The notes beneath the pieces were generated by a model that had not been told where the DNA came from, searched no databases, and was given only the letters and a program-made list of their open reading frames with translations. Source: Candidatus Poseidoniaceae archaeon (GTDB lineage: Archaea > Thermoplasmatota > Poseidoniia > Poseidoniales > Poseidoniaceae). Taken from it: a stretch of DNA of 64,000 nt. The DNA lies in assembly GCA_949372655.1 (NCBI GenBank), contig CASIAI010000009.1, forward strand, positions 1 through 64,000, written 5' to 3'. Positions 1 to 64,000 of the stretch are shown one piece after another. Made by a program: the position numbers and the translations under genes. Within the stretch, counting starts at the first letter, position 1; the number at the start of each line of letters is the position of its first letter.

Positions 1-67
1 TAGATTGAGATAAAATGTAACTAACAGTAAAACTAACACTTATTGATTTGAAGCCGTTCGCTTAGTC

Positions 68-1258
68 ATGGTCTCACCTCACGAAGTGGTTGAGGTTGTG
101 GTTATCAGTATGCGAGATGCGTTTCTTGCAGTTACTGTTTTCGTCGCAGCGATGGTATTTCTGTTCAGTTGGTTACAATATGCTACAAGCGGACGTTTTG
201 TCGAATATATTCGTAGAAAAAAGAAACTACAGCCAATAATTGGGGCGCTGATGGGGTTAACCCCTGGTTGTGGTGGTGCCATTGTCATGATGCCAATGTA
301 TGCGCGTGGTTATGTTTCATACGGTACAGTATTGGCTACTTTAATCGCAACATTAGGTGATTCAGCCTTTATTTTGATTGGAGCAGCAATTACAGACTCA
401 AGTTTTGTTGCCCCTTTGATAGCAGTTCATGCTATTTCCTTCGTTACCGGCGTATCATGGGGATATCTGGTCGATATGACAGGTACAACCCCACACAAAC
501 CATTGGGTCGTTTTGGACCTAGTATTGGCGAAGAACCGCCGAAGGTCGAATCAGGTAATGAATCACCGTTGAATGACTTGCCTCGTGAAGAGCCAGGGGG
601 TCTTGGCTACAAAATCCTTCATCAGGGTTACTTGATATGGTGGAGTGTTACCGTGATAGGTTTGATTTTTGCAATTCTACTAATGGTTTGGTCCGGTCAA
701 GATCCAGATTACAGTCTTGAATTATCTTTTGACCCTACCAGTATGGATGGCTTCATAACATGGGTTGGGGTAATTGGAACTAGTCTTTCGATAATATTGT
801 ATATTGCACAGAAGAATTGGATAGGTGACGATACCGAAGCAACTATTGGGGATAAATTACATTCCATGCGTGAGACTATGATTCACTCTGCAAGTGAAAC
901 CGCTTTCGTTACTTTCTGGGTTATGATTGCCTATCTCGCCTTCGAATTTGGAATGTTATTTAGCGGCATCTCGGAGCAGGATATGAGTGCTTACGGTGAC
1001 GGATTTATCGTTGTTATCGCAGCATCGATAATTGGCTTGATACCTGGCTGTGGACCACAAATTATCGTGATTACAGCCTATACAAAAGATATAATTTCAT
1101 TCCCTGCATTAGCTGCCAATGCAATCAGTCAAGACGGAGATGCATTGTTTCCGTTACTTGTACGCCACAAAGCTGCAAGTCTCTGGGCGACGATACATAC
1201 TACGATTCCAGCAATAATCGTAGGAGTGATCTTGTTGATTGCAGGTGTAAAACCTTGA
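68..1258 (+). CDS. Putative 10-TM metal exporter / manganese transporter-like permease (ArsP_2-type)
   Basis: This is a 396-residue polytopic membrane protein, predicted to move a metal or similar small solute across the cytoplasmic membrane. It has an internal duplication: TPGCGG near residue 65, followed by a hydrophobic segment and a GDSAF motif, is echoed by IPGCGP near residue 324 followed by QDGDALF. This paired (T/I)PGCG...GDxxF layout is what I know from the family called putative 10TM heavy-metal exporter or manganese transporter. A hydrophilic loop at about residues 140-185 separates the two halves. An in-frame stop lies 24 bases before the ATG and no clear Shine-Dalgarno precedes it, so the transcript may be leaderless. 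The substrate is inferred from family naming only, and no metal riboswitch was recognised upstream. Confidence 0.7.
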   Translation: MVSPHEVVEVVVISMRDAFLAVTVFVAAMVFLFSWLQYATSGRFVEYIRRKKKLQPIIGALMGLTPGCGGAIVMMPMYARGYVSYGTVLATLIATLGDSAFILIGAAITDSSFVAPLIAVHAISFVTGVSWGYLVDMTGTTPHKPLGRFGPSIGEEPPKVESGNESPLNDLPREEPGGLGYKILHQGYLIWWSVTVIGLIFAILLMVWSGQDPDYSLELSFDPTSMDGFITWVGVIGTSLSIILYIAQKNWIGDDTEATIGDKLHSMRETMIHSASETAFVTFWVMIAYLAFEFGMLFSGISEQDMSAYGDGFIVVIAASIIGLIPGCGPQIIVITAYTKDIISFPALAANAISQDGDALFPLLVRHKAASLWATIHTTIPAIIVGVILLIAGVKP

Positions 1259-1531
1259 CGAGGTTCTAGTGCTTTCCATAGCAATTCAATAGGTTTCAAA
1301 TCTTTTTCATATCCCATGGAATCAGATGGCACAGCCGACTTTCCATCAAGTCCGCAAGCAAGGGCCAATATAACATCATCAACACGTTGAGGAACTTACT
1401 TGTCGATCTATCCAAAGGCGCATGGAGTAAATGGGAAGATTGAACTGACTAGCGGACTTCAATCTAAGTCTGTAGTAAGGACCAAAACCAGATCATTTTT
1501 GACTGTTCTTTTATAAAGGTTGGAGGAAGAT
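1259..1531. other. Non-coding gap between permease and accessory block
   Basis: I find no convincing gene here. A minus-strand open frame spans its first part but overlaps the permease and lacks family features. The right end holds a TATA-like element and a Shine-Dalgarno sequence described separately. Confidence 0.4.
1509..1526 (+). promoter_or_regulatory. TATA-like box followed by strong Shine-Dalgarno
   Basis: TTTTATAAAGG (1509-1519) resembles an archaeal TATA box, and GGAGG (1522-1526) lies five bases before an ATG at 1532. If both act together the leader would be extremely short, so the two signals may belong to different transcripts. Confidence 0.35.
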
Positions 1532-1645
1532 ATGTACTGCCGAAATTTAAACAATTATTTGATGGATTTTTGCTTTTTGTTAATCCAGGCTAACTCCAAT
1601 AATCGGCAAGCACAGGGGGCCCACATTCTTTTGAAAACAGGGTGA
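1532..1645 (+). CDS. Possible 37-residue small ORF behind an orphan Shine-Dalgarno
   Basis: The ATG at 1532 has a GGAGG five bases upstream and opens a 37-codon frame ending in TGA at 1643-1645. The product would begin MYCRNLNNY and has no recognisable domain. Most of the frame lies antisense to the 3' end of the minus-strand gene that ends at 1555, so at most one of the two is likely to be optimised for coding here. It may be a real small protein, or the surviving start of a gene displaced when the accessory block was rearranged. The expression signals are the only support. Confidence 0.25.
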   Translation: MYCRNLNNYLMDFCFLLIQANSNNRQAQGAHILLKTG

Positions 1646-2091
1646 CTTTGCAAATCATTGTCTTTAGATATAATTTCTTCAACCAATTCCTTGATGGCAA
1701 TCGAGAGATTTGGCATTACAAGAGTGATATCTTTCTTTTTTCCACCCTTATACTCTGGATTCGAATTTAATAATTCAACAATTTTTTCAACTTCCATATG
1801 AAAAAGTAACATTAATTCACGACGAATTAAATGTCTTATTCCAAATGCTGGACGCCCAATTGATTTGCCCTTTCTTCCTCTTGGGCCTCTTTTTTTTAGA
1901 ATTCGTTCAAAGATGTTTTGATCTATTCTCAATGTATGCCTATAATTCGTCTTATGGCATTCCCATAATTTAGTATGTAATGGGCCACTATTATCTCGAC
2001 TTAAAGTAGTATAGACCTCTTTTTTATATTCAGAGTGAAACCGATTACCATTAATATGCCTAATAATTTCTAAGTTTGGAATAGCATTCAT
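1555..2091 (-). CDS. Hypothetical basic protein
   Basis: This is a 178-residue protein I cannot assign to a family. It has a strongly basic centre (KKRGPRGRKGKSIGRP, about residues 66-81) reminiscent of an AT-hook-like or nucleic-acid-binding linker. That is followed by amphipathic helices (HLIRRELMLLFHMEVEKIVELL), a glycine/lysine-rich turn and a C-terminal segment containing CAC. The minus-strand start is supported by GGAGA a few bases upstream of the ATG. It stands alone on this strand and is divergent from the gene at 2361. A DNA-binding or mobile-element accessory role is only a guess. Composition is AT-rich like the rest of the block. Confidence 0.6.
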   Translation of the reverse strand: MNAIPNLEIIRHINGNRFHSEYKKEVYTTLSRDNSGPLHTKLWECHKTNYRHTLRIDQNIFERILKKRGPRGRKGKSIGRPAFGIRHLIRRELMLLFHMEVEKIVELLNSNPEYKGGKKKDITLVMPNLSIAIKELVEEIISKDNDLQSHPVFKRMWAPCACRLLELAWINKKQKSIK

Positions 2092-2315
2092 ATTATCTCC
2101 AGTAAACGTTTATAATTAAACCTTTCAAAACCGATGCTTTATTTGGTTAGATATTTACAATATTAGAGCAGTAATACATTTGATTTTTTAATAGTTTAAG
2201 TACTATGAAATTGGATACATTTACAGAGAGAAATAACGCGAACAGAGGGCAGAAAAACGATAGATAAGTATGATAAAAACCACTCTATGTAGAAGCGTTT
2301 TTCATTTAATGTTGA

Positions 2316-2323
2316 TATATAAA
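2316..2323 (+). promoter_or_regulatory. TATA box for the gene at 2361
   Basis: TATATAAA lies 37 bases upstream of the ATG at 2361, in the divergent gap. A GGGG Shine-Dalgarno-like element at 2346-2349 lies between it and the start codon. Spacing fits an archaeal promoter with a short leader. Confidence 0.5.
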
Positions 2324-2360
2324 GCAGCATTATACTACACCGTGAAGGGGAAAGAAAATC

Positions 2361-2777
2361 ATGATACACACACCAACACGCGAAGAAGCCAGCCCTGAGC
2401 ACCTAACTGTAGATCACAATGATTTACCCATTCTCAGCACAGATGAAGTCATAACCAGCATCAGCGAAAGCAACATAGAGTTTCTACTCGATTTCCTGCA
2501 CTCTGAGAACCTTGGCCGCTACCAGTACATCGAACAACTCGGAGTAACTATTCAGAATGTGGGCGGCCTGGTTGTTCGCTGTATTACAGCCAGTAGTCAT
2601 GAACAAGCCTTGGTGAGTTTAGCTATGCTTAAGTGCACTGTTAAGGCAGTTGGCGGACGCCTAGAACTTGCTCCTTTCACAGTGATAGTTCCTTATGTTT
2701 CTGGAGTTCAAGAAGAACCGCCACATGAGGATGGACTCCCAGATTTATCAGTTGTTGAGAGCAGGGAGGTGGCTTGA
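2361..2777 (+). CDS. Hypothetical protein, paralogue of the 3400-3816 product
   Basis: This is a 138-residue soluble protein without a recognised family. Its central part (IQNVGGLVVRCITASSHEQA then an LAMLK helix and a terminal FTVIVPYV strand) aligns with IQNSGNYNVRCICVVDHFEC...LALMK...LVVMPFVV in the product of 3400-3816. The two genes therefore look like diverged duplicates. The predicted pattern of strands and one helix suggests a small alpha/beta fold. It has its own TATA box and a GGGG element before the ATG. The stop codon is directly followed by the GTG start of a 52-codon frame, suggesting a two-gene transcript. Confidence 0.65.
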   Translation: MIHTPTREEASPEHLTVDHNDLPILSTDEVITSISESNIEFLLDFLHSENLGRYQYIEQLGVTIQNVGGLVVRCITASSHEQALVSLAMLKCTVKAVGGRLELAPFTVIVPYVSGVQEEPPHEDGLPDLSVVESREVA

Positions 2778-2936
2778 GTGAGTTCATTTAGCTCTTCTGA
2801 GGCCAGATACTACTTCAGTAAGGCCTGCGGCTTCCATCGCGGTGTCTTACCAGATCACCGTTGTAGTAACCCTGCAGCATGTAAGCGTACGCTGGATGCG
2901 GCTTATATTGCAGAGATGGAAGGCAGAAGAATTTAA
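2778..2936 (+). CDS. Small hypothetical protein, 52 aa
   Basis: A GTG immediately after the preceding stop opens a 52-codon frame ending in TAA at 2934-2936. GGGAGG (2764-2769) supplies a Shine-Dalgarno nine bases upstream. The peptide has three cysteines and three histidines or charged turns (KACGFHRG, DHRCSNPAACKR), which could bind a metal, but I recognise no family. The abutting stop and start and the good ribosome site are the main reasons to call it. The segment encoding SEAR (TGAGGCCAGATA) also occurs at the end of the 3049-3390 gene, a possible trace of shared ancestry or chance. Confidence 0.5.
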   Translation: MSSFSSSEARYYFSKACGFHRGVLPDHRCSNPAACKRTLDAAYIAEMEGRRI

Positions 2937-3048
2937 TTCCCATTCTCTTTAATTTAGTAGTCTTTTGAGAAAAAGATTACTACAATCAACCGATCTTGAA
3001 TGGCTAAAGAATAGTAAATTTTGCCGAGTAAGAAATGGAGGAATAAAA

Positions 3049-3390
3049 ATGAATATGAAACAAAAACAAATAGACAAAAAAACAAAACGAATGTATGTGA
3101 CACATGTAAGCAAATATCTGCGTTATAATTATACCAAACCATGCGTATCGATTAAGAAATCCTTAATCGCAGCTGAAAATATGATTTGTAGTGCAATTAT
3201 GAAGGAGGAAAAAATAGATTGGGCTGGAATAACCCACTTTACCAGTAAATTACGCCGTGACTATCCAGAATTTATTGTGGATGCACAACAATACATCGGG
3301 GAAACAATCGAAGTTGATGTTCCAACGGACATGACTCCTAGAGAATACAGAATTTGGTATTGTACGTTAACATTTGATGAGGCCAGATAA
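3049..3390 (+). CDS. Hypothetical protein, 113 aa
   Basis: I start this gene at the ATG at 3049, because GGAGG (3037-3041) sits seven bases upstream in the context GGAGGAATAAAA; the frame is open further upstream from a TTG at 2965 but without such a site. The product is basic at the N terminus (MNMKQKQIDKKTKR), then contains a helix-rich segment and an acidic C terminus ending TFDEAR. No family is recognised. The same ribosome-site context (GGAGGAATAAAG) precedes the gene at 4733, consistent with shared origin or regulation within the accessory block. The gene at 3400 follows after nine bases. Confidence 0.55.
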   Translation: MNMKQKQIDKKTKRMYVTHVSKYLRYNYTKPCVSIKKSLIAAENMICSAIMKEEKIDWAGITHFTSKLRRDYPEFIVDAQQYIGETIEVDVPTDMTPREYRIWYCTLTFDEAR

Positions 3391-3399
3391 TCAGGGAAT

Positions 3400-3816
3400 G
3401 TGAATAATATGAAACAAAAAACTAGCCAGAAAAACCAAGCAGATAACTGGGGTGCTGATAGCCTTCCAAAACTAACAGACCATGATACTAATGTGGCTTT
3501 GAGCCATGAGAATAGAGCGTGGGCGATGAATTTCTCTAAATTAGAACATATTGGTAAAATTCATTTTATGGATGGCATGGGTTTTACAATTCAAAATTCA
3601 GGTAATTATAATGTACGTTGTATCTGCGTTGTAGATCACTTTGAATGTAGAATTGGATTGGCTTTAATGAAAGAAACATTGGATAGTATTAGAGTCAATT
3701 TCGAGTTAGATAATCTGGTAGTCATGCCGTTTGTAGTACCAGAAAAAGAACAACAATTGGCAGAAGAAAATCAAATTACTCTCCCGCAAAAAGGTATCTA
3801 TTTCGATGTAGTTTAG
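3400..3816 (+). CDS. Hypothetical protein, paralogue of the 2361-2777 product
   Basis: This is a 138-residue protein of unknown function. It shares with the 2361 product the same length, an IQN-(V/S)-G motif, a VRCI strand, an LAxxK helix and a C-terminal hydrophobic strand before an acidic tail, which supports duplication followed by strong divergence. The start may be GTG 3400 or ATG 3409; GGGAA upstream is a weak ribosome site for either. It probably shares a transcript with the gene ending at 3390. No catalytic motif is visible. Confidence 0.6.
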   Translation: MNNMKQKTSQKNQADNWGADSLPKLTDHDTNVALSHENRAWAMNFSKLEHIGKIHFMDGMGFTIQNSGNYNVRCICVVDHFECRIGLALMKETLDSIRVNFELDNLVVMPFVVPEKEQQLAEENQITLPQKGIYFDVV

Positions 3817-3844
3817 AGTATAAAAATAGTATGATTTAGATGAG

Positions 3845-3854
3845 TTTATATAGG
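3845..3854 (+). promoter_or_regulatory. TATA box for the phosphatase gene
   Basis: TTTATATAGG lies 28 bases before the ATG at 3883. GGTGA at 3874-3878 is the probable Shine-Dalgarno. Confidence 0.45.
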
Positions 3855-3882
3855 CTAAAAGATATTAAATTATGGTGATAAA

Positions 3883-4719
3883 ATGAGGAATGAATTAATT
3901 GAAAAGTTGCTGCGAGTGGCCCTAATAAATGGTAAAAATGTATGGGTTATTGGCGATGTTCATGGATTCAATAAGACCCTTCGCAGTCTTGTAGAAAAAA
4001 TAAACCTACAACAAGGAGATTATGTTGTATTGCTTGGAGACCTGATAGATAGAGGTCCAAATTCATATGATGTTGTTCAATTTGCTAAGAGTTCTGACAA
4101 CATAGTTTGTGTAAAAGGAAATCACGAAAAGATGATGATTGAAACATTATCTCTTCAGGGCTTAGAATCTCCAGGAATTGATTTAGCAACTTGGCTTTAC
4201 AATGGTGGCCTTGCTACTGCCACCTCGTACATTAACGCATATACAGACAAAACAGGTAATGAGATGACAGAATTACTTGACATGGCAATTGAGGAAGACA
4301 AAGTATGGATGAACCAACTTCCAAGTGAAATCGTCTTGGAAAAATGGCGTTTAGTACATGCAGGATATGATCCTGAAATTGATTTAGATTGTCAAACCGA
4401 TACTGAGATGCTACATATTCGTAAACCGTTTCACGACGCAACTGAACCGATTGACCCACAAAGAACAGTAGTGTTTGGTCATACTCCAACAGCAGGTTTA
4501 CCAGGGCATAGCAAGTTATTCTGGGGTAAGGTTTGGTTTTCGCCAGTATTACTACCCTCAGTGCGCTCTGCAGCAATTGGTATAGACACATGCGTATTTC
4601 ACAATTTAGACGCCCCAGCGGTGCTTACAGCGTATAATTTACAGGATAATAGAATAATTCAGCAATCACGGGTAGAGCCGTGGAACAAGAGAGCAATAAA
4701 ACAAGCAAATGAAGTATAA
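3883..4719 (+). CDS. PPP-type metallophosphoesterase (Ser/Thr phosphatase or ApaH-like)
   Basis: This 278-residue enzyme belongs to the calcineurin-like metallophosphoesterases. The signature blocks are present and in order: GDVHGF (residues 24-29), GDLIDRG (52-58), GNHE (79-82) and a distal GHTP near residue 199. These supply the Asp, His and Asn ligands of a dinuclear metal site and the catalytic His. Family members dephosphorylate phosphoproteins (lambda-phosphatase type) or hydrolyse diadenosine tetraphosphate symmetrically (ApaH type); the sequence alone does not decide. It has its own TATA box and is followed after 13 bases by a 92-residue orphan behind a strong Shine-Dalgarno, so the two are probably co-transcribed. 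The location in a block of orphan genes is compatible with a viral or plasmid origin. Confidence 0.85.
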   Translation: MRNELIEKLLRVALINGKNVWVIGDVHGFNKTLRSLVEKINLQQGDYVVLLGDLIDRGPNSYDVVQFAKSSDNIVCVKGNHEKMMIETLSLQGLESPGIDLATWLYNGGLATATSYINAYTDKTGNEMTELLDMAIEEDKVWMNQLPSEIVLEKWRLVHAGYDPEIDLDCQTDTEMLHIRKPFHDATEPIDPQRTVVFGHTPTAGLPGHSKLFWGKVWFSPVLLPSVRSAAIGIDTCVFHNLDAPAVLTAYNLQDNRIIQQSRVEPWNKRAIKQANEV

Positions 4720-4732
4720 GGAGGAATAAAGA

Positions 4733-5011
4733 ATGACAGATTGGAAAGCAATAGGAAAAGAAAAGCAAGAAAAATATGAACAGAAAATAAATGATTGGAA
4801 TAATACAGTTATGCATTATCGTGAAGGGAGATTAGATTTCCCTGGATTGGTAGAAATTAGTACCGATGACTGGGGGGTTAGAGTGACTCTAACTTCAGAA
4901 CATTATGATGGGCCGGTCACTTTGAGTGCGGCATGGGAAATAATTTCAGTATACAGCGATGGCATGAGTGCAGCCTATGTCAATTGGGGTCTTAGCGAAA
5001 TTGAAACATAA
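4733..5011 (+). CDS. Hypothetical protein, 92 aa
   Basis: This is a small acidic protein of unknown family with a charged N-terminal helix (KAIGKEKQEKYEQKIN) and a beta-rich remainder (DDWGVRVTLTSEHYDG). The start is well supported by AAGGAGG (4718-4724), which overlaps the stop of the phosphatase gene, nine bases before the ATG. This suggests translational coupling to the phosphatase. The residues DDWGVRV also occur in the 1561-residue surface protein encoded at 19753; I regard that as chance. Confidence 0.6.
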   Translation: MTDWKAIGKEKQEKYEQKINDWNNTVMHYREGRLDFPGLVEISTDDWGVRVTLTSEHYDGPVTLSAAWEIISVYSDGMSAAYVNWGLSEIET

Positions 5012-5054
5012 TCAAAAATAGAAAATAGTTGCCAAAGGCCGAAGCATAATGATG

Positions 5055-5447
5055 TCAGTAGGGGCGACTAATTCCCCTTTGTGAAACAAGTGTCCAGAAC
5101 ATTATGTCCAGACTGGAGTAATAGCGTGTGATTACGTTCTGAGAGAATTCATCAGAACCGTTTAAGGAAAGTGCAGCCCATTCTCTATATCCGAAGCATA
5201 ATTGATTATCACGCTTTAGTCTTTGAGCAATTGTACCACGGGCTGAATTACAGCCCTTACAACATATCACTATGTTTGTGAGGCAAGATTTGCCTCCATC
5301 TGCTAGTCGAACAATATGTTCAATTGTGGCAGACGAAAACGTGTTCTCTTTAGATGACGTCATTATAACCCAGCATATTGGGCATAGTTCACCAACTTTA
5401 GAGTCACGCATTAAGATTAAATTATTATTATAATTACGTTTATACAT
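5055..5447 (-). CDS. HNH endonuclease
   Basis: This is a 130-residue HNH-family nuclease. A zinc-finger pair CPIC and CKGC flanks the catalytic core: the motif IEHIVRLADGG supplies the general-base histidine, and NIVICCKGCNSARG supplies the asparagine and second Cys pair of the beta-beta-alpha-metal fold. Such proteins are common in mobile elements, restriction systems and homing endonucleases. No methyltransferase or terminase lies beside it, so its role is open. It is convergent with the orphan at 4733. No clear Shine-Dalgarno precedes the ATG at 5447; a second in-frame ATG lies at 5411, and both starts keep the whole motif. Confidence 0.8.
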   Translation of the reverse strand: MYKRNYNNNLILMRDSKVGELCPICWVIMTSSKENTFSSATIEHIVRLADGGKSCLTNIVICCKGCNSARGTIAQRLKRDNQLCFGYREWAALSLNGSDEFSQNVITRYYSSLDIMFWTLVSQRGISRPY

Positions 5448-5635
5448 AATATTGAATTTAGTCGTTGACTAACATCATAGCCGAATTCGATGAACTCGAC
5501 AAGCTTCGGCCCTAAGGCAGACTATCCTACAATCAATTGCTAAAAAATATTTTCCAACTAATTGATTATCCACTTTAGCGGACTTCTCTCCAAGCCCGGG
5601 AGTGAAGACTATTTGTTTCAATCTTAATTTAGAAA
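5448..5635. other. Gap between the HNH and S15 peptidase genes
   Basis: A minus-strand open frame crosses part of this region but I see no family support. A short inverted repeat, GCCGAA (5480-5485) with TTCGGC (5505-5510), is the only structure noted and is within what chance allows. Confidence 0.3.
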
Positions 5636-7513
5636 TTAGGAATTTTGTAGACAAATTGGCGAAGTACATTGAACAGTCTGATAATATTCTCTGGTTCCAG
5701 GGTCAAACATGTCTAGTTGTAAAGTTGAACCAGAATCGATCACAGTTGTGATGCTAGAAGCGGCAGATGGAAGATAATCTTCACCAGTACTGCGAAGTGT
5801 AAGACGAATTGTATGCCCTGCTTCAACTTCTACGTCCATCGGGAAAAATTCCATCAATGCAGTTATATCATCGGTTAATGGGTTCCATGCTTGTTCATCT
5901 GAACCTCCAGCATGATATCTCAAATCCATAATCGCATGTCCAATATGAATACAATTTCCACTATTACAATCTTCTAGTAAGGCATAGATTTGCCCTCCAA
6001 TGGTTGCGGTATTGACATTAACATGCAAGCGTGGCAAGCCGCCAAAGTATAGGTTTTCTTCAAGGGGAGGAGTCTCATAAACGGGTCCAGAGTTAGTATC
6101 GGGGAAAATTGTATTCCCTCCACCAGTAGAGGTTAAGTTAGAACTTCCTAATTCCCAACTTATTTGTGTAGTATTTGTCATTGGATAACGGTCTTCAAAG
6201 CGCCAGTCTCCTTGGTTGGACTGAATTTCAACTCCTAGCCATGGTTGAGGACCTTCATCTTTGAGATAGTAAGTAAACCACTCGAGTAGGTCTTGCATCC
6301 AATCCATTCGCACCATTTCAGGGAATGCTTCGACTCCACGCCCTACGCCACTGCGCTCAAACATAATATCGGCTCGGTCAGGATAATCGTGGTCCCATTG
6401 TCCAAACAACCCTTTGGCCTCAATATCAGCATCATATAATTTGTTTATCGTTGGAATCGCCATATGTGGGTCGACATTCCAATCATGCATTCCTTGAATT
6501 AGATAGACACTACCATTGTAATTATCTAACACTCGTTCAAGGAAATATCGTTCGCCCCAATAATTTCCAGCAGCTTCACCGCCCCAAGCCCAAGCAGCAC
6601 CACCTGTCGCTGGACCGGCAATATAATCAGGACACATGTTTCCAGTATCTTCTAAATCACCATCAATTCCATACGAGCCATAAACTCCATTGTGCATTAT
6701 TGGGGCTCTCGCTTCGCTACTACCGTTACGCCACATTAATTCCATAACACCAATTAAGCCTGAAATTGGAACAATTGTCGTTAGATGTTCATTACCAAAC
6801 ATTGCTGCTTGCCATGGAGTAGAGCCGTCATAGGATTTCCCAATCATACCAACATTACCATTGCTCCAATTTTGTGTACCTAGCCAAGTTACTGCTGCAT
6901 CAACTCCCAGTTGCTCAGCAGTACCCATCAAGTCCATACAATGATTTGAGCGTCCAGTACCCATAACTGAAACTTGAGCGAATGCAAAACCATGTGGAAT
7001 AATTTGCTCTATCATCATAGTACCTAGCCAGGTTCCTGGTTCTTCAATTCCGCCAGTTTCTACCGAGGCTTCATCAAAATATGGCCCAAATTCAGCGATT
7101 ACTGGAACCGTCATATTACCATCTAGAATTGGAACCCATACCGCAAGACTGACTTTTCCATTTGGCGCTGAGCCGCCTTCTTCTATCGGTAAATCAAATT
7201 CTACAAAGTGATGTGTCCCCATCCATAACGATGCTCCATCTGGGCCGGTCAAATTACCGTTTTCAAGGACATAAGAATTTTGTTCAGTGGTACTATAATT
7301 CTCAAGATAACGCATATCAATTGGAGTATAGCTTTCTTCTATTTGTTCTTGAATAGCCTGTTCTTCAAGAGGTGCGCCAATGATTCGACTGATCAATAAG
7401 AATACCAGAACAACTGCGATTGTAGCGCCTAAGGCTGCATTAGACGAACGCATGGAATGCTTCTTTCCAGACTTACCTTTTATGAGTTCAGCCTCTAGAA
7501 TTGGCTCGTCCAT
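5636..7513 (-). CDS. Membrane-anchored S15-family peptidase (CocE/NonD, X-Pro dipeptidyl-peptidase-like)
   Basis: This 625-residue alpha/beta hydrolase is probably displayed outside the cell and cleaves peptides or acyl esters. A short basic N terminus precedes one hydrophobic helix (about residues 28-45), likely an uncleaved signal anchor. The nucleophile elbow GKSYDGS places the catalytic serine at about residue 227. GMHDWNVDPH holds the likely acid, and GQWDHDYPDRAD the likely catalytic histidine. The C-terminal part, with strands ending in an HTIRLTLRSTG motif, fits the jelly-roll domain known as PepX C-terminal. Its family cleaves X-Pro dipeptides or small esters. It fits a lifestyle of degrading protein outside the cell, with the S8 and M28 enzymes in the same window. 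It is divergent from the surface protein at 7659. Confidence 0.85.
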   Translation of the reverse strand: MDEPILEAELIKGKSGKKHSMRSSNAALGATIAVVLVFLLISRIIGAPLEEQAIQEQIEESYTPIDMRYLENYSTTEQNSYVLENGNLTGPDGASLWMGTHHFVEFDLPIEEGGSAPNGKVSLAVWVPILDGNMTVPVIAEFGPYFDEASVETGGIEEPGTWLGTMMIEQIIPHGFAFAQVSVMGTGRSNHCMDLMGTAEQLGVDAAVTWLGTQNWSNGNVGMIGKSYDGSTPWQAAMFGNEHLTTIVPISGLIGVMELMWRNGSSEARAPIMHNGVYGSYGIDGDLEDTGNMCPDYIAGPATGGAAWAWGGEAAGNYWGERYFLERVLDNYNGSVYLIQGMHDWNVDPHMAIPTINKLYDADIEAKGLFGQWDHDYPDRADIMFERSGVGRGVEAFPEMVRMDWMQDLLEWFTYYLKDEGPQPWLGVEIQSNQGDWRFEDRYPMTNTTQISWELGSSNLTSTGGGNTIFPDTNSGPVYETPPLEENLYFGGLPRLHVNVNTATIGGQIYALLEDCNSGNCIHIGHAIMDLRYHAGGSDEQAWNPLTDDITALMEFFPMDVEVEAGHTIRLTLRSTGEDYLPSAASSITTVIDSGSTLQLDMFDPGTREYYQTVQCTSPICLQNS

Positions 7514-7658
7514 GCTCCGCTGAAACTATACTTACTCAAGAGATTGATGCTAATTGGTTTCATAATGTCAATCTAAATCTTCTGTTGAATCATAAAATTT
7601 TCATAAGTAACATCTTTGTTACCAAAGAGTATTTGATGCTAGGCAGATACCGATAGTT

Positions 7659-10600
7659 ATGCGTACATGGCTTGTAGTTGCAGTATTACTGGCCGTTATT
7701 GCATCTCCAATGTTGACACAAACTTCAGTTTTGGACGATTCAGGCGATAATTTGCAGTATTCAAATCCAATGCAAGCAACAATTTCACCTAGTTCTGGTT
7801 GGACCACGGGTGGAGATCAAATCACTATCACAGGTAGCGGCTTTTTGGACATGGCATGGAAGAATCTCACTTCAGATGGTAATGCCTACACATGGACAAC
7901 TACTACAGCGAGCTATGTTTACTATAGTGGGTGGGATCCTTCCATTGGAGTCGACTCAAATGGAACCGTTCACATCGCCCACTCGAATATGGATAGTGAT
8001 GATTTTTGGCTCAGCAGTTTTGATGGTTCAACATGGACGCATTTGAAAATTAGGAATTGCGGGACATGTGCTCTAACGCAGATCTTGTTATTGACAGTAA
8101 TGATAACATTCACATCGCTTATTATCACAGTATGTCGAGCACAGGCTACCTACTTTACACCATGTATGACGGAACCTCCTGGTCAAATAATTGGAGCACG
8201 TCTACTGCTGAGAACGACCAAATTTCCATAACCCTCGATGCAAATGACAGGCCGCATATTTCCTACTCAAGGGATGGATCTATCTGCAATGCAGCGCTTT
8301 TAACCTATTATGATGGGTCTTCATGGACAACAATCACTCTGGATGACACAACCACATATGTTGGTTGTGACTCTTCCATTGCGATTGACTCAAACGGCTT
8401 TGTTCATGTTGCATACAGGCACCACGGCAACATGGACATGAAGATTGCTTCGAACATCAGTGGTTCTTGGCAACGCTACCTCGTCGATAACGGCAATGGC
8501 GTGGGCTATCACAGCGCTATGGCAGTGGACTCTAACGATGAACTTCATCTTGTTTACGCATCCAATTCTGCTGGAAACACTGCGTACTTTGCAGACGGTG
8601 TCTCCGGTTCGGCTTGGACAGTTTCAAATCAAGGTAACTCAAGAGACACATTTAGCATGTACATTGACCAATTTGATATCGTTCACATTTCGGAGTACAA
8701 CGGTAACTCAAATTTGGGCTACAGTATGATGGCGCCTGGTGGAACTCGGCAGTCAATGACAGTTGACAACGTCGGTGATGTTGGCTATGAAAATGATATA
8801 GTTGTTGATGACAACAACATGATCCACATCGCATATTATGACACTTCAAACAAGTTGCTTAAGTACGCTAATCGTTCCACAGGGATGTCTATAACACAGG
8901 AAATCAGTGTACAATTTGGTAATTATGGGTACGTTACAGGACAAGTCGTAAACGATACGACCATTGTCGTTAATACTCCAATTGCTGGTACAGTGGCCGA
9001 AACAGTAGATGTTAGTCTGTGGGACTTAGACGGTATCGAGCATGTTCTGAATTCGTCTTTCTCCTATATTTCTCCAGATGATGTAGACAGTGATGGAATA
9101 ATCAATGCTAATGATAATTGTCCAAATATTGCAGGTACATCGACTCAAGATTTGCATGGATGTCCAGACGATGATAATGATGGATACAGCAATTCAGGAG
9201 ACGCATTCCCAAATGAGCCATCCCAATGGAATGATACAGATGGTGATGGATGTGGTGATAGGTCCGCTCTTCTCGGCGGGGTTAATTCCGACGCCTTCCC
9301 GTTGGATAGTACACAATGCTTAGACTCTGATAATGATGGCTACGGCGATAATCAAACAGGCTTCCAACCGGATGCTTGCATTACTACTTGGGGTAATTCC
9401 ACCAAGGGTAGATTTGGTTGTCTAGATGATGATGGTGATGGCTGGGCGAATCTCGACGATATGTTCCCACTTGATGCAACTGAGCACAATGATACAGATG
9501 GTGACGGTGTTGGAGATAACTCTGATTGGGCGCCAAATGACGGTACTGAAAGTCAAGATTCAGATGGTGATGGAGTTGGTGATAACAGCGATGACTTCCG
9601 CAATGATGCAAGCGAAACACAGGACTCTGATGGTGACGGTATAGGTGATAATGCAGATGTGTTTCCGTTGAATGCTAATGAATGGGAAGATTTGGATGGT
9701 AACCAAATTCCAGATAACTCCGAGTCAAGTAAAATACAAATAACCTCTTCTTCTCAAGACTTAAAGATTCATCCTTACCATATCTATGCAAATAACCTGA
9801 CACTCACTTTGGATGTTATCACCTCTGAAGGGTTTACCATGGTCTCTATTGAATCTAATCCGAGTATTACTCCAAATACTGGAGGACTTCCGTATGGTAT
9901 GTATGGCGGAGATAGTCAAATCATAGCACTAGAATCTGGTCAAATTATGGCTCAGATTCCCCCGGAATTTTTTACAGGCGCCTACATCAGCGATTTCAGC
10001 CCTTTAATTAATTTCACAGTACATGTAACTGGCGCTCCACATGGCTGTGAAGGCTCGCCGGAGTTTTGGGATACGCAACAGCAGACAGTCTGTCCCAGCA
10101 AGGTTGCAAACTATCGAACAGACTATTATGCAAATTTCTCAATGATGTTATGGAACGGAGATGATGATAATGATGGCGTTGCAAATAGTTGGGATCTTTT
10201 CCCGTTAGACGCAAATGAAAGTCAAGATTCAGATGGCGACGGAGTTGGAGATAATAGTGATGCTTTCCCTATGAATGCCTTTGAAATTTTTGACACAGAT
10301 GGAGATGGAGTTGGTGATAACTCAGATGAATTCCCGAACGATGCAAGTGAATCTGTTGATACAGATGGCGACGGAGTTGGTGATAACTCAGATGCATTCC
10401 CGAGCGATGCTAGTGAATCTGTTGATACAGATGGTGATGGTATAGGAGATATCTCTGACCTTTGTATCAATACAATGCAAAATAATTCAGTTGATACTGA
10501 CGGCTGTTCACTACAACAACTCAACGGTGATGGTAATGAAACAGATGATACACAGGGCAATCAAACTAATGGTACAGATAATACAAATCAAACAGAAGTA

Positions 10601-11356
10601 CCAATTGACACCGATGGAGATGGAGTTTCAGACTTAGAAGATAATTGTCCTGGCACTTCCCCAGATACTCTAGTTGACGCTTTTGGTTGTGAGATAGTTG
10701 AATCAGAAAATGATGAGGATGAATCTACTTCAGCATTTGAATCATTCTTTTCTGGAGATAGTGACCCTGTAACAACAACAGTAGGAATCGGTGCAATTCT
10801 ACTCGCCTTGTTTACTCTACTGCAAACCAATGCAGTCGCTGCAGTTCTTCCTGATACCTTCCGCTGGGTTCAAGTTCTACGTAAGAATTCTAAACTTACC
10901 AAAGAAGAACGTAATGAGTTGACATATCTTCAATCATTAGTTCAAGCCTATCATAGCAATCCAGAGGAATTAGCTGAAGAATTAGTGAATTTGAAAGGGG
11001 ACATTACCGCACGGTTTACCAATAATCAAATCAAGAAAGAGACCCGTGAAAAATTACTAATTTTGATCGAGGAACTTCAATCTTCGACGCCGAATGAATT
11101 GTATCAAATTGCTCATAATGATGCCTATTTCGGTCTATCAGAGGTAATTGACACAGGCGATAGAACCAAACTCCTAGATGAAAAGTTAGCAATGACGAAA
11201 AGTGAAGATGAATTGAATAAACCTGAATCACCTTCGCACTATTCTTTAGGAGAAATGGATGATAAAGGAACGTATTGGATGGAATGGCCAGAAGGTTCTG
11301 GAACATGGTATTACAGATATACTCCAGAAGATGATTGGTCAATCTATGAGAATTAG
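7659..11356 (+). CDS. Large surface protein: TIG domain, propeller-like repeats, thrombospondin type 3 repeats, C-terminal TM; apparent frameshift
   Basis: The gene reads as two frames. The first, from ATG 7659, encodes a signal peptide and a TIG/IPT start (ISPSSGWTTGGDQITITGSGF), then propeller-like repeats of the form WT..., (A/G)(I/V)DSNGxxHIAY. It loses homology after about 8060. The matching frame continues from about 8057 to 11356. One extra G in the GGG run at 8061-8063 would restore a continuous protein of roughly 1,230 residues. After the propeller, a strand set starting VQFGNYG and ending SSFSYI looks like the second half of the TIG domain. Then follow DxDGDGVGDNSD calcium-binding TSP3 repeats, a transmembrane helix, and a charged tail of about 180 residues rich in helices and ending in an aromatic segment (WMEWPEGSGTWYYR). 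The protein is probably cell-surface anchored. Whether the frameshift is real or a sequencing error cannot be told here. Confidence 0.75.
9491..9688 (+). repeat. Three tandem 66-bp units encoding TSP3-like repeats
   Basis: Units begin at 9491, 9557 and 9623, exactly 66 bases apart, each encoding a 22-residue D-x-D-G-D-G-(V/I)-G-D-N-(S/A)-D block. The Asp spacing fits calcium-binding thrombospondin type 3 repeats. Confidence 0.85.
10226..10489 (+). repeat. Second array of four 66-bp TSP3-encoding units
   Basis: Units begin at 10226, 10292, 10358 and 10424. The second to fourth are close copies at the DNA level, suggesting recent expansion or homogenisation. The fourth diverges after its first half. 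An inserted domain of about 180 residues separates this array from the one at 9491. Confidence 0.85.
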
Positions 11357-11406
11357 ATAATTGGTGGATAAACATCAAGTCCCAAGCGGTATCCAATCGT
11401 TCTAGT

Positions 11407-12033
11407 TTAACGTCCCTTGAAATAACTGATAGTTGAATGAATTGAGACAAATAGAAGTAATAATCCAACTAATGGGAAAATGAAGAAGCAGCATATGAAA
11501 AAGTCAACTCCTGATAAACCAGGTAAAAGAACGGATTCACTTGGATTGGTCGGGTTGTAATATACTGTAATTTCCTTGCCTTCTGGATATTCATCATCTG
11601 AATTTGCAGACCAAGAATTACATGAATTTTCTGCAGTATAACTTATTCTTTCTCCGTCGTAAGTTCTTCCGTCAACTGTATATTGATAGTCGACATGTAA
11701 ACAATATGTTGTTCCTCCTTCACCATCTGTTGAAGTTGATACATAGCTATTTTCTACAATACCATCTACGGGCTCCCAATCACCAGTTCCTATGTCTGCA
11801 ATTATGTCTGAACCAATAATTACAGTGGCAAAGAGCGATGCAGAGCACCATACGATTGTAAAAAGCCAAAGTACAGCAAGCCCTCCAAAACTTGCTTCAT
11901 TTAGTTCAACAGTATTTTCAGACTCATATTGTATTTCCTGAACATCATTATCTATTTCCTCAAGTTCTTTTTCAAAGTCTTCTTCAGACTTTTCCTCGAG
12001 TTTTTCTTCCCAAAACTTGTTAGACACGCCCAT
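11407..12033 (-). CDS. DUF3592-type membrane protein
   Basis: This is a 208-residue protein with an acidic coiled N terminus (EEKSEEDFEKELEEID), a first TM helix at about residues 50-75, an exported beta domain, and a C-terminal TM helix at about residues 175-200. The beta domain has the pattern typical of DUF3592: VDGIVENSYVS, then a YxVDGRTYDGERI segment, then GKEITVYYNPTNPSESVL. Function is unknown in the family. It is convergent with the surface protein ending at 11356. The gene at 12095 lies upstream on the same strand with a 61-base gap, so the two may be separate transcripts. Confidence 0.7.
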   Translation of the reverse strand: MGVSNKFWEEKLEEKSEEDFEKELEEIDNDVQEIQYESENTVELNEASFGGLAVLWLFTIVWCSASLFATVIIGSDIIADIGTGDWEPVDGIVENSYVSTSTDGEGGTTYCLHVDYQYTVDGRTYDGERISYTAENSCNSWSANSDDEYPEGKEITVYYNPTNPSESVLLPGLSGVDFFICCFFIFPLVGLLLLFVSIHSTISYFKGR

Positions 12034-12094
12034 GCCTAATAGACATCACCTTTGTCATTTTTCCCGACGGTAAGTGACGTGAGCACAAACTATT

Positions 12095-12553
12095 CTACAA
12101 ATCACTTGAAGAAATCTTTTCCGCCTCATCTCGCACTAAAATAGCGTGTAATGCCAAACCCACAGGCATCAGCATTATTCCAAAGAAAATTGTAGTTTTC
12201 ATTATCCATGGATTGGTATTACGCTCTACACACCTCTTCCACATCCACCTTGTGACAAATATATCTCCAGCCACCATGTGTGCCCATGCAGCAGATGCAC
12301 CAGCTTTGGTACCCATTATTCCGGCGAGCCCCTCAAGGATTCCATTAGGGTCGGTTGAATCTTTAGCCAGGTCGATGAGTCCTTGCGGGTCAGCAATGGT
12401 GACAAGCCACCAAACAACTAGAGGCCCAAGGAAAAACCATGGCCCCTGTAGTACCTTTTGAGTCATTTTATGTTCAGGGTAAACTAGCATTGCAAACCAA
12501 AACGGCCCTACCCACATTGTTGAAAAAAAGAAGGAGATATCATAAGCGTCCAT
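12095..12553 (-). CDS. ABA4-like (DUF4281) membrane protein
   Basis: This is a 152-residue protein with four predicted membrane helices. The sequence resembles the ABA4/DUF4281 family: a region beginning LVYPEHKMTQKV, a central loop, then AAWAHMVAGDIFVTRWMWKRC and a final helix. ABA4 in plants is required for neoxanthin formation, and related proteins occur widely in bacteria without proven activity. No carotenoid gene lies next to it here, so no such role should be assumed. The ATG at 12553 is used; the next gene on this strand ends just upstream. Confidence 0.7.
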   Translation of the reverse strand: MDAYDISFFFSTMWVGPFWFAMLVYPEHKMTQKVLQGPWFFLGPLVVWWLVTIADPQGLIDLAKDSTDPNGILEGLAGIMGTKAGASAAWAHMVAGDIFVTRWMWKRCVERNTNPWIMKTTIFFGIMLMPVGLALHAILVRDEAEKISSSDL

Positions 12554-12609
12554 ATGACCGATTTAGTATGTTGTGTTTTAGTACCTTGTTTGCCAAATTT
12601 GCGTTATTT

Positions 12610-13446
12610 CTAAGATTCTGTTGTGGGGTCCCAGCCTGAAACATAGTTACATTCCAGAGATTTAATCGCTTCATATTCTCCTGAAATATCAATTTCCAGT
12701 GATTTAATATTCTCGACGATTCTTACAGGATTACTTGATTTAGGAATAGTAATACACCCTTCATCATAACAGAACTTTATTGCAACTTGGGCTGGAGTAC
12801 AACCAATTTTACTTGCAATAGTGGCCAGTTCTGGGTCGTCCACTTTGTGACCTCTGGCCAGTGGTGAATAAGCCATGACTCGAGCTCCCACGTCTTCAGT
12901 GGCTTGTTTTAGATGAGGTCTTTGTAACCATGGGTTGAACTCAATTTGATTCACACATGGCATGTAAGAAGCGTATTCTTTCATTGCTTCAAGATGTTTT
13001 GACCCATAGTTGGAAACACCTATCGCTTTGACTAAACCTTGTTCAAGACAGTATTCCATCGCTTTCCAAACCGGTGCTCGATGTTCTGGATTTTCAGGTG
13101 GCGCATGGACTAAATACAAGTCAATATAATCCATATCAAGTAGTTCTAAAGACTTCTTACAGTGTTCGATTGTATCTTCGTATCCTGTTGCATGTCCTCT
13201 TCTAAGTTTGGTTGTGATAAATACTGAATCCCGAGAAACCCCAGATTGTTTGATGGCTTGACCAACTTCCCATTCATTATTGTACATACTTGCAGTATCA
13301 ATGTGAGTATATCCTGCATCCAGAGCTTTTAGGACTGAATTTTTACACTCACCTTCTGTTGTCATTAGAAACACTCCAAGTCCAAATTGGGGGACTTCGT
13401 GAGGGTAGGCTTCTTTGCCATCAGGCGTGTTATGGCTAATTCGCAT
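12610..13446 (-). CDS. Aldo/keto reductase
   Basis: This 278-residue enzyme is a NADPH-dependent TIM-barrel oxidoreductase acting on small aldehydes or ketones in the cytoplasm. The catalytic tetrad is complete: Asp50 (in GYTHIDTASMYNNE), Tyr55, Lys80 (ITTKL) and His114 (LYLVHAPP). Other family marks are GVSNYG, NQIEFNPWLQ and the cofactor-binding IPKSSNPVRIVEN near the C terminus. The length is normal. The preferred substrate cannot be read from sequence. It lies on the minus strand between two small membrane-protein genes, without an obvious pathway partner. Confidence 0.93.
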   Translation of the reverse strand: MRISHNTPDGKEAYPHEVPQFGLGVFLMTTEGECKNSVLKALDAGYTHIDTASMYNNEWEVGQAIKQSGVSRDSVFITTKLRRGHATGYEDTIEHCKKSLELLDMDYIDLYLVHAPPENPEHRAPVWKAMEYCLEQGLVKAIGVSNYGSKHLEAMKEYASYMPCVNQIEFNPWLQRPHLKQATEDVGARVMAYSPLARGHKVDDPELATIASKIGCTPAQVAIKFCYDEGCITIPKSSNPVRIVENIKSLEIDISGEYEAIKSLECNYVSGWDPTTES

Positions 13447-13486
13447 GCATGATTCTACTGATAGGAGGTTGATGAATACCTCGTAA

Positions 13487-14131
13487 TCATTCTTCTTCAG
13501 ACCAAGTTCTCCGCATTACTTTACCAGTTATATCAGCAGCATCCAGTGCTTCCATATCATGATCAATAATTAGGTGTTTAATCAGTTCATGCTGAAAAAC
13601 CATTTCTTTACACTTCGGACATTCAAGTTGTCTTGCTTGCCTGAATCCTGCAAATTCCATTCTTCCTTGCTTTGTTGTAAGTCTCCTACCAGTCCTGAGT
13701 AATACAGAGACAAAAACCAGTACAAACAATACAATTGCACAACCAAAGCCCATGAAAACGCCAGATGGAGGAGGATATTGTGATAACTTGATATCTTGAG
13801 TTACCGATACTTGATTAGAATTATCAGAACTATCTATCTGGATAACATGAGTAAAGTTTTCTCCTCTTAATGTAAGAAGGATTTCGACTCCATCTTCCTG
13901 TGATTCAGCATCTAACATTAGCGTAAATGCCCCATACGCATCTGTCATCGCTTTAGTTCCTCGATATTGATAGCATTGAGTATTGCCTGCCTCGCATTCA
14001 ATCAATACATAATGAAGAGGTACTGGAGTATTGTCTGCATAGGTCGCTTTTCCAGAGATTAGGTAGGTTTCAGCACTAACTAGCGGGGCGAAAAATATGG
14101 TCAATATCATAATGACCAGTATTCGCCTCAT
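13487..14131 (-). CDS. Signal-peptide protein with carboxypeptidase-regulatory-like domain, TM helix and cytosolic C2H2 finger
   Basis: The 214-residue product starts with a clear signal peptide ending near VSAE (residue 21). An extracellular beta domain follows (ISGKATYADNTPVPL..., DAYGAFTLML), like the small transthyretin-like domains that modify peptidases and surface proteins. A TM helix (about residues 128-148) leads to a cytosolic tail containing CPKCKEMVFQHELIKHLIIDH, a C2H2-type zinc-finger pattern. This layout, an exported beta domain tied to a cytosolic zinc finger, recurs in larger form in the products of 17211, 25098 and 49819. A sensing or scaffolding role across the membrane is an inference. 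It is divergent from the photolyase gene. Confidence 0.65.
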   Translation of the reverse strand: MRRILVIMILTIFFAPLVSAETYLISGKATYADNTPVPLHYVLIECEAGNTQCYQYRGTKAMTDAYGAFTLMLDAESQEDGVEILLTLRGENFTHVIQIDSSDNSNQVSVTQDIKLSQYPPPSGVFMGFGCAIVLFVLVFVSVLLRTGRRLTTKQGRMEFAGFRQARQLECPKCKEMVFQHELIKHLIIDHDMEALDAADITGKVMRRTWSEEE

Positions 14132-14223
14132 AGTCGTTGCACATTATCGGCGCTTAAAGACCCTTGATTTCCTCCTTGAGGATTTATCAAAATACATGAA
14201 TTAATAGAGTGTAGAAATGAGAT

Positions 14224-15720
14224 ATGGTTGTGGCAGTATCTTTGGTTTGGTTCAAACGAGACTTGAGAGTCTCCGATAATCAAGCACTTTTAGAAGCCGT
14301 AAAAAGCCAACTACCCGTAATATGTTTATTCAATATCGAACCGGAAAGAATCCACAGAGGTGATGTAGATACAATACATATCGAATGGGAATTAGATTGT
14401 TTAACAGAGTTAAGAAATTCTTTAGAATCCATTGGTGGCAAATTATTATTTAATTTTGGAAGTATAGTTGATGAACTAACAAAGATAAATCAACAGTATC
14501 AAATCAAGAAAATTTTCAGTAATGAAGAAACTGGTTTAACCTGGTCTTGGGAAGTTGATAAATCAGTTGCTAAATGGTGTATAAAGAATGAGGTAGACTT
14601 CACAGAGTATCCAACAAATGGTATAGTTAGAAGACTTGATTCACGTGATAATTGGAAGAAAGAAAGAGATTCTAGAGTGTGTGATGAACTGATAAAGACT
14701 CCAGAACAGATCATTTCACCGCAAGGATTAGAATCGGATGAAATCCCTAGAATTGAAGAGTTAGGTCTTGACCCAAGAGAACTAAAACAAAGACCTGAAC
14801 CTGGTGAAAAAGCGGCTATATCAGTATTATTTTCATTTTTAGACCAAAGAGGTCGGACATATCGTAAAGATATGTCAAGTCCTATTACTGGACAAGATGC
14901 ATGTTCTCGTCTTTCGCCGTATCTAAGTTCAGGATGTATCAGTATTAGGCAGATATTTTATCATACAAGGAGAAAGCAAAAAAGAGTCAAACAAAATCCT
15001 CGCTCAGCAGAAAACAGAGGGTGGACTTCAAGTCTTAGTTCCTTTCAAAGTCGTTTGGCATGGCATTGTCATTTCATTCAACGCTTAGAATTTGAATCTA
15101 CGATGGACCAGATAGCACTCAACCCAGAACTAGATGAGCAATTACAACGCGAATATGATGAAGATAGATTTCTAGCTTGGAGCGAGGGAAATACAGGTTG
15201 GCCTTTTTTTGATGCCTGTATGAGATATTTGACAGCCACAGGGTGGATTAATTTTAGAATGCGGGCAATGCTTCAATCGGTTGCCTCATACACCCTTTGG
15301 CTACCATGGCAAGAGACTGGTAATCACTTGGCAAGACTATTTTTGGATTATGAGCCGGGTATACATTGGTCACAAGTCCATATGCAGTCAGGTGTTACAG
15401 GGATTAATTCAGTCAGAGCTTATTCAATTAGAAAACAATCAGAAGACCAAGACCCTCAAGGTGACTTCATCAGAGAGTGGGTCAAGGAATTAAGTCAAGT
15501 TCCAACCGAATTTATTCATGAGCCTTGGTTGATGTCTTTAGAGCAACAAAATCAGTATGGATGTATAATTGGAAAAGATTACTCAGAGCCGATTGTTGAT
15601 GAAAAGTCAGCGAGAAAAGAAGGTGTTAGTAAATCATATTCAGCCAAAGGAAATCCCCAAGTCCGACAACGTTCAAGATTAGTCTATGACCTCCATGGCA
15701 GTCGTAGAAGACAAAAGTGA
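14224..15720 (+). CDS. Cryptochrome/DNA photolyase family protein
   Basis: This is a 498-residue FAD-dependent photolyase-family protein, expected to repair UV-induced pyrimidine dimers with light, or act as a blue-light sensor. The N terminus (VSLVWFKRDLRVSDNQAL) is the classic photolyase alpha/beta domain. The FAD-binding helical half carries WSEGNTGWPFFDACMRYL, GWINFRMRAM and SVRAYSIRKQSEDQDPQG. The last block differs from the E. coli type and is closer to the cyanobacterial/plant-like branch as I remember it. A basic tail of about 45 residues follows the core. The trait fits life in sunlit surface water. The ATG at 14224 is close to the start of the divergent gap; the branch, and therefore repair versus signalling, needs a tree. 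Confidence 0.9.
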   Translation: MVVAVSLVWFKRDLRVSDNQALLEAVKSQLPVICLFNIEPERIHRGDVDTIHIEWELDCLTELRNSLESIGGKLLFNFGSIVDELTKINQQYQIKKIFSNEETGLTWSWEVDKSVAKWCIKNEVDFTEYPTNGIVRRLDSRDNWKKERDSRVCDELIKTPEQIISPQGLESDEIPRIEELGLDPRELKQRPEPGEKAAISVLFSFLDQRGRTYRKDMSSPITGQDACSRLSPYLSSGCISIRQIFYHTRRKQKRVKQNPRSAENRGWTSSLSSFQSRLAWHCHFIQRLEFESTMDQIALNPELDEQLQREYDEDRFLAWSEGNTGWPFFDACMRYLTATGWINFRMRAMLQSVASYTLWLPWQETGNHLARLFLDYEPGIHWSQVHMQSGVTGINSVRAYSIRKQSEDQDPQGDFIREWVKELSQVPTEFIHEPWLMSLEQQNQYGCIIGKDYSEPIVDEKSARKEGVSKSYSAKGNPQVRQRSRLVYDLHGSRRRQK

Positions 15721-15790
15721 ATTATATTCTCCTTAAATCGGTTTTCTTTATGTTGTGTCGACCCTACGCATTAATCGAGGGATAGTCAAG

Positions 15791-16048
15791 ATGCAGGGCG
15801 AGGATATGATTTCACGTATCTCAGGTCTTGATGTATACTTGCCCTCAGGGCGTCGACTTGGCGTTGTTTATGATGCTGTAATAGACACATCAGGAATCCG
15901 TTGTACTCATCTCTTTGTTAGGGAAACCGACCACGAACTCGTTGAAGGTGGAATAAATATCGCAGTTCCATGGCGCTGGGTTCGCGGAGTCAATGATATT
16001 GTCATGCTTAGATGGTTTCCACCTACGCCGATCCCTATGAATTCTTGA
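15791..16048 (+). CDS. PRC-barrel domain protein
   Basis: This is an 86-residue protein consisting of one PRC-barrel-like beta domain (ISGLDVYLPSGRRLGVVYDA, then a strand pair ending VPWRWVRGVNDIVML). PRC barrels occur in RimM, photosynthetic reaction centre H subunits and many small archaeal proteins that bind RNA or protein partners. I prefer the ATG at 15791, with GAGGG upstream, over a GTG at 15755. Its stop codon forms the first bases of the ribosome site of the RNase Z gene (TGAGGTGA at 16046-16053), so the two are coupled. A role in RNA metabolism is suggested only by this neighbour. Confidence 0.75.
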   Translation: MQGEDMISRISGLDVYLPSGRRLGVVYDAVIDTSGIRCTHLFVRETDHELVEGGINIAVPWRWVRGVNDIVMLRWFPPTPIPMNS

Positions 16049-16057
16049 GGTGAAAGA

Positions 16058-17188
16058 ATGAGTTTCGATATTCATATTCTTGGTACTTCATCGGCTCGTC
16101 CAACCGGTTCAAGACAAGTCAGTGGAAGTATTGTTGTCTGTGATGAAGGAGTTGCAGTAGTCGATGCTGGCGAAGGCTTCCAATCACGATTTGCCATTCA
16201 AAGAAGACGGATGAAACAATCCGATAAGAGTCAAATCAAAGTTAGTCGAGTAGATGTATTATGCTTGACACATGGACACTTAGACCATACATGGGGAGTA
16301 CTTCCATGGCTTCATACCCTTTCTTTAGATAAGCGTAAAAAACCACTTTTGATACTTGGGCCAACCTCAGGTGAAGTATTAGAATCAGTACTTTCTAATT
16401 CTGATTTACCAGAAAATACCTCTAATTCCGACTTATTAATTCAGTGGCGTTCTTGGCACCAATTAGGAGGTACCTCACAACAATTAGGCTTCCCAGTTAG
16501 ATGGATTTTAGGAGATGTCAAATCTAATCGGTGGATTGAATTATTACCAGATAGCGATTCTGTAATTGAATTAGATAAAATGCCCCAGCCCGATGGATGG
16601 TCTAATAATAAAATCAAACCATTACCGACTAACCATACCGTTCCATCATGTGGTTGGCATTTTTCTTCAAAGCCTAAAAAAGGTAAATTCAATCGTTTAA
16701 GGGCTGCTGAACTGAAACTCTCGGATGCTCATAGAGCGGGTCTTGCAAGGGGTGAAGACCAAACTTTGGAAGATGGTAGAATCCTAGCCTCTGATGAGTT
16801 TAGGTCTCCTGATTCGGGAGGTATAAGCGTAGTTCTTTCAGGTGATACATCAGAAATGTCTGAGGGTATAACAAGTCTTGAGAATTGTGATGTACTCGTT
16901 CATGAGTCAACTTTTCTTGAAGATTCGAGTGAACGGGCCATGAATTATCTTCATAGTACTGCAAGTGGAGCTGCTAGAACTGCATTATCAGGTGGCGCCA
17001 AAAACCTTGTTCTAACCCATTTTGGTGCCAGAATAAAAGACACTGATGAGTTATTGTCTCAGGCACGAGAACAATTAGGCGAATCCAAGACTGCACTTAC
17101 TGCTGCAAGCGATGGAGATCGAATTCATGTTTCTGATTTAGGTTCTGTCACGCACCATTATTGGGGCGAGCAAGGCTGGTCAAATTGA
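16058..17188 (+). CDS. rnz: Ribonuclease Z (tRNA 3'-processing endonuclease)-like MBL-fold protein
   Basis: This 376-residue metallo-beta-lactamase-fold enzyme matches tRNase Z, which cuts the 3' trailer from tRNA precursors. It begins with FDIHILGTSSARP and the VVDAGEGFQSR segment typical of the family. The metal-binding block LTHGHLDHTWG lies at residues 70-80, followed by an Asp in VLSGDTSEM, LVHEST and a final VLTHFGAR with the third histidine region. The middle (residues 130-220) is longer than in compact archaeal enzymes and may be the exosite arm. The start is fixed by TGAGGTGA four bases before the ATG. Other MBL nucleases or hydrolases remain possible but less likely. Confidence 0.8.
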   Translation: MSFDIHILGTSSARPTGSRQVSGSIVVCDEGVAVVDAGEGFQSRFAIQRRRMKQSDKSQIKVSRVDVLCLTHGHLDHTWGVLPWLHTLSLDKRKKPLLILGPTSGEVLESVLSNSDLPENTSNSDLLIQWRSWHQLGGTSQQLGFPVRWILGDVKSNRWIELLPDSDSVIELDKMPQPDGWSNNKIKPLPTNHTVPSCGWHFSSKPKKGKFNRLRAAELKLSDAHRAGLARGEDQTLEDGRILASDEFRSPDSGGISVVLSGDTSEMSEGITSLENCDVLVHESTFLEDSSERAMNYLHSTASGAARTALSGGAKNLVLTHFGARIKDTDELLSQAREQLGESKTALTAASDGDRIHVSDLGSVTHHYWGEQGWSN

Positions 17189-17210
17189 TTCAAACTAGCG
17201 CATAGTTGAA

Positions 17211-19682
17211 GTGTTGAGCGCCAAACAGCGTGATATGCGTTGTCAGTTCATGGTCGCAATATTACTGTGCATGATAATGGCGCCAGCAATTTCAGCACAA
17301 ACTGAAGGTCGCGCACCGCCAGGTTGTCTTGAAAGAGACGTCCAAGATATTTCTAATTCCATTTCAGTCGACTCTGGTTTATGTTGGAAAATAAATTTAG
17401 GAACATTAGAACCAGGTGAGGTTTATGATGTCGAAGTCAATGTGATTAATGATGAAATAGATATGTTATTTTTTGACCAAAACAGTATCCAGTCTTATGA
17501 CTTAGGTCAATCTTATCGCTCCTTATTCGATAATAAATCATCTACTGAAAATGCCCTTGGAGGGTATAACTTTCATTGGAAAGTTCCTTCTTCAATAAAT
17601 CCCAAAGTTTGGTATCTTGTGATAGATAACCTCGCTCATGATGGGGACCAAGGCTTTGGAGACCAAGGGGGAATTACAAGTCAGATTTCATTAGACTTCA
17701 CTAAGTTAACAGATTCTTATTGGACTCCTTATCATGATGTAATATCAGTCCCTTCAGATTCATTTGAAATATTGCTTTCAGGGGATGATTTGAAATTGGA
17801 TACTGGTACAACAATTGTGTTGACTGCATGGGCATTACAGGGAGTTGGAGATGTTTATCTACAGACTAAACAGATGCATGACCTATATCTCTCGGGAGGG
17901 GTTGGGCAGTTGTATATCACTACTACAGAAATGCAGTCAGTTACCACATCCGACTCTACAACATGGGTTGTTCCAGCAGAGTTGGAAGGGCAAGAATTAG
18001 TTTTGATTGTCGATAATACAGATAATCCAGTTGGGGGGGGAGACGGCTCCCAAAACATCCGAGTCACGGTCAGAGTTCAACTAGCACCTCCAATATCTCC
18101 CGTGATTTCAGCAGATAATTCCGGAATAACTTCGATTGGTGTAGGATTAAATCTAGATTCGATGAGTACTCCAAACCTACTGGACCAGATAGAAACCATG
18201 AGTTGGGATTTTGATTTAGAAGTTGATAGTGATGGTGATTTAATCCTTGACAATGATGCAGATACTGTAGGCTGGCAGGCAGTTGGCTTATGGGACTCAC
18301 CAGGACAAAAGACAGTAACTTTGACCGCGGCTTCAAGAGACCAACAATCAGTAAAGACAACTTCCACTATAACGGTACAAGATGTTGTGAGCCCAGTTGC
18401 TATTATCTCAAGTTCCGGGCAAGTTATCAGCGATGGTTGGAAGACAGGGTTGAATCAAGATATTGCATTTAGTTGCGGAGATAGTACTGATGATGATTCA
18501 GTAGCGACTTGTATTTGGACATTGGACGGCCAAGTATATGACCAAAACACTTCAATCGTGTTATCTTGGGCTAATATAGGCTTGCGCACTCTTGTTTTGA
18601 CAGTAGCCGACAACGCAGGTAATAGTAATTCAATTTCTCAAAATATCGTAGTAGATGATTCTACAGTACCAGTATTAGATCAAAGTAAACTCGAACTCTT
18701 ACCCGATTCAGCAGTCCAAGGTTCACCTATCCAGTATAGTGTATCTGCAATTGATGCATATGACCAAACATTCCAGTTGAAGTATCATTGGGACCTTGAC
18801 CCAACAGTAGATAGTGATGGTAACGGAGATGCTAAAGATGACCCAAATTATCTGGGCTCAAATGTTGAAATCACTTTCGAACAAACAGGAAGAGTTGATG
18901 TTGTACTAACTGTATTTGACCAATCTGGTAACAAAGACTCCCATCCTTTTTCGGTCAATGTGGCCTCAGAATCAGAGCCTACAAGCCTCTTTGGAATTAT
19001 CATAGTGATCTTATTTGTCGGAGTATTGACAATGGGGGTATCGATGATTGGATATCGACGATGGCAGAAAAACTTGGCTATTGAATTACTGATAGGCAGG
19101 GGTCTTTCCCAACCTGAAGCGGATGAACATATCGGAATGGTAAGTCGGAAAATGAAAGTACCAATATTTGCTTCAGCCGCAGTTATTGCAGGTTTGAAAT
19201 CAGAGGAGCCAGTAGTCACATCTGAAGATAAAGCCAAACAGGTTGACCAAGCAAGGTATGAATCGATTTATGGGGCACAAAACCAAGATCCAAATGCAGG
19301 CTTTGCTCCACAGTCATTCGCCCCTCAGGCATATGCACCACAACCTGTCGCTAGACAATATAGTCAAGGTAGTCAAGCGGCTGCTAATGATGCTTTAGCA
19401 ATGTTTGCTGAAGATGAAACCGAGATAATAATCGAGTCTAGAACTGAACAACAAACACAACCGGTAATCGAAGCCAAGGTCAATAGTGGGGGGATTGAAC
19501 TCCCTCAGTCTGTGAAATCCCAAATTAAAGGCCCGGAGCAAAGCAAAGTAGCCGATGATAGTAGACAGATAACTTGTCCAGAGTGCCAACACAGCTTTAG
19601 AATTAGAGTTCCAAAAGGAATTCCTCAAGCTGTAGTTGCTTGCCCTGCGTGTAATTCCGATTTCGGTCTTGACTTTTCTTGA
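17211..19682 (+). CDS. Large membrane-anchored surface protein with PKD/Ig-like domains and C-terminal zinc ribbon
   Basis: This is an 823-residue protein. A signal peptide ends near AISAQ. The ectodomain has a pre-peptidase-like beta domain followed by PKD-type repeats (SWDFDLEVDSDGD..., YHWDLDPTVDSDGNG) with Asp-rich loops. A TM helix at about residues 590-612 (FGIIIVILFVGVLTMGVSMIG) is followed by a cytosolic tail with a SHOCT-like or UBA-like helix pair (LLIGRGLSQPEADEHIG), an Ala/Gln/Pro-rich linker, and a terminal zinc ribbon CPECQHSFRIRVP...CPACNSDFG. The GTG at 17211 or ATG at 17235 may start it. It is the first of five successive exported-protein genes reaching to 33348. Confidence 0.7.
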   Translation: MLSAKQRDMRCQFMVAILLCMIMAPAISAQTEGRAPPGCLERDVQDISNSISVDSGLCWKINLGTLEPGEVYDVEVNVINDEIDMLFFDQNSIQSYDLGQSYRSLFDNKSSTENALGGYNFHWKVPSSINPKVWYLVIDNLAHDGDQGFGDQGGITSQISLDFTKLTDSYWTPYHDVISVPSDSFEILLSGDDLKLDTGTTIVLTAWALQGVGDVYLQTKQMHDLYLSGGVGQLYITTTEMQSVTTSDSTTWVVPAELEGQELVLIVDNTDNPVGGGDGSQNIRVTVRVQLAPPISPVISADNSGITSIGVGLNLDSMSTPNLLDQIETMSWDFDLEVDSDGDLILDNDADTVGWQAVGLWDSPGQKTVTLTAASRDQQSVKTTSTITVQDVVSPVAIISSSGQVISDGWKTGLNQDIAFSCGDSTDDDSVATCIWTLDGQVYDQNTSIVLSWANIGLRTLVLTVADNAGNSNSISQNIVVDDSTVPVLDQSKLELLPDSAVQGSPIQYSVSAIDAYDQTFQLKYHWDLDPTVDSDGNGDAKDDPNYLGSNVEITFEQTGRVDVVLTVFDQSGNKDSHPFSVNVASESEPTSLFGIIIVILFVGVLTMGVSMIGYRRWQKNLAIELLIGRGLSQPEADEHIGMVSRKMKVPIFASAAVIAGLKSEEPVVTSEDKAKQVDQARYESIYGAQNQDPNAGFAPQSFAPQAYAPQPVARQYSQGSQAAANDALAMFAEDETEIIIESRTEQQTQPVIEAKVNSGGIELPQSVKSQIKGPEQSKVADDSRQITCPECQHSFRIRVPKGIPQAVVACPACNSDFGLDFS

Positions 19683-19752
19683 TTCCATTCAAAAAAGTGT
19701 TTTTGACTGTTTTAATGAACATAAAGGGGATGGATTCACATAGAGGTATAAT

Positions 19753-22700
19753 TTGCTTGAATACATGGATGAGAGTAAGCCACGTCTGATTAGGCCAGGC
19801 CTGCCTCAGACTGGTGACTCACGTAAGAGCGCAGTATTCCTTATTTTACTGATGTTTATTTCAATTGCTCAACCGGTTTCAGCAGACACATCAATATCTC
19901 GAGATGACTTTGACGTATTGGATGCATTAATGGAAACTATGGCTAAGAGAACGGATAACGGAGAGGCAGAAATTGCCGATAGCAGTGCGGAAAGTGCGCT
20001 AAGCGCTGTTGATGCTGCTGCTAGACCAGTAGGAAATAATGACCCGCTCACCGTTGCCAATACATTCCTAGATAATGTTTCAATGCGAGATTCTAGCCCA
20101 TATTTAGCAGATCATCCTCGCCCATATGAGTTTTTGATGGATAGTTCAACTCAGCCCGAAGGGTTCCCAGACAACTTATTTGACACTCTATTTTCAACTG
20201 CAGCATTAGGTGATGGAAATATTTTGGCAATTGGAATTAACACATATGCAGTATATGTGAACTTCACTTCAAGAAATAATGGCCCATCATATGAGGCTTG
20301 GGAACGAGGTACATTTACTGGTGATTTAGTCGTGGATGGCGGACTTAACTGCTGTTTTGAAAACTTTATCGATATCGATGGCGATGGTTCTGATGACCTA
20401 ATAGTTGCTTTAACCATTGAGGACATACTCACTCCGGGCGAAGGATTTGGTGTTGAAACTAGCCCTGACCCAGTTACTGGTATTTTACCTGTTATCGATA
20501 AACTTTGGATTAAGCCGATATTTCAATGGAAGGTTGAAGCAGTTGATTTGACAGACCCTATTTGGGATTCATTAGAGAATCTACAAGTTAGTTTAATGAA
20601 AGGTTTAGCATTTGATATTACTTTGGATGATTCCGAATCTTATGGGATAGTAATTGACACCCGTTTTACTCAAGCCCCATATCAATTTACGCTTGGAGTT
20701 GGGATTGAAAAAATAGAATTCGATGTATCTGCACAGAATATTGGAAATTTACTTCTTTCAACCTTGATCAATTCACTGAACTCAAGTGACCTCGCTCTAA
20801 CATCCATTTCAGCACCTTATTCAGTACAAATTTCCAACAAGAATGCCCCCGGTTCTAATGACCAAACCGACTGTGAAGACCCAGGATATTTTGACCCTGT
20901 AGCGGATAATATCGCTGAAAGTGATGTGCATAAATGTGGGTTTGGTATCGGTGTTGGTTTCATCCGGTTTGATGGGGATGGGGGTAGTTCTTCTGCCCCA
21001 GTCTTGGAGATGAGTTATCTGGATGCAGGTTTTCATCCTGAAGTAGGAGAAACCACAATACCCTCAGAAGTAGATATCACTATTAGAAACGATAACCTTG
21101 GAGAAAATACATTTGATACCATAGAGATATTTTCTGATACTGGTGCAGATGTTTACCTTCATTACTTCGAAGACCGCTCTAATGTTAGTGAAGGAGATTC
21201 AGATTATGGCAATATAACCGATGCAAGAGTTTGGATTCATGGGCTACCGTCTGGTAGTATGCCCGCTGAAGAAATAAATTCAATTTTCACGATGTTAGGA
21301 GAAGCACCGGGGTCTTCTAACTTGCCTGGTGAAGTTCCTTCACGTCTATCATGGATAATTGGAATCAAGAATTTCACTGGAGACAATACTGGTAATATCG
21401 ATGACCCTACTCTCCCAATAAATCCTGTTGATGCACCTAATACACTGATTGTAATTGCAGGAACAGAGAAAATAGACCGTCTTGAATACAAGTCAACCTT
21501 CAAGAGAGGTGGTTTTGATAATGATGCATCATCTCTGTTAATCGAGGTCGAACAAGTACCTGAAGTAATAATTATTGAAGGAAGTTTTCTTGTCTCACCA
21601 ACAGGTATCGATAGGGTGAACTTCGATAATCCGAACCTCAACTCAATCGCTCAAATTCTTGACAATGCTTTGTTATCGATAGTTGAGGTTGTATTAGATA
21701 TCGGAGAAATAGTCAATACTCTCCCCGATTCTATAATCAGTACAGCCGGTTCATCCGGTGGAGTATTAGCATTACATTGCTTCACACAAGTCAAATCTAA
21801 CATTGGAGGAACGCCACGCGATTCACAAGAAATTGGCCGTATTACATTCGCCTTCTCCAGTAATGATCATCCATGGATCCCAGATACAGACCATATTTTG
21901 ATTTCTCAAGATAGTTCAATCGGTTTAATCAATGGTAAAGCAGGAGCGGTAGAACCACTGGTTCCTGTTGCTTTGAGCATGAGGGTAGCAGGAATTTCTG
22001 ATGTAACCCATACTTATGATCCAGATGCCAATATAAGGCAGATTGTGGTTGAGGGAACCAATGGTGGTCCACTTTTGATTGGCCATATAGAGCATGATGG
22101 CTTGAACTTAGCCTCAGCCATTACTCAGTCAGCTTTATTTTCTAATCGGCCTTCTTATCTTCAGATAATTCAGACATCTGAGGATTTGACTTATCAGGCT
22201 AGCTCGACAATTCAATCAATAACTTATGGTGGAAAGAGCCCAAGTCAACAGAATGCGATTAAATTAAATGGCCTTCCTTCCAGTTTCGGTCTAGTGCTTG
22301 GAGATACTCTTGGGTACTCTGCCAATCAAGCACTAGAATCAATTCAGATTCAACTTTCTAATGCTTCAACTCCAGTTACTATGGATGGAGACCACTTCAG
22401 ATTCAAGGTTGACGCAGATACTTCTGAAGCATGCATGAGTCTACAAATATCCGATGTTCTTAGTCTGAAAAGATTCTCGCCACAAGAGCCTAATGCGACG
22501 GGACCTGAAGGCAATTCACAGATTGAAATGATTAGAACTCAATCTTCACCATTCCGTATTTTATTGGAAGATAATTCAAATTATGAAGATGATTTCCTTG
22601 GTATGAATGGAAGGATTGCATTAGACCCCCTCCCATCAAATATTACCCTAGCATTCCCAAGCGGTGTCGATTCTTCGGGAATTGAATTGCCAAGTTTCGA

Positions 22701-24438
22701 TGAAGGTGAAGGCGTTGAATCCTTGTCCTTTTTCTTAGGAGACTTAGTCGACTTTGGTTCATCTGTGAACGATGTGATATATGATTTCACCAAAGATTTA
22801 GTTGGTAGTGAAGGGGATGAAGAAGACTTTGCAATTGGCTTAGATTTACTGACTGGGGAATCGTTTAATCTAAGTGTGGATGTTAGGAAAGGGAATAATT
22901 TTGATGATACGCCAGACTGGGCTCATGGAATTTCCATGAATGTATTTGAAGCCTCAGTATTAGACTTCAACCTTACAAGAATGCCAACTTACACTCAATC
23001 TACTAAGTCAGTTGTAGATACAGCATTAGAAGATTACAAGATTGATTCCAATGAACGCGAAGAGATCGAGAATGCTTTACTTGAGAGTAATATTACGCAG
23101 TTCGGAGATTTGCTAGATGCTCTTGAAGACGGAGTAGTATACGACTTTGAGATGAAAGAACTCAATGTAACGCAACTTGAGAATCTAGGTATTACAATAG
23201 ACTTCAGACGCTCTTGGCATAATAGAATCTGGCTTCCACAGTTGCCGGCAGGACAAATCACACTAGATTATGATTTCAGAATGGTCGACCAAATTCCAAC
23301 ATATGAAATTGATATGTATATGTCTCAATGGAGACCACTTCGTGAGCAGCTAACCATTGAAGTGAATGGAATTGAAGGCAGAGACATGGACTTAGTAATC
23401 AATGGACTTGATACTACCAAACCGAATGATGTTTCTGCAAATGCTGTATTCTTCACCCAAGATAATCTTACAGTGCCTCGTTTTACAGTAAATATGGATT
23501 ATGACCTAGGTTCTAAGTTAGATTCAGTTCATGCTATATTCATAGATAGAATTGAGAAAACTAGAGTCGAAACATTGATCGATGAAGTTCCTCAATCGAT
23601 GGATTTCTCAGCAACTATTGGTGACGTTTTCATAATTGATCTAGATGTTCCAGATAGATTCATGACCGAATCAAAAACTTCGATTAATAAATTGATGATT
23701 CAACAACTTCGGTTTGTAGATGGATACTGGTGGCCAGCAACAGCATTTATGCGTAATTTACCGGGGGTGATGAGTCTAAGTGCGGTGCCTGATAATAATT
23801 TCAATATAAGAGAAGATACTTCTTTCCAAGGAATGATGACTCTTGATTATACTTCTAATGCAGAGAATATGGATTTATACTTGGAAGCTGCTGGACGAGC
23901 AGTGGATTATAGAGGTGACATTTTGATGATAGCACAAGGATTACCTTCGACTTTCAAGGTAGACACAACCGATGACTGGGGGGTTCGTGTGGCATCTTCA
24001 GGCGACGGTGTCAAGAGTTTGTACATAAAGCAGACCAACATGCCAGTAATGCCAGGAATGACTGTAAACAGAGTAGAATTGATTGGCCAAGATTTGAAGT
24101 CGGCAACTATTCATGTTCATAGAGGGCCATATGAATATCCTGTAATTATTCTTGATGACATTACTGATGGAAGAATTGTAGCCAGCGCTCAAGTGACTAG
24201 TCAACCAGGATATTATGTAGATATCTTCGGGGAAAGAGAATTCGATGGAAGGGCGGTCATGCTTGATACACAAATGACAGGCCCATTGCCTACAGCATCT
24301 TCTCTAGGGATTAACGGAGTTGTTTCTGACCTTTCCTTAGTAGGTACACTAACCGGTGGCGCAGTTGAGACCAGGCACATCTTGCTTGTCGAACCGATGA
24401 CGTCTATGATCGCCAGTACTCTGGCCATGTTGGGGTGA
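19753..24438 (+). CDS. Giant exported protein, 1561 aa, unknown family
   Basis: A signal peptide (SAVFLILLMFISIAQPVSAD, about residues 27-46) precedes about 1,500 residues rich in Asp, Ser and beta-forming residues, with no family I recognise. Visible features are a calcium-loop-like DIDGDGSDDL near residue 208, repeated LPS-hydrophobic-strand units (for example GLPSSFGLVLG, LPSNITLAFP, GLPSTFKVD) suggesting a long lipid-transfer-like or beta-solenoid architecture, and few cysteines. No C-terminal TM helix is evident; the next gene, four bases later, encodes a small TM protein that could anchor it. The TTG start at 19753 is supported by GAGGT five bases upstream; an ATG twelve bases later lacks spacing. 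Function unknown. Confidence 0.75.
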   Translation: MLEYMDESKPRLIRPGLPQTGDSRKSAVFLILLMFISIAQPVSADTSISRDDFDVLDALMETMAKRTDNGEAEIADSSAESALSAVDAAARPVGNNDPLTVANTFLDNVSMRDSSPYLADHPRPYEFLMDSSTQPEGFPDNLFDTLFSTAALGDGNILAIGINTYAVYVNFTSRNNGPSYEAWERGTFTGDLVVDGGLNCCFENFIDIDGDGSDDLIVALTIEDILTPGEGFGVETSPDPVTGILPVIDKLWIKPIFQWKVEAVDLTDPIWDSLENLQVSLMKGLAFDITLDDSESYGIVIDTRFTQAPYQFTLGVGIEKIEFDVSAQNIGNLLLSTLINSLNSSDLALTSISAPYSVQISNKNAPGSNDQTDCEDPGYFDPVADNIAESDVHKCGFGIGVGFIRFDGDGGSSSAPVLEMSYLDAGFHPEVGETTIPSEVDITIRNDNLGENTFDTIEIFSDTGADVYLHYFEDRSNVSEGDSDYGNITDARVWIHGLPSGSMPAEEINSIFTMLGEAPGSSNLPGEVPSRLSWIIGIKNFTGDNTGNIDDPTLPINPVDAPNTLIVIAGTEKIDRLEYKSTFKRGGFDNDASSLLIEVEQVPEVIIIEGSFLVSPTGIDRVNFDNPNLNSIAQILDNALLSIVEVVLDIGEIVNTLPDSIISTAGSSGGVLALHCFTQVKSNIGGTPRDSQEIGRITFAFSSNDHPWIPDTDHILISQDSSIGLINGKAGAVEPLVPVALSMRVAGISDVTHTYDPDANIRQIVVEGTNGGPLLIGHIEHDGLNLASAITQSALFSNRPSYLQIIQTSEDLTYQASSTIQSITYGGKSPSQQNAIKLNGLPSSFGLVLGDTLGYSANQALESIQIQLSNASTPVTMDGDHFRFKVDADTSEACMSLQISDVLSLKRFSPQEPNATGPEGNSQIEMIRTQSSPFRILLEDNSNYEDDFLGMNGRIALDPLPSNITLAFPSGVDSSGIELPSFDEGEGVESLSFFLGDLVDFGSSVNDVIYDFTKDLVGSEGDEEDFAIGLDLLTGESFNLSVDVRKGNNFDDTPDWAHGISMNVFEASVLDFNLTRMPTYTQSTKSVVDTALEDYKIDSNEREEIENALLESNITQFGDLLDALEDGVVYDFEMKELNVTQLENLGITIDFRRSWHNRIWLPQLPAGQITLDYDFRMVDQIPTYEIDMYMSQWRPLREQLTIEVNGIEGRDMDLVINGLDTTKPNDVSANAVFFTQDNLTVPRFTVNMDYDLGSKLDSVHAIFIDRIEKTRVETLIDEVPQSMDFSATIGDVFIIDLDVPDRFMTESKTSINKLMIQQLRFVDGYWWPATAFMRNLPGVMSLSAVPDNNFNIREDTSFQGMMTLDYTSNAENMDLYLEAAGRAVDYRGDILMIAQGLPSTFKVDTTDDWGVRVASSGDGVKSLYIKQTNMPVMPGMTVNRVELIGQDLKSATIHVHRGPYEYPVIILDDITDGRIVASAQVTSQPGYYVDIFGEREFDGRAVMLDTQMTGPLPTASSLGINGVVSDLSLVGTLTGGAVETRHILLVEPMTSMIASTLAMLG

Positions 24439-24442
24439 ATAA

Positions 24443-25036
24443 ATGATTAGTCAAGATGATGTTATTTTTTCCGATGAAGGAGACATGGTAGTCCATGAGG
24501 ACTCAATCCAGTCCAGTACTCTAAGCCAAGATGAATTGGCTATCTTACAGGCATCAAAAGAAGCAGCAAGGTTAGTTCAAGACTTGAAAAGGGAAGTCAC
24601 TCCAAACAGAGTTGCCATGGCGGGAATAATTCTTCTATTACTAATTGGAGCCTTATTCAGTGGATGGTATTGGGTAATACCAAGAGATTCGGTGACCGTT
24701 GAAACATTGTATATTCAGAGAGGAGGTCATATCGTAATGTCAGAAATACACAATACTGGTAGTAGGGATGTCACAGATGTTTCGATGGATGTCAAATTCC
24801 AATCACTTGACGGCGAGGTTATTGAAATAATGAGCATAGAAGTCGAACAAATCTCTTCACACTCTTCTGTAGCAGGTGATGATTTAGAAATGCAGATACT
24901 TGGTCATACAGTATGGGATTCCTATGTTATTGCGATTGAAGTTCAGTGGACTGATTACGAAGGTGATGTCAATAGAATCATTCAAACTCATGAAGTTGGA
25001 GAATGGGCTTGGGAAGAGTTCAAGGATAGAGATTAG
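24443..25036 (+). CDS. Single-pass membrane protein with exported beta domain
   Basis: This is a 197-residue protein of unknown family. A cytosolic acidic N terminus with a coiled segment (DELAILQASKEAARLVQDLK) leads into a TM helix at about residues 57-77. The outer part is a single Ig/FxLD-like beta domain (LYIQRGGHIVMSEIHNTGSRDVTDVSM). The stop of the preceding giant-protein gene lies within GGGGTGA, which serves as ribosome site for this ATG, so the two are translationally coupled. A role as membrane partner or anchor of the giant exported protein is a reasonable inference from gene order alone. Confidence 0.65.
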   Translation: MISQDDVIFSDEGDMVVHEDSIQSSTLSQDELAILQASKEAARLVQDLKREVTPNRVAMAGIILLLLIGALFSGWYWVIPRDSVTVETLYIQRGGHIVMSEIHNTGSRDVTDVSMDVKFQSLDGEVIEIMSIEVEQISSHSSVAGDDLEMQILGHTVWDSYVIAIEVQWTDYEGDVNRIIQTHEVGEWAWEEFKDRD

Positions 25037-25097
25037 AATCTAAATTAAGACCCAAATGACCCGAAGCAATAAAGCGGGGCAGGTTGGGGAAGAAAAC

Positions 25098-28000
25098 ATG
25101 CAAAGCATACGCGCTGGCAGGGGAGCAATTCTCCTAGTGGCATTATTTGTTTTGCAAAGCATATCTTCTATATTTATTCCAGAAGAAAGTTTTCTCGATG
25201 AGGAAAACGATTATGGCCAAGTAGAATGGGTGAAATTTGACCTTGAAGAAGGGGTGTATAATGATGCTAGAGGGACTCTTGATGAAAGTGTAGAATTGGA
25301 AGAAAGAGCCGTTTATGCTGGAACAACATTGGGCGTTTATGATGAGAATGGCCTTACCTTGAGTAGACCAGTACCTCTTGAGTGGATGCAAGCAAGACAT
25401 GACCTTTCACTTCTTTTGATTTCAGATCAAATAAATATGTTGGATGCACGTCAACAAATAAATGAAATTCAAGGATTAGAGATAAGAGAGTTCATCTATC
25501 CTTCAGGACTAATAATTCAAGGTACAGCATCAGCATTGATTCAGGCTGAAAGCCTAGACTCTGTTTCAAGTGTTCATTCAGTACCTCTAGCAATGCTTGT
25601 TCAAGAGGAGATATTAGACGTGTTATTACTTGAAAATGGCGAACAATCTCTAATTGGCCAGAGAATGAGAATTCAAGGGTGGCGTAGTGATGCAGGTCCA
25701 TTACAAACAATATCGTTTACTGACTCGAATCAGAATACTTTGTTTCAGGATGTCGCCGAGGTAGTCGAACTTTCTCTTGATGACGCCATCAAGTGGGATG
25801 AAGGAAGGTATGAAGGTACTCTAAAATCCGACCAATTGATTGCTTTGGTTCAACAACCATCAATAAATTCATTGAGATATAATCCCGAATTCACTATCGA
25901 GAATAATAATGCAGGAAGCCATATGAAAACTGGTACAATGAAAATTTATTTCACCAGTGACCTCGACGGTTCAAATCAAACCGTAGCGGTTGCAGATTCC
26001 GGATTGGATGACGACCATGGGGACTTTGGTAGTCGGATTGTAGGGAATTATGACGTTATCAACGATGGTTCAACAGCCGATAAGTGGTCAGGTCACGGAA
26101 CTCACGTCTCCTGTACAGTACTCGGTGATGGAAATCGTGGAGGTTATGCTGGAGTTGCTCCTGAGGCAGACCTATACTTCCAAGCGATGGAAAATGATAA
26201 TACTGGTAATTTCCAATCACCTTCATTGAATGGATTATTGAATTCTGCATATAATGCGGGAGCGAGAATACATACTAACTCATGGGGCAGTAGTGGAAGT
26301 AATCTCTATGGCGAGTATACTTCAGAGAGCCAAGATGTCGATGATAGAGCCAATTATTATGATAGATACTACAACGGAGCAGAAGGTTTGACAATTTTAT
26401 TTGCTGCTGGAAATGATGGCCCAGGAAGCGATACAGTCAGCCCTCCAGCAACTGCGAAAAATACAGTCACAGTTGGAATGCACCAAAGTAGATACTCAGG
26501 AGCACCAGATACGATAATGTCAGGTTCTTCACGAGGTCCTTTGGATGATGGCAGAATAAAACCAGACGTCCTAGCCCCTGGTGGATATGTTCGTTCGTGC
26601 AAGGCCCAAGAAGCTGGAGATACTGGCGGTTCCTCTTGGGAAAGTACCTGGTACCTTGAATACACAGGAACTTCAATGGCGACTCCAAATGCTGCTGGGG
26701 CATCTGCTATGATTAGGCAGTACTTAGAAGAAATCGCATTAAGAGATTCACCACAGGGTGCTTTAGTAAAGGCACTATTAATTCTTGGAGCAGAAGATAT
26801 TGGAACTCGAGATATTCCCAATAATAATGAAGGATGGGGTAGAGTAAACATCAGAAATACTCTTGCACCAGCGGATGGACAAGGGATATGGGTCGATGAT
26901 AGGTCTTTATTATCAGCATCAGGAAATTCAAAATCTTATAACTTTGACATAGATATTGCAAATGATGCTTTCAAAGCAGTTCTTACATGGTCAGATGAAT
27001 ATGCATCTACGTTTTCTAATAAGCAATTAGTCAATAACTTCGACCTCGAAGTGATAGACCCTAATGGCAATATATACATCGGTAATGATTTTACTAATGG
27101 GCGCTCAACAACCGGAGGTAGTGCAGATAATACCAATAATGTCGAAGTTGTACTAATAGATTCAGCAATCGTTGGTCAGTGGACTGTTAAAATCAAGGAT
27201 ACATATCATGGAGGAAGTCGCTCTCAACCTTTCGCATTAGCAGTAATGGGTCACGGAATTAATGATTTACTTCCTGATTTAACAGTAATTAATTCTGGTT
27301 ATGAGATAGACATTCCAATTCCTAGTGTCGGTGAAGAGGTACATTTCAATTCAAAGATTGAAAATACTGGTAATGTAAAGTCCGACCCCTTCGACATGGT
27401 ATTAGAAGTAGATGGAGTGGTTGTTGAAACTAAGAATATGGATGTTGGTGGAGGTACAGTGAAAGAGCTATACTGGACTTGGACTCCGCAAAGTGCAGGT
27501 TCTAAATTGATTTCTTTCATTATTGATCCAACTGATTTAGTCGAAGAATCCTTGGAGAATAATAATCGTCAAGATGTAATTGTTGAAGTTACAACCCCTG
27601 GGGTTTCATTAACTTCTTCTCAAAAGATAAAATCACTCAATGACCCACTTGAAACATCCACTTCATGGGAAGTTAATCTAACCAATACCGGTTTACTACC
27701 CACCAATGCTACTATCACCAAGCAAGGTATTACCGTTGCTGAAACAGGAGAAAGTATGCCTTGGTATGTAGGTGTTTCATCAACTAGTTTTTCTTTACAA
27801 GGCCAAGAATCAACCACACTTAGCGTCACAATGATTCATCCTGAAACACCTGCTAAAGGTAATTATCAAATTCAACTCCAAGCGACCGATACCGATAATG
27901 GAGTTTCCAGCCAATTAATTTTGGTAATGGAAGTATTTGAAATCGCAAATATACTAGTGGAATATGACTATGAAATAGTTCCAGTTAATCCAATAGACCC

Positions 28001-29747
28001 AACGGTATTCCCGATTTATATTCAGAATTTAGGAAATTCTAATTTAGAGTATGACCTTCAAGTTCAGCCGCCAATCGGCTGGAATGCATTCTTTGGCCAA
28101 GGTGATTCTGCAGGTAAGTTTACCAGTACAGGACCAATTGACGCAAATCAACTTTCTATCTTGAATATCACCGTACAGCCGCCTAATATTGTTCAAGATG
28201 CAGGTGTTGAAAAGATCGTTTCTGTAAATATCCTCTCGAGAACTACGCCAATTAAAAGCTGGTTAATCGAGATTCCAATTAAGGTAGATTCTCTCAAGTT
28301 AGTAGAATTTACTCTTGATTCTGAATTGAATAGTATTATTCCTGGCTCAGAATTTGTTATGATTTATTCTATCGAAAATAAGGGTAATGTAGACCTTAGA
28401 TTATCTCCTTCGTTCATACTACCTCAAGGAATTCAAAATACACAAGGAGTTTCTCCATTGAACTTAGATATTGGGGAATCAAAAGTTTACATCTTGAACC
28501 TTTATGCTGGAGTGAATTCAAAGAGTGGACAGATTATACTCAATATGGATAATGGCTCAGATAGATTCTCTACCTCAAATGATTTAATCATCCAAATATA
28601 TGCTAAGCCAACACTTCAGTTTAGTAGATTAACTTATGCTGATTTCTCAACATATCCAACATATTCAGGGTCGGGTAGCCATCCTGCAGGCCAAATATTA
28701 GAATTTGACTGGGTTTTAGGAAACTCTGCAGATATTGAGTGGACTCCAGTTCTTAGCATTCAAGAGGATGAAGATTTATCGGTCCAATGTAGTAGTCTTG
28801 CAACATTAGCGAAGGATGATGAAATTAACTTTTCGTGTTACGTTTTGATAGACTCTGAATCAGAACCTTATTCGCAACCCTCATTTACCATTGAATTAAG
28901 TGGTGATGGTGCTCAATTTTCAGAAACAGTTTCGCTATACATAGCAAGTGTTGAAAAGGTTTCTTGGCAAGGTCTATCCTCTAATACTTTCAATACAGGA
29001 GAAGAGAAATCAGTTCAAATATTGGTGACTAATACAGGAAATATTCCTTTCAATCACCGCCTTGAGGTCACTTCTGATGATGATTGGAAAGTCGTAGTTG
29101 ATGGTGAAGATATACTAGACTTACAAGTTGGTGAATCGGCTAATGTTCGATTCTTGATAACTGCTAAGGAACCTGGTTTTTCTGCAATATCACTCGGTTT
29201 CAAAACTGTAGAAGTTCCCGAAATGAGTAGTTTCCAGTTCAACGTTTCTTCGATAGGAGAATCCGAGGATTCTGCGAGTGGAAGTCTCCCGTTGGTTACT
29301 GCATCTTTACTAGTAGTTGTTCTTCTAGTAATTATTGGACTTACTGTTGCTTTATTGAAGCCCAAACAACAACAACAACAGATAAGACCACTACCAATGC
29401 CTAATATGAATAATAATGCAGCAATAAATAAACCAGCAAATCTACCAAAGAGTCTACCAAAAATAGCTCCAATGGGGGGTTCTCCAGCTGTTGTTATGCA
29501 AGTGGCTCAGGCTAAGATTCAGACGCAACCTACAGTACAATCAACTATTTCTCCAACATCGACAGAGGCAAGTAATTCTCCTCCTCCAATATGTTGGTCT
29601 TGTCGTAATCCAATCGAAGGTGTGATTCTAGGTTGCCCTTCATGTGGCGCAAGGTATCACGGCGAAGGTAGTGAGTCCTGTGACGTTTCAAAACTCGAAA
29701 AGTGTGTCAGTTGTTCAGGTTCTACTTCTGAATTTATAGAGGGATGA
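25098..29747 (+). CDS. Subtilisin-like serine protease (S8) with CARDB domains, TM helix and C-terminal zinc cross-brace finger
   Basis: This is a secreted, membrane-anchored subtilase. The triad is complete: Asp in VAVADSGLDDDHG, His in SGHGTHVSC, Ser in GTSMATPNAAG, with the oxyanion Asn in FAAGNDGPG. Counted from a possible ATG at 25056 these are Asp314, His347 and Ser540. I favour the ATG at 25098, which has GGGG nearby and starts directly before the signal helix. A P-domain-like unit follows the protease, then several CARDB/NEW3-type Ig repeats, a TM helix near residue 1420, a Gln/Pro-rich linker, and a tail with ligand order C-C-C-C-H-C-C-C (CWSC...CPSC...YH...C...CVSC). That order resembles prokaryotic RING-like or other treble-clef fingers. 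The enzyme likely degrades proteins outside or processes neighbouring surface proteins. Confidence 0.88.
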   Translation: MQSIRAGRGAILLVALFVLQSISSIFIPEESFLDEENDYGQVEWVKFDLEEGVYNDARGTLDESVELEERAVYAGTTLGVYDENGLTLSRPVPLEWMQARHDLSLLLISDQINMLDARQQINEIQGLEIREFIYPSGLIIQGTASALIQAESLDSVSSVHSVPLAMLVQEEILDVLLLENGEQSLIGQRMRIQGWRSDAGPLQTISFTDSNQNTLFQDVAEVVELSLDDAIKWDEGRYEGTLKSDQLIALVQQPSINSLRYNPEFTIENNNAGSHMKTGTMKIYFTSDLDGSNQTVAVADSGLDDDHGDFGSRIVGNYDVINDGSTADKWSGHGTHVSCTVLGDGNRGGYAGVAPEADLYFQAMENDNTGNFQSPSLNGLLNSAYNAGARIHTNSWGSSGSNLYGEYTSESQDVDDRANYYDRYYNGAEGLTILFAAGNDGPGSDTVSPPATAKNTVTVGMHQSRYSGAPDTIMSGSSRGPLDDGRIKPDVLAPGGYVRSCKAQEAGDTGGSSWESTWYLEYTGTSMATPNAAGASAMIRQYLEEIALRDSPQGALVKALLILGAEDIGTRDIPNNNEGWGRVNIRNTLAPADGQGIWVDDRSLLSASGNSKSYNFDIDIANDAFKAVLTWSDEYASTFSNKQLVNNFDLEVIDPNGNIYIGNDFTNGRSTTGGSADNTNNVEVVLIDSAIVGQWTVKIKDTYHGGSRSQPFALAVMGHGINDLLPDLTVINSGYEIDIPIPSVGEEVHFNSKIENTGNVKSDPFDMVLEVDGVVVETKNMDVGGGTVKELYWTWTPQSAGSKLISFIIDPTDLVEESLENNNRQDVIVEVTTPGVSLTSSQKIKSLNDPLETSTSWEVNLTNTGLLPTNATITKQGITVAETGESMPWYVGVSSTSFSLQGQESTTLSVTMIHPETPAKGNYQIQLQATDTDNGVSSQLILVMEVFEIANILVEYDYEIVPVNPIDPTVFPIYIQNLGNSNLEYDLQVQPPIGWNAFFGQGDSAGKFTSTGPIDANQLSILNITVQPPNIVQDAGVEKIVSVNILSRTTPIKSWLIEIPIKVDSLKLVEFTLDSELNSIIPGSEFVMIYSIENKGNVDLRLSPSFILPQGIQNTQGVSPLNLDIGESKVYILNLYAGVNSKSGQIILNMDNGSDRFSTSNDLIIQIYAKPTLQFSRLTYADFSTYPTYSGSGSHPAGQILEFDWVLGNSADIEWTPVLSIQEDEDLSVQCSSLATLAKDDEINFSCYVLIDSESEPYSQPSFTIELSGDGAQFSETVSLYIASVEKVSWQGLSSNTFNTGEEKSVQILVTNTGNIPFNHRLEVTSDDDWKVVVDGEDILDLQVGESANVRFLITAKEPGFSAISLGFKTVEVPEMSSFQFNVSSIGESEDSASGSLPLVTASLLVVVLLVIIGLTVALLKPKQQQQQIRPLPMPNMNNNAAINKPANLPKSLPKIAPMGGSPAVVMQVAQAKIQTQPTVQSTISPTSTEASNSPPPICWSCRNPIEGVILGCPSCGARYHGEGSESCDVSKLEKCVSCSGSTSEFIEG

Positions 29748-29790
29748 GTATAGTTTAACCATTCTATTGTGAGCATTTGAGGATAGGCTT

Positions 29791-32700
29791 TTGATACTAA
29801 GTCTTCCACGGGGGTTCATGAACCCCCGAGAAAACACCCAACTTTCAGCGCATCGTGGCGCTATTTTTCTCGTCATCATAATGCTATTTTCTGTAATTCC
29901 GCTAATGTCACCTATGGCATCAGCGGAGGGAAGCATATCTCTGAACGTTTCACCAAATTCAATGGAAGTAAATCCAGGTGAATCTGGAGAATATACAGTT
30001 GTAATTTTCAATACCGGCTCAGACCCAGTAACCGTTAATCTGCAAGCATCTAATGAACCTGGTGAGGACTGTAATGGCTTTACTACAACGATTGGCCAAA
30101 TACCTGGTCAGATTGAGTCTGGTTCCTCGGAAGAGACTACAATGAATGTCACGCTTGCTCAAACTGTTGAGCCTGAATCTTCCTGTGACACCACAGTTAC
30201 TGCTACAATAACTGCAGTTATTGGAGCGCCAGGTGCGGAAGTTCCAGAACCCTCTACTGAAACAGTGACTACCAATGCAGGAGATGGCTCAGGTAGTACT
30301 TTATTCGGAGTAGATTTGTACTTTGACAATGTTGAGGAAAGAAATTCCCAAAAGAAGATACTTGGAGCGGGTTCTGATACAGTCACCTACTTTATCACTG
30401 TTGAAAATACAGGGCAAACCAATGAATCGATAGATTTGATATTGGAAGAAGTTACCGATTCTGGTTGTAATAACCCTCAAGATTTAACAGTAACGCTCAG
30501 CGATACTAATGTTGCTCTTGATGTGGAGGAAACCGAGCAAATCACTGTAGAAGTGGAAGTTCCTGAAGGGCAGCAAGCAAACGACTACTGCTGGGAAGTT
30601 ATAGCTACTGTTTCGGGATCCAACCCTGCTCAAAATGCCACTGATACAGTGGAACTTGAGTTAGAAGTTCCAGTTCTAAAAGAGTGTTCAATGTCTCTCT
30701 CAAAAACTACATTGAATCTAGAACCAGGTGATATTGGAACTTTGACTGCTACCCTAAGTAATGAAGGTAATAGTGATTGGTCGGTAACTATGTCTGTGAC
30801 TGGAGACCCAGGTTCTGCCAATAGTAGGTGGGTTACTTTCGATGGACCTTCAAGTGGATTATTGCCATACAACAGTGGCTCAGGGACGAAATCATTTGAT
30901 CTAGAAGTGCAGCCAGATGATTCAAGGAGTGCAGGTTCTGAAACTCAAATTACCGTTCAAGCCAAAGATGGAGGCACTCTAAAATGTATCAAACAATTTA
31001 CAGTTATTGTAGGACAAAGTTACGGGGCTTCCCTTAGTTTACAGACCTCAAGTTTAGGCCCTATTGAGCCAGGTGAAAACCAATCATCAAAAGTTACTGT
31101 CACCAACACAGGTAACGGTGAAGATACTCTTAGATTAACGGTTTCTTCCCCTCCTTCTGGGTGGACTGTCACATTGGATAGGGCGACAGTTACTGTAGGT
31201 TCAAAACATGGTTCAAGCAAATCAGCCGAAGTATCTTTTACAGTATCAGTTCCTGAAGATGCTCTTGCTACAGAAAGTATTGACTTGACCTTCTCAGTTT
31301 TACCAAATGGCGGCGGACAAGCGTACCAAACTAAGATTCTTTCAGTCACGGTCAAGGAAACTCATGGAATGGATGTCGAAAGAGGCGAGAATCAAACCGG
31401 CCGTTCAAATACCATTTTACTATTTCCAATGACGGTTGAGAACCTTGGAAATAATGAGGATAGTTTTAGATTTTATACAAAAAGCAATACTGAAAACTGG
31501 GAGACTTGGTTTATGGATGAATCTGGTAATCAGCAGTCACAATTCGACATTGGGGCTAGAGAAACCCAAATTATTACCTTAAATGTTAGAGTTAAAGTTG
31601 GAACTGAGAATTGGGAGTTTACCGATATCGATGTTGAGGTGACAAATTTAGGAGACTCCAATACTGCCGATGATAATCTCGATGGATTGCCAGATAATAA
31701 GCGATTGGAGAAGTTTAGAGCCATACGTTCCGATGTCAATTATTCAATGGACATTAAATTTGATGAAGGCACCCCAGGTGTGTCGATAAATAACAGAGTT
31801 ACCTCGATAGTCCTCCCACCTGAAGGAGAAGTAATTTTCAATATGTGGGTTGAAAATACGGGTGATGAAAATTACGATAATGCCGTTTTTGACATAAATG
31901 GGCTAGAAGGTTTAGCTACACGTCAATTATTATTAGATGGTGAAGTAGTAGATATTGCTGGTAAATTCAAGATATTATCTGGATTTGGACTTTGGAATGC
32001 TACAACGGGCTCATACCAACTAGATGCAGATGGTGAACTAGTACACTCTTATTCGGAGCAAGGTATTGAATTTGAAAAAGAAAACCTGGGGATATTAGAT
32101 CTTGAGGTTAAGACTTACAGAGTGCTGTTTCAACTTAAGATAGAAGTAAACCCAGGTGCTGTAACTGGAGACGGGGGAGCTCTAGAAGTTGTTGTTACAA
32201 GCGAATCAAATTCTGCAGACCGTAAAGGTTTCACTTCTCTAAGTCTAGAGGTACAAACTATCTATAACATTCAATTCCAATCCGATGTCAGACTTGACCA
32301 TTACCTTGAGTATCCAGATAAAGAGACAATAAATGTTGATGTTATCAATGAAGGTAATATTAGGACACAGTTCCTTGTTCTAAATCCGGAAGGACTGAGA
32401 GGATGGACCGTTTCTATGGATTATACCAACGGCTCATGTTCTTCTAATTCAGAAGGACTAACTTGCTGGCTAGATGTTGGAGAATCCATTGGGCTTGAAG
32501 TTAATGTAAGGCCATCATTTGATGCAGAAGTTGAAGATAACTTCACCTTCACATTATCGGTTCAACCGATTGAAACAGGAGTAATCGATAGAGAAAATAT
32601 CGAATTTTCTGTTTTGGGGGAGCCTTATGCTGGAGCCTTTGGGCTTGGAATTCAACAAGAGCATATCAAAACTGGAATGTATGTTCTAGTCGCTATAATA

Positions 32701-33348
32701 TTCCTTGGAATAACATATCAAGGGGCAAGGCCTACAATAATGGAAATGAGTGCCAAATCAAGGGCTAAGCGCCAATTGATTTACTCTGATAAACTATTAC
32801 ATGCCAAGGCTAGTGGTTTCAAAACACAAAGTGGCCTAAGTTTCAATCCAGTGCCGTATCGTTCTTCATTGAAACAATGGTTAGTATTCACGCCTCTAAC
32901 ACTCGGTATTTACCCTGCTATTGTGTTATTCAAGTGGGGTAGTGAATTGAAGAGGTATGCTAACCTTGGGCCTGGAGGAGCAAAGAATTTATTATTCTTC
33001 ATCATACCTTTATTCAATTTCTACTGGGGATTCAGATTTATTGGCCTAGTTAGGCAATTAGAAACACAGACAATGCATCAAACAAAAGTATCTACTAAGG
33101 CTCCTATGGTTTGGTTTATTCTTTCGATATTTGTTTTCCCTGTTCTTGCCGGTATTACTTTCCTTGTTGGAGCGCTTCTAATGATCCCAGTTATCATTCT
33201 ACTGCCTGAGTTTGTTTCTTTGCCTATCTTGTACTTGTTCTACTCATTCGTTGTTTGGTTGTTTATCTTGCCATCGTACAAGATATGGTCTTTAACACAG
33301 AATTCAATGAATGCTTCTTGGACTATTTGGTTCGGTAAATCTGCATAG
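29791..33348 (+). CDS. Large surface protein with NEW3/CARDB-type repeats and a multi-pass C-terminal membrane domain
   Basis: The 1185-residue product has a signal helix after HRGAIFLVIIMLF, then six or more Ig-like repeats in which conserved motifs such as LEPGDIGTLTATLSNEGN and IEPGENQSSKVTVTNTGNGEDT match the NPCBM-associated/NEW3 and CARDB type. A TM helix near residue 955 is followed by a basic cytosolic stretch and at least four more helices. That part includes LTLGIYPAIVLFKWGSELKRY, which looks like the DUF4234-type membrane domain. The TTG at 29791 has GAGGA seven bases upstream; an ATG at 29818 lies inside a perfect 20-base palindrome. It ends the surface-protein block, directly before the nuo operon. 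Function is unknown. Confidence 0.72.
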   Translation: MILSLPRGFMNPRENTQLSAHRGAIFLVIIMLFSVIPLMSPMASAEGSISLNVSPNSMEVNPGESGEYTVVIFNTGSDPVTVNLQASNEPGEDCNGFTTTIGQIPGQIESGSSEETTMNVTLAQTVEPESSCDTTVTATITAVIGAPGAEVPEPSTETVTTNAGDGSGSTLFGVDLYFDNVEERNSQKKILGAGSDTVTYFITVENTGQTNESIDLILEEVTDSGCNNPQDLTVTLSDTNVALDVEETEQITVEVEVPEGQQANDYCWEVIATVSGSNPAQNATDTVELELEVPVLKECSMSLSKTTLNLEPGDIGTLTATLSNEGNSDWSVTMSVTGDPGSANSRWVTFDGPSSGLLPYNSGSGTKSFDLEVQPDDSRSAGSETQITVQAKDGGTLKCIKQFTVIVGQSYGASLSLQTSSLGPIEPGENQSSKVTVTNTGNGEDTLRLTVSSPPSGWTVTLDRATVTVGSKHGSSKSAEVSFTVSVPEDALATESIDLTFSVLPNGGGQAYQTKILSVTVKETHGMDVERGENQTGRSNTILLFPMTVENLGNNEDSFRFYTKSNTENWETWFMDESGNQQSQFDIGARETQIITLNVRVKVGTENWEFTDIDVEVTNLGDSNTADDNLDGLPDNKRLEKFRAIRSDVNYSMDIKFDEGTPGVSINNRVTSIVLPPEGEVIFNMWVENTGDENYDNAVFDINGLEGLATRQLLLDGEVVDIAGKFKILSGFGLWNATTGSYQLDADGELVHSYSEQGIEFEKENLGILDLEVKTYRVLFQLKIEVNPGAVTGDGGALEVVVTSESNSADRKGFTSLSLEVQTIYNIQFQSDVRLDHYLEYPDKETINVDVINEGNIRTQFLVLNPEGLRGWTVSMDYTNGSCSSNSEGLTCWLDVGESIGLEVNVRPSFDAEVEDNFTFTLSVQPIETGVIDRENIEFSVLGEPYAGAFGLGIQQEHIKTGMYVLVAIIFLGITYQGARPTIMEMSAKSRAKRQLIYSDKLLHAKASGFKTQSGLSFNPVPYRSSLKQWLVFTPLTLGIYPAIVLFKWGSELKRYANLGPGGAKNLLFFIIPLFNFYWGFRFIGLVRQLETQTMHQTKVSTKAPMVWFILSIFVFPVLAGITFLVGALLMIPVIILLPEFVSLPILYLFYSFVVWLFILPSYKIWSLTQNSMNASWTIWFGKSA
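29809..29828. promoter_or_regulatory. Perfect 20-bp palindrome at the start of the 29791 gene
   Basis: CGGGGGTTCATGAACCCCCG reads identically on both strands. It lies 18 bases inside the reading frame that starts at TTG 29791 and contains the alternative ATG at 29818. It could be a dimeric regulator site or, in RNA, a hairpin hiding the ATG. The GC-rich ends stand out from AT-rich surroundings. Confidence 0.5.
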
Positions 33349-33479
33349 ATTTCCCTGTGATTTTGGCAGAATTTAATGGTCAAATTATACCTGAAAAAAG
33401 CTGTATCATTTGGGAACCCTTATTGAGGGGTAATTATTGGAAAGATTGCTGGGCGTATGCTTTGCAATTGGGTGAAAAA

Positions 33480-33965
33480 ATGTCCGGACTTGAATCGGTA
33501 CCTAGCTCATATCTTTCTATTGGCTTTTTGACGGTTGTTGGCATACTTATGCCACTAACAAATTTCCTCATTACTTGGGTGGTTAGACCTCGTGTTGACC
33601 CTGCTCGTCCTCATATTACTCGTTCATACCTTTTGGAAGGTTATGAGAAAGACCACAGCCTGTATCCAAGAAGGCTGACTACTTTCGAATGTGGTAGTGA
33701 GCCAGTAGGCGATGCAATGATACAATTTCATTTTCAATATTACTGGTATGCGATTATCTTCCTGGTTTTTGATGTAGCTTTCATGTTCCTAGTTTTGGGC
33801 GGAATGGTTGCATCTGATGCTACAGCACAAGACCTAGCAGAAAGCGCTAGAGAAGGTGCAGTTGCCAAAGCCAAGAACGCACTGGTCGTTCTTAGCGTAT
33901 TCTTTGCCACAATGTCGTTAGGCGTGTGGTATGTTTTCCGAAAGCGAGGAAGAATATACATCTGA
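33480..33965 (+). CDS. nuoA: Complex I subunit A
   Basis: NuoA is a three-helix subunit of the membrane arm of complex I, next to the quinone channel. The 161-residue product has the expected helices and the conserved loop TTFECGSEPVGDAMIQFHFQYY, which carries the Cys (ECG) and Glu/Asp residues of the family. I start at ATG 33480, with GGTGA five bases upstream, rather than at the longer frame from 33357 that would add an atypical 41-residue leader. A roughly 30-residue polar insert (DATAQDLAESAREGAVAK) lies before the last helix. Its stop fuses with the ribosome site of nuoB. First gene of the operon. Confidence 0.93.
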   Translation: MSGLESVPSSYLSIGFLTVVGILMPLTNFLITWVVRPRVDPARPHITRSYLLEGYEKDHSLYPRRLTTFECGSEPVGDAMIQFHFQYYWYAIIFLVFDVAFMFLVLGGMVASDATAQDLAESAREGAVAKAKNALVVLSVFFATMSLGVWYVFRKRGRIYI

Positions 33966-33974
33966 GGTGATTTA

Positions 33975-34568
33975 ATGGCTGATACTGGAGAGAATTTTGC
34001 TGCTTTCAATAGCAGAGCGCTTGTCGAGATGGTCGGTGGCGTTACCGATGAAGCATTAAAAGTAACAAAAATCAAGCAATTTCTAAGCGTTCTTGCTGGC
34101 AGATTTTTTAATTGGGCAGGAAGAAAATCCTTGTTTACTCTGCATTTGGGTATCAAGTGTTGCGCTATTGAGATGGCTGCAGCGGCAACACCGCGTTTCG
34201 ATGGAGACCGGTTCGGTGTACTTTTCCGTTCATCTCCACGTCAATCTGACGTCCTACTTGTCAACGGCCCGGTTTCCAAGAAGTTTGCCGATAAGATAGT
34301 CCGTCTTTGGGAGCAAATGCCAGAGCCAAAATACTGTATTGCAATGGGCGAATGTGCAATTTCAGGAGGCCCCTACTTTCAGTCATACAATATTCTTGAA
34401 GGAGTCGACACTGTAATTCCAGTAGACGTATACATCCCGGGATGCCCTCCAAGGCCAGAGGCTCTAATCGATGGCTTTGGATTACTTCGTGAAAAGATTA
34501 TCCGAATTGGCGCCGCTCCAAGTTCACAGAGAGAGAGCGAGAAGCCTTTGATTGTTGGAGATGAGTGA
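33975..34568 (+). CDS. nuoB: Complex I subunit B (N2 cluster carrier)
   Basis: NuoB binds the terminal [4Fe-4S] cluster N2, which passes electrons to quinone. All four ligands are present in the 197-residue product: tandem Cys62-Cys63 (GIKCCAIEM), Cys127 (GECAISGG) and Cys157 (GCPPRP). The length and the RSSPRQSDVLLV motif are normal for the family. TGAGGTGA, formed from the nuoA stop, lies four bases before the ATG, so translation is coupled. The next gene starts one base after its stop if ATG 34570 is used. Confidence 0.96.
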   Translation: MADTGENFAAFNSRALVEMVGGVTDEALKVTKIKQFLSVLAGRFFNWAGRKSLFTLHLGIKCCAIEMAAAATPRFDGDRFGVLFRSSPRQSDVLLVNGPVSKKFADKIVRLWEQMPEPKYCIAMGECAISGGPYFQSYNILEGVDTVIPVDVYIPGCPPRPEALIDGFGLLREKIIRIGAAPSSQRESEKPLIVGDE

Positions 34569-34569
34569 T

Positions 34570-35223
34570 ATGGGTACAACTGTTACACTATCACAAAACG
34601 AAGCAGCCGCAAATGAATGCTTAGAGGCGATTAACTCTCGTTTTTCTGGCTCAGGAGTTGTTGCTTCAGTAGAAAAGCACTCAAATGCTAAGAAATATGC
34701 ATTTATTCGAATCACAACACCCCCCCAACACTGGCAAGCACTAGCAAAATGGTTGCGTTTTGACTTGAATGTCAATTATTGTTCTATGGTCACAGGAACT
34801 CATTACCCTGAAGGTCCACAAGAAAGAGGCTGGGAAGTGGCTTATCACTTTCTAAGGCAACCAATTACAGATCAGCGTCCAGATACTTACACGGTTTATG
34901 TGGCTGAGAAGTTAGACGGGCAATTAATTCCAATGGAATTCGAAGTTTTGATTCCTCTTGAAAATAATGATTCTCCAGTCGTTCCAACAGTGCAACACAT
35001 TTGGGGTGGCGCAGATTGGAATGAGAAGGAAACTTGGGACCTTGTTGGGATTAAATTTGAGGGCCATAAAAACATGCATAGAGTCCTAAATCCTCACGAT
35101 AGCCCTGAAGGATTCCATCCACTACAAAAGCAACACAAACTTCGATATCACGATCATAATGAAATGTATGATGACCCCCAAGGCTTTGGCCGAAAACCAG
35201 CGGATGAGGGCCGTATTAAGTGA
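34570..35223 (+). CDS. nuoC: Complex I subunit C (30-kDa type)
   Basis: NuoC is a peripheral-arm subunit that stabilises NuoD and NuoI. The 217-residue product includes the family signature in GWEVAYHFLRQP and ends with the RYHDHNEMYDDPQGFGRK region. Three in-frame starts exist: TTG 34552, ATG 34561 and ATG 34570. GGAG at 34557-34560 abuts the second but sits nine bases before the third, so I choose 34570. NuoC and NuoD are separate here rather than fused as in some bacteria. Confidence 0.88.
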   Translation: MGTTVTLSQNEAAANECLEAINSRFSGSGVVASVEKHSNAKKYAFIRITTPPQHWQALAKWLRFDLNVNYCSMVTGTHYPEGPQERGWEVAYHFLRQPITDQRPDTYTVYVAEKLDGQLIPMEFEVLIPLENNDSPVVPTVQHIWGGADWNEKETWDLVGIKFEGHKNMHRVLNPHDSPEGFHPLQKQHKLRYHDHNEMYDDPQGFGRKPADEGRIK

Positions 35224-35232
35224 GGAATTACC

Positions 35233-36372
35233 ATGGCACAAATGTGGATTACAATGGGGCCTCAGCACCCGATGACTCATGGGCTGTGGACTCTGAGAGT
35301 GAAAGTTGATGGTGAGACAGTAGTCGATACCGAAGCGGAATTAGGATATATCCATCGTGGGGTTGAGAAAATATGCGAATCAAGAGATTTTACTCAAGTT
35401 ACGCCCTACTGCGACAGACTTTGTTATGTTAGCGCAATGACTTGGGCTAATTCCTACATTTATGCTGCAGAAGACCTTTTGGAGGCGGACGTTCCAGAAA
35501 GAGCAGAATATATTCGTTTGATTTCGGCAGAATTGCAAAGACTTGCATCTCACTTGATGTGGCTCGGCGCTTTTGGCCCAGATATTGGTAACTTGACTTT
35601 GATGACTTGGTGTATGCGAGACCGCGAGATGTTCCTTGACCTGCTTCAAGAGTTAGGTGGCTCAAGAATGCACTATAACTATCCTAGAATCGGTGGTGTA
35701 AAGCGTGACATTCCTATTGGATTTGCTGATAGAATGATTGCTAAAGTGAAATTATTCGAACGCAGAATCGAAGAATACGAGATGATGCTTGACGAATCTA
35801 CCATTTGGTTGGTCCGATTACAAGGTGTTGGCTATGCTAATGCCGAAGAAATGGTTGAAGCTGGTGTATCAGGGCCTAACGTCCGTGCAGCAGGAGTAAA
35901 TTATGACGTCCGTTGGGCGCACCCATATTCAGTTTATGACGAAGTAGACTGGGAGCCGGCAGTTGAGAAACCAACCTCGGTAAAAGGTGCAGACTGTTAT
36001 GACCGTTACAGAGTTAGAATGGAAGAGATGCGCCAATCATGTAGAATGGTACTAGATGCAATTGAGAAAATCCCTGGAGGGAAGAATACAAACTACGCTA
36101 ATGGCGATGAGATGATTTACCAAAAAGCGCCAACACGTGCTCCAGAAGGAGCTTCAGGATTTAGTAACTACGAGTGTACTAGAGGCGCTTCACAATTCTA
36201 TGTTCAAGGCGGCGGAGATGGCCGTGGAAAGAATCCTTATCGACTTTCAATCCGTTCTCCAATGTTCATAACAATTCCATTCGTTGCTAAGACGATGATT
36301 GGTTACAAGGTTGCCGACATACCTGCAATTATGGGTAGTTTCGACCCATGTATCGGAGAGACAGATCGTTGA
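35233..36372 (+). CDS. nuoD: Complex I subunit D (49-kDa type)
   Basis: NuoD forms, with NuoB, the quinone-reduction site. The 379-residue product has the N-terminal MGPQHPMTHGLW hairpin with the conserved His pair near the quinone headgroup, ELGYIHRGVEK, the helical SHLMWLGAFGPDIG segment, and the C-terminal GSFDPCIGETDR typical of the family. The nickel-ligand cysteines of hydrogenases are absent, as expected for complex I. The ribosome site TGAGGAAT overlaps the nuoC stop. Confidence 0.96.
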   Translation: MAQMWITMGPQHPMTHGLWTLRVKVDGETVVDTEAELGYIHRGVEKICESRDFTQVTPYCDRLCYVSAMTWANSYIYAAEDLLEADVPERAEYIRLISAELQRLASHLMWLGAFGPDIGNLTLMTWCMRDREMFLDLLQELGGSRMHYNYPRIGGVKRDIPIGFADRMIAKVKLFERRIEEYEMMLDESTIWLVRLQGVGYANAEEMVEAGVSGPNVRAAGVNYDVRWAHPYSVYDEVDWEPAVEKPTSVKGADCYDRYRVRMEEMRQSCRMVLDAIEKIPGGKNTNYANGDEMIYQKAPTRAPEGASGFSNYECTRGASQFYVQGGGDGRGKNPYRLSIRSPMFITIPFVAKTMIGYKVADIPAIMGSFDPCIGETDR

Positions 36373-36381
36373 GGTGATATC

Positions 36382-37884
36382 ATGGATGATGCATATGACT
36401 TACGAGGATTAATTTTTGACCTTGTCGATAAGACAATCCCGCCACTTCTTGAGGGCACCCCCCTAGAAGAAAGTACAGGTCAAATCGCATTTGGATTAGC
36501 GACCTTTGCAGTAGTAAACATTGTATTTCTGATGTTATTTTTCTCACAATTCGCAATTCTTTGGATTGAGAGGAAAGCCGTTGCTAGAATGAATGATAGA
36601 AGAGGTGCAACCACTGCTCTACGTTCCTTGTGGGTTGGTGAAAACGGAGTTACTGCAGGTGAATGGTGGAACATGCTGCCATTTGGACTTGGTAAACCAA
36701 TTGGCGCTGTCAATAAATGGTTGAATAAGAAATTCGGTAATAGAGATGAAAAGTTCCCCACAGTTGACAGAGTCAATAACAGGTCATGGATGGGATACTC
36801 GATATTCCCAGGTTTCTTTCAAAACGTCGCAGATGGCATGAAGTTCTTGTTAAAAGAACATATGGTGCCACAAAGAGCAGATAAGTTAATCTTCGAAGTT
36901 TCACCATTCTTAATAGTTTCATCCACTCTACTAATTCTTGGAATCATACCACTTTCTAGTGGAATTTATGCCACTAATCCTGAACTTTCAATTCTATATG
37001 CCATAGCAATCTTTGGAATAGCGCCAATCGGTGTTTTCTTTGCTGGATGGTCTTCTAACAATAAATATACCTTGATCGGTGGAATTCGCTCTGCTGCACA
37101 ACTAACTGCATACGAAATTCCACTTTTACTTACATTACTTTCAGTCGCCGTTTTGTCTGGAACTTTCAACATAATAGAGAGTGTACACTTCCAACATTCA
37201 GCAGGCGCTTGGAACCTATTCTTGATGCCTCTTGGTGCCGGATTATTCCTTCTAACAATGATTGCTGAAGTAGAACGTGTCCCGTTTGATATGCCCGAAG
37301 CTGAAGCCGAATTGGTTGAAGGCTGGTGGACTGAATACGGAGGAATGAGATTTGGAATGTTATTCATGGCTGAATATATCAGAACCTATGCCGCATGTTT
37401 CTTGTTCACCCACTTCTTCCTTGGGGGATGGCATCTACCATTCCAAGGTCTAATTGGTTCGATACCAGTTGTTGGCGGTGCTTATCTTTTGATTCCTGGA
37501 GCAGTAGTAGTTCTACTCAAGTCTTGGTTAGTATTCCTACTAGTATTCGTATGGGCGAGATTCTCTCTAGCAAGAATAAGAACTGACCAAATTCTTGAAT
37601 TTGGTTGGAGAATCTTGTTGCCACTAGCAGTATTCCAATTAATCCTATCAGCAGTCTACCGATTGTATCTGTTTGATCCTTCAGCAATGGATGATGGAAC
37701 TTATGGAGGTACTTCATGGGAGGCTCTAGGAATCCCATTCTTTATTCCAGCGATTACAACCGCCATTTGGCTAGGGATATTCTTCCTTATGCTTAATGAT
37801 GAAGATAAGAGCGGAAACACGGAACGTATGTTCCATGTATACACAGACAAGCCAGCGGGAACATATGTCCCGGGGCAGGAGTGA
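36382..37884 (+). CDS. nuoH: Complex I subunit H, with extra cytosolic loop
   Basis: NuoH is the membrane subunit that links the quinone cavity to proton pumping. The 500-residue product carries the family marks WIERKAVARMNDRRG, FLLKEHMVPQRADK and VPFDMPEAEAELVEGWWTEYGG, with its acidic residues. Usual members have about 330-350 residues. Here roughly 58 extra residues (about 80-137, rich in Trp, Asn and Lys) sit in the loop after the first helix, and there are further additions at the N terminus and near the C terminus. The loop position would face the cytosolic quinone entrance, near NuoI. TGAGGTGA four bases before the ATG couples it to nuoD. Confidence 0.93.
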   Translation: MDDAYDLRGLIFDLVDKTIPPLLEGTPLEESTGQIAFGLATFAVVNIVFLMLFFSQFAILWIERKAVARMNDRRGATTALRSLWVGENGVTAGEWWNMLPFGLGKPIGAVNKWLNKKFGNRDEKFPTVDRVNNRSWMGYSIFPGFFQNVADGMKFLLKEHMVPQRADKLIFEVSPFLIVSSTLLILGIIPLSSGIYATNPELSILYAIAIFGIAPIGVFFAGWSSNNKYTLIGGIRSAAQLTAYEIPLLLTLLSVAVLSGTFNIIESVHFQHSAGAWNLFLMPLGAGLFLLTMIAEVERVPFDMPEAEAELVEGWWTEYGGMRFGMLFMAEYIRTYAACFLFTHFFLGGWHLPFQGLIGSIPVVGGAYLLIPGAVVVLLKSWLVFLLVFVWARFSLARIRTDQILEFGWRILLPLAVFQLILSAVYRLYLFDPSAMDDGTYGGTSWEALGIPFFIPAITTAIWLGIFFLMLNDEDKSGNTERMFHVYTDKPAGTYVPGQE

Positions 37885-37895
37885 GGTGAAAAAAT

Positions 37896-38870
37896 ATGCC
37901 AATGCATCCACACGCAAAACCGAATTTTAGAAATCTATTTTGGTATCCGTTTAAGATTACCTTGATTACAGCACTACGAACCTTCCCAATATTTGGTAAG
38001 TTATTTGGAAAGAGGCTATCAGGTGGCTATCACAATACTACACATCCCGAATTTTTAGATGAAGGTTCTGCGGCTAGAGCGTCGAAGAATTCACAGTTCA
38101 ACGATATATCACAGCAACAATTTGCCCCCGATAGAGTCACTTCGGATTTATTCCCTACTCTTTGGAAGCCTCAAACAGTTCAATACCCGTATGAGAGGTT
38201 AGAAGATATGGAGCCATGGCTTTTCGTACCAGGGAACTATAACGGAAGAATTGGAGTCATTTGGGAAACATGTACTGCTTGTAAGTTGTGCGTAACCGCT
38301 TGTCCAAACGATTGTTTACACATGACCACAGAACTTCGCGTAGATGTCCTTGATGGTGCTGAAGGCGAACACGGTGGAATGGGCGCTGAACTAGAGGTTG
38401 GCGGATTTGCTGCAAAGCAAATAGAAGAAGTTGTAGATACACTCGAAGACTTCAACCACGTCACCGCACACGCTGATACTCCAGACCAGTGGAGATTTGC
38501 AGAAGTTCTTGATTTATCAGGAAGTACTGCAACAGTTCGTTGGAATGATTCAGGTGCTGAACAAGAAGTCGAGGCTGCTGAATTATTCGTAGCAGATGAC
38601 CAAATTGTATCAGGTAGAATTGACCTTGGACGCTGTATGTTCTGTGGACTTTGTATGGAAGCATGTGGATTTACATCTTTCTTTATGACCAATGAATATG
38701 ATGGAATGTCAGGTTTCTCTCGCCAAGACCTTTGGTTCGATGCAAGCAGAACTAGAGTTCTACCTTCAGTACATCAAGAAGCAGTAGATTCTGAACTTGC
38801 AAAGCGTGCCAACAAAGAACGCGATAAGAGGGCGAAGAAGGCTGCAAGAGCGGCTAAGGAGAGTGCTTGA
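37896..38870 (+). CDS. nuoI: Complex I subunit I, with domain inserted between its two [4Fe-4S] motifs
   Basis: NuoI carries two [4Fe-4S] clusters that feed electrons to N2. In this 324-residue product the ligands are Cys126-x2-129-x2-132-x3-136 (CTACKLCVTACP) and Cys247-x2-250-x2-253-x3-257 (CMFCGLCMEACG). The motifs are about 110 residues apart, against roughly 35-40 in usual NuoI. The extra segment includes WRFAEVLDLSGSTATVRWND, which looks like a small SH3/Tudor-like barrel. The second motif ends in ACG-F instead of the common CP. A lysine/alanine-rich tail follows residue 300. TGAGGTGA lies six bases before the ATG. Confidence 0.93.
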   Translation: MPMHPHAKPNFRNLFWYPFKITLITALRTFPIFGKLFGKRLSGGYHNTTHPEFLDEGSAARASKNSQFNDISQQQFAPDRVTSDLFPTLWKPQTVQYPYERLEDMEPWLFVPGNYNGRIGVIWETCTACKLCVTACPNDCLHMTTELRVDVLDGAEGEHGGMGAELEVGGFAAKQIEEVVDTLEDFNHVTAHADTPDQWRFAEVLDLSGSTATVRWNDSGAEQEVEAAELFVADDQIVSGRIDLGRCMFCGLCMEACGFTSFFMTNEYDGMSGFSRQDLWFDASRTRVLPSVHQEAVDSELAKRANKERDKRAKKAARAAKESA

Positions 38871-38871
38871 T

Positions 38872-39147
38872 GTGGACGTAGGAGCAATTGTTGAGGCAGG
38901 GGTATTCTTCCTTTTTGCAACAATCACCATCGGTGGAGCTTTAGGATTAATCCTTGCTCAAAGAGTTGCTCATTCCATGCTTTCACTAATCTTCTGTTTT
39001 ATGGCAGTTTCAGGAATCTTTATTCTACTTGGTGCTGAATTTTTAGCAGCCATTCAAATTTTGGTATATCTTGCCAGCGTAGGTTTGGTTGTACTGTTTG
39101 GTATCATGCTTACTAGAAGACAAATACTGGAGGAGGACTTCGAATGA
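38872..39147 (+). CDS. nuoJ: Complex I subunit J, N-terminal half
   Basis: This 91-residue protein covers the first three helices of NuoJ, including FLLGAEFLAAIQILVYLASVGLVVLFG-type features (here LGAEFLAAIQILVYLASVG), the stretch containing the pi-bulge helix. It begins at a GTG two bases after the nuoI stop, with GGAG about eleven bases upstream. It ends in an ATGA overlap with a second short gene that supplies the remaining helices. A split NuoJ is known from Fpo-type complexes and haloarchaea. Confidence 0.9.
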   Translation: MDVGAIVEAGVFFLFATITIGGALGLILAQRVAHSMLSLIFCFMAVSGIFILLGAEFLAAIQILVYLASVGLVVLFGIMLTRRQILEEDFE

Positions 39148-39413
39148 AGTTCTTGTCCTTAGTAACTAGAATTGGCCTTCTTGGCCTTGGTATGATACTT
39201 GTTTCAGTACTGAGTGCTGATGAAGTATGGGATAACCCCAGCGATAGTGAGCCATCAACAAACGCACTCGCTGACATCATGCTAAATGAATGGGCGCTAC
39301 CTCTACTTGTCTTAGGTGTGCTAATGTCAGTCGCTATGATTGGAGCAGCATATCTTGTTCGTGATGAAAGAAGAGAGAATCTTCTTTGGGAATTTGGAGG
39401 TGAAGAAGAATGA
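39144..39413 (+). CDS. nuoJ2: Complex I subunit J, C-terminal half
   Basis: This 89-residue protein has two membrane helices (LVTRIGLLGLGMILVSVL and LPLLVLGVLMSVAMIGAAYLV) separated by an acidic loop. Its position, an ATGA overlap after the NuoJ N-terminal gene and another after which nuoK starts, identifies it as the distal half of NuoJ; sequence alone would be weak. GGAGG precedes its ATG within the upstream gene. Confidence 0.82.
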   Translation: MKFLSLVTRIGLLGLGMILVSVLSADEVWDNPSDSEPSTNALADIMLNEWALPLLVLGVLMSVAMIGAAYLVRDERRENLLWEFGGEEE

Positions 39414-39712
39414 TAGATCCAGCATGGGTTTCCGCACTTTCAGCATTATTGTTCGTTATCGGACTTGGTGGAGCATTTACTCGTAAGAATGCGATTATCG
39501 TATTGATGTGTATCGAGTTGATGCTTAATGCAGCAAATATGCAATTCGCAGCCGCTGCAGTTCATCATGGTGATTCTACTGGATGGATTTACACTATTTT
39601 TGCAATTGCAATTGCAGCGAGTGAAGTAGCTATCGGATTAGCGATATTCCTTGCTATGTATGGTAAGCATGAATCGATATCATTAGACGATGTAGACGTC
39701 TTGAGGAACTGA
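39410..39712 (+). CDS. nuoK: Complex I subunit K
   Basis: This is a 100-residue, three-helix membrane subunit related to MrpC. It shows the family core VLMCIELMLNAANMQFAAA with the conserved membrane Glu, and AIAASEVAIGLAIFLAMY with the second Glu. It overlaps the preceding gene by ATGA, with GGAGG-like AGGTGAAGAAG upstream. Its stop forms the first bases of the nuoL ribosome site. Confidence 0.95.
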   Translation: MIDPAWVSALSALLFVIGLGGAFTRKNAIIVLMCIELMLNAANMQFAAAAVHHGDSTGWIYTIFAIAIAASEVAIGLAIFLAMYGKHESISLDDVDVLRN

Positions 39713-39721
39713 GGTGATTTA

Positions 39722-41977
39722 ATGGCAGGTTCAAGTGGTTCAGGAGTTATACTCGACAGCGGAATGGTTCAGTATGCACCATTGATTATTTTACTACCAA
39801 TGCTAGCATTCCCAGTGATTCTATTCCTGGGTAAGGTTTTCAATAAGAATCCATTTTGGAAGAATACTTTGAAAGAAGGTGGATTAATTGCATTGCCAGT
39901 TATGGCTGCGAGTTTGATTATATCGTTACTATTAATCAAAGACCATCTAGGTAGTTTTGCTGGAATTAAAGATTCATTAAATATTCTTTGGGTTAATACC
40001 AGTGTTTGGGATGGAGGCGTACTTGAGCCTGTAACCCTTGGTTTTGGAATCTATGTTGACCACGTTACAGTGATGTTATTATTTGTTGCATCATTCCTTT
40101 GTCTTCTAATCAATATATTCAGCGTTGGATATATGAATACAGATCCAATTAACGATAATAAGAATCATCGATTTTATGCAGAGTTTGTTCTGTTTTGTTC
40201 AGCCATGCTCGGTATGGTTCTTGCTGATTCTTTCCTTTGGTTATTCATTTTCTGGGAGATTATGGGTCTGTGTTCATATCTGTTAATCGGATTTTACTAT
40301 GAGAAGCCAAGTGCTGCTTATGCGGCTAAGAAAGCGTTCTTGACGACCCGTATTGGCGATGTATTCCTAATGATTGGTCTTGTAATGATGTGGGACTTAT
40401 TTGGCTCTCTGGACTATGATGTTGTTTTCAACTCGGACAATATCGCTGAGGTTGCCGCTCAATCTTCAGGAACTCTTCAATGGGCATTAGGGATGATGTT
40501 TATTGGAGCAGTTGGTAAATCTGCACAATTCCCTCTTCACGTTTGGCTACCAGACGCTATGGAAGGACCAACGCCTGTTTCTGCTCTTATTCACGCAGCA
40601 ACAATGGTTAATGCCGGACTATATCTTGTAGCAAGAATGTTCCCATTCTTTGGTGATGCATCCATGAGCGGGGAACTTGTTGATTTGGCGTTTATCATTG
40701 CATTAATCGGCGGTATCACTGCTGTAATGGCAGCAGCGATTGCCTTTGTTCAGAACGATTTGAAGAAAGTTCTAGCATACTCGACAATGAGTCAACTAGC
40801 ATATATCTTCACAGGACTTGGTTGTGCAATGTATCTGGCTAATACTTTAGATTGGCAAAATGACGACGGTGCTCATTATATCGTAATCGTAGCATTTGGT
40901 GCTGCACTATTCCATCTTTTCAATCACGCCATGGCAAAGGGAATGCTGTTTATGGCAAGTGGTTCAGTAATACATGAAGTACACCATGCCCACCATCACT
41001 TACACCACCATGACGACAATGGAGACGACCATCATGAAGATGACTTCGATGCCCAATCTATGGATAATATGGGTGGTCTTGCCTCAAAGATGCCACTTAC
41101 GGCAACAGCAATGCTAGTCGGTTCTGCTTCTATCATGGGTCTACCTTTCATCGGTGGCTTCTGGTCTAAAGAGGGAATCATCGCTAATGCTTGGAGAGTC
41201 GCTCAAGATGACCCAAGATTCCTAATTCCTGCTATGTGTGTATTAATCGGTGCTGGAATGACCGGTTTCTATATGTCAAGAATGTGGCTAAAGACATTCG
41301 CTGGTAAGCCAAGTAATGAGGTTGCAGCCCATGTAGGTCCAACAAATACTTGGATCAAGATACCACTTTTCACTCTAATCTTCGTAACTCTATCCGCTAT
41401 AATATTTGCAGGAATGGGCTTTACTCATTGGGCACCAGATAGTGAATATAGTTTCATGTCAGAAAGAGGCTTAGCGGAAGGAATTGTCTATGAAATGAAG
41501 CATGCATTTGCTAATAGCGATTCATTCTTCTTTGTCATCACCTATGTGGCAATTGCTATTGGGGCTATACTAGGTCCTGGTTTAGCCATGTCTCTTTATG
41601 GTGGTAATTTGGCTGAAGGTGAACAAACTAAGCCTTGGATGAAGCCAGTCATAAGACTGAATGCTTGGGTTTACGCCCGTTTCAACTTCAACAACAGTTC
41701 AATTGCAGAATCTAGTCTGACTAGAGCACTTGAGCAGAGATTGTATATCGATTATTACTATGATATGGCTATGCTTAAGATTGTAGCAGCCTTTTCCAAG
41801 AAGTCTGCTGAAGCAGATACTTTGGTAATAGATGGAACAATCAAGAGTATCGAAAGAGGTTCACAGTCTCTATCTACTTTGGTTCGCTCGCTAACCACAG
41901 GTTCTGCAAGAGATTATATTTTGATGATTTCAGTTGGAACATTGGCGATATTCTTCTTCCTATGGGGGGTGGCATGA
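39722..41977 (+). CDS. nuoL: Complex I antiporter-like subunit L, with His/Asp-rich loop
   Basis: NuoL is the distal, largest antiporter-like subunit, with the long lateral helix at its C terminus. The 751-residue product shows the core motifs WEIMGLCSYLLIGF, GKSAQFPLHVWLPDAMEGPTPVSALIHAATMV and AYSTMSQLAYIFTGLG. An unusual loop at about nt 40969-41050 is made almost only of His, Asp, Glu and Asn (HEVHHAHHHLHHHDDNG and on). It lies just before NMGGLASKMPLT, where other NuoL proteins have a short turn. TGAGGTGA lies four bases before the ATG. Confidence 0.95.
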   Translation: MAGSSGSGVILDSGMVQYAPLIILLPMLAFPVILFLGKVFNKNPFWKNTLKEGGLIALPVMAASLIISLLLIKDHLGSFAGIKDSLNILWVNTSVWDGGVLEPVTLGFGIYVDHVTVMLLFVASFLCLLINIFSVGYMNTDPINDNKNHRFYAEFVLFCSAMLGMVLADSFLWLFIFWEIMGLCSYLLIGFYYEKPSAAYAAKKAFLTTRIGDVFLMIGLVMMWDLFGSLDYDVVFNSDNIAEVAAQSSGTLQWALGMMFIGAVGKSAQFPLHVWLPDAMEGPTPVSALIHAATMVNAGLYLVARMFPFFGDASMSGELVDLAFIIALIGGITAVMAAAIAFVQNDLKKVLAYSTMSQLAYIFTGLGCAMYLANTLDWQNDDGAHYIVIVAFGAALFHLFNHAMAKGMLFMASGSVIHEVHHAHHHLHHHDDNGDDHHEDDFDAQSMDNMGGLASKMPLTATAMLVGSASIMGLPFIGGFWSKEGIIANAWRVAQDDPRFLIPAMCVLIGAGMTGFYMSRMWLKTFAGKPSNEVAAHVGPTNTWIKIPLFTLIFVTLSAIIFAGMGFTHWAPDSEYSFMSERGLAEGIVYEMKHAFANSDSFFFVITYVAIAIGAILGPGLAMSLYGGNLAEGEQTKPWMKPVIRLNAWVYARFNFNNSSIAESSLTRALEQRLYIDYYYDMAMLKIVAAFSKKSAEADTLVIDGTIKSIERGSQSLSTLVRSLTTGSARDYILMISVGTLAIFFFLWGVA

Positions 41978-43606
41978 TTGAATGATTGGATTTCGATTCC
42001 ATTAGTGGCTTTCCCACTGATAAGTAGCATGATTTTGTTAGGATTTGTTTCCAATGCTTCGCCAAGAGTTCGTGAGGGACTGGTTAAGCCGATTAGAATG
42101 GCTTGTCTAGTATTTTCACTTCTTCTACTCGTTTTGACAACTGGAATGTTCTTCCAGTATTTCGGAAATGTTTCTTGGATGGATATTCAATTCAATGATT
42201 ATGAATACATGGCTAGTTATTCATGGATTGACTCTTTAGGAATAAACTGGACTGTTGGATTAGATGCCTTATCTTTCCCAATGGTTTGGTTGACAACTTT
42301 CTTACTTCCAGTTACTATTATTGCAACATGGAATGAAAAGTATGGCGCCACATATTTCCCTCTGCTATTGATGATGGGAGGAGCTTTGATTGGAGTATTT
42401 GTATCTCTTGACTTGTTTATGTTCTATGTATTCTGGGAACTTACTCTAATTCCAATGTTTTTCTTGATTCTAAAGTGGGGAGGAACAGATAGAAAGTATG
42501 CTGCTCAAAAATTCTTCATCTATACCTTTACTGCTTCAGTAATAATGCTACTTGGTCTAATCACTCTATTCTTCTTACAAGAGCCAAACACCCTTGCATC
42601 AGCAGGTACAATGACTGGACGTAGTTTCTCGATACCAGAATTGATTGATTCTGCCAGAACTGCAAATGTCGGTGATAACTGGTTCCTTGGTAAGACAATG
42701 CAGAATATTTTATTCGTAATGTTGATGATTGGTTTCTTAGTAAAATTACCAGCAGTTCCTTTCCACACTTGGCTGCCTGATGCTCACGTTCAAGCACCAA
42801 CTGGTGGTTCAATGCTATTAGCAGGTGTAATGCTGAAGATGGGTGCTTACGGAATGTTTAGACTGCCGTTAAGCCTATTCCCACACGCCCTATACCACTT
42901 CCAACTAGCATTGATGATTATTGGAATGGTATCCCTTGTATGGGGTGCAATTGTTTGTTTGGGTCAAACTAATTTGAAGAAAATGGTTGCCTATTCCTCA
43001 GTATCTCACATGGGAGTAATTCTGATCGGTATTGCTACAATGCAACCTATGGGTTGGGCAGCAGCACTATTCATGATGTTTGCTCACGGAATAATCAGCC
43101 CAATGCTGTTCGCAGTTTGTGGTGCTTTCAAACATCATTACCATAGTATGGAAATTGGTGCTATGCGTGGAATGGCAAAGCATTCTCCATGGCTTGCAAC
43201 ATCTATGATGTTTGCATGGATGGCTTCTTTGGGTCTACCGCTTCTAGCAGGTTTCGTTGCAGAATTAATGATGCTAATCGCTTTATGGCACATGATTTCA
43301 CTAGATGGATGGAGTATCTGGTGGATGGTCGGTCCTGCACTAGTACTCGCTTTGACTGCCGCCTACTATCTGTGGTCTATGCAGAGAACAATTTTCGAAG
43401 GTGGCGAGGAGACTCAACCACCAGCATCAATGGCGGGTCAAATCATCCCCGACATCTCAAATTCAGAGAAGTTTGCAATGTTAATTTTAGCCTTCTTCAC
43501 TATTCTATTCGGTGTAATGCCATGGATTGCCCTAGATATGATGGATGATTGGACCAAACAGATATTCGAGGGATTGATAGTATTTGTTGGAAAGGGAGGT
43601 GCCTGA
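41978..43606 (+). CDS. nuoM: Complex I antiporter-like subunit M
   Basis: NuoM is the middle antiporter-like subunit. The 542-residue product carries FWELTLIPMFFLILKWGG with the key Glu, VPFHTWLPDAHVQAPTGGSMLLAGVMLKMGAYG-type features (for example LPDAHVQAPTGGSML), and VAYSSVSHMGVILIG. The start is a TTG directly after the nuoL stop, with a run of G residues ten bases upstream acting as ribosome site. Confidence 0.95.
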   Translation: MNDWISIPLVAFPLISSMILLGFVSNASPRVREGLVKPIRMACLVFSLLLLVLTTGMFFQYFGNVSWMDIQFNDYEYMASYSWIDSLGINWTVGLDALSFPMVWLTTFLLPVTIIATWNEKYGATYFPLLLMMGGALIGVFVSLDLFMFYVFWELTLIPMFFLILKWGGTDRKYAAQKFFIYTFTASVIMLLGLITLFFLQEPNTLASAGTMTGRSFSIPELIDSARTANVGDNWFLGKTMQNILFVMLMIGFLVKLPAVPFHTWLPDAHVQAPTGGSMLLAGVMLKMGAYGMFRLPLSLFPHALYHFQLALMIIGMVSLVWGAIVCLGQTNLKKMVAYSSVSHMGVILIGIATMQPMGWAAALFMMFAHGIISPMLFAVCGAFKHHYHSMEIGAMRGMAKHSPWLATSMMFAWMASLGLPLLAGFVAELMMLIALWHMISLDGWSIWWMVGPALVLALTAAYYLWSMQRTIFEGGEETQPPASMAGQIIPDISNSEKFAMLILAFFTILFGVMPWIALDMMDDWTKQIFEGLIVFVGKGGA

Positions 43607-43607
43607 T

Positions 43608-45335
43608 ATGTCCGACTTGAAAACTGTAGAACCATTTGGTGAAGGATTCATTTCAGCACTCTGTCCTGAATTAATTTTGTTTGCAGGTTTAATCTTACTA
43701 ATTGTAATACCAAATCTCGGCAGTGGTAAGTTTAGAATCCCTGGAACTCAAACAAGAGTTCCTTGGCTACTTGGCGGTAATAGATTCAAATTAACCAGTG
43801 ACCCAAGACTGCCTTCATGGATTGCAGTTTTGACTATAGGAACATCCTTTGTGATGACAATTCTTTCATTCCAAGATGGTGTTGAGAGAACTGCTATTGT
43901 CAGTGAAGGTGGAACTCAAATTCTAATGATAAATGCATTTAGTCGAGTCTTCGAACTGATATTCTTTGGTGCTTTGACTCTTGCCTCTTTTGCTTGTATG
44001 AACCGATTGGATGTCAAAGGAATCGGTGCAAAATTATCTACTGAAGAACTGTACAATAACAGAAGACAAGGAGACTTTTACATCTTGATGATTACCTGTG
44101 CTCTGGGAATGTCCATCGTTGCTCTAGCACAAGACCTATTTGTACTATTCATAGGTCTTGAATTAGCGTCTTTCTCAACATATGTACTGGTTGCTTTCTT
44201 CAAGGAATCAAAGTCTGGAACCGAAGCAGGAATGAAATATTTCATCGTCGGTTCAGTTGCTTCTGGAGTAGGATTGTATGGTTTGTCAATGTTGTACCTA
44301 TGGGCAGGTTCTCTACAATTAGATGTATTAGCAACTACATTCGCCCAATCTGGAAATGAAGCATTGCCAATGATTGGTATTGGCTTTGTCCTAGTTGGCT
44401 TTGGTTTCAAGGTCAGTGCAGCACCATTCCACTTTGCAGCGCCAGATGCTTATTCTGGTGCGAGTAGTCCTGTAGCAGGAGTTCTTGCAACTGCGAGTAA
44501 AGCAATGGGTATTGTCGGTCTTTTGAGAATACTATTGATTGTAGCAGCACCTGAATCTAGCGAGGATGGAACCGTTTGGCTTGTATGTCTTGGATTATTA
44601 TCTATTATCACCATGACATGGGGTAACCTAGCGGCTCTTGGTAGTACTAATCCTAAGAGAATGCTAGCTTATTCTTCTGTAGCTCATGCTGGATATATGC
44701 TGGCAGCAATCACTGCCATTGGAGCATGGAACTGGGATGAAACATTATCTGGTGATCCTGGTGAAGCAGCAGTAGTTGTTTTAGCAGCATTGATATTCCA
44801 CTTGATGGTATTAGTGGCTTTCAAGTTAGGGGCTTTCCTAGTGCTTTCGGTTCTTGAATCCGAAGGCGGCGGCTCTAAACTATCTTCTCTTGGCGGACTT
44901 GCTAAAAGGGAACCATTCCTTGCAGTGGCCATGTTTATCTTCATGATTTCATTAGCAGGTGTTCCTCCTTTGGCTGGCTTTGTATCGAAGTTACTAGTCA
45001 TAATGGGTATCGTTAAGGTGGCTCTTGGTGATATGAGTGAAGCACTATCTACTGGAAGTGAACTTGGTCTATCTGATGTTCATTGGGTGTGGTGGCTAGC
45101 ATTAGCAATGGTTATCAATTCTGCAATTTCAGTATATTATTACCTACGAATTGTCGTTGTAATGTTCTTTGAAGAAGCAGAAGAAGGAAGAAGTGGACCT
45201 CTTCCGAATGGATGGCAGGTTCGCTTCGCAATTCTTGTTTGTCTAATCGCAACATTATTCATGGGAGTTGCAAGTGAAAAGATTCTTCAAATCTGTGAAA
45301 CAGCAGCGCAAAGTTTCAATTATAATTGGGCTTGA
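43608..45335 (+). CDS. nuoN: Complex I antiporter-like subunit N
   Basis: NuoN is the proximal antiporter-like subunit. The 575-residue product has LFIGLELASFSTYVLVAF, FKVSAAPFHFAAPDAYSGAS and MLAYSSVAHAGYMLA, all typical. ATG 43608 lies one base after the nuoM stop with GGAGGT upstream, so I use it rather than a TTG at 43584. This is the last gene of the operon; no nuoE, nuoF or nuoG is present, so the electron donor is unlikely to be NADH through the usual module. Confidence 0.95.
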   Translation: MSDLKTVEPFGEGFISALCPELILFAGLILLIVIPNLGSGKFRIPGTQTRVPWLLGGNRFKLTSDPRLPSWIAVLTIGTSFVMTILSFQDGVERTAIVSEGGTQILMINAFSRVFELIFFGALTLASFACMNRLDVKGIGAKLSTEELYNNRRQGDFYILMITCALGMSIVALAQDLFVLFIGLELASFSTYVLVAFFKESKSGTEAGMKYFIVGSVASGVGLYGLSMLYLWAGSLQLDVLATTFAQSGNEALPMIGIGFVLVGFGFKVSAAPFHFAAPDAYSGASSPVAGVLATASKAMGIVGLLRILLIVAAPESSEDGTVWLVCLGLLSIITMTWGNLAALGSTNPKRMLAYSSVAHAGYMLAAITAIGAWNWDETLSGDPGEAAVVVLAALIFHLMVLVAFKLGAFLVLSVLESEGGGSKLSSLGGLAKREPFLAVAMFIFMISLAGVPPLAGFVSKLLVIMGIVKVALGDMSEALSTGSELGLSDVHWVWWLALAMVINSAISVYYYLRIVVVMFFEEAEEGRSGPLPNGWQVRFAILVCLIATLFMGVASEKILQICETAAQSFNYNWA

Positions 45336-45400
45336 AATACTGCTTAAACGGGTGATGCCTTCAATAAGGGTTGACTATCAGCCCATATTAGTGAGACATT

Positions 45401-46075
45401 GTGGGTCGAAGACGTGAAGAAAAAGTAGACGTTGAAGAACTAGCCCGTCTAGAGAATCCTGAAGATGGTTCATCAGGAAAGATCCGTGTCAAAATGCCAA
45501 ATCGCAAAATAAACGAAATGTTTGCTTTAGCAGAGCAGATACTCGGTGGTCGAAGAGTTACTATTCTATGTGAAGATGGTGAGACTAGATTAGCAAGAAT
45601 TCCTGGCAAGATGAGAAGAAGACAATGGGTTAGAGAAGGTGACCTGATTATTGTTTGGCCTTGGGATTTTCAAGATGCTAAAGCCGATGTTAAGCACCGT
45701 TATACTAAGACTCAAGCAATGTATTTATCGCGTAAAGGTGTTCTACCTGATGATGTAGATGTCTTTGGAATGAATGTTTCACATGACGATGATGATGAAC
45801 ATGATGACCTATTTGGTACAGTTGATGATGATGAAGATGACTTGTTCGGCGAAGCTGATACTCCTGACGAAGGTGATGATGATTTATTTGGTGATGATAG
45901 TGATGATTCAACCTCTGAAGAAGAAGTTTCAGAAGACAAGGCTGAAGTTTCAGAAGATAAGGCTGAAGAGCCTGAAGAAGAATTTGAGGCAGTCGAGCAA
46001 TATCCTAGTACTGAAGAAGAAGGCGATGATGGTGATGAAGATGAAGACATTGACATCGATTCATTATTTGGTTAA
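45401..46075 (+). CDS. eif1A: Translation initiation factor 1A with long acidic tail
   Basis: aIF1A binds the A site of the small ribosomal subunit during start selection. The OB-fold core is clear: basic N terminus, FALAEQILGGRRVTILCEDG, RIPGKMRRRQWVREGDLIIV. Archaeal forms usually end after about 100 residues. This one continues to 224 with a highly acidic tail bearing three DDLFG units and the terminal DIDIDSLFG. In eukaryotic eIF1A the acidic C terminus ends in DIDDI and binds eIF5B, so the resemblance is notable. A GTG at 45401 starts it. It is followed closely by rio1, a common archaeal pairing. Confidence 0.92.
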   Translation: MGRRREEKVDVEELARLENPEDGSSGKIRVKMPNRKINEMFALAEQILGGRRVTILCEDGETRLARIPGKMRRRQWVREGDLIIVWPWDFQDAKADVKHRYTKTQAMYLSRKGVLPDDVDVFGMNVSHDDDDEHDDLFGTVDDDEDDLFGEADTPDEGDDDLFGDDSDDSTSEEEVSEDKAEVSEDKAEEPEEEFEAVEQYPSTEEEGDDGDEDEDIDIDSLFG

Positions 46076-46101
46076 GATAAATTGACCTTATGGGTGGTCA
46101 A

Positions 46102-47088
46102 ATGAAAGATTTAGATGATGACTGGGATGAACTTGCCATCAACAAGAATCGCCGACGTCTTAAGAAGTCAAACTACAAGAGTTCAGAGCATCAGAAAGAT
46201 GCTGAGTTTTCTCGCTTTGAAGAAAATAAATTCATACGAACTCTAGAGAATACCTCTGGGAAATATTCTTGGATGAAGGAAAAGCGATACAAAACAATGT
46301 TTAGAAAAATCGAAGATAAAATCGAAGGCGCTATGGGTAAAGGCACTTTTGAGTGGGTTGACCGTAGAGTTTTTGACCAAGTTTTCGATAGATTAACCTT
46401 GATGTCTTTGTACAAACTTATGACAAATGGAGTTCTTGATACTCTTGATTTCCCTGTGGCTAGAGGGAAAGAGGCTCACGTATTTCATGGCACAGATGTC
46501 GATGGAAATCCATTAGCAGTGAAGATATTCCATACCTCTAACGCAGTTTTCAAGAACCTTATGCAGTATATCGAAGGTGACCCAAGGTTTACTGGATTGA
46601 GGCGCAGACATCGAGATTTAGTCGATATATGGGTTCGTAAAGAACAGAGAAACTTGACACGTTTAGCAAAGTGGGGCCTTAGAGTGCCAAGACCGTTAGG
46701 ATTACACAAGAATGTTCTAGTAATGGAGTATTTGGGTGATAAAACCTCACCATTTCCGAAACTTCGAGAAGTGAAGGTTGAAGACCCACAACCTGTTTAT
46801 GATGAGTTACTGGAATTTTTGGCGGTAGCATGGCAGAAAGCTAATTTGGTACATGGAGATTTTTCCCCTTACAATATTTTGTGGAATAATGAAAATAAGC
46901 CAGTGGTAATAGATGTAGGTCAAGCAGTAATACAATCACATCCAAAGGCACAAGATTTCCTTGTTAGAGATGTCACTAGATTGGTCCAATGGGGACAAAA
47001 AAACAACTTAGAAGTGGATTTGGCTGAAGCGATTTATGAGGTGCTCAATATGGACTTAAGCCACATAAAAGAAATTGCGATCGATTAA
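46102..47088 (+). CDS. rio1: RIO-type protein kinase Rio1
   Basis: Rio1 is an atypical kinase/ATPase needed for late maturation of the small ribosomal subunit. The product has the modified P-loop RGKEAHVFHG, the ATP-anchoring Lys in AVKIFHTS, the catalytic loop LVHGDFSPYNIL and the metal-binding VIDVGQAV. The first hundred residues form the RIO-specific N-terminal helical region. I prefer ATG 46102, with GGTGGT five bases upstream, over the ATG at 46090. It follows the aIF1A gene and faces the KH-protein gene with a two-base gap. Confidence 0.95.
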   Translation: MKDLDDDWDELAINKNRRRLKKSNYKSSEHQKDAEFSRFEENKFIRTLENTSGKYSWMKEKRYKTMFRKIEDKIEGAMGKGTFEWVDRRVFDQVFDRLTLMSLYKLMTNGVLDTLDFPVARGKEAHVFHGTDVDGNPLAVKIFHTSNAVFKNLMQYIEGDPRFTGLRRRHRDLVDIWVRKEQRNLTRLAKWGLRVPRPLGLHKNVLVMEYLGDKTSPFPKLREVKVEDPQPVYDELLEFLAVAWQKANLVHGDFSPYNILWNNENKPVVIDVGQAVIQSHPKAQDFLVRDVTRLVQWGQKNNLEVDLAEAIYEVLNMDLSHIKEIAID

Positions 47089-47090
47089 AA

Positions 47091-47834
47091 TCACTCTTCT
47101 TCCCAACTTACTACTTCATCTTCTGAGAGTTCCATCATTTCTTCGACAGCCTCTTCATCCTTAGGGTCTACTTGTGATGCCCTCATTCTTCGAGAGCGTC
47201 TATCACTAATTTCTGCTAGCCCAGGTACTAAGTTTTCAAACCCAACATTTGTTGCTGGGTCATCCTTGAGTTGGATTGAATCAAGAGAACGATTTGACAG
47301 TTTTGTTCTTCTTCTATCCTTTTCTAAATAGTTTAGAACAGAACCATGTTCCGAGCCACCTGCAAGCATTTCAATTGCCTGTTGAGCAGCAAAAAGCCCT
47401 TCCTCTTCACCAATAATAACTACAGTAGATTTGTAGATTGTAATTTCAGTATCGGTTAGATTTTCGATTAACTTTCTAATTTTCCCTTGGCTACCAATAA
47501 TCCTCGACCTTATTCTACGTTGTTGATTGGAGCGTTTACCAACGAAGTCTCTTAGGTCGACCATTTCGAAGAAATGTTGTTCTTCAAATAACCTTAATGC
47601 TGCCTTAGGAGCCATTCCTCTTCCGATAGCCTTGATTACATTTGGTAACTTCATTGCTTTGACTGGGTCGTAAGAACCGGCTTCTCCCCAAACAACTTCG
47701 ACTTCTCCATTATCTGAATCAATATTCAGTTCTCTACAGCCAGCTGAGTTTCTCAAAGCCCTTGCAGTTACTCCCTTAGCCCCGATTAAGACAGCAATCC
47801 TGTCTTTTGGAACCTTAGGCAGTGCTTGGCGCAT
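47091..47834 (-). CDS. KH-domain protein, Dim2/Pno1/Krr1-type
   Basis: This protein has two KH domains: VPKDRIAVLIGAKGVTARAL with a GAKG loop near the N terminus, and IRSRIIGSQGKIRKLIENLT with a GSQG loop further on. That is the layout of archaeal Dim2p, which binds the 3' end of 16S rRNA and contacts initiation factor 2, and of eukaryotic Pno1. I start at the ATG at 47834, preceded by a GGGTGGCAGG stretch, because the longer frame to 47897 would run into the upstream gene. The tail is acidic (EEAVEEMMELSEDEVVSWEEE). Its neighbours rio1 and aIF1A act in the same process, though this gene is on the opposite strand. Confidence 0.9.
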   Translation of the reverse strand: MRQALPKVPKDRIAVLIGAKGVTARALRNSAGCRELNIDSDNGEVEVVWGEAGSYDPVKAMKLPNVIKAIGRGMAPKAALRLFEEQHFFEMVDLRDFVGKRSNQQRRIRSRIIGSQGKIRKLIENLTDTEITIYKSTVVIIGEEEGLFAAQQAIEMLAGGSEHGSVLNYLEKDRRRTKLSNRSLDSIQLKDDPATNVGFENLVPGLAEISDRRSRRMRASQVDPKDEEAVEEMMELSEDEVVSWEEE

Positions 47835-47859
47835 AAACCGTCCTGCCACCCTTCTCTTT

Positions 47860-49704
47860 TCAATCCCTTGGCCTATTACTGATGAAGGAAATAGCAAAAG
47901 ATGTGATTAGAATTAGTAGTATGGAAGGTGCAAATGAGGGTGCGTCAATTATACTACTAATTGTAGCACCAGTAACTACCATGTGGTTCTTATTATTTGA
48001 CTCATCAAATTCATCTATCACATTATTTGGGTCGATTACTAATCGTAGATCGAATTGTCCAGAATCAGGAACAGTATAGTTCCAGATTAGTAATTCACTT
48101 GAATCAGTTAGAATTCCAGAGTTTAAATTTCGAGTTTCTAAAACAGTCCAAGCAACTGCAGAAGTTCTGTCAGCAGGTGCAGACTCAAGCCTTACCGTAA
48201 CACTACCACCATAGCCCTCACTCGACTCAAGAAGACTCGTGATTGTCACATTACCAGTACTATCTCCCGGTTTCACAATCAATCTATCTAAGTTGGTTTC
48301 ACTGGTATTCCAATGTAAATCTAGACTAGGGAGTACTTGGTATGAAGCGGGAGAGGTTGTAATCGAATTACCCGCAAGGTCAACAACATGCGCTCTTAAC
48401 ATCAAGTATTGTCTAGATTTTGTCGACCAACTTGATTGAGCCACTAGACCCGATAGACCTGTGGTCGAGATTTGTTGCCAACTTCCTGACAAGTCAGGGG
48501 TCTGACCCACGCCATTCGAGTCAAACCCATACTCGATATAGGATGCAGTAGAATCGATTCCCGAGGTTGAGTCAAAGGCTGAGAATTCTACAGGTAATAT
48601 ACTGATTCTATCAGTCGTAATCTGTTCAATAACCCAACCAATTTCTTCAGGGTTAGTAGTATCTATTTGGATATTCAATTGTGTCGCTTGACCAATATTA
48701 CCTACTTTATCCACTGAGCGAACAGATACAGAGTTAGACCCTTCTGGTAGTGTAATTTGATAACTATCGCTAGTTGTTGAAACCCATATTATTCCATCAG
48801 TACTTATCTCACTGTAATCTAAACCACTTCCTTGTCCATCATCTGCTGATGTTACAAGACCAGAGATAGTTACTGTCGACGAGTCATACCACCCGGACCC
48901 ATCTCCTACGGTAATTGTACCAAGGCTTGGTCCGGTTCTATCGATGCCAATGAAGATAGTTTCAGTAGCAGTAAGTCCTGAATTATCATAAACAGTAATT
49001 CGGGGATTCCAACTACCCTCTTCCATATTACCTGAAGCCCAGTCCCAACCATAGGAAATAGAACTAGGTCCATCATTTGGTGGTGTACTTGGCCCAGGAA
49101 CATTGACTAGACTTGCACGTAATAAATCATCATCATTTACTCCCCATCTAAATTCTAGAGTCCCAGTTGAATCGATATTGAACCATGCTCTATCATTAGC
49201 CGAATCCCCAGTTCCAATTACAGGATTTAGTACGGTAAAAATTGTAATTTCTGGAACTTGATTATCGATGGTAAAGGAATCGGAAATTTGTATGACATCT
49301 TCTTGATTTGTTGAGTCATAAGCGGTTGCTCTAAGGCTATATGTTCCGTTAGTATAACTGGTTGAGTCGAGATATGTCAACCATGGAGAAGATGTTAGAT
49401 TAGTTACAGTAGTCCAAGAAGTACCATCAGAAATCTCTACCAATACAGAAGATACTGTGGCGGTTCCCCCTAGTGCTAAAGAAACTGTATACAGGCCAGT
49501 AATACTCTGCCCAGATGTTGGCCCATTAGAATAGGAAATAGTCACATCAGAGTTAGAAAAAGAGGTTCGATTTTGCTCTAATTCTAAAGAACTTTCAGGT
49601 TCGAAATTTAGGTTGGCGAACATCGAGGATACTAGAATCAGTCCAAGGACTAGAGCCACTCCCCCCCTTCGCATGACAGTAAGAGGTTCGGGGTTATCCT
49701 TCAA
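47860..49704 (-). CDS. Surface protein with Ig-like/CARDB repeats and C-terminal TM
   Basis: This is a 614-residue exported protein. A basic MRRGG leads into a hydrophobic signal helix, followed by several Ig-like domains with repeated themes: TGLYTVSLALGG, NGTYSLRATAYDS, a VDKVGNIGQATQLNIQIDTTNP segment, then a CARDB-like unit (LDRLIVKPGDSTGNVTITSL to VIDEFDESNNKNHMVV). A final TM helix (ILLILITSFAISFIS) ends in RPRD. It has no cytosolic tail, unlike the zinc-finger-bearing surface proteins nearby. The start may be TTG 49704, with GGGGAG upstream, or ATG 49674. It is divergent from the gene at 49819. Confidence 0.7.
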   Translation of the reverse strand: MKDNPEPLTVMRRGGVALVLGLILVSSMFANLNFEPESSLELEQNRTSFSNSDVTISYSNGPTSGQSITGLYTVSLALGGTATVSSVLVEISDGTSWTTVTNLTSSPWLTYLDSTSYTNGTYSLRATAYDSTNQEDVIQISDSFTIDNQVPEITIFTVLNPVIGTGDSANDRAWFNIDSTGTLEFRWGVNDDDLLRASLVNVPGPSTPPNDGPSSISYGWDWASGNMEEGSWNPRITVYDNSGLTATETIFIGIDRTGPSLGTITVGDGSGWYDSSTVTISGLVTSADDGQGSGLDYSEISTDGIIWVSTTSDSYQITLPEGSNSVSVRSVDKVGNIGQATQLNIQIDTTNPEEIGWVIEQITTDRISILPVEFSAFDSTSGIDSTASYIEYGFDSNGVGQTPDLSGSWQQISTTGLSGLVAQSSWSTKSRQYLMLRAHVVDLAGNSITTSPASYQVLPSLDLHWNTSETNLDRLIVKPGDSTGNVTITSLLESSEGYGGSVTVRLESAPADRTSAVAWTVLETRNLNSGILTDSSELLIWNYTVPDSGQFDLRLVIDPNNVIDEFDESNNKNHMVVTGATISSIIDAPSFAPSILLILITSFAISFISNRPRD

Positions 49705-49818
49705 TGCTCCCCTTGTAAATCAGTATTTTCAATAAATTAGTCGATTTTTGCCAACTGCGGTATATTGAAATTAGGTCTTTGAAGGGCTAAATTACACCTT
49801 GTTTAGAGATGGGTTCAA

Positions 49819-52617
49819 GTGCTTTGCAATATGTCGATGTTGTATATGGCAGGTAAGTGGCAAGTCATCATTGGTGTGATGATTCTTAGTATTGCAATAC
49901 TCCCTGCAAATATTGCAGCATACAATAGTGGTGGAATTGAAGCATCAGAAGCACAGGTCGCTCTCAGTCCTTCGACAGGACTGACTCAAGGAGATTCAGT
50001 GACCATTTATCTCACTCTGTCCAACACTTTACAATCTGATGCTTTTGATGTAGAATTTGCTTTCTACATGAATGACTACACCTCAAGTCAACAGTTATTG
50101 AAGAGTGTAGTTGATATTTATGCCCAAGAAACTGAAACAGTTTCCATAACTTGGGATGGGTTACAAGAATCGGATAGTCGTGTCTGGATAGTATTCGAAT
50201 ATGGTGGTAATGAACAATCATTCTTCATTGATTTTGAAGTTGCAGGTCTTCCAAATCTTAGAGTTATGCAATCTGACCTTTCTCCTTCTAGCGGTATTAA
50301 TTCTGGAGATTCAGTTCAGTTATCGACATTAGTCAAAAATACAGGTTCTGAGCCCGCAGTTGCTAGCACCTTGAAAATAGATTTACCATCTTCCTTAGCC
50401 GATGAAGAGGTCACGATATCACCTCTTACTCCAGGGCAAGAGGAATGGTTTAACACCACATTTATAGCCCCTTCAAGCGGAACTTATTCGATTTATGTGA
50501 CTCCAGATTATCATGATGATGTTATCGAAGCATCTGAAAATAATAAGGTGAAAACCGTATCTCTAATAGTCGATCCAAGAATGGATGTATATCATCTAGA
50601 AAACATTACTATCACGGATACAGAAGGTTCATTGCAAGGTCCATGGACAATATCTGGAAAACTGGCTAGAACTGGAGGAACCGGCACTACAACTGTTCCT
50701 ATGTGGATAGAAGTTGCAACCGGTACTGGCGGAATTGTTACAGCAGAACCATTTGATGTGATTTTGGATGGAACTGGCTATGCTGAACAATCCTGGTCGA
50801 CAATTATGACGTCAAACACAGTCGTTTCATTACCTGCAGGAGGATACCTTTTGACTGCCCAAATAGATCCTTTTAACGACCCGAGCTTCTTACAAGAGTC
50901 TAAGTCAAACGACCGTTCAAGCGCTCTCTTGACAATAATGGAAGTACCGGATGTATTTGTCGATGCTATTGCTCGTCCTTCATCTCCCGAAGTAAATTCT
51001 GGAGAGAGAGTTATTTGGGAGGTCACAGTGCAAAATACTGGCGGAGTCGCTGTTAGCGGTAAATTAGAGTATCAATTTGAGGGATTTACTGACCTTTCAA
51101 CCCGTATCGATTTAACCCCTGGTGAGTCATTCACTTGGTTTAGTGCTCCTTTATTGACTGTATCAGGTGCCCACCAAGCCCCTTTTACAGCAGAATGGAA
51201 GCCATTTGAAGGTAGCCCGGACAGTAATTCCGATAATAATGTCGCAAAAAATAATATCACTGTGAAGGCTGATTTAAGGCTTGAATGGGCTCCGTCTTCG
51301 CTTCAGTTAATAGATTCTGACGGAGAAGAGGCATTATACCCGTTAGAAGAAGGAGAGAATTATACAATTTCTATTAACTTAACCAGCCTAGCACTTGGAG
51401 AGATCAGTTTTGATTGTTTAAATGGGAAAAATGAATTAATTTCAACTACTGAAGTAAATGTTTCAACGATTGGTCGAACCGTTAACCTTGAATGTGAATT
51501 CACTGCAATTGCTCCATTATCATCTATCCAACTCCGCCCATCTGACTCTTCAAAAGTAACTTCAACCTATACTAGACAATTTTCCACTGCTTTTTCACTT
51601 ACCGACGACTCTTCCGAACAATCCAAGTCTGGGACTATGACCTTGATTGGAGTGGGTGTATTTGTATTGATAGCCATCCTTGGGCTTGCAGTGTGGTTTA
51701 CAAGAGAATCAGAAGAAGAAGTGGAAAGAGATATTTTTGAATATTGCCCTGCTTGTGATGGAGAACTTGAAGGTGATGAGTCACGTTGTCCATATTGTTC
51801 CTTTAACCTAAACAAGGCGAGAAAACAATTCCACAACTGCCATGAATGTGGTGAGTCTGTTCCTGACTTGATGGATAACTGTCCTTATTGTGGAGTTCAA
51901 CAAGATGTATCTTCGTTCTTTGAAAGAAGAGAAAAGAAAGAGCGTAAAGTTGCAAAGGTAGAGGTTGCACTTCCCGAAATCGATGAAGATGAAATAGTCA
52001 GAGGTACTGAAAACTTTGCTGAGACTGTCAAGGAATTTGGCTATGATGAAGAACAACTTGAAGACGAGTGGGATGAGAAATTCGCTAAGGCAGAAGCAGA
52101 GATAGCTGAACTAGAACAATCCTATGAGGATGAATATTCAACTGATGGATTAACTCCTGAAGAGATTGAAGAACTCGATTCACAAGTCACTACAAAACTA
52201 CGTAGTATGAAACAATTAGAAGAGCAGTCTAATAATGTCGATGAGATGTTAGCTGCCAAAGGTAATTTAATTTCTCACAAAGATGATGGAAGTGAACTAT
52301 CTGCCAGTGATGCAGAAATTAGAGGTAGGTTGTACGAAATTACCGGAGAAAAAGGAATTATGCCAGGTGATGAAGTCAAAGTTGGAATGAATCTTTCAGA
52401 TGCAGCATTAGCTGGAAATGAAATTGAGGAAACAAGTAGTGACTTTACCTTCGATGACGATCAGCCAATCGCAAAATTAGAGGATAAAGATGAACTAAGC
52501 TCTAAGAGGCATCAACCAAAGCGACGTGAGAAGAAGACTGCTGAGTGTGGTGCTTGTGCAGCCCAAATCCCAATCATGGCCAAGGAGTGCCCTGTTTGTG
52601 GTGCTGAATTTGAATGA
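49819..52617 (+). CDS. CARDB-repeat surface protein with TM helix and three cytosolic zinc ribbons
   Basis: This 932-residue protein has a signal helix, then four or so CARDB-type Ig domains (LRVMQSDLSPSSGINSGD, DVFVDAIARPSSPEVNSGE). These are domains that often bind or space other surface modules. A TM helix (GTMTLIGVGVFVLIAILGLAVWF, near residue 625) leads to a cytosolic part of about 290 residues: two adjacent zinc ribbons (CPACDGELEGDESRCPYC and CHECGESVPDLMDNCPYC), a long acidic coiled-coil, and a third ribbon at the very C terminus (CGACAAQIPIMAKECPVC). Nothing enzymatic is visible. The arrangement suggests a membrane-spanning scaffold that can bind partners or nucleic acid inside the cell. 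Start may be GTG 49819 or ATG 49831. Confidence 0.72.
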   Translation: MLCNMSMLYMAGKWQVIIGVMILSIAILPANIAAYNSGGIEASEAQVALSPSTGLTQGDSVTIYLTLSNTLQSDAFDVEFAFYMNDYTSSQQLLKSVVDIYAQETETVSITWDGLQESDSRVWIVFEYGGNEQSFFIDFEVAGLPNLRVMQSDLSPSSGINSGDSVQLSTLVKNTGSEPAVASTLKIDLPSSLADEEVTISPLTPGQEEWFNTTFIAPSSGTYSIYVTPDYHDDVIEASENNKVKTVSLIVDPRMDVYHLENITITDTEGSLQGPWTISGKLARTGGTGTTTVPMWIEVATGTGGIVTAEPFDVILDGTGYAEQSWSTIMTSNTVVSLPAGGYLLTAQIDPFNDPSFLQESKSNDRSSALLTIMEVPDVFVDAIARPSSPEVNSGERVIWEVTVQNTGGVAVSGKLEYQFEGFTDLSTRIDLTPGESFTWFSAPLLTVSGAHQAPFTAEWKPFEGSPDSNSDNNVAKNNITVKADLRLEWAPSSLQLIDSDGEEALYPLEEGENYTISINLTSLALGEISFDCLNGKNELISTTEVNVSTIGRTVNLECEFTAIAPLSSIQLRPSDSSKVTSTYTRQFSTAFSLTDDSSEQSKSGTMTLIGVGVFVLIAILGLAVWFTRESEEEVERDIFEYCPACDGELEGDESRCPYCSFNLNKARKQFHNCHECGESVPDLMDNCPYCGVQQDVSSFFERREKKERKVAKVEVALPEIDEDEIVRGTENFAETVKEFGYDEEQLEDEWDEKFAKAEAEIAELEQSYEDEYSTDGLTPEEIEELDSQVTTKLRSMKQLEEQSNNVDEMLAAKGNLISHKDDGSELSASDAEIRGRLYEITGEKGIMPGDEVKVGMNLSDAALAGNEIEETSSDFTFDDDQPIAKLEDKDELSSKRHQPKRREKKTAECGACAAQIPIMAKECPVCGAEFE

Positions 52618-52764
52618 TGTCCGTCGGCTTTCATAGGGTTCGTCATTGCCATAGGCTCGGCTACCATGTGCGTCATTCGGACATAGCGCGATATGCTTTT
52701 GGCTTTCAAATCAACGCTCATTTTTGGATATAATTCATATCGAAGAATATTTTGGCAGATAGTA

Positions 52765-53328
52765 ATGAGGACAAAAATTCTTCCACTTTTTTTGATTCTA
52801 GTCTTCATGACCTCTGGTTTATCAGGTTGTATGGGGCTGATTCAAGCAAGAGAATCATTGGAAGGAATGAGAGGAGAGCCTTATAACCAACCTTATGCAG
52901 ATAAAATTGCCATGACACATACCTTTCAGACCGGTTCAGTGCTAGAACTAGTAGAGGAGTACTCCAACAGTACCTCATTCTCTATCGATGAATCTGTGCA
53001 GCGAATTGAAATATATTTCAAAGTAACAATTAGTCTTTCAGATACTTTTGCATGTTTAGAACAAGCACCAACACGTTATGTACGTCCAACTGTTACTACA
53101 GCATCTGGTGCTATTTTGTGGTCTGAAGATGTTTGTGAAGATGTCTCTCCAACTACTTATGACTTTGAACCGGCTGACTTTGACTCATTGGGTGATTTCA
53201 CTTTGGATGTAAAGGCAAGAGGTTTCGGGGAAACAACCGCAGGTTTGTTTCAAGATGACTTCATAATCATCATCAATGTCTACCACGAGTGTAGACAGTA
53301 TCCACAAGAACCTCCATGTGACAAGTAA
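52765..53328 (+). CDS. Putative lipoprotein
   Basis: This is a 187-residue protein with a lipoprotein signal: MRTKILPLFLILVFMTSGLSGC, with the lipobox LSGC. The mature part is acidic and beta-rich, with three cysteines that could pair (FACLEQAP, EDVCEDVS, HECRQYPQEPPC). No family is recognised. I use the ATG at 52765 because it starts the signal directly; the frame is open further up. It is convergent with the Cas4-like gene, whose stop lies at 53329. Confidence 0.7.
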   Translation: MRTKILPLFLILVFMTSGLSGCMGLIQARESLEGMRGEPYNQPYADKIAMTHTFQTGSVLELVEEYSNSTSFSIDESVQRIEIYFKVTISLSDTFACLEQAPTRYVRPTVTTASGAILWSEDVCEDVSPTTYDFEPADFDSLGDFTLDVKARGFGETTAGLFQDDFIIIINVYHECRQYPQEPPCDK

Positions 53329-54525
53329 TCATACTAATGATTCATTACAAGCGTATTTCCTAGAGCAATTTTGACATTTACCTTTTCGTTCATGATTCCT
53401 TTTTGCTCCACCTTCTACTGTAAGACGTTGAATTTCTTGAATTGCCGAGAATAATTCTTGTTTCGTATTTTCATCCCAGTAAATTTGATGAATATCTTCG
53501 TTTCCATATCTTAGAATTCCATATGGAGTACTTCTTTTCGTACTTGTTTCCACAAGGTGTAAGTAAGCCAATAACTGCATTTTATGAGATAGATGTGGCC
53601 TCTTAGGAATTCTACCAGTTTTTTGCTCTACAGGAATAAATTCACCATCCACAACCACTATCTGGTCAGGTCTTCCTCTTAGTCCAATATTTTCATCAAT
53701 CAATAATCCTGTACTTTCCTCATCATCAGAGTATACCACTTCAGTATCTTCCTCTAATCCAACATCTTTTCTTGCAATTTCTGCTGCATTTTCGATCAAT
53801 AAGGCCCGTTGTAATTGCCAAGATGCTGCAAGGGTCCAAAGCATTGCTAGAGTAAAAAGAATAAAACCTGCCTGAGTCCTATTTTCAGCTGCTACAAGTG
53901 CTATTGAGTGAATTCCCAGTAGAATTACGGTGAATAACAAACTTATCTCAATTTTTCCAGCTTCAAACCAACCTCCTTGGAAGTCGATATTCTCCCATTC
54001 TGATTGCATGATATCATTTTGTTGAATCAAACGATTTTTCTCTTGGCGTAAGGTTTCAGATAACCCAAGCCAACCCCTCCATGGTAGATAGATGGCTAAT
54101 ATGGTTGCGAATAGTAGAATCATACTCCATAAAGCCAAGTATCTGGCTAAATCTATTGGAGAGACAATTATATCATCAATAACTACGAATGCTATTGAGT
54201 CGATAACTAGTGCGATAATAACGGTAAACCACCAAGTCCAAATCAGTAAATGTTTTTTGAATTGAATTTGCTTATCTTGAAATTCGACAACTTTTTTGTG
54301 TATTTCTGCGTGTTTCTCTTTTCCGCTATTTATTGCTTCACCTTGGCCAGAATTACCTTGTCTGGCTAAAGACCAAGACATCGGACAATAAGCGTGTCTT
54401 TCAATGTCACTGGCGCTGATTCTAAGCGGAGAGTTTTCGGCATCTCTCCAGAACCCATCTTTACACAATTTTGCGCCATAAACGCCACTTGAGCGAGACA
54501 TAACACTACTTCCCGCCCCTCCCAT
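53329..54525 (-). CDS. Cas4/RecB-family nuclease with four inserted transmembrane helices
   Basis: The 398-residue product has the Cas4-type core split by a membrane module. N-terminal: SASDIERHAYCPMSW (Cys47) and SGKEKHAEIH (His72 and His76). C-terminal: GRPDQIV (Asp287), PVEQKTG (Glu300 and Lys302), HKMQLLAYLHLVE (Gln317) and CQNCSRKYAC (Cys384, 387, 393). This is a full PD-(D/E)XK plus four-cysteine iron-sulfur set. Between the halves lie TM helices near residues 93-117, 128-148, 192-213 and 219-241, with a coiled segment between the pairs. No CRISPR array or cas1/cas2 is nearby. It may act in DNA uptake or processing at the membrane; that is inference. The start may be ATG 54501. Confidence 0.78.
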   Translation of the reverse strand: MGGAGSSVMSRSSGVYGAKLCKDGFWRDAENSPLRISASDIERHAYCPMSWSLARQGNSGQGEAINSGKEKHAEIHKKVVEFQDKQIQFKKHLLIWTWWFTVIIALVIDSIAFVVIDDIIVSPIDLARYLALWSMILLFATILAIYLPWRGWLGLSETLRQEKNRLIQQNDIMQSEWENIDFQGGWFEAGKIEISLLFTVILLGIHSIALVAAENRTQAGFILFTLAMLWTLAASWQLQRALLIENAAEIARKDVGLEEDTEVVYSDDEESTGLLIDENIGLRGRPDQIVVVDGEFIPVEQKTGRIPKRPHLSHKMQLLAYLHLVETSTKRSTPYGILRYGNEDIHQIYWDENTKQELFSAIQEIQRLTVEGGAKRNHERKGKCQNCSRKYACNESLV

Positions 54526-54669
54526 AAATTACCCTTTTCTGTTTTCAAACTTCTAATCTTCTATGGTTTGAATCATAAAATAAATAGGATAATGGTACAA
54601 TCATAGAATTATAACAGTGCGAAGCGGTTTAATATGGGGGCTAAGTGGAACGGATGCTGAGGTCTATTT

Positions 54670-55278
54670 ATGTCTGAAGAAGCGAGCCTATTGTTGCCAT
54701 TTGAATCCTATGAGGAAAACGCAGTTAATATTGGTACTCAACAAAAGAGTGCAGATATGGCTAGGTTTATCGAAAAAGTACGTGAAGATGGGCTATATCT
54801 GTTGGACGTAAACATTACAGATTCTAGAATCAGAACTACTGCCGCTTTCTTGACAAAGTTCGATGCTCCTAGAATCATGGTAGTATCTGCTCGTCAATAC
54901 GGCCAAAGACCAGCAAGAATGTTTGCAGAGGCTATAGGCGCTAACGCTGCTGTAGGACGTTTCATTCCAGGCTCTCTAACAAATCCTGCTCTTCGCTCAT
55001 ATGTTGAACCAGATATTCTGTTTGTCACAGACCCTGCTGCCGATCAACAAGCTCTTCGTGAAGCGGTTAATACTGGGCTTCCAGTAGTTGGAATCGTTGA
55101 TGCTAACAATAATCTACGTAATGTGGACATCGCAGTTCCTGCAAATAACAAAGGACGTCGTTCTTTGGCTCTTATCTATTGGTTGCTTGCTCGTGAAGTT
55201 CTCAAAGCACGTGGAGAAACCACTGATGAAGCATGGGCAGAAGCAAATGATGTCGAAGAGTGGCAATCTACTTTCTAA
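54670..55278 (+). CDS. rps2: Small ribosomal subunit protein S2
   Basis: S2 binds the head-body junction of the small subunit. The 202-residue product is of archaeal/eukaryotic type: GTQQKSADMARFIEKVREDGLYLLDV, then ARQYGQRPARMFAEAIGA, GRFIPGSLTNP and GIVDANNNLRNVDIAVPANNKGRRSLALIYWLLARE are all recognisable in order (fragments quoted). GAGGT seven bases or so before the ATG supports the start. It is divergent from the Cas4-like gene; no other ribosomal gene is adjacent. Confidence 0.95.
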   Translation: MSEEASLLLPFESYEENAVNIGTQQKSADMARFIEKVREDGLYLLDVNITDSRIRTTAAFLTKFDAPRIMVVSARQYGQRPARMFAEAIGANAAVGRFIPGSLTNPALRSYVEPDILFVTDPAADQQALREAVNTGLPVVGIVDANNNLRNVDIAVPANNKGRRSLALIYWLLAREVLKARGETTDEAWAEANDVEEWQSTF

Positions 55279-55319
55279 TTGATGTTAAAATCTAATAAGT
55301 TGTTTTTAATACAACGGTT

Positions 55320-56072
55320 ATGGCCAATAGTGAACATAGTTATGTTGACTATGGTAAGTATGAATGTTCCCTCGAAGAATTAAGTTCTAGAAATAGACAA
55401 ATATTACTTTGGTTTAGTTTTGGAATCTTTTGGTTATGGCTATTTGTTGAAGTCTTCAATATTCTTTGGTTTTGGGAAGAATTCTATTTTGCTATTTCCG
55501 AGTCAGGCAGGCAAGTAGTTACTGAGAATCCTGACGGTAGCCAGTCTTGTGAAGTCAATCTGTATCAAACATGTGAACGCTATGTCGGTGCAGGTGGTAT
55601 TTGGTGGTCATTACTAGGTAGTTTACTAACCGGAATTGCTGTTGGACCATTGGTTTTCTCAATTCTAATTTTCACTTACAGAACTAAAGATGTTACTAAA
55701 AAGTGGAAAGAAGAAATCTGGGGCTTGTTATTTTTAATTAATCCTTCAATAATTTGGGCTTTATTGTGGTTAATATGTTTACCATATGCATGGTCATTAT
55801 TGCCCTGGGGTGATTGGTCGACTAATTGGTGGAAAATATTTCCTTATGGGTTCGGATTAGTTTGGATGGGTGGACTTCCGCCAATCTTGGCTATTAGTCA
55901 GTTCTTTAGAAAAGTTTTCAATCAAGAATATAACTATGATTTAACCATAGAAGCGGAAAAGTCAGATGATGAAGAGAATCATCGTATTCAAGAGATGCTT
56001 GAAAAAGAACAAATAAGTTCCACCTCAGAGTCTAGTGGGCAAAAGAAAACTAATTTCTGGGAACCCATCTGA
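55320..56072 (+). CDS. Hypothetical four-TM membrane protein
   Basis: This 250-residue protein has four or so predicted helices: IFWLWLFVEVFNILWF, a second near WWSLLGSLLTGIAVGPLVF, a third near INPSIIWALLWLICL and a fourth near FGLVWMGGLPPILAIS. It is unusually rich in Trp. A loop of about 40 residues with two Cys (SQSCEVNLYQTCERY) lies between helices one and two and probably faces outside. The C terminus is acidic. No family is recognised. It is convergent with the TauE-like gene with a two-base gap. Confidence 0.65.
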   Translation: MANSEHSYVDYGKYECSLEELSSRNRQILLWFSFGIFWLWLFVEVFNILWFWEEFYFAISESGRQVVTENPDGSQSCEVNLYQTCERYVGAGGIWWSLLGSLLTGIAVGPLVFSILIFTYRTKDVTKKWKEEIWGLLFLINPSIIWALLWLICLPYAWSLLPWGDWSTNWWKIFPYGFGLVWMGGLPPILAISQFFRKVFNQEYNYDLTIEAEKSDDEENHRIQEMLEKEQISSTSESSGQKKTNFWEPI

Positions 56073-56074
56073 TT

Positions 56075-56842
56075 TCAGATCCATCCAAGACCCTTAGATG
56101 CTTCATAAATATACATGAATCCACTTACAATAATTGCTACTAATATTCCAGACCTTATCCAAGAATCTTTCCAAGATAATAGCCATTTTTTACCAAGGTT
56201 AACTCCCATAATGGCTGCAAGAACCAAAGCGATAATCAAAATATATTCATCCATTATTCCTCTGCCTTCAAAATATAAGTAAATTGGAATTCTAGTTAAA
56301 TCAACTACCAATGCTAGAACACTTGCCGTAGCAGCATAAGTCAGTTTATCTGGTAGTCTTTTTTGTAAAAACAATGCTCTTAATGCCCCTTGGTGTCCTG
56401 TTAAGCCACCAAAAAAACCAGAACCAAAACCACCGATCCTGTCTTCTGTTTCACCAAGCCTAAGTTTAGTCCATTTTTCGGTCACCGATAAAAGTGGTAG
56501 GATAATCAACGCTATTCCAACAACCAAAAGTAGAGGATTAGATGGTATTTTTGATTGTAATAGTGAACCTATTATGGCTCCTAAAATTAAAGCCCAACCA
56601 TATCTCTTTACGGCATCTAAATTTATGTTTGAGCGTAATACTTTCAACTTCCAAGCATTATGTGCACCATGAATGACTGCAACAACAGCAATTGCTTCAT
56701 GAGGTGGTAGCCATAGTAAAACTACAGGTGTTAGCATTGTTGCAAGACCAAATCCTGCAGGCACGGTTAATGCAGCAGCCATTAATGTGATGGCCATGCT
56801 AACAATGATTAGCATTACATCCATGACAATGCTAGTAACCAT
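56075..56842 (-). CDS. TauE/SafE-family anion exporter
   Basis: This 255-residue polytopic protein matches the sulfite exporter TauE/SafE family, which moves sulfite, sulfoacetate or other organosulfur anions. Two repeats of three to four helices are visible, each with the family glycines: VPAGFGLATMLTPVVLLWLPPHEA in the first (with the HEAIAVVAVIHG loop), FGSGFFGGLTGHQGALRALFL in the second. Length is normal. The substrate cannot be deduced, and no sulfonate metabolism gene lies beside it. It is divergent from the acyl-condensation operon across an AT-rich gap. Confidence 0.85.
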   Translation of the reverse strand: MVTSIVMDVMLIIVSMAITLMAAALTVPAGFGLATMLTPVVLLWLPPHEAIAVVAVIHGAHNAWKLKVLRSNINLDAVKRYGWALILGAIIGSLLQSKIPSNPLLLVVGIALIILPLLSVTEKWTKLRLGETEDRIGGFGSGFFGGLTGHQGALRALFLQKRLPDKLTYAATASVLALVVDLTRIPIYLYFEGRGIMDEYILIIALVLAAIMGVNLGKKWLLSWKDSWIRSGILVAIIVSGFMYIYEASKGLGWI

Positions 56843-56958
56843 TTAGCAATAAGAGTGTCTAAATAGTCACTAAATCAATTATTAAATTACTTAATCATTG
56901 TAATTTTTAATTGATTGTCGGTTGAAGTTTTTTCTACTAGAATAATTGCAAAATATTC

Positions 56959-58002
56959 ATGCCGGAAGACAACCGCCATGTCCAAATGGTTTCTTTCGCA
57001 GGCTATCTGCCTGAAAAAAAGGTTGATACAACCTCATTTGCGGCCCCTAGCGATTTACCAAGGTCGTTGGATTTTATTAGACTAACAGGGATATTAGCAC
57101 ATCATGAGGTATCTGAACAGCAAGGTAGCTTTGAATTGGCAATCGAGGCTGGTAAAAAAGCAATTTCAAGAGCCGAAATCGACCCTGATTCAATCGATTT
57201 GGTAATCAATTCCTCAGTTAGTAAGATGGATAGCGAATTGAGTCAACATTTATCACCAAGTTATGCAACCTTAATTGCCAATAAACTGGGGATAAATAAT
57301 GCCCAAACATTTGATGTTTCAAATGCATGTGCTAGTATGATGACCTCTCTTATGATAGCAGAATCTAGAATCAGAAGTGGTCAAGCAGAATATGCATTAA
57401 TTGTTTCAGGAGAGCATATCACTCCTATTATCGATGAAGCAAAAAGAAGAAATCTATACCTTCACCCTAGGGCAATAGCATCGCTCACAGTTGGCGATGG
57501 TGCTGCTGCATACATTCTAGGTCCTAGCAAAGAAGAGGGTAGAATTCGATTTAGTAAGCCATTTACATTAGCACAATATAATAGACATTGTATTGGACAA
57601 GCATGTAAAAATCATCGTGGCCCACAAATGAGAACTAAGGCAAGGGATTTGCAAGATGGAGTATTGAATAATCTCGGTATTTTCTTACAGCGTGCTGTAA
57701 AAAAAATGGACCTCAAATGGGAGGAAATCGACCATACATACTCTCATCCAACAACCCCTAAAGCGGTCAAAAAGGGTGCAAAGTTAGCAACTGATATTTT
57801 TGGTGAAATTAATTTTTTACACAATGATAGTGCTGAAACGGCCAATACAGCGTCAACAACGCATGGAGTACTATTAGAAATTTCACAAAATAGAGACTAC
57901 TTGAATTCAAATGAAACGGTTTTCATGGTCTCTTTCGGTTCAGGACTTGCCATCATGGCGATGCATTTTAATCTTCCAGAGGGGGTAGAAAAATGGTCGT
58001 AA
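56959..58002 (+). CDS. KAS III-like 3-oxoacyl synthase (thiolase superfamily, OleA/FabH-type)
   Basis: This 347-residue enzyme should condense acyl thioesters through an acyl-cysteine intermediate. The triad of the FabH group is complete: Cys124 (FDVSNACASMM), His263 (YSHPTTPKA) and Asn296 (ETANTAST). The glycine-rich FGSGLAIMAM at the C terminus is also typical. It heads a tight operon: the next gene overlaps by ten bases, followed by a membrane protein, an OleD-like SDR and a CapK/PaaK-like ligase. OleA, which joins two acyl-CoAs head to head, is a plausible relative, but FabH and HMG-CoA-synthase-like enzymes share the same residues. No acyl carrier protein is encoded nearby. Confidence 0.85.
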   Translation: MPEDNRHVQMVSFAGYLPEKKVDTTSFAAPSDLPRSLDFIRLTGILAHHEVSEQQGSFELAIEAGKKAISRAEIDPDSIDLVINSSVSKMDSELSQHLSPSYATLIANKLGINNAQTFDVSNACASMMTSLMIAESRIRSGQAEYALIVSGEHITPIIDEAKRRNLYLHPRAIASLTVGDGAAAYILGPSKEEGRIRFSKPFTLAQYNRHCIGQACKNHRGPQMRTKARDLQDGVLNNLGIFLQRAVKKMDLKWEEIDHTYSHPTTPKAVKKGAKLATDIFGEINFLHNDSAETANTASTTHGVLLEISQNRDYLNSNETVFMVSFGSGLAIMAMHFNLPEGVEKWS

Positions 58003-58706
58003 TGCTTTCATGGGAGAGTAAAAAGATTGGTTATACCGGTCTTCTAAAATCAACCATAAAACTAGCTAAAAAAGCAATTAAATCTGCTAATATTAGGCTT
58101 GAAGACATCGGCCTAATAGTTCATGGCGGGGTATTTAGGGAGCACTTTAGAACAGAACCTGCTTTTGCGACTCATATTCAAGGTGGCCTTGATATTCACT
58201 GTAACGGAATCAGTTTTGATAGTCAGGCATGCTTTTCATTTGATGTAACCGATGGAAGTTGTAGCCCACATGTGGCTTTACAGTCGATTGCCGACCTGTT
58301 GCCATCATTGGAAAATAAATTCGCACTACTATGTATTGGTGATGATAGGCCTACCAAACATTGTGAATGGGATTATGAGTCTTATTGTATAGTTGCAGTA
58401 ATTGGACAATTAGGGAATGGTCCGCAATTGATTTCGGTTACTCATGATAGTTCTAAGTTGAATATTGACTCAACAATTACGGGATATTTCGATGAAAACA
58501 TAAAAGCCAATCGATTTACTAAATCTGGAGCAGTAGAATCTCAACAAACCAACTCGAGTAAAAACTATTTCTCAGGCGGCCAAAGATGGTTATCAGGCAA
58601 GCATATGCACGAATTTTTAGAAAGAATAAATGGACAGAATCATACACTTGAACATTGTATAGTAGACCGGTCAGGTAAGTCTACAACAGCCAAGTGGGAG
58701 TTTTGA
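57993..58706 (+). CDS. Short thiolase-fold (KS-like) partner protein
   Basis: This 237-residue protein resembles the N-terminal half of a KAS III enzyme: a helix (LLKSTIKLAKKAIKSANI), LIVHGG, then FSFDVTDGSCSPHVALQSIADLL, where the nucleophile loop FDVSNACAS is expected. The Cys is shifted one position by an extra residue, so it may not be catalytic. No clear His and Asn blocks follow, though KHMHEFLERI and LEHCIVDRSG exist. It overlaps the KAS III gene by ten bases with GGGGG upstream, so equal production of the two is likely. It may pair with that enzyme as a non-catalytic subunit, like chain-length factors. That role is inference. Confidence 0.65.
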   Translation: MVVMLSWESKKIGYTGLLKSTIKLAKKAIKSANIRLEDIGLIVHGGVFREHFRTEPAFATHIQGGLDIHCNGISFDSQACFSFDVTDGSCSPHVALQSIADLLPSLENKFALLCIGDDRPTKHCEWDYESYCIVAVIGQLGNGPQLISVTHDSSKLNIDSTITGYFDENIKANRFTKSGAVESQQTNSSKNYFSGGQRWLSGKHMHEFLERINGQNHTLEHCIVDRSGKSTTAKWEF

Positions 58707-58708
58707 AA

Positions 58709-60331
58709 ATGAAATTTCAAAGAAGTAAAGAAGATAATTTTCTATTACTTTTTCTAGTTGTATTATGCCTTTATCACATCATAGCAAGATTTGGTTTAGC
58801 AGTAGACTTACAATGGCATACAGATGTTGGAAGAGATAAACTATTCACTCCGCCACATATCATGATTCTTGCGGGGATAATTCCAACTAGTCTCATGCTT
58901 TCATCCTACATCTTTTGGTATAGTTTTATTTCAAAACAAGACCGAAAGGGGGGATTCTATATCGGTCCATTTATTGCACCTACAAGCCTTTGGATGATGG
59001 TTTGTGGTTTGATTACTCTTGTACTTGGAGGTCTATATGACGATTTTTGGCATACCAGTTATGGCATTGATACAACAATAATAACGCCTCCACATGTTTG
59101 GACTTTTGCCGGCGGAATGCTAGTGGAAGTAGCAACTATTGCTTTAGCATTACAAATGAAAAACAGACTGAAAGAGAATTGCCCGAAATGGTTAAATTTA
59201 ATCATTCTAGGAACTTTATGGGCCTTAGTATACCATTTCCATTTGGCTTTTGCTAATTTCTTAGACCCTCGTGTTTGGTCGTTTGAGATTCTAAATATCA
59301 ACATAATTTTACACTTCATTTTTGCCGGTGCTACTTTGATGATTTTTCTTCCATTGGCTGATAGATGGCTGGGCAAGAATGGAGCGATTTCGTTGTCAGG
59401 TTTGTTGCTTGGTTCACAATTATTATTCTTAATTTTAGTACCATTCTTAGTTTCTACATTTATGACTAGTGAGCATTTTTTCCGACCAGGCTCACCACAT
59501 ACAACTTGGGCTGCACACTGTCTTCCATGGCTATTGTTGCCTGGATTAATTTTTGTCAAAAAGTTCTCATCACTTGAAAACCCTAATTCTATGATCGCAT
59601 TGGTTATTCTTGCAGATGTTGTTTGGTTACCAACATTCATCGATTACATTCCACAAGAGGTTGGAATTTTTGACACATTGGTTTCTGTTGTTTTCAGCGT
59701 AGTAATCCTTAGAGTATTTTGGCAATTATCTCTAGGTTTTGGGGCGTCAGTTGAGAGATTATCTTTGGATAAACAAATCAGTTTATCTAAATCAAAAAGT
59801 AAAAATTCCAAATTATCAGTTCTCAGTATTGTAATGATGATTCTATTCCTGCCTGTTGTTAGCGGACACACAATTCATTTCTCTGAAGAAGGAGAAGGCT
59901 TTGATGCACCTAAGCGTTATCTAATCGATATCGATGATAAATATGTCTGGGTTGAATTCATGATGTGGCCTCCTAAAGCAATTACAGATATTGAAGTTAT
60001 AGTTCTGCCAGCAGAAAATGAAACAGCAGTTATCGATGAGGTTTGGATTGAGGTAGTATATCCAAATGAAAATGGAGAGGTTAGAATGAGGACAGATATG
60101 GAGAATAGAAATGATATTTCAATTTGGAGTGGACAGTTAAATTTCCCGTTTTCAGGTAACCAATCACTAGAAATTTGGCTTGAAGTAGATGGAGAAACGA
60201 ATTTCACAACTATTCCAGTAGAGGTTGAGGGGCCGCCGGTTTTACCGGTTTGGTTGGCTTGGTTGTTAGCGATTTCTTGGCCTGCACTTATGGTTTTAAT
60301 TTGGAGAAACATTTCGCATAAGATGTCTTAG
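58709..60331 (+). CDS. Polytopic membrane protein with duplicated D-x2-W-H...TPPH motif
   Basis: This 540-residue protein has about nine to ten TM helices, then an outward domain of about 130 residues and a last TM helix. Two segments align: VDLQWHTDVGRDKLFTPPH (about residues 35-53) and YDDFWHTSYGIDTTIITPPH (about residues 115-134). Both have D-x2-W-H-T-x2-G-x-D-x3/4-T-P-P-H at the end of a loop before a helix. A third loop reads RPGSPHTTWAAH. Such His and Asp pairs can bind metal in membrane oxidoreductases. I do not know the family. After the hydrophobic core, SGHTIHFSEEGEGF begins a beta domain. I start at ATG 58709, with GGGAG eight bases upstream. It lies between the KS-like and SDR genes, so a lipid-modifying role is possible. 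Confidence 0.65.
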   Translation: MKFQRSKEDNFLLLFLVVLCLYHIIARFGLAVDLQWHTDVGRDKLFTPPHIMILAGIIPTSLMLSSYIFWYSFISKQDRKGGFYIGPFIAPTSLWMMVCGLITLVLGGLYDDFWHTSYGIDTTIITPPHVWTFAGGMLVEVATIALALQMKNRLKENCPKWLNLIILGTLWALVYHFHLAFANFLDPRVWSFEILNINIILHFIFAGATLMIFLPLADRWLGKNGAISLSGLLLGSQLLFLILVPFLVSTFMTSEHFFRPGSPHTTWAAHCLPWLLLPGLIFVKKFSSLENPNSMIALVILADVVWLPTFIDYIPQEVGIFDTLVSVVFSVVILRVFWQLSLGFGASVERLSLDKQISLSKSKSKNSKLSVLSIVMMILFLPVVSGHTIHFSEEGEGFDAPKRYLIDIDDKYVWVEFMMWPPKAITDIEVIVLPAENETAVIDEVWIEVVYPNENGEVRMRTDMENRNDISIWSGQLNFPFSGNQSLEIWLEVDGETNFTTIPVEVEGPPVLPVWLAWLLAISWPALMVLIWRNISHKMS

Positions 60332-60341
60332 GGGTGAAGTG

Positions 60342-61310
60342 ATGAGAATTGTTGTTACAGGAGCTACCGGTTCTTTGGGTACGGCACTTATGTATCGATT
60401 AAGAGACCAGAATCACTCCTTACTTGGACTTGGACTTTCTGAGGCGAAACTCAAATCCTTATCAGATGAAGGATTTGAAATGAAACGTTGCGATATTGGA
60501 GACTTAGTAACATTAACCGAATGCGTGGCAGATTGCGATGTAGTGATTCATTGTGCAGCATTTGCTGCCCCATTTGGTAATAAGAAAAGATTCTTTCAAA
60601 CCAATGTACAAGGTACAAAGAATGTATTTGAGGCTGTAAAAAATTCGAGTGTATCAAGGGTAATTGCGATATCTTCTGCCTCAATCTTTGATGGTATGAA
60701 ACATGATTTACCTCACCGTGATGATACTCCAGAACTCAAATTTAGGCCAAAACATCACTATGGTGCAAGTAAATATGATGCTGAATTAGTATGTTTAAGC
60801 CAACCTAGAGGTAAATGGGTAGGATTACGCCCACGCGCAGTATTTGGCAAGGGTGACCAAACTCTAATTCCAAGATTAAAGAGACTTATCGGTAAGTCTC
60901 ATTACAAGACAATCGGTAAGGGCGAGAATCTTATTGATGTTACTTGTTTATCCAATTTCATCGATGCTGTATGTTTAGCAATCAAAGCACCAAAAGATAG
61001 TCTTGGTAAATTTTACAATATCTCAAATGGTGATGCAAGAACATTTAATTCGATAATGCAAACCTATACTTCCAAATATTCATCTTCATTTAAGCAGAGA
61101 AAAATACCGTACTATCCAGTATTTTTATTGGCTAGTTTCAACAATTTGATCGCTAATTTAGTACCAGGCAAAAAATGGGAGCCTAGAATTACTCCATATG
61201 GATTAAGGCAGGTCACAACATCTCTAGTCTTGGATATTTCAGGGGCTAAAGATGGATTAGGTTGGATTCCTAAAAAGACCTTTGAACAAGGTATGGAGGA
61301 ATTGGAGTGA
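60342..61310 (+). CDS. Extended SDR, 3-beta-HSD/OleD-like NAD(P)-dependent reductase
   Basis: This 322-residue extended short-chain dehydrogenase has the Rossmann motif VVTGATGSLG (G7, G10, G13) and the active-site pair YGASK (Tyr near 140, Lys near 144). The segments RPRAVFGKGDQTLIPRL, GKGENLIDVTCLSNFIDA and FYNISNGDART match the 3-beta-hydroxysteroid dehydrogenase-like group that includes OleD, which reduces 2-alkyl-3-ketoacyl products of OleA. Other sterol or isoprenoid epimerases share these segments. GGGGTGA precedes the ATG; its stop overlaps the ligase start as GTGA. Gene order after a KAS III enzyme supports an OleD-like step. Confidence 0.85.
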   Translation: MRIVVTGATGSLGTALMYRLRDQNHSLLGLGLSEAKLKSLSDEGFEMKRCDIGDLVTLTECVADCDVVIHCAAFAAPFGNKKRFFQTNVQGTKNVFEAVKNSSVSRVIAISSASIFDGMKHDLPHRDDTPELKFRPKHHYGASKYDAELVCLSQPRGKWVGLRPRAVFGKGDQTLIPRLKRLIGKSHYKTIGKGENLIDVTCLSNFIDAVCLAIKAPKDSLGKFYNISNGDARTFNSIMQTYTSKYSSSFKQRKIPYYPVFLLASFNNLIANLVPGKKWEPRITPYGLRQVTTSLVLDISGAKDGLGWIPKKTFEQGMEELE

Positions 61311-62596
61311 GTAAATTAAGCACATTATTACGCTATTTCTTTACTCCTAAGAAATTTAAATCTCGTAAACAAATAGAACGAATACAAAGCCAAGGAATGA
61401 GGAAGCAAGCCAAATTTGTTCGTAAAAACTCACCATTCTATGCACGTCATTGGGAGGGTATGCAAGACGAGCAATGGCACGATTTTCCATTGATAGATAA
61501 GTCGATAATGATGGAAAATCTTGAGGATTTATTGACGGTCAGAATAGATGTTAGCAAAGCGAACTCATTGGCAGATGAGGCGGAAAAGTCTCGTGATTTC
61601 TCTCCAAAAATAGGCCCTTATTCGATAGGCTACTCTTCAGGTACTAGTGGCTCAAGAGGTATGCATTTTATTAGTGAAAAAGAGCAAGCAGGTTGGGCAG
61701 GATTTATGCTATCTAGAGGATTAGACGGGTCAATATTTTCAAAGCATAGAATTGGTTTAATTTTAAGAGCGAATTCGAATACTTTCGAGTCTGTAGGTTC
61801 TAACAGAATAGAATTCAAGTTCTATGACCTCATGAAACCTTTAGAAGAAATTCATGAGTCTATTTTACAAGATAAATTAGATATTCTAATTGGCCCTCCG
61901 AGCGTTCTTAGATATTTAGCAGATGTGAAATCTCCTCTGAAAGTTCGAAAACTTGTTTCTGCTGCTGAAGTATTAGATGAGATAGACAGAACGCATATTG
62001 AGGCGCATTTTGGTCAAATTGTTCACCAGTTTTATTCATCTACTGAAGGAGAAATTGCCGCTACTTGTGAGCATGGAACATTACACTTGAATGAAGAAAT
62101 AATGGTTATTCAGAAGCAATGGGTTGATGAGGAAAAAGGCTGGTATCATCCAATAATTTCAGATTTCAAGAGAAAAACACAGCCTATCATTAGGTATAGG
62201 TTGAACGATATTTTGGTTGCTTCAAAGCAACCATGCAAGTGTGGTGATGCACGAGAATCCATTGAATCAATTATGGGAAGACAAGATGATATTTTTCTGC
62301 TTGAAAGGAAATCAGGAGATGGCTTTGAGCAAGTAATTCCAGATTTTATTAGACGAGCAGTAATGCAAATGCATCCCGATATAACCGCCTATTGTGCAAT
62401 TCAAAAGTCACCAGAAGAGATTGAGATACAACTTCTCCCAGAGGGGCTTCAAGAAATTTCCTTCCAAGGATTTGAACAAGTTTGGAAAAATATGAAAACG
62501 ATTCAACCGACGATTTCTTTGGCTAAATATTCATTCAAGCCCTCGACTAAGAAACTTAGAAGAATCCGAAGAGATTTTGAATTACCATTCAAATAG
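61307..62596 (+). CDS. CapK/PaaK-like adenylate-forming ligase
   Basis: This is a 429-residue acyl-adenylating enzyme, expected to activate a carboxylate with ATP, probably to a thioester. It has the adenylation P-loop YSSGTSGSRGMHFI (near residue 108), the acid-containing VHQFYSSTEGEIAATCEHG, and IIRYRLNDILVA with its Asp. A cysteine set (PCKCGD) lies shortly before the C-terminal domain GRQDDIFLL. This matches the phenylacetate-CoA ligase and F390-synthetase-related group rather than OleC. It starts at GTG 61307 inside the stop of the SDR gene. It ends the operon; the M28 gene follows after 52 bases. Confidence 0.83.
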   Translation: MSKLSTLLRYFFTPKKFKSRKQIERIQSQGMRKQAKFVRKNSPFYARHWEGMQDEQWHDFPLIDKSIMMENLEDLLTVRIDVSKANSLADEAEKSRDFSPKIGPYSIGYSSGTSGSRGMHFISEKEQAGWAGFMLSRGLDGSIFSKHRIGLILRANSNTFESVGSNRIEFKFYDLMKPLEEIHESILQDKLDILIGPPSVLRYLADVKSPLKVRKLVSAAEVLDEIDRTHIEAHFGQIVHQFYSSTEGEIAATCEHGTLHLNEEIMVIQKQWVDEEKGWYHPIISDFKRKTQPIIRYRLNDILVASKQPCKCGDARESIESIMGRQDDIFLLERKSGDGFEQVIPDFIRRAVMQMHPDITAYCAIQKSPEEIEIQLLPEGLQEISFQGFEQVWKNMKTIQPTISLAKYSFKPSTKKLRRIRRDFELPFK

Positions 62597-62648
62597 TCGA
62601 CACTAAAAGACCGCTGAATTCAAACATAAGCGGTAGTTGGGTTTTGAC

Positions 62649-64000
62649 ATGCGCATTCGTGTACAAGCTGTTGGTCTTATGTTCTTGATGGTTCTAGCAC
62701 CACTTTCAGGTTGCTTTGGCGAAAACGAAGTTCAATCTCTTGAAGAATCGTCTCTAACAGTTGTTGAGTCTGATTCGCTTGAGGCTGGAATGTGGCAAAC
62801 TATAACGCTCGATGCAAATGATGACCTAGCAGTCTTCATTCCGTACTTCATACAAGACCCTGGTTCGATGCGTGCTCAAAACGGTACTGTACTCGACATG
62901 AACTCTGGTGAACAGATAAGTGTCAACCTCTTACTACCTCCAAGGAACGACAAGGTAGTCTTCTTCGTTGGAGATATTGGCCGTGTCGATTGGCCAATTC
63001 GACAAGCAGACGAGTCTTGGACCAAATGGCTTGAAAATCCGAACAGCGGTTCTGCTGTACAGGCGGTTGAAAATCAAGATGTAGGAGGAATGTGGCCTTG
63101 GTTGGTTCCTGGAAATCAATCCGGAGGTGATGTTATTTCTCTTGTTCTAGAAACAAGCCGGCCGTTCCGTGCTGACCTAACAGAAGAGAACGGAGTTGGT
63201 GCAAGTGATGGTTGGGTCAATGGCAGAGATGTCTATGACTGGGTCGATTTCATTACCGACGATACTCCTTGTGCTACGTGCGGTGCAGATGGAGCAGTTG
63301 GCTATCTCGATCGCTGGATTGGAAATGCAAACCCTTCGTATGAGCACGCAATTACCTATTTCGAAGGCGTAATGCAGGGCTACGGATTAGATAGGGTTGA
63401 AGTTCATCGTTTCCAATCGAATACAGCCTGGGCGGTCAACATTTGCGGATACAAAGATGGATCAGTCTATCCAGATGAATGGCTCGTCTTTGGCGCACAC
63501 TTTGATATTGCACCTCCTGTGGCTTATACTCCAGGAGCTGAGATCGGCGTTCCAGGTTACGGAACCAGGCACGGTGCTTACGACAATGCAGCAGGGTCGA
63601 GCATGGTGTTGACCACAGCTAGCGTCCTTGCAGAATTCGATGCTCGTCGAACGATGGTCTTCTGTTTGTGGTCTTCTGAAGAAGAAGGCTTGTGGGGTTC
63701 ACGTTCGTTCGCTAACGACCTTCCAGATGGAATTACAGTGAGCAATTATCTGAATCTAGACATGGCTGGCGTCAATTATCCAGGTGATTATGCACTCTCT
63801 GTATATCTTGGCCCGGATGGGACTCAGGAAGCGATTGACCAAGCAGGTATGTATTACTTGGCGGAATGGATTGGTGCAGATGCACTCGATCTAGGTTACG
63901 AGATAGATCGTGGAAGAGAAGCCTGGCTTGAGGGTGGAGAGAGCCCATTATGGGGCGATATCTACGAAGATACTGTCGCAATTTACGAATCACCAACCGC
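62649..64000 (+). CDS. M28-family peptidase, lipoprotein, cut by the window edge
   Basis: An open frame from ATG 62649 runs to the last base, so only about 450 residues are visible. The N terminus is a lipoprotein signal (LMVLAPLSGC, lipobox near residue 23). The M28 zinc-peptidase centre is present: GAHFD (first His and the bridging loop), GAYDNAAG (metal-bridging Asp), and SSEEEGLWGS (catalytic Glu pair), followed by NLDMAG. These enzymes are aminopeptidases or carboxypeptidases acting outside the cell. A pre-domain of about 230 residues, with CATCGADG, precedes the catalytic part. Codon use here is richer in C-ending codons than in the neighbouring operon. Confidence 0.85.
   Translation, partial: MRIRVQAVGLMFLMVLAPLSGCFGENEVQSLEESSLTVVESDSLEAGMWQTITLDANDDLAVFIPYFIQDPGSMRAQNGTVLDMNSGEQISVNLLLPPRNDKVVFFVGDIGRVDWPIRQADESWTKWLENPNSGSAVQAVENQDVGGMWPWLVPGNQSGGDVISLVLETSRPFRADLTEENGVGASDGWVNGRDVYDWVDFITDDTPCATCGADGAVGYLDRWIGNANPSYEHAITYFEGVMQGYGLDRVEVHRFQSNTAWAVNICGYKDGSVYPDEWLVFGAHFDIAPPVAYTPGAEIGVPGYGTRHGAYDNAAGSSMVLTTASVLAEFDARRTMVFCLWSSEEEGLWGSRSFANDLPDGITVSNYLNLDMAGVNYPGDYALSVYLGPDGTQEAIDQAGMYYLAEWIGADALDLGYEIDRGREAWLEGGESPLWGDIYEDTVAIYESPT

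Follow-up and report, generated by a model that had tools for sequence, protein, structure and literature searches.

An operon of five genes in a Marine Group II archaeon joins putative enzymes of acyl condensation to a polytopic membrane protein, encoded by gene C, which we file as a remote homologue of subunit C of the copper membrane monooxygenases (CuMMO) and not as a member of that family. This relationship of C to PmoC/AmoC is the main new result of the analysis, and the combination of acyl-condensation genes with a PmoC/AmoC-related membrane protein in one operon was found nowhere else. We classify the operon as a variant of the OleA/LstAB acyl-condensation kind, and give a probability of roughly 0.5 to the reading in which it makes a head-to-head condensed long-chain lipid, with C as a membrane copper protein that most likely oxidises the product. 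The identities of the genes, the conservation of their residues, their linkage and both copper-site motifs were read directly from the sequences (Table 1). The window, that is, the whole stretch of 64,000 nucleotides that was analysed, lies on contig C9 of a genome that is approximately 75% complete and whose relatives are Poseidoniales (Marine Group II).

Table 1. Positions in the window of the five genes of the operon and of the features within gene C.
Feature	Position	Strand	Remark
Gene A, LstA-type KAS III condensing subunit	56959..58002	+	347 aa
Gene B, LstB-like truncated KAS III partner	57993..58706	+	237 aa
Gene C, PmoC/AmoC-like polytopic membrane protein with C-terminal copper-type beta domain	58694..60331	+	545 aa
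CuC-like site in C, D38-x3-H42-x4-R47-x7-H55	58805..58858	+	invariant, spacing as in PmoC
CuD-like site in C, D116-x3-H120-x13-H134	59039..59095	+	invariant, spacing as in PmoC
Signal-peptide-like internal segment of C, ending (V/A)-x-(G/A) before invariant His392	59789..59866	+	
Extracytoplasmic beta domain of C, CrdA/FixH/YtkA-like, from His392	59867..60244	+	Foldseek
Gene D, OleD/LstD-like NAD(P)-dependent reductase, extended SDR family	60339..61310	+	323 aa
Gene E, TIGR02304 'F390 synthetase-related' PaaK-type adenylate-forming ligase	61307..62596	+	429 aa

As the first-pass annotation had it, the five ORFs (56959-62596) lie on one strand and are tightly spaced. Their overlaps or gaps are of fewer than 14 bases. 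A and B overlap by 10 nt, B and C by 13 nt (or are separated by 2 nt if C begins at an alternative start, the ATG at 58709), C and D are 7 nt apart, and D and E overlap by 4 nt. When comparing the window to its nearest sampled relative, changes at third codon positions (0.33-0.46) exceeded those at second positions (0.02-0.11) in all five ORFs; this excess is far beyond chance and indicates that A to E are real genes under purifying selection.

A close homologue of A was present in 27 of the 293 genomes of the class, all belonging to one family and three genera. The order A-B-C-D-E, for which a search in relatives had been proposed at first pass, is conserved in Poseidoniales and is kept in at least two genomic settings, one beside rpsB and a TauE-like gene; other relatives have different surroundings. 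A scan of approximately 85,000 species genomes with a profile of C returned 28 loci, and every one came from a record titled Poseidoniales, Poseidoniaceae or Euryarchaeota. Wherever the contig was long enough, A and B stood directly upstream of C at these loci, and D-E stood downstream except in two genomes (L086 and L087), which keep A-B-C without an adjacent D-E and carry another membrane gene in their place. Outside the class, a phylum-wide search of 390 genomes gave three distant partial matches, and in two of these (L123 and L124) a C-like protein occurs without the operon. For Thermoplasmata from soils, full CuMMO operons are on record, in a text with no mention of Marine Group II or Poseidoniales (PMC9038741), and literature searches of an open-access library gave no report of a PmoC-like protein or of an ole/lst operon in Marine Group II.

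Two other genes of these genomes can be recorded here. Gene F encodes a membrane protein of 255 aa (family members at L084:12897-13700, L086:6560-7339 and L128:5902-6540) and in a few genomes comes after C or E; the window's own genome has a copy away from the operon, near a gene for an SCO1-like copper chaperone, and no function was found for F. At 53329-54525 of the window, a Cas4/PD-(D/E)XK-type nuclease domain is fused to transmembrane helices, and relatives keep this gene beside rpsB.

A carries KAS III domains, yet scores below the curated cut-offs for FabH (129 and 113 bits, with cut-offs of 249 and 292), for the OleA-type NCBIfam model PRK09258 (116 bits, with a cut-off of 285) and for HMG-CoA synthase (HMGS; at most 50 bits). 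In a KAS III tree that contains no OleA sequence, A lies on the LstA side of a branch with 100/100 support, FabH and the KAS III of an E. coli-type cassette being placed opposite, and the Marine Group II clade is supported at 89/94. FabH and HMGS, named as competing identities in the first-pass annotation, were thus ruled out, the former by the tree and the scores and the latter by the scores. The closest annotated plasmid relatives of A come from Rhodococcus and Streptomyces, where an LstB-like gene follows, and several plasmid relatives sit in lipstatin-like clusters with a ligase, a reductase, an NRPS and a formyltransferase. An LstA/LstB-type pair of Rhodococcus WAY2 (L058:7428-12445) stands, unlike in lipstatin clusters, between two wax ester/triacylglycerol synthase genes.

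The activity of lipstatin synthase requires C128 and H271 of LstA and E60 of LstB, and N305 of LstA is also among the residues needed for an active LstAB complex (PMC12141560). The three LstA residues have their equivalents in Cys124, His263 and Asn296 of A, a triad that is invariant in 17 sequences. The position of OleA Glu117 is occupied by Ser99 in A of the window genus and by Glu or Asp in deeper branches, so that the glutamate seems to be left to B. Searches of sequence families with B gave weak KAS III matches only, and its fold is that of a KAS III (AlphaFold, pLDDT 85, and Foldseek). Glu55 of B (codon 58155-58157) is invariant, aligns with the Glu found at positions 57-60 of LstB-like proteins and corresponds to LstB Glu60; Cys80 varies, and B lacks the C-terminal catalytic part (His/Asn). 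A and B would form an LstA/LstB-type KAS III heterodimer, in which B plausibly supplies the catalytic Glu. A homodimeric OleA was ruled out as the identity of A by the absence of Glu117 from A of the window and by the partner that is always present.

The top NCBIfam model for D was OleD, at 150 bits and under its cut-off of 580, a cut-off against which a reductase from an lst-like cluster scored 209 bits; the sugar-epimerase model HpnA gave 78 bits, about half the OleD value. In BLAST comparisons, LstD was less close to D than were the SDRs of a bacterial KAS III-SDR-MBL-ligase cassette. E scores above the cut-off of TIGR02304 (400.8 bits versus 251.9) and is closest to the ligase of the same cassette, being 40% identical to the one from Pontibacillus. 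With a condensing pair of LstAB type, and D and E nearest to the reductase and ligase of another cassette, the operon reads as a mosaic. The cassette core (KAS III, OleD-like SDR, MBL hydrolase and F390-type ligase) is carried by a plasmid of E. coli KE48 (L062:4200-11081), together with genes for a PAP2 phosphatase, a sterol desaturase-like protein and an acyl-CoA desaturase; the four-gene core was present in 674 of 5426 complete E. coli genomes, with a chromosomal location in nearly all of them, and it occurs as well in Pontibacillus, Paracoccus and a marine Pseudomonas.

These assignments of A, B, D and E bear out the first-pass annotation in part, namely as to acyl condensation of OleA/OleD-like logic, a KS-like protein beside the KAS III, a ligase from a different family where OleC would stand, and no OleB, none being present in the operon. 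Its likeness of A to OleA stands as far as the related logic is concerned, but the closest system is the LstA/LstB heterodimer and not the homodimeric OleA.

The relationship of C to PmoC/AmoC is remote. C of the window gave no Pfam hit, and the Pfam AmoC threshold was not reached, with 1 of 14 relatives matching at an E-value of 0.0017. A search of plasmid proteins returned, all weakly, subunit C of methane/ammonia monooxygenases and uncharacterised actinobacterial and Deinococcus proteins, and in a PDB-wide search with a profile of 14 C sequences the sole matches were ammonia monooxygenase subunit C, with E-values of 0.002 and 0.003. When C was aligned to Rhodococcus BmoC with hhalign, 96 columns spanning both sites were matched with a P-value of 8.5e-7, as compared to 0.017 for the best of 60 block shuffles and 0.36 for the reversed sequence; none of five unrelated membrane proteins did better than 0.05.

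In PmoC, CuC is formed by D156, H160 and H173 and CuD by N227, H231 and H245, with R165 in the second shell (PMC12576850). C carries the Asp-His-His ligands of CuC at the PmoC spacing, with R47 matching R165, and at CuD both His and the spacing are kept while Asn is replaced by Asp116; all of these residues (D38, H42, R47, H55; D116, H120, H134) are invariant in 20 sequences. A census of the paired motifs in 2422 ORFs returned only C homologues, BmoC and related actinobacterial or Thermoplasmatota proteins, and a chance origin of the motifs was ruled out by this census, the shuffles and the unrelated membrane proteins. Judged from these residues, C would bind copper and may be catalytic. The 'metal-motif membrane protein' of the first-pass annotation was right as to the metal motifs, but missed the PmoC/AmoC-like copper identity and the CrdA-like domain. 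PmoA and PmoB were not detected in 40 genomes, in searches in which no positive control fired and with the window's own genome only partly complete. Uncharacterised PmoC-like proteins are also encoded on Streptomyces and Deinococcus plasmids (L066:6941-8374, L069:4968-6395, L070:4893-5927); those of Streptomyces have a C-terminal copper-type domain that begins at a His, with copper genes nearby.

The model of C consists of a helical bundle and a C-terminal beta domain (pLDDT 80, pTM 0.81). The beta domain matches the copper-resistance protein CrdA of H. pylori (Foldseek E-value 2e-4, TM 0.71); whole-chain Foldseek searches of the PDB and of viral models returned this domain and noise only, and PmoC was absent among the 50 best structural matches. 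The stretch that precedes the beta domain is of charged-hydrophobic type, and the Streptomyces relatives display A-x-A followed by His at the same place. In another member of the Thermoplasmatota (L123:2637-4249), the PmoC-like and beta halves are two adjacent genes, the second with its own signal peptide. PmoB has an N-terminal histidine, and by analogy the beta domain of C may be released with an N-terminal His.

From these comparisons we infer the substrates, the order of the steps and the product. In the A-B heterodimer, one acyl chain would be held on Cys124 of A, and Glu55 of B would act as the base that activates a second acyl-CoA for a non-decarboxylative Claisen condensation, yielding a 2-alkyl-3-oxo acid. 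D would reduce the 3-oxo group to a 3-hydroxy group, and E, in the role of OleC/LstC, would adenylate the carboxylate, leading to a beta-lactone, a CoA ester, or another ester or amide. C, which appears to share an ancestor with CuMMO subunit C, would most likely oxidise the chain or the head of the product with O2, at sites predicted to lie at the outer membrane face, beside the CrdA-like copper domain. The condensation step has close parallels in LstAB, whereas reduction and activation are suggested by family resemblance, and oxidation, as the most likely role of C, by homology of the sites. No evidence was found for the isoprenoid-linked product suggested at first pass.

Several observations count against this reading, namely the unreached AmoC threshold, the absence of PmoC from the Foldseek matches, the undetected PmoA and PmoB and the copper context of the Streptomyces genes, as well as the absence here of the MBL hydrolase of the cassette and the two genomes without an adjacent D-E. 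Standalone C-like genes of Streptomyces lie near a cupredoxin, a copper P-type ATPase and a multicopper oxidase, and for this reason copper handling is the main rival explanation for C: A-B-D-E would make the lipid, and C would import, store, sense or insert copper, sharing with PmoC only the copper-binding scaffold. We regard this as possible but rather doubtful. It would agree with the CrdA-like C-terminal domain, and with the failure to detect PmoA and PmoB to the extent that a search without a positive control allows; it leaves unexplained, however, the position of C inside a lipid operon, and only with A-B in the 28 loci. It is also opposed by the preserved pairing of the CuC and CuD geometries and by the second-shell Arg, CuD having been argued to be the active site of pMMO (PMC12576850). 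A more specific form of the oxidation reading, in which C founds a single-chain, lipid-acting branch of the CuMMO superfamily, unites in one polypeptide the PmoC-type site and a copper domain that begins with His after an internal signal cleavage, and oxidises the head-to-head condensed lipid of A-B-D-E in Marine Group II, is put forward tentatively.

It is improbable that A and B act in the manner of PqsB-PqsC and make, by a decarboxylative condensation or a hetero-condensation, an alkylquinolone-, pyrone- or signal-type molecule. One of the two subunits of the PqsBC heterodimer is likewise inactive, PqsC was the second-best PDB match of A, and PqsBC was among the structural matches of B. Nevertheless, the LstB/OleA glutamate is kept in all members of B, A branches with LstA-type proteins, and D and E correspond to the OleD-like reduction and the ligase step that would be expected to follow OleA/LstAB. 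We find it very unlikely that A to E serve to make or modify a lipid of the envelope, for example a glycolipid carrying acyl or hydroxy-acyl groups, with E being CoA ligase-like and D acting on a sugar: D does match sugar-epimerase models such as HpnA, but with a clearly lower score than OleD, and although CapK-like ligases are known from envelope clusters, no glycosyltransferase conserved with the operon was found among the neighbourhood genes compared.

Marine Group II archaea are counted among the most abundant cells of the surface ocean that have not been cultured, and head-to-head acyl condensation is, to our knowledge, not a known trait of archaea. If condensation to a long-chain lipid followed by oxidation by C is correct, these organisms produce a long-chain lipid or beta-lactone that has gone unrecognised, and lipid extracts of seawater could be searched for it. 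Through the link to PmoC, the copper membrane monooxygenase superfamily would then no longer be limited to the methane and ammonia enzymes with their three subunits, and one could test directly whether a PmoC-type site works in the absence of PmoA and PmoB, a question that touches the long dispute over the active site.

When compared to lst and related beta-lactone clusters, the operon displays the same adjacent LstA- and then LstB-type genes, the same distribution of catalytic residues over two subunits and, further downstream, a reductase resembling OleD and an enzyme that activates acids with ATP. It differs in the length of B (237 aa versus about 290-300 in LstB), in a ligase that belongs to TIGR02304 and not to the LstC/OleC-type AMP-binding enzymes, and in having a PmoC-like protein and neither NRPS nor formyltransferase. 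With OleABCD it shares OleA-type thiolase logic, an OleD-like reductase and an ATP-using ligase, but a heterodimer takes the place of the OleA homodimer, an OleC-family enzyme and OleB are absent, and a putative membrane copper protein is added. The bacterial cassette (E. coli, Pontibacillus, Paracoccus, Pseudomonas) has the SDR and ligase closest to D and E, whereas its KAS III groups with FabH, it has an MBL hydrolase, and it has no B partner and no C. With regard to CuMMO (pMMO/AMO/BMO), C differs from subunit C by the Asp in place of Asn at CuD, by falling below the AmoC threshold of Pfam, and by combining in one chain of 545 aa extra helices and the CrdA-like domain, with subunits A and B undetected; it shares the CuC ligands, both His of CuD, the exact spacing of the two sites and the second-shell Arg, all placed on two pairs of helices, and has an extracytoplasmic copper domain nearby. 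The fold of this beta domain is that of CrdA, FixH and YtkA, and in C it is tethered to a PmoC-like membrane domain.
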